A stretch of DNA of 21,869 nt from a virus. The translations under genes and the position numbers were made by a program. Of this stretch, positions 1 to 21,869 are shown piece after piece (within the stretch, counting starts at the first letter, position 1; each line of letters starts with the position of its first letter). The notes below the pieces were generated by a model. The model was not told the DNA's origin and ran no database searches. It saw nothing but the letters and a program-made list of their open reading frames with translations. Location of the stretch: positions 1-21,869 of the IMG/VR virus record IMGVR_UViG_3300025636_000046, one strand, 5' to 3'.

Positions 1-41
1 CCAGACGACGAAACTTTTCATTAAACACACGAGGTTATAAC

Positions 42-239
42 ATGACAGAATCAATATCTACTTTACTATTTCTAGTTGTTCCTATACTAACAGGTGCAGC
101 ATTTGGTGTGCTATCACATTGGATACAATCACGGCGGCCACACAAACAACCCCTTTTGCGCATTGAGCCAACACTCACTTGGAATGGCCCCTACCCAAGT
201 ATACCGCTTGCCGACAATCGTATTGAGCCAACACTATGA
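42..239 (+). CDS. Small membrane-anchored protein, unknown function
   Basis: This encodes 65 aa of unknown function. Residues 7-28 form one hydrophobic segment followed by a basic stretch (QSRRPHK), as expected for a single-pass inner-membrane protein with its tail in the cytoplasm. The tail repeats the peptide RIEPTL twice (about residues 40-45 and 60-65), once at the very C-terminus. The start is supported by GAGG about 9 nt upstream of the ATG. It is the first visible gene of a plus-strand operon of four small genes. Its stop overlaps the next start in an ATGA junction, so the two are probably translationally coupled. I recognise no family. Confidence 0.65.
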   Translation: MTESISTLLFLVVPILTGAAFGVLSHWIQSRRPHKQPLLRIEPTLTWNGPYPSIPLADNRIEPTL

Positions 240-466
240 CAGAGAAGTACACTGTGGATTCTGGAACTAAGATCTTGCTTGAAGAAGTATTAAACATGGC
301 ACAACGCACTGTTGATATTCAATACGATCCAGACCTAGCTGATACTATGCAGATGTTACTAAGTGAAGTTGCTGAAATATTTAACATTGAAATACACAAC
401 GTAACCGAGAGTGGGCAAGTTGTTCCATTCAAAGGTAGTCCGGACCTAAGCATAGTAAAGGATTAA
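236..466 (+). CDS. Small acidic hypothetical protein
   Basis: A 76-aa protein whose ATG overlaps the stop of the preceding membrane protein by four bases. It has no membrane segment. Residues 12-50 look mainly helical and acidic (for example LADTMQMLLSEVAEIF), and the C-terminal third looks like strand and turn. I see no catalytic motif. The tight overlap suggests coupled expression with the gene before it and perhaps a joint role, but no family is recognised. Confidence 0.65.
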   Translation: MTEKYTVDSGTKILLEEVLNMAQRTVDIQYDPDLADTMQMLLSEVAEIFNIEIHNVTESGQVVPFKGSPDLSIVKD

Positions 467-497
467 ACTGGAGTTTAATTATCTGTGCTTGCGACTG

Positions 498-503
498 TAA
501 ATA
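498..503 (+). promoter_or_regulatory. Possible T4-type late promoter (TAAATA)
   Basis: GTAAATA lies about 35 nt upstream of the ATG at 539. The same TAAATA core sits exactly 5 nt before three other start codons in this window. Here it would leave a short leader that includes the AAGGAGC box. This rests on motif resemblance only. Confidence 0.3.
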
Positions 504-538
504 ACTTATGCGAATACATCCGTATCACAAGGAGCGCA

Positions 539-688
539 ATGACACAATATAGAATATACGATCACACCTCTATGAACACTCTGGCTAATGCAATCCCCAC
601 ACTAAAGAAGGCACAAGAAATTTTGGCGTTTCTATTACTAGACCACCCTAGCCACGATATACAGATAGAATCTTACACACAAAAATGA
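539..688 (+). CDS. Small hypothetical protein
   Basis: A 49-aa protein. I chose the internal ATG at 539 instead of the upstream alternative codon at 485 because AAGGAGC lies 5 nt before it. The middle is a predicted helix rich in Leu and Ala (about residues 15-34). There is no recognisable domain. Its stop forms an ATGA junction with the next ATG, so it is coupled to the following gene. Confidence 0.6.
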   Translation: MTQYRIYDHTSMNTLANAIPTLKKAQEILAFLLLDHPSHDIQIESYTQK

Positions 689-846
689 CTAGACAACAAA
701 TAGAAAACAAACTCAAAGACAGCGGTCTTGACTCACACAGTCGCGAAACCTTGTTGCAATATCTCCACTACCTTACAGTCGAGAAACCTCAAAGCGCACC
801 GCGTCCAAAAAAAAATTACACTAGTAGACCCAAGAAACATAGCTAA
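685..846 (+). CDS. Small basic hypothetical protein
   Basis: A 53-aa protein starting in the ATGA overlap with the preceding gene. The N-terminal half is a likely amphipathic helix (MTRQQIENKLKDSG). The last 15 residues are strongly basic (PRPKKNYTSRPKKHS), which could bind nucleic acid. Its last 26 bp overlap tail-to-tail with the minus-strand oxygenase gene ending at 821. No family is recognised; reading frame and overlap are the main support. Confidence 0.55.
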   Translation: MTRQQIENKLKDSGLDSHSRETLLQYLHYLTVEKPQSAPRPKKNYTSRPKKHS

Positions 847-1387
847 ACCTAGTTCCTTTTGTTACTGGATTTACTTTGTGAGGATACATAAAGTTACTAG
901 GAAATATTAGAACAGCACCTGGAGGAATATCTATTACTGTGTCCCACATAACAAACTCTCCTCCATCGTAATCATTGTTTAGCCCTCCTACTATGCTGAG
1001 TATAGGTATCCCATTTACGCCCGGACCAAAAAGATCATGTATATGATCACAATGTAGTTTCATTTTCTTCTGTTCGTTATATCTATTGAATCTCAAAGGA
1101 CTGTACCCTTGCCAGCCAGAAAACCACTCACATGCTAAATCTTTGACAATATACGTTTCTAATGCTGTGTATATTTTGTTTTGTATCAGTTGTTTTTGAT
1201 CAATATTTGACCAACTCATTTGTAACTCATTTTCACTAGCAAGTTTTTCAGTTGTACTCGTATTATTAAAGTAATGTTCATCCCAAGAAACATCACTAGA
1301 CAAACTTGCAACTGTACTCCTACACAAGTCTAGATCAACAATGTTTTCGTAGACTTTAATATATTTTTCAATGGTGTGGTTGATCAT
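821..1387 (-). CDS. 2OG-Fe(II) oxygenase, prolyl-4-hydroxylase-like
   Basis: A 188-aa member of the 2-oxoglutarate/Fe(II) dioxygenase superfamily, which couples decarboxylation of 2-oxoglutarate to hydroxylation of a substrate. The metal site is visible: H112-x-D114 (LHCDH) and distal H170 (YPHKV). R180 (GTRFS) is placed to bind 2-oxoglutarate. The GGEF and PGAVLIFPS strands between them fit the double-stranded beta-helix of P4H-like enzymes. The substrate is unknown; phage homologues are often thought to modify protein or nucleic acid. The gene overlaps the upstream oxygenase by four bases (ATGA), so both are made from one mRNA. It converges on the plus-strand operon at 821. Confidence 0.85.
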   Translation of the reverse strand: MINHTIEKYIKVYENIVDLDLCRSTVASLSSDVSWDEHYFNNTSTTEKLASENELQMSWSNIDQKQLIQNKIYTALETYIVKDLACEWFSGWQGYSPLRFNRYNEQKKMKLHCDHIHDLFGPGVNGIPILSIVGGLNNDYDGGEFVMWDTVIDIPPGAVLIFPSNFMYPHKVNPVTKGTRFSYVSWVY

Positions 1388-1980
1388 AAATTTAACTCCG
1401 ATAGTAGAAATTCGCTTCCTATTGATCCTTTAACAAAAGTATTAAATGACAAACTTACTCTGACATCCTTTTCTACAACATTTACATAGTGTAGAAGACT
1501 ACTTGGAAATAATACCAACTGTCCAGAGTGTACAGGAAAATACCACGAAGTTGCATTATATGAATTAAAATTAACTGGTTCTATTTGTAGGCTATCAACA
1601 TTTCCTTTATCAAACCATATACGATCTAAATCTGCATTTGCACTAACATAATATACACCACTTATGATACTGTTGGTATGAGCATGTTTATGGTGCATCT
1701 CTCCTGGATAAGTTTTATTACACCATGACTGTGTTATATGTAACGATACGTGATCATTGGGCTGATAAACTTCCTTAAAGTACATCTGAACATGCTTGTT
1801 AATTTCATTACGTAAACTAGACAGTTCATTCTTTTCTAAAAGGTAAGAGTCAACACTTCTATGATTATGTCTATTGTCTTGGAACTCTTGTTGGTTTATG
1901 AAATCAAATTCGCTGTTATCTATTGTATAGTCTAAGTCCGTTGTTGAAACAGCCGTTGGAAATAAATTATGTATCTGCAT
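1384..1980 (-). CDS. 2OG-Fe(II) oxygenase of the marine T4-like phage type
   Basis: A 198-aa protein of the 2OG-Fe(II) oxygenase type common in T4-like cyanophages (the 2OG-FeII_Oxy_5 family). The start MQIHNLFPTAV is typical of the family. The core signature is the His cluster H96-H101 followed by NSIISGVYYV. A distal His (H164, in FPSSLLHYV) and R174 complete the likely Fe and 2-oxoglutarate sites. The substrate is unknown. It is the first gene of a two-gene operon with the P4H-like oxygenase. A CTAAATA motif ends 5 nt before the ATG, so the gene may be transcribed late with almost no leader. Confidence 0.85.
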   Translation of the reverse strand: MQIHNLFPTAVSTTDLDYTIDNSEFDFINQQEFQDNRHNHRSVDSYLLEKNELSSLRNEINKHVQMYFKEVYQPNDHVSLHITQSWCNKTYPGEMHHKHAHTNSIISGVYYVSANADLDRIWFDKGNVDSLQIEPVNFNSYNATSWYFPVHSGQLVLFPSSLLHYVNVVEKDVRVSLSFNTFVKGSIGSEFLLSELNL

Positions 1981-1985
1981 AAAAC

Positions 1986-1992
1986 TATTTAG
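1986..1992 (-). promoter_or_regulatory. Putative late promoter CTAAATA
   Basis: CTAAATA resembles the T4 late consensus TATAAATA. It ends exactly 5 nt before the ATG of the oxygenase gene. The same TAAATA-N5-ATG spacing occurs before the genes at 18156 (-) and 12631 (+). If it is used as a -10 element, transcription would begin at or next to the start codon. Confidence 0.5.
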
Positions 1993-2024
1993 TAGTGAGT
2001 ATATACACTGGTACTATAAAAGGC

Positions 2025-2294
2025 TTAGTTGATATAGTGTATCTCAAACCACGTTAGCATATGCACACCCTCTAGAGCACTACAACGAAACCATTCCCCG
2101 CGAACACGCAGATTAGAATACTCCTTGTGAAATGTACGCTCTAATAACACTACACAATCTTCTTCACATAAACTCGTATGAACTAACTCTAATAAACGAC
2201 TACTACCTGTTTGTAAACTCTTTAGTCTACGTTGAGGATCCCTACTATAACCAAACTTACATAACTCACCATCACTTATACAATACAAATACAT
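2025..2294 (-). CDS. T5orf172 / GIY-YIG-like protein
   Basis: An 89-aa protein resembling the T5orf172 (Mug113) branch of the GIY-YIG nuclease superfamily. It shows the N-terminal strand MYLYCISDGE, then CKFGYSRDPQRRLKSLQTG (about residues 12-30) with the conserved Arg-rich helix. RVRGEWFR near residue 63-70 supplies a conserved acidic residue. Such proteins may cut DNA or only bind it. I chose the ATG at 2294 because MYLYCI is the usual family start; a GTG at 2315 would add seven residues. No clear Shine-Dalgarno box precedes either. It lies beside the repeat-rich region, so a role there is possible but unproven. Confidence 0.7.
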   Translation of the reverse strand: MYLYCISDGELCKFGYSRDPQRRLKSLQTGSSRLLELVHTSLCEEDCVVLLERTFHKEYSNLRVRGEWFRCSALEGVHMLTWFEIHYIN

Positions 2295-2340
2295 ACAACT
2301 ATATAGTTCTAACACTATACACTATATAGATAAACGACTT

Positions 2341-2418
2341 ATATACATAGGCCCCGCTGCTAGGTTCTTGATAGATGAACTAAACAACCTTGAATATACA
2401 TAGGCCCCGCTGCTAGGT
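2341..2418. repeat. 25-bp direct repeat pair
   Basis: The sequence ATATACATAGG-CCCCGCTGCTAGGT occurs at 2341-2365 and again without mismatch at 2394-2418, with 28 bp between. The GCTGCTAGGT end is shared with the spacer of the promoter at 6239-6266. Function is unknown; it could be a protein-binding site or a recombination product. Confidence 0.85.
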
Positions 2419-2723
2419 CCTAGTATAACACTGTACACACCCTCTTTAGACCTAGTAGAAGCAGCACTATACATAGAGTAGAGAGAGTATATACTAGAGA
2501 GTTGAACCTTTTACTGCAGCAGATCAAGGAGAGTTGAAACGTAATCAAACGTAATGAAAAGTATTTGAGCTATACCTCTCGTCACTACGGTCAATAGAAA
2601 AATTTTATACTGTATATACGGTGTAAATTGTAATAAAATCACTCTGATATACACAGTAGGGCCAGTGAAACCACCGTGGATCCACCATTACAATCCACTG
2701 TAATCCACCTTAAGACCATGATA

Positions 2724-3154
2724 TAACCTCTTGATTACTAAGGGAATTCTGGGGCCAGGGGCCTCGTATACTATACACTCTACTACTAAGCACTCAATCG
2801 ACTCTGTCTACTATACTATAATAGTGTCAAGAGGTTAAAGAGGGGTCTAAGAGCTGTGAATCAACTATACACTATAAGCTATTGATTCTAATAGGTTGCT
2901 GTATACTGTAAACACACTGTGTAAGTTATTGAATTATATGGATATTTTTTTCTCTTTGTTTTCAATGTGTTATAAGTCATTGTTTTTATTGGATAATTTT
3001 TTTCTCTTTGTTTTCAAGAGGTTAGGTCTAGGTTTAACTGTATATTGTAAGCTATTGATATCGTTGAGGAATTTTGGGTGTGTTCTTTTGGAACAGCACT
3101 AGATTTGTTCGAGATGTTTCTTTTGGATTAAAGTCTAATGATATCAAGAGGTTA
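2724..3154. repeat. Four copies of the 11-mer TCAAGAGGTTA
   Basis: Direct copies lie at 2827-2837, 3014-3024 and 3144-3154, and an inverted copy (TAACCTCTTGA) at 2724-2734. All four are identical over 11 bp. They are spread over 430 bp of the gene-free region and could be iterons or regulator sites. GAGGTT is also shared with the sequence just before several cassette -35 boxes. Confidence 0.7.
2875..3069. repeat. Four TAAGYYATTG repeats (origin-side cluster)
   Basis: Copies begin at 2875, 2922, 2973 and 3048, each about 20 bp, with consensus TAAG(T/C)(T/C)ATTGNTTNTNNTGG. Copies two and three are each followed by a T-rich tract ending CTCTTTGTTTTCAA. Two further copies lie 4 kb away at 7002-7064. 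Confidence 0.7.
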
Positions 3155-3382
3155 CCGCGAACAGTTCATGTAATGGATGAACCTTTCGGGCTAAGTTGGG
3201 GTTCCAGAACCATCAGGCATCGGTAGTGTTTGTCTTCTACTTGGGGAATATTCAGTAGCCCTAACCCTAGTTATTCAATTTTAAAATTTGCCCTTTGCTT
3301 GTTGTCCCTATACATATAGTATATGGTCTAACGTTTGATCTGTCAACCGAATAATGCCAAAAAAATTAAATTAATTTAGGGG

Positions 3383-3411
3383 TTGACAGCGTAGCCGTTC
3401 GGTGCTATAGT
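3383..3411 (+). promoter_or_regulatory. Sigma70-like cassette promoter
   Basis: TTGACA, 17 bp, TATAGT, preceded by TTTAGGGG. The spacer has a TAGC/GCTA dyad. It drives the gene at 3446 and opens the cassette array. Confidence 0.85.
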
Positions 3412-3445
3412 ATACGTATAAGTTAACAAACAAAGAGGGCAAACA

Positions 3446-3778
3446 ATGTTTTATATCTACGAAAGATCAAGTACTTACATCATGGGCGGAGTCAACAAGT
3501 GGGACGGTACAGTTCGTCCAGACCACCGCAAGGTTTACAAAACAATGCCTGCGGCCAAAGCAGCACTCACACGCATGAGCAAGCGCCATAGAGCGGACAT
3601 GTTAGAGAGTGTAAACGATCCGCAGTATAGGTTCGGCATTGCAGAAGCAGGCTACTTCCATAAGAACATAGAGAAGAGTCGCACTGTGAAGAACATGATG
3701 AACAATGCGGACATTGTGGAGACTGTGAACACTCCAGGTTATATGTCACCCAGGTCAGAAGCCTACTGGAGCATGTAA
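3446..3778 (+). CDS. Early cassette protein, unknown function
   Basis: A 110-aa basic protein without membrane segments or a motif I recognise. A helical stretch around residues 34-52 (AAKAALTRMSKRHRADM) is strongly basic and could contact nucleic acid. The start is fixed by the cassette leader: GAGGGCA lies 5 nt before the ATG. It is monocistronic, with its own promoter at 3383-3411. The next promoter begins only 9 nt after its stop. Position in a strong early-type promoter array suggests expression soon after infection. Confidence 0.75.
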   Translation: MFYIYERSSTYIMGGVNKWDGTVRPDHRKVYKTMPAAKAALTRMSKRHRADMLESVNDPQYRFGIAEAGYFHKNIEKSRTVKNMMNNADIVETVNTPGYMSPRSEAYWSM

Positions 3779-3787
3779 AGAAAAAGG

Positions 3788-3816
3788 TTGACAGTATAGC
3801 GCACAGGTGCTATACT
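3788..3816 (+). promoter_or_regulatory. Sigma70-like cassette promoter with 10-bp dyad
   Basis: TTGACA, 17 bp, TATACT. The dyad ACAGTATAGC-N8-GCTATACTGT overlaps the end of the -35 box, the spacer and the -10 box. It is the longest such dyad in the array. Confidence 0.87.
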
Positions 3817-3844
3817 GTTATTATAAACAAACAAGGGCAAACAA

Positions 3845-4102
3845 ATGAAACTAGCATATTGCGATAAGATAGCAGACTCAATTCGTAAGGCACTGATCAG
3901 AAGCGACCCGGACGGCATCATTGGTCCAGTTGGTCCCGTCAAGATGGACTTGCACCCAACAGGCGGCTACTTCGTAAGCCCCAAGAAGACTATGATGGTC
4001 TGGGACATGAACGGCAAGGCGTACTCTGTAACAGTAGAAGAGCAGCCCTTTATGGATTTGGAAGAAAAAGACGAAAAAGTGGTTGACAAGATCAACTTTT
4101 GA
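3845..4102 (+). CDS. Early cassette protein, unknown function
   Basis: An 85-aa protein with no family recognised. The C-terminal third is charged (DLEEKDEKVVDK). The start is set by AAGGGCA 5 nt before the ATG in the cassette leader. The 3' end of the gene doubles as the next promoter: codons for V-V-D-K contain the -35 TTGACA of the promoter at 4083-4111, so the end of the protein is constrained by regulatory sequence. Confidence 0.72.
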   Translation: MKLAYCDKIADSIRKALIRSDPDGIIGPVGPVKMDLHPTGGYFVSPKKTMMVWDMNGKAYSVTVEEQPFMDLEEKDEKVVDKINF

Positions 4103-4111
4103 TCATATACT
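4083..4111 (+). promoter_or_regulatory. Cassette promoter embedded in the 3' end of a gene
   Basis: TTGACA, 17 bp, TATACT. The -35 box and most of the spacer lie inside the coding sequence ending at 4102. The spacer dyad is GATCAA-CTT-TTGATC, different in sequence from the usual TAGC-type arms. Confidence 0.82.
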
Positions 4112-4132
4112 ATATATAACAGTTAGACAAAC

Positions 4133-4147
4133 GCTAAGGAGCATAGC
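4133..4147 (+). promoter_or_regulatory. Shine-Dalgarno box in a hairpin loop
   Basis: GCTA-AGGAGCA-TAGC can fold into a 4-bp stem with the Shine-Dalgarno box in the loop, 2 nt before the ATG at 4150. The identical 15 bases recur before the genes at 11373 and 11812. Confidence 0.5.
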
Positions 4148-4149
4148 AA

Positions 4150-4455
4150 ATGAAATTCGTTATATCAACTCAGTACTTAGAAAACTATGGCGCTCACTGT
4201 GAGGACGGCAAGTTCTCCAGCGGTAATGCTTACTGGAAGATGAAGGGCGGCACCGATTACATCGTGAGCGGCTTGGAGCGTGTCCAGGATGCGATTGCAT
4301 TCGTAATGGCCAAGTTCGGTGTTAATGATATCTCCCAGAAGGAGTATCCAGTAGCGTTCCGCAGCTATGATGAGTGGGAGACAGAGTTGGACAGTTATGA
4401 CGTTGAATACGCTGACTTCATTAGATCAACGGCCAGGGAGGTTAGTCCAAATTAG
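4150..4455 (+). CDS. Conserved phage-type early protein, unknown function
   Basis: A 101-aa acidic protein. Its N-terminus (MKFVISTQYLENYGAH, then YWKMKGGTDYIV around residues 28-39) resembles small proteins I have seen in large marine and enterobacterial phages, but no function is known to me. No catalytic motif or membrane segment is visible. The leader is the AGGAGCA hairpin type. The gene ends PN-stop, where the AAT TAG is part of the next promoter module AAATTAGGGGTTGACA. Confidence 0.75.
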   Translation: MKFVISTQYLENYGAHCEDGKFSSGNAYWKMKGGTDYIVSGLERVQDAIAFVMAKFGVNDISQKEYPVAFRSYDEWETELDSYDVEYADFIRSTAREVSPN

Positions 4456-4458
4456 GGG

Positions 4459-4487
4459 TTGACAACCCTGCACTGTCGTGCTATAGT
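4459..4487 (+). promoter_or_regulatory. Sigma70-like cassette promoter
   Basis: TTGACA, 17 bp, TATAGT in the module AAATTAGGGGTTGACA, which includes the previous stop codon. The spacer has a GCAC/GTGC dyad. It drives the three genes at 4525-5442. Confidence 0.85.
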
Positions 4488-4524
4488 ATAAGAGTAAGTT
4501 AAACAAATAAGAGGGCATCTTAAA

Positions 4525-4761
4525 ATGGATTACAGAGATTTCGCAATTGAACTGGTAGAGGACATGGGTTTCTCAACAGAAGATATGCTAGTGGCTTGCC
4601 TCAAGTATATGTCACAAGACGATGTAGAGGATATGTTACGCTGTAACGAGTATCCTATGAGCTGTGAAGAAGACGAGGACTTGCTTGCACGTTATCCTAA
4701 CGCACTTGATCAAGTAGAAGTTTTGAAGCGTGACTACCTGGGAGGTACTAACAATGCCTAA
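4525..4761 (+). CDS. Acidic early protein, unknown function
   Basis: A 78-aa protein rich in Asp and Glu with alternating helical segments (YRDFAIELVEDMG and TEDMLVACLKYMS). The middle has a CNEYPMSCEEDEDL segment with two Cys. A strongly acidic small phage protein could mimic DNA or bind a host enzyme, but that is speculation. It is first of a three-gene operon and overlaps the next start by 8 bp. The leader has GAGGGCA 8 nt before the ATG. Confidence 0.72.
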   Translation: MDYRDFAIELVEDMGFSTEDMLVACLKYMSQDDVEDMLRCNEYPMSCEEDEDLLARYPNALDQVEVLKRDYLGGTNNA

Positions 4762-5278
4762 CTGGTGCACAAACACAATTAAAATCGTAGGCGATGTAGA
4801 AACATTGTCGCAACTCAAACCTGTAATCGAAGCAGGTGAAGGCTTGCTACAAGCAATCGCACCAATGCCGGTAGAGCTAGAAGGCACGACTGCCCCTAGC
4901 GAATCTCCTAACTGGTATGACTGGTGTCTGAGTAACTGGGGTACCAAGTGGGATCCAGAAGTTCACCTAGAGTTTACGGACAATGGTGATGGCACAGCAG
5001 AGATCACAGGCTGGTTCGACACTGCATGGGGTCCGCCTCTTGAAGCATTTCAATCACTAGCAGACGATTGGGACTCGTGTTATATCGAGCTTATGTATGA
5101 AGAGCCAGGTATGTGCTTCGTGGGCTATTGGGATTCAGAAGGTGCCGATGACTACTATGAGTATGATGGAGCGACTTCAGACACTGTTCGCAACATGATC
5201 CCAGAGTACCTAGTAGATCAGTTCGCACTAGACGAACGCTTGAGTGAGTATGAACAAGAAGAAGAGGAGACAGTGTAA
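4754..5278 (+). CDS. MPNWCTN protein, Api92/YubB ferredoxin-like family
   Basis: A 174-aa protein starting MPNWCTNTIKIVGD, the signature of the DUF1281/Api92-like family, whose domain has a ferredoxin-like fold; its function is unknown. I chose the internal ATG at 4754 because the family begins there and GGGAGG lies upstream at 4740-4745. Middle strands and Trp-rich segments (WYDWCLSNWGTKWDP, ITGWFDTAWGPP) fit the family. The C-terminal 30 residues are highly acidic (YEQEEEETV). It overlaps the gene before it by 8 bp and joins the next at TAATG. Confidence 0.82.
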   Translation: MPNWCTNTIKIVGDVETLSQLKPVIEAGEGLLQAIAPMPVELEGTTAPSESPNWYDWCLSNWGTKWDPEVHLEFTDNGDGTAEITGWFDTAWGPPLEAFQSLADDWDSCYIELMYEEPGMCFVGYWDSEGADDYYEYDGATSDTVRNMIPEYLVDQFALDERLSEYEQEEEETV

Positions 5279-5442
5279 TGAAGATAGGTGCAGACGATCT
5301 AATCAACCAAATCGCAGATACACTATGTGAAGTTGATGTAGACTTCCTATGTGAGGTAGCCAACAAGGTGCTTGCCGCAACACATACAGCCGCTGGTGAA
5401 GATGCTCACGGCTACGATTTAATTGAACAAAATTCAAATTAG
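5278..5442 (+). CDS. Small acidic hypothetical protein
   Basis: A 54-aa acidic, helical protein (MKIGADDLINQIADTLCEV at the N-terminus) with two Cys and no recognised domain. It starts in the TAATG junction with the preceding gene, so it is probably coupled. GAGGAG lies about 10 nt before the ATG, inside the upstream gene. The end NSN-stop is read from the promoter module AAATTAGGGG, as for several other cassettes. Confidence 0.65.
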   Translation: MKIGADDLINQIADTLCEVDVDFLCEVANKVLAATHTAAGEDAHGYDLIEQNSN

Positions 5443-5445
5443 GGG

Positions 5446-5474
5446 TTGACAACTAGCATGTGCGATGCTATAAT
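5446..5474 (+). promoter_or_regulatory. Sigma70-like promoter with perfect boxes
   Basis: TTGACA, 17 bp, TATAAT: a full consensus match at both boxes. The spacer dyad is TAGCAT-N5-ATGCTA. Confidence 0.88.
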
Positions 5475-5492
5475 AGTATTAAGTTAAACAGC

Positions 5493-5506
5493 GCAAGGGG
5501 CATTGC
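5493..5506 (+). promoter_or_regulatory. GGGGCA box in a hairpin loop
   Basis: GCAA-GGGGCA-TTGC folds the Shine-Dalgarno box into a hexaloop 2 nt before the ATG at 5509. The identical leader occurs at 9729-9742. The loop can pair with the TGCCCT hexaloops, with one G-U pair. Confidence 0.5.
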
Positions 5507-5508
5507 AC

Positions 5509-5787
5509 ATGGCATACTACACTTACACCAAAGGACCAATAGGCAACTTCGTAGAGAAGGAACATGGTCAGAACTTTGAATACTCACTCAACGATGATCC
5601 ATTTGCATGGTGCGAAGACTATCCACACAAGGTATGGGTTGGCTCACACCAGATAGGCGGCGATCAAGGCTACCGTTATGCGATAGTAAAGAAGACCGTT
5701 GCTTATGTCTGCGTAGACGAAGATGAGTTTGGTCTTCCTGTGCTAGAGAAGTGGCACTTGAAAAAGAATCACGAATATGCAAATTAG
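5509..5787 (+). CDS. Early cassette protein, unknown function
   Basis: A 92-aa protein rich in aromatic residues (MAYYTYTKGP; YPHKVWVGSHQIGGDQGYRY around residues 38-57), probably a small beta-rich fold. No family is recognised. I prefer the ATG at 5509 to a TTG two codons earlier because the TTG lies inside the leader hairpin. It ends YAN-stop, sharing its stop with the next promoter module. Confidence 0.72.
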   Translation: MAYYTYTKGPIGNFVEKEHGQNFEYSLNDDPFAWCEDYPHKVWVGSHQIGGDQGYRYAIVKKTVAYVCVDEDEFGLPVLEKWHLKKNHEYAN

Positions 5788-5790
5788 GGG

Positions 5791-5819
5791 TTGACAGCAG
5801 CGCAGGTTGCTGCTATACT
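5791..5819 (+). promoter_or_regulatory. Sigma70-like cassette promoter
   Basis: TTGACA, 17 bp, TATACT, with the stop codon of the preceding gene in AAATTAGGGG just before it. The spacer dyad is AGCAGC-N7-GCTGCT. Confidence 0.86.
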
Positions 5820-5852
5820 ATATACAGTTAAACAAACAAAGGGCACTATAAA

Positions 5853-6233
5853 ATGGCAACACGTTCAGCAATAGGTTACAAACTACCAACAGGCGAAGTC
5901 CGCGGCATCTACTGTCACTGGGACGGCTATGTAGAAAACAACGGTCTGATCCTTATGAAGTCTTACACAGACGCAGCAAAGGTCGCTGCAATGGTAGAGC
6001 TAGGCGACATGAGCGCACTAGCAGGAGATATTGCACTCTGTACATACTACGGACGTGACCGCGGTGAAACAGATGTTGCAACTCAAACCTACACAGACAT
6101 TGACGACTATGTCACGCACTATGCGGACGGCTGTGAGTACATGTACTTGTGGAACGGCAACGAGTGGATCGTAACACGCGGCGATTTGATCTTTACCAGA
6201 GTAGAAGACTTGCTCGAACTGGAGGCAGCATAA
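5853..6233 (+). CDS. Conserved phage-type MATRS protein, unknown function
   Basis: A 126-aa protein with the start MATRSAIGYKLPTGEVRGIY followed by CHWDGYVENNG (about residues 21-31). This resembles a family of small proteins found in many large phages; its role is not known to me. Conserved Trp, Asp and Gly residues (HWDGY) and a C-terminal EYMYLWNGNEW segment suggest a compact fold. The leader carries AAGGGCAC about 7 nt before the ATG. It is monocistronic; the next promoter starts 6 nt after the stop. Confidence 0.78.
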   Translation: MATRSAIGYKLPTGEVRGIYCHWDGYVENNGLILMKSYTDAAKVAAMVELGDMSALAGDIALCTYYGRDRGETDVATQTYTDIDDYVTHYADGCEYMYLWNGNEWIVTRGDLIFTRVEDLLELEAA

Positions 6234-6238
6234 AGAGG

Positions 6239-6266
6239 TTGACATCCTGCTGCTAGGTGCTATACT
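6239..6266 (+). promoter_or_regulatory. Sigma70-like cassette promoter (GAGGTTGACA type)
   Basis: TTGACA, 16 bp, TATACT. It drives two small genes and probably the three tRNAs and the stem-loop at 6869-6915, since no other promoter intervenes. I see no clear spacer dyad. Confidence 0.82.
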
Positions 6267-6299
6267 GTATATATAGAAACACTAAGAGGGAACTGCACA

Positions 6300-6467
6300 A
6301 TGAACGACTTGTTTGAAATCGTAGAAGACTTGGAAGACATTGACACCTTTGGTAGCGATACCACAGCGTTCGAAGACATCATCGTCAAGTGGAAGGCCCG
6401 CTTGCTAGATGCACAAGACGCAGCAGAGCGTCAATTTGAATTATTTGAAATGGATGATGGAGCCTAA
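6300..6467 (+). CDS. Small acidic helical protein
   Basis: A 55-aa, highly acidic, probably all-helical protein (MNDLFEIVEDLEDID; later WKARLLDAQDAAERQFELF). No family is recognised. The leader has AAGAGGGA followed by ACTGCACA before the ATG, a variant that lacks the usual AGGGCA. The next gene begins 1 nt after its stop, so the two are co-translated from the promoter at 6239. Confidence 0.68.
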   Translation: MNDLFEIVEDLEDIDTFGSDTTAFEDIIVKWKARLLDAQDAAERQFELFEMDDGA

Positions 6468-6468
6468 T

Positions 6469-6600
6469 ATGGAAACTATTCTAATCGCACTATGTATCGC
6501 AATCTGCGGTGGACTAATCGGATATCTGTTTGGTTACCGAACCGGTAGCAATGACATTGAACAAGTGTACAAGGATGTCTATGACATAAAGGATTACTAA
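6469..6600 (+). CDS. Small single-pass membrane protein
   Basis: A 43-aa protein with a hydrophobic segment at residues 3-22 containing small-residue spacing (CGGLIGYLFGYRTG). A charged tail (NDIEQVYKDVYDIKDY) follows. This fits a small inner-membrane protein. I chose the ATG at 6469 because it follows the preceding stop by 1 nt and gives a clean membrane segment. Function is unknown. The first tRNA begins 8 nt after its stop. Confidence 0.66.
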   Translation: METILIALCIAICGGLIGYLFGYRTGSNDIEQVYKDVYDIKDY

Positions 6601-6608
6601 GAACAATC

Positions 6609-6690
6609 GCTCGCATGGTGGAATAGGTATACACAACAGACTTAAAATCTGTCGCCGCAAGGCTTCCCGGTTCGAGTCCGGGTGCGAGCA
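6609..6690 (+). tRNA. tRNA-Leu (UAA)
   Basis: The acceptor GCTCGCA pairs with TGCGAGC, the anticodon stem ACAGA pairs with TCTGT, and the loop CTTAAAA gives anticodon TAA. A long variable arm and the T-loop TTCGAGT fit a class II leucine tRNA. CCA is encoded at 6691-6693. It is first of three tandem tRNAs, co-directional with the gene array. Confidence 0.95.
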
Positions 6691-6698
6691 CCAACACA

Positions 6699-6772
6699 GG
6701 GCCCTTAGCTCAATTGGTTAGAGCACCGGACTCATAATCCGTAGGTTCCGAGTTCGAGTCTCGGAGGGCCCA
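6699..6772 (+). tRNA. tRNA with CAU anticodon (Ile2 or elongator Met)
   Basis: The acceptor GGGCCCT pairs with AGGGCCC. The D-arm is GCTC-GAGC, the anticodon stem is CCGGA/TCCGT (last pair non-standard), and the loop CTCATAA gives anticodon CAT. CCA is encoded at 6773-6775. The GGGCCC acceptor resembles tRNA-Ile2, where a lysidine at C34 makes it read AUA; elongator Met cannot be excluded from sequence alone. It has the 1-72 pair and lacks initiator features. Confidence 0.9.
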
Positions 6773-6780
6773 CCACGTTA

Positions 6781-6854
6781 CTGCCCTTAGCTCAGCTGGA
6801 TAGAGCAACAGCCTTCTAAGCTGTGGGTCAGAGGTTCGAATCCTCTAGGGCAGG
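6781..6854 (+). tRNA. tRNA-Arg (UCU)
   Basis: The acceptor CTGCCCT pairs with AGGGCAG, the anticodon stem ACAGC pairs with GCTGT, and the loop CTTCTAA gives anticodon TCT, reading AGA/AGG. CCA is encoded at 6855-6857. The C1-G72 pair is less common than G1-C72. The T-loop TTCGAAT is normal. Confidence 0.93.
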
Positions 6855-6868
6855 CCAAGTAGATGAAC

Positions 6869-6915
6869 GGACGGCGAAGCAGGTTGTGCCCTCGACCTAT
6901 AAGACTTCGTCGTCC
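6869..6915 (+). ncRNA. TGCCCT stem-loop, copy 1 (after the tRNAs)
   Basis: An outer 11-bp stem (GGACGGCGAAG with CTTCGTCGTCC, one G-U) encloses an inner 6-bp stem AGGTTG/CGACCT (one G-U) capped by the hexaloop TGCCCT at 6887-6892. The internal loop is C on the left and ATAAGA on the right. The loop and the two-stem layout match three stem-loops at 10794-10961, although stem sequences differ. It should be transcribed with the tRNAs from the promoter at 6239. The loop is the reverse complement of the AGGGCA boxes in the array leaders. Confidence 0.72.
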
Positions 6916-7075
6916 AGCATCAAGTAGAACCAACCAGAAAACACGGTGGTCAATCCATTATAACATAAAAATTTTGAGATGTCAATCGAAATGTGGTCGG
7001 CTAAGTCATTGATATTGTTGAGGAATTAAATTAAATTTTTCTGCTAAGTCATTGTTTTTGTTGGAAACTTTTCTC
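6916..7075. other. Non-coding stretch between the tRNA block and the next cassette
   Basis: No gene is visible. It is AT-rich and holds two TAAGTCATTG repeats (7002-7064). The block TTGTTGAGGAATT near 7015 recurs near 3062, and an AACTTTTCTCTTTACA block at the end is echoed before the promoter at 7471. Confidence 0.6.
7002..7064. repeat. Two TAAGTCATTG repeats (distal cluster)
   Basis: Copies at 7002-7023 and 7045-7064 match the four at 2875-3069. The first pairs best with the copy at 3048, since both continue into TTGAGGAATT. The second pairs best with the copy at 2973, since both have CATTGTTTTTRTTGG followed by a TTTCTCTTT tract. This suggests duplication of a block between the two sites. 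Confidence 0.7.
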
Positions 7076-7104
7076 TTTACAAATGTAAAAACATATGCTA
7101 TAGT
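7076..7104 (+). promoter_or_regulatory. Variant cassette promoter (TTTACA)
   Basis: TTTACA, 17 bp, TATAGT. It belongs with the promoter at 7471 to a subclass with AACTTTTC-N-CTTTACAAA upstream and no AGGGG. The spacer has ATGT-AAAA-ACAT. Confidence 0.78.
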
Positions 7105-7140
7105 GTATGTATAAGTTAAACAAGCATAGAGGGCTATAAT

Positions 7141-7404
7141 ATGCAAACTACTACACAAACAAACAACTACGTATTTTTAGCAGCAGAAGACGCTGCAATT
7201 GTTGTACGTGTAAACAATGTAACAGTTGCCGCAGACGTACAAACAGCAGACGCACTTGTACAAGTGTTTTTAACACATAATATTAATGTGCTAACAGACA
7301 CTATTATGTGCAGCAGCAGCATAGATTTTGCAGCAGAAGAGGGCTTTGCTACAGACAGCTGTGCGCATAATATTATAGACGCTGCACTAGATGCACTAGA
7401 ATAA
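7141..7404 (+). CDS. Ala-rich acidic early protein of unusual composition
   Basis: An 87-aa protein with no lysine and a single arginine, rich in Ala, Thr, Val and Asp. Residues 12-45 look like alternating strands (YVFLAAEDAAIVVRVNNVTV), and the C-terminus is helical (IIDAALDALE). No family is recognised. The leader AGAGGGCTATAAT lies 10 nt or less before the ATG, a variant of AGGGCA. It has its own TTTACA-type promoter and a strong terminator after it, so it is an insulated single-gene unit. Confidence 0.68.
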   Translation: MQTTTQTNNYVFLAAEDAAIVVRVNNVTVAADVQTADALVQVFLTHNINVLTDTIMCSSSIDFAAEEGFATDSCAHNIIDAALDALE

Positions 7405-7413
7405 AACATAATA

Positions 7414-7453
7414 AAAACAAGCACTTAGTAGAAAAATGCTAAGTGCTTGTTTT
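7414..7453 (+). terminator. Strong intrinsic terminator
   Basis: A perfect 15-bp stem (AAAACAAGCACTTAG with CTAAGTGCTTGTTTT) around a 10-nt loop, ending in a T run. The A-rich left arm means it may also work on the minus strand. It insulates the gene ending at 7404 from the next cassette. Confidence 0.88.
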
Positions 7454-7470
7454 CTAACAAAACTTTTCGC

Positions 7471-7499
7471 TTTACAAACACCTACACTTGTGCTATAGT
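7471..7499 (+). promoter_or_regulatory. Variant cassette promoter (TTTACA)
   Basis: TTTACA, 17 bp, TATAGT, preceded by AACTTTTCGC. It is nearly the same upstream block as the promoter at 7076. It drives the 50-aa gene at 7531. Confidence 0.78.
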
Positions 7500-7530
7500 A
7501 CTAGTACGCAATGCATTAGAGGAGCACACA

Positions 7531-7683
7531 ATGCAATACGCAATTATTAATTTTGCAACACAACAAACAACTTTCTTTGCAACGTTTGCACAAGCAAGTG
7601 CCGCCTGTACTGCTTACAGCAGCAGCAACATGTCTAGCGTTTACATAGTAGACTTGCAGGAAAATGCAATAGAAAAACTTTAA
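7531..7683 (+). CDS. Small early protein, unknown function
   Basis: A 50-aa protein rich in Ala, Ser, Thr and aromatic residues (MQYAIINFATQQTTFFATF). It has a run of small residues (AYSSSNMSS) and only one lysine. I chose the ATG at 7531 because GAGGAGCACACA precedes it and the promoter at 7471 places the mRNA start near 7506, downstream of the longer reading frame's start. It shares promoter subclass and skewed composition with the gene at 7141, so the two may have arrived together. Confidence 0.66.
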   Translation: MQYAIINFATQQTTFFATFAQASAACTAYSSSNMSSVYIVDLQENAIEKL

Positions 7684-7701
7684 AAAAATGCACATTAGGG
7701 G

Positions 7702-7730
7702 TTGACAACCGATCCCTAGTGTGCTATAAC
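7702..7730 (+). promoter_or_regulatory. Sigma70-like cassette promoter
   Basis: TTGACA, 17 bp, TATAAC, in the module ATTAGGGGTTGACA. No clear spacer dyad is seen. Confidence 0.82.
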
Positions 7731-7764
7731 TGTTATATAGGGGTTAACGCAAGAGGGCAACACA

Positions 7765-7965
7765 ATGCAAGAACTGAATGTACACTTTATCAACCGCGGC
7801 TACGGCACAGACGAAGGCTTCAAGAAGGTCGAGCTGTTAGGACAATCAATCTGTGAGTTCAGCGGCAAGCCAGTAGCAGAGATCCGCAGCCCATTTGGCC
7901 TTGGCGGAACATTGGTTGCAGAGTATGCAGGACAGTACGAAGGTTGGGTCTGCGATTTAGATTAA
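7765..7965 (+). CDS. Early cassette protein, unknown function
   Basis: A 66-aa protein, probably a small mixed fold, with a Gly-rich segment (SPFGLGGTLVAEYAG, about residues 43-57) and a C-terminal WVCDLD. No family is recognised. The leader has GAGGGCA 5 nt before the ATG, one of the nine exact AGGGCA boxes. Its own promoter lies upstream, and the next promoter starts 8 nt after the stop. Confidence 0.7.
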   Translation: MQELNVHFINRGYGTDEGFKKVELLGQSICEFSGKPVAEIRSPFGLGGTLVAEYAGQYEGWVCDLD

Positions 7966-7972
7966 AAAGAGG

Positions 7973-8001
7973 TTGACACTATAGCGCACCTGTGCTATAG
8001 T
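7973..8001 (+). promoter_or_regulatory. Sigma70-like promoter with 9-bp dyad
   Basis: TTGACA, 17 bp, TATAGT. The dyad CACTATAGC-N8-GCTATAGTG spans spacer and -10 box. A 40-bp block from GGTTGACA to GTATGTATA is identical to that at the promoter 8674-8702, which points to recent duplication or strong selection. Confidence 0.87.
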
Positions 8002-8033
8002 GTATGTATAAACAAAGTAGAGGGATTACTACA

Positions 8034-8234
8034 ATGTCAAACGCACGTTTCGATCGCACAGTACTTGTTTGGGAAAACGGCACGTACTGCTCCACGCATA
8101 CGTATACTGCACAAGAATTCAACTCAGAGTTTACAGAGAAGCAGCGTAAACGTTTGCTCGGCGGACATCATGTCAAGGGTTGTGTGGACCTAGAAGCATT
8201 CTATCATCGTGCAGCAGATCTAGTGCCTGCATAA
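8034..8234 (+). CDS. Early cassette protein, unknown function
   Basis: A 66-aa protein; I took the ATG at 8034 (MSNARFDRTVLVWENG) because AGAGGGATTACTACA precedes it and the mRNA start should lie near 8008. It has a beta-like N-terminal half and a basic helix (TEKQRKRLLGGHHVKG, about residues 32-47). No family is recognised. The leader has AGGGAT, not AGGGCA, so it would be a poor partner for the TGCCCT loops. Confidence 0.68.
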   Translation: MSNARFDRTVLVWENGTYCSTHTYTAQEFNSEFTEKQRKRLLGGHHVKGCVDLEAFYHRAADLVPA

Positions 8235-8242
8235 AAAAGAGG

Positions 8243-8270
8243 TTGACAAGCTAGCATTTGATGCTATACT
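8243..8270 (+). promoter_or_regulatory. Sigma70-like cassette promoter
   Basis: TTGACA, 16 bp, TATACT, preceded by AAAGAGG. The spacer dyad is TAGCAT-TTG-ATGCTA. Confidence 0.84.
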
Positions 8271-8301
8271 GTATATAAGTTAACAAAGAAGAGGGCACTT
8301 C

Positions 8302-8670
8302 ATGCGATACTACTACACTGTAAAAGAATTCAAGTATGCAGAGTTTGATGTGATCATCGACTGGACCTATGAGGACTGTTCGGTACGTGATTGCTTTGAT
8401 GAGACCGAAGAAGAGTTTCGCGAGATGGAGCGGCGCTTGGACAACGAGATCGACACTCACTACATTGCTCGAGTGCGGGCCATGTATGACGGAGTGGAGA
8501 TGGGCTCAGACTACTTGGGCTCCTGCTATGCTCGCGATTGCTCGCCCGAAGACGACATCAACGACGGCATTGGTGGTTACTTGGAAGCTATGGTAGACGA
8601 AGCTGTCGATCAAGCTCGCTCAGAGGCTGTGGCAATGCTACAACGGTTGAAGGCAGATTTCTTAAATTAG
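8302..8670 (+). CDS. Acidic helical early protein, unknown function
   Basis: A 122-aa strongly acidic protein. An N-terminal strand region (YYYTVKEFKYAEFDVIIDW) is followed by a long charged helix (ETEEEFREMERRLDNEI, about residues 34-50) and a C-terminal helical domain. No family is recognised. Its leader contains GAGGGCAC at 8291-8298, which is complementary to all eight bases of GTGCCCTC in the stem-loops. It ends FLN-stop, the stop being part of the next promoter module. Confidence 0.72.
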   Translation: MRYYYTVKEFKYAEFDVIIDWTYEDCSVRDCFDETEEEFREMERRLDNEIDTHYIARVRAMYDGVEMGSDYLGSCYARDCSPEDDINDGIGGYLEAMVDEAVDQARSEAVAMLQRLKADFLN

Positions 8671-8673
8671 GGG

Positions 8674-8702
8674 TTGACACTATAGCGCACCTGTGCTATA
8701 GT
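8674..8702 (+). promoter_or_regulatory. Sigma70-like promoter with 9-bp dyad
   Basis: TTGACA, 17 bp, TATAGT, with the same dyad and 40-bp block as the promoter at 7973. Here it is preceded by AAATTAGGGG holding the upstream stop codon. Confidence 0.87.
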
Positions 8703-8737
8703 GTATGTATAGTTAGAACAAACGGAGGGCAATCCAA

Positions 8738-9010
8738 ATGTCAACAGAATTACGCAACGTACCAGACTGCACATTCCAAAACGAATTGACTCAGACTCGC
8801 TTCTGGGGTGGCAATGATAGAATGACTTGCGTACAGATAACTCAACGCAGACACAAGAGCCAACGTGGTGGTAGTTCATTAGAGTTCTTTGACTCATTGC
8901 AGTTAACCAAGCATCAAGCACGTCAGTTGGCAACAGAATTGATGTTGTTCGCAGAAGGACGTGAAGTAGAAGAAAGCGAAAGCCATCTGGTAGACGAGGA
9001 GGAACTGTAA
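8738..9010 (+). CDS. Early cassette protein, unknown function
   Basis: A 90-aa protein. The middle is basic (QITQRRHKSQRGGSS, about residues 33-47) and the C-terminus is very acidic (EGREVEESESHLVDEEEL). The segment LTKHQARQLATELMLFA looks like an amphipathic helix. No family is recognised. The leader has GGAGGGCA 6 nt before the ATG. It is first of a two- or three-gene operon; its stop joins the next ATG as TAATG. Confidence 0.71.
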   Translation: MSTELRNVPDCTFQNELTQTRFWGGNDRMTCVQITQRRHKSQRGGSSLEFFDSLQLTKHQARQLATELMLFAEGREVEESESHLVDEEEL

Positions 9011-9171
9011 TGGCAGTAGATCTATGGGATAAGGTCTGTGAGCAGATCGAACATGATGTTCGCGATCCGTTGAACGATATGACGGCACTGTATACAATGC
9101 TTCAACAGGTTCCAAAGGATGTGTTGATTGCTTACCTACCAGAAAGCGAATTGGATGATGACTATGTGTGA
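9010..9171 (+). CDS. Small acidic hypothetical protein
   Basis: A 53-aa acidic, helical protein (MAVDLWDKVCEQIEHDV; C-terminus PESELDDDYV). It starts at a TAATG junction, with GAGGAGG a few bases upstream inside the preceding gene, so it is probably well coupled. No family is recognised. Confidence 0.66.
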   Translation: MAVDLWDKVCEQIEHDVRDPLNDMTALYTMLQQVPKDVLIAYLPESELDDDYV

Positions 9172-9232
9172 ATGTTATGGATGTACCACAATGCGCCACC
9201 CTTGTATCAAAGACATTGGTAGCAAAAAATAA
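9164..9232 (+). CDS. Possible 22-aa Cys-rich micropeptide
   Basis: The reading frame MCECYGCTTMRHPCIKDIGS plus KK has four Cys and one His in 22 residues (C-x-C-x2-C, then H-x-C), enough for a zinc or metal site. It starts inside the last codons of the preceding gene, with an 8-bp overlap, and ends just before the next promoter. No own Shine-Dalgarno box is clear. It may be chance, but it fills the gap and overlaps as neighbouring genes do. Confidence 0.35.
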   Translation: MCECYGCTTMRHPCIKDIGSKK

Positions 9233-9245
9233 TTCAAATTAGGGG

Positions 9246-9273
9246 TTGACAACTAGCATTTAGATGTTATACT
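9246..9273 (+). promoter_or_regulatory. Sigma70-like cassette promoter
   Basis: TTGACA, 16 bp, TATACT, in the AAATTAGGGGTTGACA module. The spacer dyad TAGCAT/ATGTTA has one mismatch. Its transcript carries the long folded leader at 9296-9405. Confidence 0.84.
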
Positions 9274-9295
9274 GTATATAAGTTAAACAAAACAA

Positions 9296-9405
9296 AGACT
9301 GTTTTTAGCTGCACACAAGTAGCAACCAAACGTAACTAGCAATGTCAATAAGGCTAGGTGAGGGAGGAAGTGTTGATAGGTGTGTTAGCAAGCTACAAGC
9401 AGTCT
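9296..9405 (+). promoter_or_regulatory. Folded ~110-nt insertion in a cassette leader
   Basis: This leader keeps the usual start (AAGTTAAACAAA) and end (AAAAGGGCA), but about 110 nt are inserted between them. Nested pairing is visible: AGACTG (9296) with CAGTCT (9400), TAGC (9306) with GCTA (9392), and GCACAC (9311) with GTGTGT (9380). An inner hairpin pairs CTAGC (9336) with GCTAG (9353). This suggests a cis-acting RNA such as a riboswitch or protein-binding element. It matches no riboswitch class I know. Confidence 0.5.
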
Positions 9406-9425
9406 TAAACAAAAGGGCAAATAAT

Positions 9426-9704
9426 ATGCAACCAACATTTTTTGAAGCAACAAAAGAACAAAAGAAACTAGCCGACCTAGGTCGCAGCATGATGGACTGG
9501 AGTGAAGAGTACGGTAAGCTGCATGGCTTGAAGATGGTCACAGACAATGGGCTGCGTATGCTAAATGATATTAGCCACGTAGGTTATATGTTGACCACAG
9601 TAGGCGCTACCTTTGGTTCAAAGGAAGTAGACTTTGATGCTGCTGAACGAAAATTGATTGTTGACTTTGCAAACAAATTGGTTGACATCGAGCGCAAAGA
9701 CTAG
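9426..9704 (+). CDS. Early cassette protein with structured leader, unknown function
   Basis: A 92-aa, mostly helical protein. I chose the ATG at 9426 (MQPTFFEATKEQKK) because AAAAGGGCA lies 6 nt before it; a longer frame from 9342 would run through the folded leader. Two helices flank a Gly-rich middle (TTVGATFGSKEVD). The end (LVDIERKD) is encoded by the DNA of the next promoter, whose TTGACA overlaps these codons. No family is recognised. Confidence 0.7.
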   Translation: MQPTFFEATKEQKKLADLGRSMMDWSEEYGKLHGLKMVTDNGLRMLNDISHVGYMLTTVGATFGSKEVDFDAAERKLIVDFANKLVDIERKD

Positions 9705-9710
9705 TATACT
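9682..9710 (+). promoter_or_regulatory. Cassette promoter embedded in the 3' end of a gene
   Basis: TTGACA, 17 bp, TATACT. The -35 box and nearly all of the spacer are coding sequence of the upstream gene. It drives the AAA+ ATPase gene and its stem-loop-bearing 3' region. No clear spacer dyad is seen. Confidence 0.82.
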
Positions 9711-9728
9711 ATATATAAGTTAACAAAC

Positions 9729-9742
9729 GCAAGGGGCATTGC
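9729..9742 (+). promoter_or_regulatory. GGGGCA box in a hairpin loop
   Basis: GCAA-GGGGCA-TTGC, identical to the leader at 5493-5506, 2 nt before the ATG at 9745. The same transcript ends in three TGCCCT stem-loops that could pair with this loop (one G-U). Confidence 0.5.
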
Positions 9743-9744
9743 AC

Positions 9745-10740
9745 ATGACAAACGTTATGATTAAAGAAGGCACATATAAGATCCGTGGCAAAGACGTAGA
9801 CCTAAATGGTATGGTGTTTCCACTAGTAGAAGAATTTAAAGTAGGAGCCAAGGGCGGCTACGTAACAGTAGACGGTCGCGCAATTGCAGGCTTTCCAGAT
9901 CGCAATATTAAGATCACTGTTAGCGATGCTGCCGGTTACACAGCAACGTCTGAGGCGACTGCTAACATTGAAGAAACAGATGAGGAGACAGTAGACCGTA
10001 TCCGTGAACGCTTTGACATGTTGGGTGACATGACTAAGGCAGTGCGCAAAGGTGATGTGCGAGCAATGATCGTAAGTGGCCCTCCAGGTGTTGGTAAGAG
10101 TCACGGTGTTGAGCAAGTACTAGATCGTTATGCATTGATGGAGAGCCTAGGCGGACGACAGACACACGAAGTAATCAAAGGCGCTATGAGTGCAATTGGT
10201 CTTTACTGTAAGCTGTACAAGAACGCAGACAAAGGCAAGGTAGTGGTGTTCGATGACTGCGATAGTATCTTCAACGATGAACTAAGCTTGAACATTCTTA
10301 AAGCTGCGCTAGACTCTAAGAAGACTAGAACTATTAATTGGAATACAGATAGCTTCAAGCTGCGCAACGAAGGTGTACCAGATAGCTTTAAGTTTGAAGC
10401 AAGCGCAATCTTTATCACTAACTTGAAGTTTGATAAAGTCAAAGGTAAGCTGCGTGAGCACTTGGAAGCACTCGAGTCGCGCTGTCACTACATGGATCTA
10501 ACTATTGATACTGACCGTGAGAAAATGTTACGTATTAATCAAGTAACCAGAGACGGTATGTTGGATGCATACAAGATCAACGATGATACCAAAGAAGAGA
10601 TTATGGAATTCATCGATATTAATAAGAACAAGCTGCGTGAACTGTCACTGCGTACAGTACTAAAGATTGCAGACTTGGCCGTAGCATTTCCAGACAAATG
10701 GGAAGCGATGGCAGAGAATACTGTGATGCGTCGAGCATAA
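9745..10740 (+). CDS. AAA+ ATPase
   Basis: A 331-aa AAA+ protein. Walker A is GPPGVGKS at residues 112-119, Walker B VVVFDDCD at 166-173, sensor 1 IFITN at 222-226, and a possible arginine finger is R246 in LESRCHY. The N-terminal 80 residues form a separate, beta-rich domain. Phage ATPases of this size may load or remodel protein-DNA complexes, but the role here is unknown. I took the ATG at 9745 because the upstream TTG is inside the leader hairpin. It is the largest gene of the early array, and its 3' region holds the stem-loops at 10759-10961. Confidence 0.85.
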   Translation: MTNVMIKEGTYKIRGKDVDLNGMVFPLVEEFKVGAKGGYVTVDGRAIAGFPDRNIKITVSDAAGYTATSEATANIEETDEETVDRIRERFDMLGDMTKAVRKGDVRAMIVSGPPGVGKSHGVEQVLDRYALMESLGGRQTHEVIKGAMSAIGLYCKLYKNADKGKVVVFDDCDSIFNDELSLNILKAALDSKKTRTINWNTDSFKLRNEGVPDSFKFEASAIFITNLKFDKVKGKLREHLEALESRCHYMDLTIDTDREKMLRINQVTRDGMLDAYKINDDTKEEIMEFIDINKNKLRELSLRTVLKIADLAVAFPDKWEAMAENTVMRRA

Positions 10741-10758
10741 CGCTCCGCTGATCAGTAA

Positions 10759-10961
10759 GGACAGCAGCACACCCTGTGGTGTTGTCCAACATAGAGCTAG
10801 ATGTAGGATGTGCCCTCGTCCGAACTAGCTCGAACACCGAAGCAGCCCACAAGAGCTGTAAGGTGCTAAGGTAGTAGAATTGGAGTGTGCCCTCACTCTA
10901 TATACTACGATTGAAAGGCCCTAGCAGGATGTGCCCTCGTCCAACGCTAGGGCTTTTTTTT
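10759..10961 (+). ncRNA. Stem-loop array with three TGCCCT hexaloops
   Basis: Five stem-loops follow the ATPase gene. 10759-10787 has stems GGACA/TGTCC and ACACC/GGTGT with loop CTGT. 10794-10831 has outer GAGCTAG/CTAGCTC and inner GGATG/CGTCC with loop TGCCCT. 10835-10865 has CACC/GGTG and CAGC/GCTG. 10871-10908 has GTAGTA/TACTAC and GGAGTG/CACTCT with loop TGCCCT. 10918-10953 has GCCCTAGC/GCTAGGGC and GGATG/CGTCC with loop TGCCCT, followed by eight T. The stems vary but stay paired while the hexaloop is constant, which indicates RNA-level selection. It is probably the 3' untranslated region of the ATPase mRNA, or an RNA processed from it. Confidence 0.75.
10918..10961 (+). terminator. Intrinsic terminator formed by the last TGCCCT stem-loop
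   Basis: The 8-bp outer stem GCCCTAGC/GCTAGGGC stacks on the GGATG/CGTCC hairpin and is followed by T8 at 10954-10961. It should end the transcript from the promoter at 9682, giving the RNA a defined 3' end, as in many small RNAs. Confidence 0.8.
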
Positions 10962-10982
10962 AATTTAATTTGCCATTAGGGG

Positions 10983-11011
10983 TTGACACATCCGCAGAGT
11001 GATCATATACT
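10983..11011 (+). promoter_or_regulatory. Sigma70-like cassette promoter
   Basis: TTGACA, 17 bp, TATACT, in the module ATTAGGGGTTGACA. The spacer has only the short palindrome TGATCA next to the -10 box. Confidence 0.85.
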
Positions 11012-11044
11012 GTATATAAGTTAACAAAGCAAGAGGGCAAACAA

Positions 11045-11305
11045 ATGAAAGCACTAAATGAATATGTAGCACAGAAGAACAAGTGGGGCAAACTGTTTGG
11101 CATGCCAGCATTGGATCTCAACAACGACATGGATCGCGTACAAATTGCACAGGGACTAGACGGCGAACTATCACCTGAGAACCTACACTGTGATGGAGAG
11201 ATATCACAAGCTCAAGCAATGAAGAAGCTACGCAAGCTCAACAAGGTGTGCGCTGAACTGATCCAACTAGATCCTAGCGTAAAAATTTACGAATATTATC
11301 CATAA
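11045..11305 (+). CDS. Early cassette protein, unknown function
   Basis: An 86-aa protein with a helical C-terminal half (SQAQAMKKLRKLNKVCAELI) and an N-terminal part with a DLNNDMDRVQIAQGLDGELS segment. No family is recognised. The leader has GAGGGCA 5 nt before the ATG. It is monocistronic; the next promoter starts 5 nt after the stop. Confidence 0.71.
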   Translation: MKALNEYVAQKNKWGKLFGMPALDLNNDMDRVQIAQGLDGELSPENLHCDGEISQAQAMKKLRKLNKVCAELIQLDPSVKIYEYYP

Positions 11306-11310
11306 AGAGG

Positions 11311-11339
11311 TTGACAAGCCAGCACTAGGGTGCTATACT
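11311..11339 (+). promoter_or_regulatory. Sigma70-like cassette promoter
   Basis: TTGACA, 17 bp, TATACT, preceded by AAAGAGG. The spacer dyad is AGCAC-N4-GTGCT. Confidence 0.85.
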
Positions 11340-11355
11340 GTATATAAGTTAACAA

Positions 11356-11370
11356 GCTAAGGAGCATAGC
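11356..11370 (+). promoter_or_regulatory. Shine-Dalgarno box in a hairpin loop
   Basis: GCTA-AGGAGCA-TAGC, identical to 4133-4147 and 11795-11809, placed 2 nt before the ATG at 11373. Confidence 0.5.
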
Positions 11371-11372
11371 AA

Positions 11373-11738
11373 ATGACTACTATCAACACATCAACTACTG
11401 TATTAAACGACTACACTGTAGAAGACCTGCAGACTATTAAGGCAGCGGCACTACAGCATGCACGTGATGCAGCCGAAGCAAGCGTTGCTGCCAACGGTGA
11501 ACTAGGCTACTGTGGCTTTGCTTGGGTTAACATCTACGGTATCAAAGGCAACACCAAGCTGGGCAAGCGTATGAAGCAAGCAGGCTTTGAGAAAGACTAC
11601 ACTGGAGCATATTCAATATGGAACCCAAGCGGACTAGGTACGCAGTGTATGCTCACTAAGGAAGCTGGAGCGTATGCAGCAGCTAAGGTGTTTACAGCAG
11701 CAGGCTTTACAGCTTACGCAGGTAGCAGAGCAGACTAA
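11373..11738 (+). CDS. Ala-rich early protein, unknown function
   Basis: A 121-aa protein. The N-terminal 45 residues are a Thr-rich lead-in and an Ala-rich helix (AAALQHARDAAEASVAANG). The middle has GYCGFAWVNIYGIKGNTKLG (about residues 50-69), and the C-terminus is Ala-rich again. It resembles uncharacterised phage proteins, but I know no function. The AGGAGCA hairpin leader sets it apart from the AGGGCA class. Confidence 0.72.
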   Translation: MTTINTSTTVLNDYTVEDLQTIKAAALQHARDAAEASVAANGELGYCGFAWVNIYGIKGNTKLGKRMKQAGFEKDYTGAYSIWNPSGLGTQCMLTKEAGAYAAAKVFTAAGFTAYAGSRAD

Positions 11739-11747
11739 ACAAATAGA

Positions 11748-11776
11748 TTGACAGTATAGCATCCAGGTGCTATACT
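11748..11776 (+). promoter_or_regulatory. Sigma70-like promoter with 9-bp dyad
   Basis: TTGACA, 17 bp, TATACT. The dyad CAGTATAGC-N8-GCTATACTG spans spacer and -10 box, closely matching that at 3788. Confidence 0.87.
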
Positions 11777-11794
11777 GTATACACATAAACAAAC

Positions 11795-11809
11795 GCTAAG
11801 GAGCATAGC
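11795..11809 (+). promoter_or_regulatory. Shine-Dalgarno box in a hairpin loop
   Basis: Third identical copy of GCTA-AGGAGCA-TAGC, 2 nt before the ATG at 11812. Confidence 0.5.
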
Positions 11810-11811
11810 AA

Positions 11812-12087
11812 ATGAATACAGTACTAACAGCAATCAAAGCAATCCACAAAGCAGACAGCAATGAACTAAAGCAGATCATCCAAGCAGTCAAGCTACAGCA
11901 AACGTTCCTTGCAAAGCAGAGCGCTCGCACGTTTAGTGTAGGTGATGCGGTACAGTTTAAAGGGCGCGGCAACCGTACTGTAGTAGGAACAGTAAGCAAG
12001 GTTAATCCTAAGACTATTGTAGTAGACAGCCCTACACAAGGACGCTGGAAGGTCACAGCTAGTATGCTTAGTGCATTGGCTGCATAG
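11812..12087 (+). CDS. Small protein with SH3/KOW-like C-terminal domain
   Basis: A 91-aa protein. Residues 1-38 form a helix (LKQIIQAVKLQQTFLAKQSA). Residues 41-85 look like a small SH3/KOW-type barrel (FSVGDAVQFKGRG, then VVGTVSKVNPKTIVVD and GRWKVTASML), a layout seen in several large-phage proteins and typical of nucleic-acid-binding modules. It is basic overall, in keeping with RNA or DNA binding. Specific function is unknown. It is the last cassette of the array and is followed by a terminator. Confidence 0.77.
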   Translation: MNTVLTAIKAIHKADSNELKQIIQAVKLQQTFLAKQSARTFSVGDAVQFKGRGNRTVVGTVSKVNPKTIVVDSPTQGRWKVTASMLSALAA

Positions 12088-12161
12088 CTATAGCCACTAG
12101 GGGCTGCTGAGTTACGTAAGGTAACAGGCAACCTAGACAACACGTAGAGAAGACGGGGAGG

Positions 12162-12196
12162 GGTTAGTAATTAATTTTACTAACCTTTTTCTTTTT
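12162..12196 (+). terminator. Intrinsic terminator of the cassette array
   Basis: An 8-bp stem GGTTAGTA/TACTAACC with an 8-nt loop, followed by TTTTTCTTTTT. It ends the last plus-strand cassette. Confidence 0.85.
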
Positions 12197-12484
12197 GTAT
12201 TAATAAAAATATTTCTCCGAGGGGGTGGGGGGTATATTATACAGTAAAATCAAACACTTAGCACAGTGCTTAATGCCACCTTCTTTTAAAATACACCGAG
12301 TGTAAATCACCACCTCACTTCTGTAAGTACTTGACCCTAATTTTTTACGCGACTATTTTTTTAGGTGCTAGGACCCATTTCGGGCTATCCAACAATTAAC
12401 ACTATAGTATTACTAGTCAACATCAACACAGTCTAACTAACACTATTATATTAATTACGCTACATAGTAAAGCCAAGCAATTTA

Positions 12485-12592
12485 CGCTAGAGCGTAAAGG
12501 GTCGCTTCCTGAAAGGAAAGACTCTCTAGCGAAAGCGTGTATGAGCTAAGAGGCGCTTGCGAAGCAAAGCATCCAATGCTCGTACTATTATT
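12485..12592. ncRNA. Candidate folded RNA or DNA element
   Basis: CGCTAGAG (12485-12492) pairs perfectly with CTCTAGCG (12534-12541). Inside is a hairpin TTCC-TGAAA-GGAA with flanking GGTC/GACT. An alternative hairpin, TTTACGC-TAGA-GCGTAAA, competes for the same left arm. Downstream are GCTT-GCG-AAGC and AGCAT-CCA-ATGCT. Dense, mutually exclusive pairing suggests an RNA element or a replication structure. Strand and promoter are not determined. Confidence 0.45.
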
Positions 12593-12619
12593 TTATATAA
12601 GTGTTCGGTCCGAGTATAG

Positions 12620-12625
12620 TAAATA
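12620..12625 (+). promoter_or_regulatory. Putative late promoter TAAATA
   Basis: GTAAATA ends 5 nt before the ATG at 12631, the same spacing as before the genes at 1980 (-) and 18156 (-). No Shine-Dalgarno box lies between, so a leaderless mRNA is implied. Confidence 0.4.
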
Positions 12626-12630
12626 ACTGT

Positions 12631-12846
12631 ATGCATAAGTTAAGACTACAATTCCATCCAGTAACAAACACGCAAGCTATTGATGCGCTAGTATTTGCAT
12701 TGTCAATAGAACTGTTTGTAAACAATCGTATACAGTCAACTCAACCTAGTCATGATGTGTTAGAGTTTGAATCAGCAAAGGACTGTACATTTGCTCAGTT
12801 AGTACTGTGTGGAAACTCTAGATACACAGTCACGAGTATAGTCTAA
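12631..12846 (+). CDS. Possible small hypothetical protein
   Basis: A 71-aa reading frame starting MHKLRLQFHPVTNTQAIDAL. Residues 19-33 are hydrophobic (ALVFALSIELFV) but short for a membrane segment, and the rest is mixed. No Shine-Dalgarno box is present. The start is supported only by TAAATA 5 nt upstream, which matches two better genes. It is an isolated plus-strand gene in the convergent region. No family is recognised, and it could be spurious. Confidence 0.42.
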   Translation: MHKLRLQFHPVTNTQAIDALVFALSIELFVNNRIQSTQPSHDVLEFESAKDCTFAQLVLCGNSRYTVTSIV

Positions 12847-13036
12847 AATGTCTTTAAATTATTAATCGTGTGTTACGGTGTATTGCATGGTGTTGCAATG
12901 TACGTGTCGCTATGGTTAGGAGATTTCTTTTTGTAATGGCGTCATTAGTATGTGTGTACGTAAACCTAGTTAACTGTGTATTTAATGGCCTTAAAAATTT
13001 TGCGTAAAACTCTTCGAGCTCGTGAATCTAGCGGCT
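12847..13036. other. Short non-coding stretch before the helicase 3' end
   Basis: About 190 bases without a gene. A GTGTTACGGTGTATTGCATGG run near 12869 is GT-rich, and GAGCTCG near 13016 is a short palindrome. I see nothing else. Confidence 0.5.
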
Positions 13037-13053
13037 GCGCTTCGCGCTTTTTT
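13037..13053 (+). terminator. Weak intrinsic terminator at the helicase 3' end
   Basis: GCGC-TTC-GCGC followed by six T on the plus strand. It would stop plus-strand transcripts before they run antisense into the helicase gene. The stem is short. Confidence 0.5.
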
Positions 13054-13054
13054 C

Positions 13055-14473
13055 TTAATCTACGTCGATGTTATTAATGAACTTTTTAAGTAGTGTGCTA
13101 TTAGTATCGGCACGTATCCGAGGAGCACTATCGCCTGTTGTTGGATCTTCTGTTGTTACACTATTACGCTTGAGTGCGGATACAATTGAATTGCTACTGC
13201 TTGCATTTGAATAGCTGTTAGAACCTTCATCCTCTTCATCACAATCTGAAATGCGTAATGTGTCAATGTCAAAGCCTAGATCGATCTTTTGTCCTACGCC
13301 ACTAGAGTTACGTGTCTTCATCAGTTGGATTTGATAGCGGCCTCGTTCTTTCATTGCTCTACTTGTAAAGATACCAAACACGTTGTCCGCTGTTTGAATC
13401 TTACTCAGTCCGCCTGAGATGTGCGAGTGATCAAATTCAATCTCTTCCACAGCACCTCTATTCAACTGTGCCGCTGTAACAAACACTGTGTTCAATTCCA
13501 TTGCTAGGTTACGTAGTTCTTCACTTACGTACTTGTCTTTGATAAACAAGTTCTCTGCACTTACCTTTGTGCTTGCTGGCATGAGTAGATCCAAGTAGTC
13601 AATTAGTAGTACGTCTACTTTCTTGCCTGTTTTAATTTCATATTCTTTAATGTAACTGCGTACATCGTTTGCTGTCTTACCACTTGGCATATACTTGACT
13701 TGGAATGCACCTGACTTCTTGCCAATCATCTTTACTTTGAGTTCAACATCATCGATGCTTTTAAAAATGTCTCTGCTTGGAATGCCTGTTACCATACTGT
13801 CAAGTCTCATACTAACTAGACTCTCTGCAAGCTCTAGGGTCAAGTACATTACGTTCATGCCCTTCTCAGCCATGTTAACACCAATGTTAGCAAGGAACAA
13901 ACTCTTACCTGCACCCGAACCACCTGCAAAGATGTTAAGCTCACCTCTGTTAAAGCCACCAAACAGTTTCTTGTCCATAGCTGCCCAGCCTGTACTTACT
14001 TGTCCGTTAGTACTCTTAATTGCTTCTAGTCTACCTCTTGGGTTTATAAAGTAATCTGTGCCTAAGTCTTTTTGCAAACCAATCTGCACAGCCTTCTTTA
14101 CTAGATCCTCACACTGTCCGTAGTCACCCTTCTCAAGCAAGTCTGCGCTTTTAAGGATAGCTGCTTCTAGTGCTTTGTGCTTGGAGAACGTTTCGAACTC
14201 TGTAAGCAACCAATCATAATGATTCTCTTGCAGTACACCTGGATCTTTCAAGTCAGCTTTAGTTGCTGCGTTTAACATATCAAATGTAGGAAGTGCATTG
14301 TGTTCGCTAACATATTCAGTTAAGAACTTTGCACCTGCATGCAAGCGTCTGTCAAATGCATCTGGATCAAATACCGCCTGACAACGAACAAAGCTCTCAG
14401 CATCGCTCATCATCATTTCTAGATATACTTTTTGTATATCGTATCCATAGTCTGTGTTTTGTCTTGTGCTCAT
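13055..14473 (-). CDS. 41: Replicative DNA helicase, DnaB/gp41 family
   Basis: A 472-aa helicase, close to the ~475 aa of T4 gp41, the hexameric 5'-3' helicase of the replication fork. The N-terminal 150 residues form the helical domain (DYGYDIQKVYLEMMMSDAES). The RecA-like domain has Walker A GGSGAGKS at 184-191 and Walker B VLLIDYLD at 288-295, and an arginine-rich segment (FTSRAMKERGRYQ) around residue 365-378. It should work with the primase at 15594-16574. Its own promoter lies inside the 3' end of the carbamoyltransferase gene and leaves only 6 nt between -10 box and ATG, so the mRNA is probably leaderless. Confidence 0.95.
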   Translation of the reverse strand: MSTRQNTDYGYDIQKVYLEMMMSDAESFVRCQAVFDPDAFDRRLHAGAKFLTEYVSEHNALPTFDMLNAATKADLKDPGVLQENHYDWLLTEFETFSKHKALEAAILKSADLLEKGDYGQCEDLVKKAVQIGLQKDLGTDYFINPRGRLEAIKSTNGQVSTGWAAMDKKLFGGFNRGELNIFAGGSGAGKSLFLANIGVNMAEKGMNVMYLTLELAESLVSMRLDSMVTGIPSRDIFKSIDDVELKVKMIGKKSGAFQVKYMPSGKTANDVRSYIKEYEIKTGKKVDVLLIDYLDLLMPASTKVSAENLFIKDKYVSEELRNLAMELNTVFVTAAQLNRGAVEEIEFDHSHISGGLSKIQTADNVFGIFTSRAMKERGRYQIQLMKTRNSSGVGQKIDLGFDIDTLRISDCDEEDEGSNSYSNASSSNSIVSALKRNSVTTEDPTTGDSAPRIRADTNSTLLKKFINNIDVD

Positions 14474-14479
14474 TGTATT

Positions 14480-14508
14480 AGTATACTACCTATGCCATTG
14501 TTTGTCAA
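14480..14508 (-). promoter_or_regulatory. Sigma70-like promoter of the helicase gene, leaderless
   Basis: On the minus strand TTGACA, 17 bp, TATACT, then AATACA and ATG. Transcription would start at or next to the A of the start codon. The -35 box lies within the end of the carbamoyltransferase gene. Confidence 0.8.
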
Positions 14509-15472
14509 GTTTAATTCGTTGTTTTGTTTTAGCAAGTACTGCTCCGATGCAACTGCCTGGGTCGCCTGGATTCTGCGGCACATGCACTGTATCCCAATTA
14601 GTCAATAGTGCAACTGCTTGTCTGTTCAATGCGCCTCCGCCTGCTAGTGCTAGATGCTTGGAGCCTGTTTTGATCTTTGTCCATGCTGCTATATTAACCA
14701 CACAGTATTCGAACACAGCCTGTGTAGCTGCTGCAATGTCATTCAAGTCTTCTTGACTAGTAAGTTCAGGACGCCACCAGTTGGCGCCTCGATGCATATT
14801 CTCTCGCATCTTAACATAAGGGTCTGCACCCATGCCATGTGTTTCTACTAATTCCTCTAACATGATATGGAAGAACCTGTGCTTGTCACCTTTGGCTCCC
14901 CATTGGGCTACCAAATATTCATCACGCTGTGCTTGTAGGCCTAGTCGTTGTGTCATAGCACTGTAGAACAATCCGAGGCTATGTGGGTAGCCCTGACTGT
15001 GTATCTTCTTTAGTTTGTTGTTCTTTCCGTGCCATATTGTCAGAGTCTCAAACTCTCCAATGCTGTCTAAGCATATTACAGCACAATCATCATGTGGCTG
15101 TGTATAGTATGCGTATGCTGCATGGCTTAGATGATGCTGTGTATATTCTATCTTACAAGTAATATCCCAACGCTTAAGGTAAGCACGTATATTATTCTCT
15201 TTGTATAACCAGCCTTGGTCAGCCCAATACTGGCGCAGTGTCTTTAGGAACGGACGTTCATACCATACTACTTTGTCAGGCTTGCCATATTGCAGAGCAT
15301 GTGCTACAATAGCATCATTTAAGTCAGGGTCGTTAGGTACGCCACTAAAGTCTCGAGCAAGTCCTGCCCACATTAGTTTCGTAGTCTGATTATTGATTAG
15401 GCCTTTTTGACTATCATCAAATACCGCAAGACTTGCATCATGGCTGTTGCCAACTATTCCCCAAGTTATCAT
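14486..15472 (-). CDS. NodU/CmcH-type carbamoyltransferase, short phage form
   Basis: A 328-aa member of the NodU/HypF/TobZ carbamoyltransferase superfamily. It contains the ASKHA-type domain: GNSHDASLAVF (8-18), the His motif HHLSHAAYAYY (H113, H114, H117), LDSIGE (135-140), GGGALN (278-283) and NPGDPGSCIG (301-310). Bacterial NodU-type enzymes are about 550-600 aa with a second C-terminal domain that is missing here, a form I associate with T4-like cyanophages. It may carbamoylate a sugar, nucleotide or nucleobase from carbamoyl phosphate; the substrate is unknown. It lies between helicase and primase, and its start overlaps the stop of the 42-aa gene. Confidence 0.88.
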   Translation of the reverse strand: MITWGIVGNSHDASLAVFDDSQKGLINNQTTKLMWAGLARDFSGVPNDPDLNDAIVAHALQYGKPDKVVWYERPFLKTLRQYWADQGWLYKENNIRAYLKRWDITCKIEYTQHHLSHAAYAYYTQPHDDCAVICLDSIGEFETLTIWHGKNNKLKKIHSQGYPHSLGLFYSAMTQRLGLQAQRDEYLVAQWGAKGDKHRFFHIMLEELVETHGMGADPYVKMRENMHRGANWWRPELTSQEDLNDIAAATQAVFEYCVVNIAAWTKIKTGSKHLALAGGGALNRQAVALLTNWDTVHVPQNPGDPGSCIGAVLAKTKQRIKLDKQWHR

Positions 15473-15597
15473 TTGTAGATAAACGGATCACGTTTGCGTA
15501 ATTCTTTCATACGCTTACGGAACTTAATTTCTTCTTTAACTTTACGATAAGGCCATGCTACAATGTCCCATATCTTTTTTAATATCTTCTTTATCAT
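15469..15597 (-). CDS. 42-aa basic protein between primase and carbamoyltransferase
   Basis: A very basic protein (MIKKILKKIWDIVAWPYRK, then RKRMKELRKRDPFIYK at the end). The N-terminal half is an amphipathic helix with two Trp, and the C-terminal helix is rich in Lys and Arg. It resembles a small protein with an RKRDPFIY ending that I recall next to replication genes in marine T4-like phages; function unknown. The ATG at 15597 gives an ATGA overlap with the primase stop, and an ATG at 15606 would add three residues. Its stop overlaps the carbamoyltransferase start by ATGA. It may bind nucleic acid or membrane. Confidence 0.7.
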   Translation of the reverse strand: MIKKILKKIWDIVAWPYRKVKEEIKFRKRMKELRKRDPFIYK

Positions 15598-16574
15598 ACG
15601 AACCATTTTTTTGCTCTCAGTCTAATTTTAAGTGGGCTAGTTTCTGCTGCACTAGCAATACTGTATAATGTATATAGTCTCCCGTACTTATCTACACAAT
15701 CACCTACGTCATTAATCTCTTGACTCCATTCAGGCATACTAACGCCCCAGCCTCTACCAATAGCATCTTCTACAAGTTTCTTGCCTGCATGATCTCTGTC
15801 AGGTACAACAACAATCTCTTTGCCTAGTCTGTTAAGCAGTAATGCTTGTGCATCATTTATCTCGCTGCCACCTAGAGCACATCCATCTATGTGAATAGCA
15901 TCCATCGGCCCTTCAACAAGTATAGCAAATTGCTTATCATATGTTTGTTTGTCTAGTCCATAAACAAAGCCTGGTTGTTGTTCGTTCATGTACTTGGGCT
16001 TTTTATCTGCTGTGATAGTTCTACCAGTCCATCCTATAATACGCTGTTCATAGTAAAATGGAATAATAAGTCTGTCACGATATGCTAGGCTTGGGCACCA
16101 ATAGTAATCTGTATCATCTAATGTCAAGTGCCGTGCTGCCATGTATTTAACTATAGCTAAACTAAACTTGTTAAACTCTGTAATGTCTGCAATACGAATA
16201 GCATCGTCTGGTAAGGGTACAGTTTCAAACGTAGGTATTTCTATCTTACGTTCTTTTACTTCTACACCTTCGTTTATACGCATGACATCAAACGTGAGCT
16301 TAGTTATTGTGTCATCACTACAGTTGAGCCACTGTAGAAGCTTACGTAGCTTCACAGACACCGCTCTGCCTGGTTGCCAACTAGCTTTGTATCCACAGTT
16401 AAAACAATGATAGCTTACTGTATCACCTTCGCTAATAAGACCACCACGTCCTCTAGTATCTGCAGTGTTGCCATTGTGCTGACAGCAGGGTGCATTAAAG
16501 CTAGTCCATCCACTAGGGGTAGTCTTACGTTTGCCAGGTAGGTGTTCTGTTATGATGTCAGATACGATACTCAT
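15594..16574 (-). CDS. 61: DNA primase, DnaG/gp61 family
   Basis: A 326-aa primase, near the ~340 aa of T4 gp61, which makes RNA primers for lagging-strand synthesis. The N-terminal zinc site is visible as C30-x2-H33 and C57-x2-C60 (YHCFNCGYK). The TOPRIM domain shows ILVEGPMDA (E221) and VVPDRDHAGKK (D259, D261), the metal-binding residues. It works with the helicase downstream. The promoter at 16581-16609 has perfect boxes and leaves 6 nt before the ATG, so the mRNA is probably leaderless. Confidence 0.93.
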   Translation of the reverse strand: MSIVSDIITEHLPGKRKTTPSGWTSFNAPCCQHNGNTADTRGRGGLISEGDTVSYHCFNCGYKASWQPGRAVSVKLRKLLQWLNCSDDTITKLTFDVMRINEGVEVKERKIEIPTFETVPLPDDAIRIADITEFNKFSLAIVKYMAARHLTLDDTDYYWCPSLAYRDRLIIPFYYEQRIIGWTGRTITADKKPKYMNEQQPGFVYGLDKQTYDKQFAILVEGPMDAIHIDGCALGGSEINDAQALLLNRLGKEIVVVPDRDHAGKKLVEDAIGRGWGVSMPEWSQEINDVGDCVDKYGRLYTLYSIASAAETSPLKIRLRAKKWFV

Positions 16575-16580
16575 GCTATT

Positions 16581-16609
16581 ATTATAGCACCAATATAATT
16601 AAATGTCAA
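16581..16609 (-). promoter_or_regulatory. Perfect-consensus promoter of the primase gene, leaderless
   Basis: On the minus strand TTGACA, 17 bp ending GGTGC, TATAAT, then AATAGC and ATG. It has the same GGTGCTATA context as the cassette promoters but no leader or Shine-Dalgarno box. Confidence 0.85.
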
Positions 16610-17373
16610 ACAGTTTTGGAAACAATTTTCTTACCAGAGAATGTATTAAATCCTTTTCCTTCGTACTTGTCATTTCCAGCTAGGTGCACAAGTATTGGAT
16701 TAATAACAGGATTAGTAAAAACTCCTCGAAACCTTCCTTCAGCAAGATCTTTGACTTCGTATCCTCTGCGACTGTGTAATATAGCAAACCAAAAACCGTC
16801 CCAACTTTTAGGAAATTCAAATATTTCTCCGCTATCATATGCACTAGTAAGGTGTTCTTTTAAATCAGTTGCTTGATGGTGTTGAGTATTAAATATAATT
16901 AACCCAGTTTCATAGTGGGCCATCCCTTGCAATTTTTCAAAGTGTACACTAAACAAAGTTCTAGTTGATAACGACTCTAGTATTCCAGGTGCTACAGTAT
17001 TTTTAGTATATGTATCACCGTCTAAAAATATAACAAATTTATGTCCACTATGCAACGCATGATCTATTGCATAAACTTTATGGCACCATTTCATAGTCTT
17101 TAAAATCTTGTTTCTAGATTTTTTGTTTGTTTTATTAATTTCTAACAGCGACAATTTAGTTTCACATGATTCTTTAAAGGCAAGTAGCTTAGTGCTAACA
17201 TGATTTAAATTAATTATTTCAACTCGAGGGTCGTCTACATGTAGATCGTGTTCTGCATATATTCTTAAAGTGTATCCAGTAGCTGGCCAATATTGACACC
17301 AGGTCTCAATTAGCTTTTTGCCATACAAGTGATATCCGTCTTCAGAAAACGTAGTAACAACTAATGTTGTCAT
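16606..17373 (-). CDS. Glycosyltransferase-like protein (GT-A type)
   Basis: A 255-aa protein. It begins TTLVVTTFSEDGYHLYGKKL, as in nucleotide-sugar-binding folds, and has FVIFLDGDTYTKN with the DxD motif D118-G-D120 that binds metal and UDP/GDP sugars. ETGLIIFN (about residues 155-162) and the C-terminal PILVHLAGN segment fit GT-A transferases. Target could be phage DNA, a virion protein or host glycan. The ATG follows the structural gene's stop directly, with AGGAA upstream, so both are expressed together. It overlaps the primase promoter. Confidence 0.72.
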   Translation of the reverse strand: MTTLVVTTFSEDGYHLYGKKLIETWCQYWPATGYTLRIYAEHDLHVDDPRVEIINLNHVSTKLLAFKESCETKLSLLEINKTNKKSRNKILKTMKWCHKVYAIDHALHSGHKFVIFLDGDTYTKNTVAPGILESLSTRTLFSVHFEKLQGMAHYETGLIIFNTQHHQATDLKEHLTSAYDSGEIFEFPKSWDGFWFAILHSRRGYEVKDLAEGRFRGVFTNPVINPILVHLAGNDKYEGKGFNTFSGKKIVSKTV

Positions 17374-18156
17374 TTAATTCCTAACTAATATTTTTGAAAT
17401 TTTACTTGTTGGATCTGCTGTAGTTTTAAAACGCAAGTGACTGAACACGCCATTAAAGTTTACAGAGGTTGGCTCTGTTTCTGATCCGTCAAACACTAAG
17501 GTGTCAACATTAGTCCAGGCCGTAGAGCCCGTTATTTGATTTTCTAATGTTGCTTGGATTATTACATTACCTTCGTAATTAGTAGAATATACGACTGCGG
17601 TGTGCAAAGCTTCATTTCCGTTTATACCAGGTTGTGCATTTAGTGTTTCAGATTTCCATTGATTGTTATCAGCATTAAATGTATCAATTAATCCTGTAGG
17701 CGCTGGCCCTGGAAAAGCTTCTCCGCTTACATAGATAGATCCGTCCATACCAAAGTTTGTGTCTGCGTAAGTTAACACGTTTGTATTATCTGCAGTTTTA
17801 ACTAAATGGATATTATATTTTAGATACTGTTGTTCTATATTTAAAAGGTCATTGTCGGTAATTGTTACTTTAAATAATCCTCTAGTCGCAGCACTATCAT
17901 CGCCTGCAATAAGTTCTCCGTCATGTTCGATTACTAATAAGTTGTTTTCGTCAAACGCTTGAAACTTTGCAGTGTATAATGCAATATCAATTGGCTTCTG
18001 ATCGGCATTAAGTACTTTAAAGTCTAGCACATTATCTATGCCTTTATATACTTTTAGTTGTTGTTGGTACACTGGTCTATACTCCGTTATGAATCCTGCT
18101 TCATTAGTAACAATGGTAGTTCTGTTATTGACTAAATATCTAGGTGTTAACTGCAT
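17374..18156 (-). CDS. Virion structural protein, baseplate- or fibre-associated
   Basis: A 260-aa protein resembling virion structural proteins of T4-like marine phages. The N-terminal part (YRPVYQQQLKVYKGIDNVLD, then KPIDIALYTAKFQAFDENN) resembles the Ig-like N-terminal domain of baseplate/receptor-binding adaptors (BppU_N type). The C-terminal half from residue ~165 looks like a second beta-sandwich (VVYSTNYEGNVIIQATLE; FSHLRFKTT). An ATAAATA box lies 5 nt before the ATG, in keeping with late, leaderless expression. The glycosyltransferase-like gene follows without a gap; it might act on this protein, which is inference. Confidence 0.72.
   Translation of the reverse strand: MQLTPRYLVNNRTTIVTNEAGFITEYRPVYQQQLKVYKGIDNVLDFKVLNADQKPIDIALYTAKFQAFDENNLLVIEHDGELIAGDDSAATRGLFKVTITDNDLLNIEQQYLKYNIHLVKTADNTNVLTYADTNFGMDGSIYVSGEAFPGPAPTGLIDTFNADNNQWKSETLNAQPGINGNEALHTAVVYSTNYEGNVIIQATLENQITGSTAWTNVDTLVFDGSETEPTSVNFNGVFSHLRFKTTADPTSKISKILVRN
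18133..18138 (+). promoter_or_regulatory. Possible late promoter CTAAATA
   Basis: CTAAATA about 40 nt upstream of the plus-strand gene at 18178, inside the 5' end of the minus-strand structural gene. Motif resemblance only. Confidence 0.28.
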
Positions 18157-18161
18157 AATTA

Positions 18162-18168
18162 TATTTAT
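18162..18168 (-). promoter_or_regulatory. Putative late promoter ATAAATA
   Basis: ATAAATA is the closest match in the window to the T4 late consensus TATAAATA. It ends 5 nt before the ATG of the structural gene. Confidence 0.55.
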
Positions 18169-18177
18169 CGAGAATCT

Positions 18178-18549
18178 ATGTTATTAAAAGATATTGAAAC
18201 AAACTTTCCATTCATTAGCGTAGTCACTTATGGTGGTAACGAGTACGTTGGCATCATTGCTAATCAAGATGCGTACATAACAAGTATGTATGTTTTTTCA
18301 TCACTTAAAACTGACTTACAAAAAGAATTATTTTTAGCGATGGGAAATATTTGGTGGTGGGAATCAAATAGAATGTTACCTATTAATATTTTCTTAATAA
18401 ACGAAATGCAACCATTTAGTTATGCAATGATGACTATGAACAGTAAAGATGTTAAAGTAAGAATAGGTCCGTGTGTTAATTTAAATGATTTAAATTTTAA
18501 ACGTATCAAACGTAAAAGTGTACAACTTGTACGAAAGTCTAAGAACTAA
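18178..18549 (+). CDS. Hypothetical protein, lone plus-strand gene
   Basis: A 123-aa protein of unknown function. The N-terminal part looks like beta strands (FISVVTYGGNEYVGIIANQD, a small-barrel look), then a helix-rich middle (LQKELFLAMGNIWWWESN) and a basic C-terminus (RIKRKSVQLVRKSKN). The beta-plus-basic-tail layout suggests nucleic-acid binding, not proven. It is the only plus-strand gene between 13 and 21.9 kb. It is divergent from the structural gene and overlaps the 3' end of the DnaE-like gene tail-to-tail by 11 bp. Confidence 0.7.
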   Translation: MLLKDIETNFPFISVVTYGGNEYVGIIANQDAYITSMYVFSSLKTDLQKELFLAMGNIWWWESNRMLPINIFLINEMQPFSYAMMTMNSKDVKVRIGPCVNLNDLNFKRIKRKSVQLVRKSKN

Positions 18550-19099
18550 TTTGTTCACATAATAAATTCATATGCACTACACATGCTATTGCATAACTTA
18601 CAGCGTGTGCTTTCTTAAAGTAATAACTATTGTCCGTCGGCTTCGTCCACACTTCTTGTAAAATTAAATTCCAACTGCTGTTCGCTAGGTGTCTCTTCGC
18701 TGGTCGAATGATCGCTAGTGTCGCTGCTAATTGTTGTACCGATGACGGTTTCAATTGCTTCAACAGTTCGTTGTGCCCGTTTAGATGAAAGACTTTGTCG
18801 CTGAAGTCTGCGTGTTCCAGAAGTTGCCATAGGGGTGTCCTTTCCATTAGTTGTGTTAAGTGTTCATTATCTCTAACGTCTTTATATATGCTTACGTTAA
18901 GGAAGTCTAATTTAAAATAGCCACGTTCGTCTGCTGCCTTATGTTCAACCGTAGCCAAGTTGTCAATAGGGTTATGTGGAATCTCTGTTGCGTAGATTCC
19001 AGTGTTGTGCTTCTTACCTGTGTTTAACTTTGCCACACGATGTTTGAGTTGAGATAGAATAACATCTCTGTCAGCAAAGTCTATATCAATATCAGGCAT
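18539..19099 (-). CDS. Miniature DnaE-like protein (DNA polymerase III alpha remnant)
   Basis: A 186-aa protein whose motifs follow the order of the bacterial replicative polymerase DnaE (about 1,160 aa). MPDIDIDF at 1-8 corresponds to the catalytic PD-D-DF. KHNTGIYAT (30-38) resembles KHAGGVVIA, YFKLDFLNV (61-69) resembles the strand with the third catalytic Asp, LKQLKPSSVQQLAATLAIIRP (113-133) resembles the LKP...FRPG motif, and KAHAVSYAIACVVHMNLL (163-180) resembles the AAYAL..YQTAYLK motif. The sequence between the motifs is mostly deleted. Whether it polymerises DNA is unknown. It is last in the kds operon; its start overlaps the previous stop (TGATG). Confidence 0.68.
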   Translation of the reverse strand: MPDIDIDFADRDVILSQLKHRVAKLNTGKKHNTGIYATEIPHNPIDNLATVEHKAADERGYFKLDFLNVSIYKDVRDNEHLTQLMERTPLWQLLEHADFSDKVFHLNGHNELLKQLKPSSVQQLAATLAIIRPAKRHLANSSWNLILQEVWTKPTDNSYYFKKAHAVSYAIACVVHMNLLCEQISS

Positions 19100-19329
19100 C
19101 AGCCGCCGCCTTGGAATCTGCCATCTTTAGGCCTATACCAAACTTTTTGATGATGTATACGACCTAATAGATCTCTCATCTCGTTAATCTCTTCCTGTAG
19201 TTCTGCGGCATATACACTCTTAGGATCTAATGCCACACTTACTCCACGCCTTGATATTTTTCCTTGCAGTGCATGTTCGATAAGTTCGATGTCTCTTACT
19301 GTGAGTTCAAAGTTGTTATTAGGCTTCAT
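19099..19329 (-). CDS. Small helical hypothetical protein
   Basis: A 76-aa protein beginning MKPNNNFELTVRDIELIEHA. I chose the ATG at 19329 over a longer frame because AGAGAAC lies just upstream and it overlaps the preceding gene by only 11 bp. Helices span about residues 9-20 and 40-58 (AAELQEEINEMRDLLGRIH), and the C-terminus is KDGRFQGGG. It has the look of small conserved T4-like marine phage proteins, function unknown. Its stop and the DnaE-like start share TGATG. Confidence 0.68.
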   Translation of the reverse strand: MKPNNNFELTVRDIELIEHALQGKISRRGVSVALDPKSVYAAELQEEINEMRDLLGRIHHQKVWYRPKDGRFQGGG

Positions 19330-19501
19330 CAGTTCTCTTCCAAAAGTATCCGTCATTAGAATCTGGTATAACACCAGTATACTCTAATCCTGTTTCTAGA
19401 TCAACTAGTTTATATTTACCAGGGCATTTTGTTTTAACAACTAGTTCAATTGCAATGTCTAGTGATGGCACTGTAGTACCATCTAATAATTTTCTGTTCA
19501 T
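19319..19501 (-). CDS. 60-aa hypothetical protein
   Basis: A small beta-rich protein (KYKLVDLETGLEYTGVIPDS in the middle, FWKRTDEA at the end). No family is recognised. Its ATG overlaps the kinase stop by four bases, and its 3' end overlaps the next gene by 11 bp. Tight packing on both sides supports it as a real gene of the operon. Confidence 0.65.
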   Translation of the reverse strand: MNRKLLDGTTVPSLDIAIELVVKTKCPGKYKLVDLETGLEYTGVIPDSNDGYFWKRTDEA

Positions 19502-19935
19502 AGTTTACTTTCTTTTCCATGCTTGCTCATGTAACTTTCCACAACTTTAACAAGTTGTTTGTGCGTATCATCAAACCATGCACTCACATGATAGTCATAG
19601 TTTGAGGGTGCTTGAAATACTTTATTAGTGTCTTCAAATCGTCCTTCTTTAATAGTATCCATCCATACTGTATAATCAGGAGCAAAGGCCTGTCTTGCTT
19701 CTTCAGTAGGACATATAAAATCTGTAACAGCAATTTTACCTGACATTACTACTCCATCTGCTAAGAACTTCATACGCATTGCTTGTCGCATACGTCCTTC
19801 TGGTGTAAAGTCCCAATCGTCATAATGTTTTCTTACAGCATCTGCATTAATCCAAACGCCGTTAATAAGTTTTGCAAACGGCTCTGCTAATGTTGACTTA
19901 CCGCTTCCTGGTAATCCAAATATTAAAATTTTCAT
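19498..19935 (-). CDS. P-loop kinase resembling adenylylsulfate (APS) kinase
   Basis: A 145-aa P-loop kinase. Walker A is GLPGSGKST at 7-15, NADAVR at 30-35 matches the APS-kinase NGD-xR-type substrate segment, and DFICPTEEARQAF at 72-84 matches the FISP..AERQ-type lid region of CysC. It is shorter than bacterial CysC (~200 aa). APS kinase would make PAPS from APS and ATP for sulfonation, but a polynucleotide- or nucleoside-kinase role fits the fold too. It overlaps both neighbours by four bases. Confidence 0.75.
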   Translation of the reverse strand: MKILIFGLPGSGKSTLAEPFAKLINGVWINADAVRKHYDDWDFTPEGRMRQAMRMKFLADGVVMSGKIAVTDFICPTEEARQAFAPDYTVWMDTIKEGRFEDTNKVFQAPSNYDYHVSAWFDDTHKQLVKVVESYMSKHGKESKL

Positions 19936-20627
19936 AATTTACTTTCTTTAGCTACATCTTTTACAAGTTGTACATCCTTAGTTAGTCGTTTAAATCTTAC
20001 ACCCCAATGTTGCGGATCAACAATATTATATATCAATCCTAATTGTTCGTCGTTAAATTTACTTAATAACTCTTTTCCGCTTTTGCAATTAAGGATTAGC
20101 CATGGACTAATTTTTCCGTCTCTAATATGCCAAACTGATTTATTTAAACTTACGTAATTAAAATAATGATTCCATACACTATTATTTTCAGCAGCCCATT
20201 CTACCATAGTTTCGACACTACGTTCTAGTGCAGTCTCTACACCTTCCTTCTTAATAAGATCAGTTGCATATGTTTCATACATTTCTTCTCTGCACCAATG
20301 ATCAAGTTTAACTCCGCTGGTTACAACATGATTAATATACTTCTCAGGATACAACGGTTTTACATTAGACACAAAACTACCAAACTTTACAAACGCATTA
20401 TAGTAACTGCTTTTGCAAAACTCTTCATAAGTTTTATCTTTCTTTGCACCTGCACTTAATTTATAAAATTGATTAAATGCATAAAATCCTAAGCGTACTC
20501 TGCGCTCATCCTTTTGCAATGCTCTACGCTTCTTTTCACACACATGCGCCATAAGAGTAGATTCTCTTACATAACTACTTCCGCAGTATTCGCACTTGTA
20601 TGGCTTAGAGCTTGATGTCAATGTCAT
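19932..20627 (-). CDS. Zinc-finger protein, unknown function
   Basis: A 231-aa protein with an N-terminal zinc finger: C12-x2-C15 (YKCEYCGSSY), then H28 and C30 (AHVC), followed by a basic helix (EKKRRALQKDERRVRLG). The rest is mainly helical and aromatic (RLGFYAFNQFYKL; NSVWNHYFNYVS) without a motif I know. I chose the ATG at 20627 because the finger then starts ten residues in and the overlap with the previous gene is 23 bp; a start at 20684 would add 19 residues. A DNA- or RNA-binding role in phage transcription or replication is possible. Confidence 0.72.
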   Translation of the reverse strand: MTLTSSSKPYKCEYCGSSYVRESTLMAHVCEKKRRALQKDERRVRLGFYAFNQFYKLSAGAKKDKTYEEFCKSSYYNAFVKFGSFVSNVKPLYPEKYINHVVTSGVKLDHWCREEMYETYATDLIKKEGVETALERSVETMVEWAAENNSVWNHYFNYVSLNKSVWHIRDGKISPWLILNCKSGKELLSKFNDEQLGLIYNIVDPQHWGVRFKRLTKDVQLVKDVAKESKL

Positions 20628-21072
20628 GGTCTTTTGCAAGTTGTTTGAGTTCTTTTTTTGTAGATATTCCAGCAAGTAGTTCAACCTCTTTCATTTTCAT
20701 ATTTGGATATAGCTGAGATAATAATTTGATTGCCGCATTATTATTGCCGTCTTTTTTCTTAAAACCAATATATGGATGATATTGAATTTTACCTGTTGCT
20801 CCACTTGTACATAATAACTGCCACATTAATTCTTGGTGTCCGTTTTCTTTACCAACTCCAATGTCGTTAAAGTGCTTATTATAATATTCGTTGGTTTTAA
20901 ATACTGCAAGTTCTTGCGCATCAGTGTCGCCTTGTACAGCACTAACATATCTGTTCAACAACCAAAAACTTACACTCTTCTTTTCTTCAGAAGATAATTC
21001 TTTCCAAACGCTTTTTGCGTTCATGTCAACAGCTGCTAAAATATCTTTTACTGGAAGTCTTTGTTGTGCCAT
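20605..21072 (-). CDS. Clamp-loader small-subunit-like (gp62-like) protein
   Basis: A 155-aa helical protein. Its layout resembles T4-type gp62, the small clamp-loader subunit: an N-terminal helix, a LLNRYVS segment (38-44), then ELAVFKTNEYYNKHF (54-68) where gp62 proteins have an ANEMN-type helix. A C-terminal part with AIKLLSQLYPNMKMKEVELL and KKELKQLA repeats the ..LKELLG..KKEL pattern. No enzymatic motif is expected in gp62. The match is by pattern only, and another replication accessory is possible. It overlaps kdsB by 25 bp. Confidence 0.5.
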   Translation of the reverse strand: MAQQRLPVKDILAAVDMNAKSVWKELSSEEKKSVSFWLLNRYVSAVQGDTDAQELAVFKTNEYYNKHFNDIGVGKENGHQELMWQLLCTSGATGKIQYHPYIGFKKKDGNNNAAIKLLSQLYPNMKMKEVELLAGISTKKELKQLAKDHDIDIKL

Positions 21073-21728
21073 TCGACTACATCCTCGGGTGCGTTTATCT
21101 CTACTCCATTATAGTATACACTCAAACAACCAACTTGCCAACCACTTTTTAGCCAGCGTAGTTGTTCAAGTTTTTCAATGCGCTCTTCTTTTTCAACTTG
21201 CAAGTTTGGATAACATTGTAGTGCGTTCTTACGATAACCGTATACGCCCAAGTGCCAGTCGCCGTAGCCTGTCATACCTCTACCAAACCACAATGCGCTA
21301 TCGCCAGCACGTACCATCTTAACTGAGTTAGGATCATTTTGTTTTTCTTCTGGCATCTCAGTAAACACAGTGCTTACAGGATAATGCTGCAAACTTGAAA
21401 TACATTTTTCAATCATTTGTAATGTAACATCAGGCATATCGCCTTGTACATTAATAAATTGATCGTACTTTTGCATATAGTCTAAACCAATAGCACCTGC
21501 ACAGCGTTCTGTACCGTTATCATAATCTTTATCATCGATTATTACACTTGTGTTTTGAAATACGTTAGCAATACGTTGATCATCAGTAAGCACGTATGTT
21601 GGTAGCTTAGACGCAATACAAGCGTCATACACACGTTGTATCATAGGAACACCATCTAACATAGCTAGAGGCTTTCCTGGGTAGCGTGTACTGCCGTAAC
21701 GTGCTGGAATTAGTATTGCTGTTTTCAT
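21048..21728 (-). CDS. kdsB: CMP-KDO synthetase (3-deoxy-manno-octulosonate cytidylyltransferase)
   Basis: A 226-aa enzyme (E. coli KdsB is 248 aa) that joins CMP from CTP to KDO, activating it for LPS or capsule. Visible motifs are IPARYGSTRYPGKPLA (7-22), NGTER (71-75), NVQGDMPD (93-100), HLGVYGYR and LEQLRWLKSG. Two usual residues differ: NVQGDEP reads NVQGDMP, and the C-terminal (V)DTPED reads INAPED, replacing an Asp often cited as a metal ligand. It follows kdsA with an ATGA overlap. A phage copy could alter host surface glycans or supply KDO to a virion glycan. Confidence 0.9.
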   Translation of the reverse strand: MKTAILIPARYGSTRYPGKPLAMLDGVPMIQRVYDACIASKLPTYVLTDDQRIANVFQNTSVIIDDKDYDNGTERCAGAIGLDYMQKYDQFINVQGDMPDVTLQMIEKCISSLQHYPVSTVFTEMPEEKQNDPNSVKMVRAGDSALWFGRGMTGYGDWHLGVYGYRKNALQCYPNLQVEKEERIEKLEQLRWLKSGWQVGCLSVYYNGVEINAPEDVVEWHNKDFQ

Positions 21729-21869
21729 TGAGGTGGTCTTTCATTCCTATCGTAACTATATGTCACGATATCTGCTACAACTTTTTCAAAGTCATCTAGC
21801 CTAAGCATGTTTGGGCCATCACTAGGTGCTATATCAGGGTCAGGATGGACTTCCAAGAAAAAGTTCCTG
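21725..21869 (-). CDS. kdsA: KDO-8-phosphate synthase, C-terminal part
   Basis: A partial gene running off the window edge; 47 codons of the C-terminus are visible. FFLEVHPDPDIAPSDGPNML matches the C-terminal active-site region of KdsA, where the family has FFxEvHPDPdxAlsDGPN. The enzyme condenses phosphoenolpyruvate with arabinose-5-phosphate to give KDO-8-phosphate. Its stop overlaps the kdsB start (ATGA), making a kdsA-kdsB operon. The partial sequence looks intact. Confidence 0.88.
   Translation of the reverse strand, partial: RNFFLEVHPDPDIAPSDGPNMLRLDDFEKVVADIVTYSYDRNERPPQ

Follow-up and report, generated by a model that had tools for sequence, protein, structure and literature searches.

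The window analysed here is the complete 21,869-base IMG/VR virus record IMGVR_UViG_3300025636_000046, with gene starts in it and in its relatives set by simple ORF rules. Among isolated phages, the jumbo phage PA5oct and its kin are closest by replicative helicase (53% identity), and contigs related to the window reach 275 kb, so the window probably represents only part of a large tailed phage's genome. Genes that include the helicase and the primase lie on the minus strand at 13–21.7 kb, and 3.4–12.1 kb is occupied by an array of small genes, most of them preceded by a strong sigma70-type promoter of their own. A host scan of genomes returned ten binned MAG contigs of mixed taxa, from which no host call was possible, and comparison of the array DNA with isolated phages gave chance matches only, no cultured phage with the array being found.

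Within the small-gene array, on the plus strand at 9745–10740, lies the gene for an NrdC.10-like AAA ATPase (phrog_1250, E 1.2e-82), whose T4-like homologues are annotated nrdC.10 and whose freshwater homologues differ at the N-terminus. Its sigma70-type promoter (plus strand, 9682–9710) reads TTGACA-17-TATACT. A promoter scan of the window found no promoter-like site just upstream of the hairpins that follow the gene, and they would be driven by the ATPase promoter as well. The preliminary description had suggested looking for a short RNA ending near 10961; a terminator is indeed present there, but judged from the sequence the stretch is the 3' untranslated region (3'UTR) of the upstream ATPase gene, not a free-standing RNA gene.

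The three stem-loops with a TGCCCT hexaloop first noticed in this 3'UTR, and the one noticed upstream, were all recovered on the plus strand. The first (10794–10831, loop 10811–10816) has an outer stem GAGCTAG/CTAGCTC and an inner stem GGATG/CGTCC; the second (10871–10908, loop 10888–10893) pairs GTAGTA/TACTAC outside and TGGAGTG/CACTCTA inside. The third element (10918–10961) is a stem-loop at 10918–10953 (loop 10932–10937, outer stem GCCCTAGC/GCTAGGGC, inner stem GGATG/CGTCC) running into eight T at 10954–10961, and forms the intrinsic terminator of the ATPase transcript. The fourth hairpin (6869–6915, loop 6887–6892) stands just 3' of a tRNA-Arg at the end of the tRNA cluster and has no T-run behind it. 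Over both strands of the window TGCCCT occurs 18 times against 7.4 expected, a count reached by none of 100 shuffles, and GTGCCCTC occurs five times against 0.29 expected. The region 10741–10961 folds at -92.5 kcal/mol (z = -6.2 relative to shuffled sequence). An Rfam search of the window gave only tRNAs above the gathering score; the match to NsiR1 at 10872–10961 (26.5 bits) lies below that family's gathering threshold of 39.

Two further hairpins accompany these. One, at 10834–10866 within the array (GAAGCAGCC...GAGCTG), has no anti-Shine-Dalgarno (anti-SD) loop and is also present in L011, L031 and L048. The other is the first hairpin of the array, at 10759–10788, whose loop region CACACCCTGTGG is shared with L018 and L031 and whose complementarity to the SD box is limited to CCCT.

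The window's own early genes have SD boxes complementary to this loop. As the preliminary description stated, AGGGCA, the exact complement of TGCCCT, precedes nine early-gene starts, all on the plus strand: at 3436–3441 (ORF 3446), 3834–3839 (ORF 3845), 4512–4517 (ORF 4525), 5840–5845 (ORF 5853), 7754–7759 (ORF 7765), 8726–8731 (ORF 8738), 9414–9419 (ORF 9426), 11034–11039 (ORF 11045), and, before ORF 8302, within the box GAGGGCAC at 8291–8298, where the eight-base match could be confirmed against GTGCCCTC. GGGGCA takes its place before ORF 5509 (5497–5502) and before the ATPase ORF 9745 (9733–9738), where pairing with the loop includes one G-U; the window's ATPase leader thus offers its own 3'UTR loop only 5 nt of Watson-Crick pairing plus that G-U.

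Other leaders of the array have features of their own. A leader GCTAAGGAGCATAGCAAATG common to three genes (4126–4150, 11354–11373, 11793–11812) makes up a second SD class, in which GCTA/TAGC could pair and place the SD in a hairpin loop. The leader of ORF 9426 (9277–9425) is about 150 nt long, contains GAGGGAGGA and could pair over a long range (AGACTG...CAGTCT); it may be a structured regulatory leader. Downstream, a 91-aa protein encoded at 11812–12087, with homologues at this locus in marine as well as freshwater relatives, gives a weak match to a phage ProQ C-terminal-like domain (E 0.0097, below cut-off) and is a possible RNA chaperone for the array.

In marine relatives of the window (ATPase 64–88% identical) several hairpins with GCCCTC in the loop are found nearly always 3' of the ATPase gene. 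The motif appears there in at least three settings, the hexaloop GTGCCCTC, a nine-base loop CCGCCCTCA and larger loops with GCCCTCACG, so that the constant hexaloop originally proposed holds for the window's four hairpins and gives way among relatives to GCCCTC as the invariant part. The claim that the stems differ yet stay paired fared better. It was assessed in 29 hairpins, including the window's three and the one after the tRNAs, which were picked by the loop GTGCCCTC and not by stem pairing. Stem cells changed on both sides number 34, against 9.7 +- 2.6 by shuffling; 92.4% of stem cells are paired, against 68.3% after shuffling; and the covariation score is 0.629, against a maximum of 0.171 for slid partners.

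A model of the hexaloop hairpin, whose top match is the third hairpin at 30.5 bits (itself a training sequence), gave in 1.0 Mb no match off the arrays save the hairpin after the window's tRNAs, and none in freshwater contigs. Most off-array hairpin candidates are SD boxes on the opposite strand; a few, inspected briefly, lie elsewhere. Among homologues from T4-like phages, Vibrio phage VAP7 and the PA5oct/Paride group, no comparable hairpin array was found; in PA5oct (L301, 5955–5997) and Paride (L462) the short gap 3' of the gene contains ATGCTACT, which is complementary to the leader of that gene over 8 nt but sits in a stem, and could be a relic or chance.

Across relatives, the loop and the SD box change together. 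Marine relatives combine the loop TGCCCTC with the box GAGGGCA; freshwater relatives have hairpins at the same place (for example CCGATTCGCTCCCGG) with the loop TTCGCTCC and leaders carrying GGAGCGAA; and a third clade has CATTCTCACTT with AGGAGTGAGAACC. Other loop/SD pairs are TTCTCACT/AGTGAGAA, TAGCTCC/GGAGCTA, TTGGCTCC/GGAGCCAA and GAATGCTCCT/AGGAGCATTC, and further relatives add TAGCTCCT with AGGAGCTA, TCTCCTAG with CTAGGAGA and TACTCCGTTA with TAACGGAGTA. A loop that changes independently of the SD box had been named beforehand as the finding that would speak against such targeting; when it was looked for across clades, the loop was found to track the box instead, which supports the proposal that the loops are aimed at the phage's own early-gene SD boxes. 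This also bears on the suggestion that the hairpins are repeated sites for a phage or host protein reading GCCCUC or the hairpin shape. The highly conserved UG-loop-CG context of the hexaloop type would suit such a protein, as would the extra conserved hairpin without the motif inside the array, but in clade after clade the loop sequence follows the SD box, and the complement persists through wide variation in loop size and surrounding stem. Since it shifts together with the SD, in loops differing in size and shape, we consider a protein-binding site very unlikely.

The correspondence is specific to the clade. By 7-mers, marine loops match 24% of marine leaders and fewer than 1% of freshwater leaders, and freshwater loops match 27.5% of their own leaders and 0.6% of marine leaders, so that loop-by-leader matches form a block-diagonal matrix; some loops could nevertheless pair across clades, as a freshwater loop with a third-clade leader (-11.5 kcal/mol). 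Loop complementarity reaches past GGAG into the SD extension peculiar to these phages, which disfavours the idea that the RNA sponges host ribosomes or mRNAs. Immunity specificities are likewise clade-specific, and RNA from a resident phage might silence early genes in a relative that arrives later and shares the code; in a first infection, however, the same RNA would hit the phage's own early genes, and we think superinfection exclusion a highly improbable function.

Many genes of one phage might inflate such figures if each were counted; a per-gene test therefore compared, for the ATPase gene only, the leader with the 3'UTR of the same phage, in 85 phages remaining after dereplication at 82% identity, with complements counted anywhere in the 3'UTR (the matches lie in a predicted hairpin loop in many, not all, cases). 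A complement of at least 7 nt is present in 48 of the 85, as compared with 10.5 for dinucleotide-shuffled 3'UTRs, 11.7 for the 3'UTR of a phage with another leader type, 9 for same-sense matches and 6 for the gene's own coding sequence. At 8 nt or more, 27 phages match, and the corresponding controls give 2.9, 3.5, 3 and 1. The complement is centred at -13 to -4 in the leader, on the SD and its 3' side. With clusters at 75% identity the mean own match is 6.68, against 5.56 +- 0.16 when permuted, the maximum of 5000 permutations being 6.22. An SD on the opposite strand was considered as a source of the anti-SD sequence and is possible in only one of the 48 matched phages. These results weigh on the most ordinary explanation, that the array consists of stabilising 3' hairpins and a terminator which resemble an anti-SD as any pyrimidine-rich loop does. 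The last hairpin is in fact a terminator, and some complementarity between core SD and anti-SD is always present, but the own match far exceeds that with other leader types (48 against 11.7, and 27 against 3.5) and covers the clade-specific extension past GGAG, leaving this explanation extremely improbable.

On the ATPase tree, matched phages show 14 or more switches of leader type, a count that is indicative because the tree is a quick one with many weak branches. Close neighbours can differ: L348 (AGCCTAG with CTAGGCT) and L313 (GGAGCATTC with GAATGCTCC) are sisters, and L309 (GGAGCTA with TAGCTCC) adjoins both. In a separate collection, a hairpin loop of L468 (48% identical) is matched over nine bases (AGAGAGGTT with AACCTCTCT), and L463, L464 and L466 are also matched. 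The remaining 37 of the 85 relatives have no 7-nt match. The clade L058–L084 keeps an ATPase leader of the freshwater type, GGAGCGA, and has no hairpin array, so leader and hairpin can be uncoupled; either the RNA was lost there or the SD code is older.

The special SD is not spread evenly over these genomes. It is enriched near the array in ten large contigs (Fisher p 6e-5 to 3e-15), and the boxes cluster in an early array of about 10 kb around the hairpins, in contigs as long as 275 kb. The 275-kb contig carries it on 17 of 38 genes within 12 kb of the array and on 4 of 318 elsewhere; in freshwater contigs the figures are 13/29 near the array against 0/152 elsewhere, and 16/36 against 1/151. 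The rest of each contig uses mostly AGGAGA or AAGGAA as SD, and in several large contigs a promoter-like site stands just 5' of most boxed genes. In the simplest form seen in relatives, an ATPase gene is followed by one hairpin and a terminator and the match is mainly to the leader of that gene, which makes autoregulation the probable ancestral state. Genes other than the ATPase match slightly above background in the smaller clades, or show no excess, suggesting that the ATPase gene was controlled first and a regulon was added afterwards.

Control could also be in cis only, the 3'UTR loops pairing, as in the icaR mRNA of S. aureus, with the leader of the same ATPase mRNA, and the box shared by other genes being the leader of a duplicated cassette and no target. 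Across clades no partner is as constant as the ATPase leader, and other genes in several clades lie little above background. Three observations stand against an exclusively cis-acting element: 20–27% of leaders in the marine and freshwater clades match the loops by 7-mers, several loop copies are present although one leader requires just one loop, and one copy lies after the tRNAs, distant from the ATPase gene. We regard cis-only control as improbable, and think it likely, with fair assurance, that the array is an anti-SD RNA of the 3'UTR which began as an autoregulator and in the window's clade expanded to a multi-loop repressor of an early regulon.

Such a 3'UTR anti-SD RNA would work as follows. 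Host RNA polymerase, starting at the early promoter of the ATPase gene, would read through the hairpins to the terminator at 10961, and the RNA would accumulate, either intact or as a 3' fragment after processing. Its loops would each present six to eight bases (UGCCCUC) to the SD box and its clade-specific 3' extension (GAGGGCA), so that every loop could pair with an early leader, hiding the SD from the 30S subunit and perhaps creating an RNase III substrate. The ATPase and the other early genes sharing the box would be translated less, and genes with ordinary AGGAGA leaders would be spared. The same code would have spread to a regulon in the window's and the freshwater clades, the hairpin multiplying in the window's clade. 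From these comparisons we strongly infer the loop–SD pairing, and infer repression, action in trans, timing and the role of RNase III. Loop–leader pairing is predicted at -12 to -14 kcal/mol, against -6 to -9 kcal/mol for the leader and the 16S anti-SD, so abundant loop RNA could compete with 30S binding, and a match that takes in the clade-specific part past GGAG would leave host and late phage genes untouched; pairing of six to eight bases within a closed hexaloop may be sterically limited. We give about even credence to a broader proposal, a private SD code in which a clade-specific extended SD on the early set is silenced in trans by a matched multi-loop RNA made with one member of that set, running the early-to-late change, with code and loops diverging together as an RNA-only counterpart of T4 RegB.

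If true, this would be the first phage RNA regulator, as far as we found, shown by co-evolution to target a regulon-specific SD, a naturally occurring orthogonal SD/anti-SD code that exists in many parallel versions, and a possible, testable account of early-gene shut-off in phages of this size. It would also place a regulatory RNA beside nrdC.10, an early gene family of unknown function, and the matched loop/leader pairs are a ready series for studying RNA-pairing specificity at ribosome-binding sites.

Several known systems share parts of this design. Alphaproteobacterial 'cuckoo' RNAs have C-rich CCUCCUCCC hairpin loops of anti-SD character that match the general SD. The array resembles them in its C-rich anti-SD loops, but its loop is UGCCCU, not CCUCCUCCC, and matches a regulon-specific extension. 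The term 'cuckoo' RNA is used in a passage of PMC10746234. The T4 endoribonuclease RegB cuts the GGAG of early SDs, ends the early phase and autocontrols its own gene (PMC3014915); it is a functional analogue only, a protein nuclease whereas the array is RNA. Term searches of the open-access literature found no description of such a phage element, in agreement with the preliminary description, which knew of no phage-encoded multi-loop anti-SD RNA, and a 2025 review of phage sRNAs (PMC12197685) yielded no passage matching the terms searched. Close in principle is the icaR mRNA of S. aureus, in which UCCCCUG in the 3'UTR pairs with the mRNA's own SD, blocks initiation and attracts RNase III (PMC3868564). 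The same relation, a 3'UTR complementary to the SD of its own mRNA, is found in 48 of 85 relatives at 7 nt or more against 10–12 expected, but icaR is a single chromosomal, non-phage gene with one motif and has no array, private-SD regulon or co-evolving loop/SD series. In Vibrio cholerae, OppZ and CarZ are autoregulatory sRNAs derived from 3'UTRs, which are released by RNase E and inhibit translation of their own loci (PMC7398697). An RNA from the array would likewise pair with the transcript of its own locus, and the sequence has a terminator hairpin followed by T8 at its end; OppZ and CarZ differ in being non-phage, in having no multi-loop arrays and in not being shown to track an SD code. 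Repression, as for the icaR 3'UTR and OppZ/CarZ, is the effect to be expected here. The array resembles icaR and OppZ/CarZ, and what is new is the phage setting and the array with its co-evolving private SD code.
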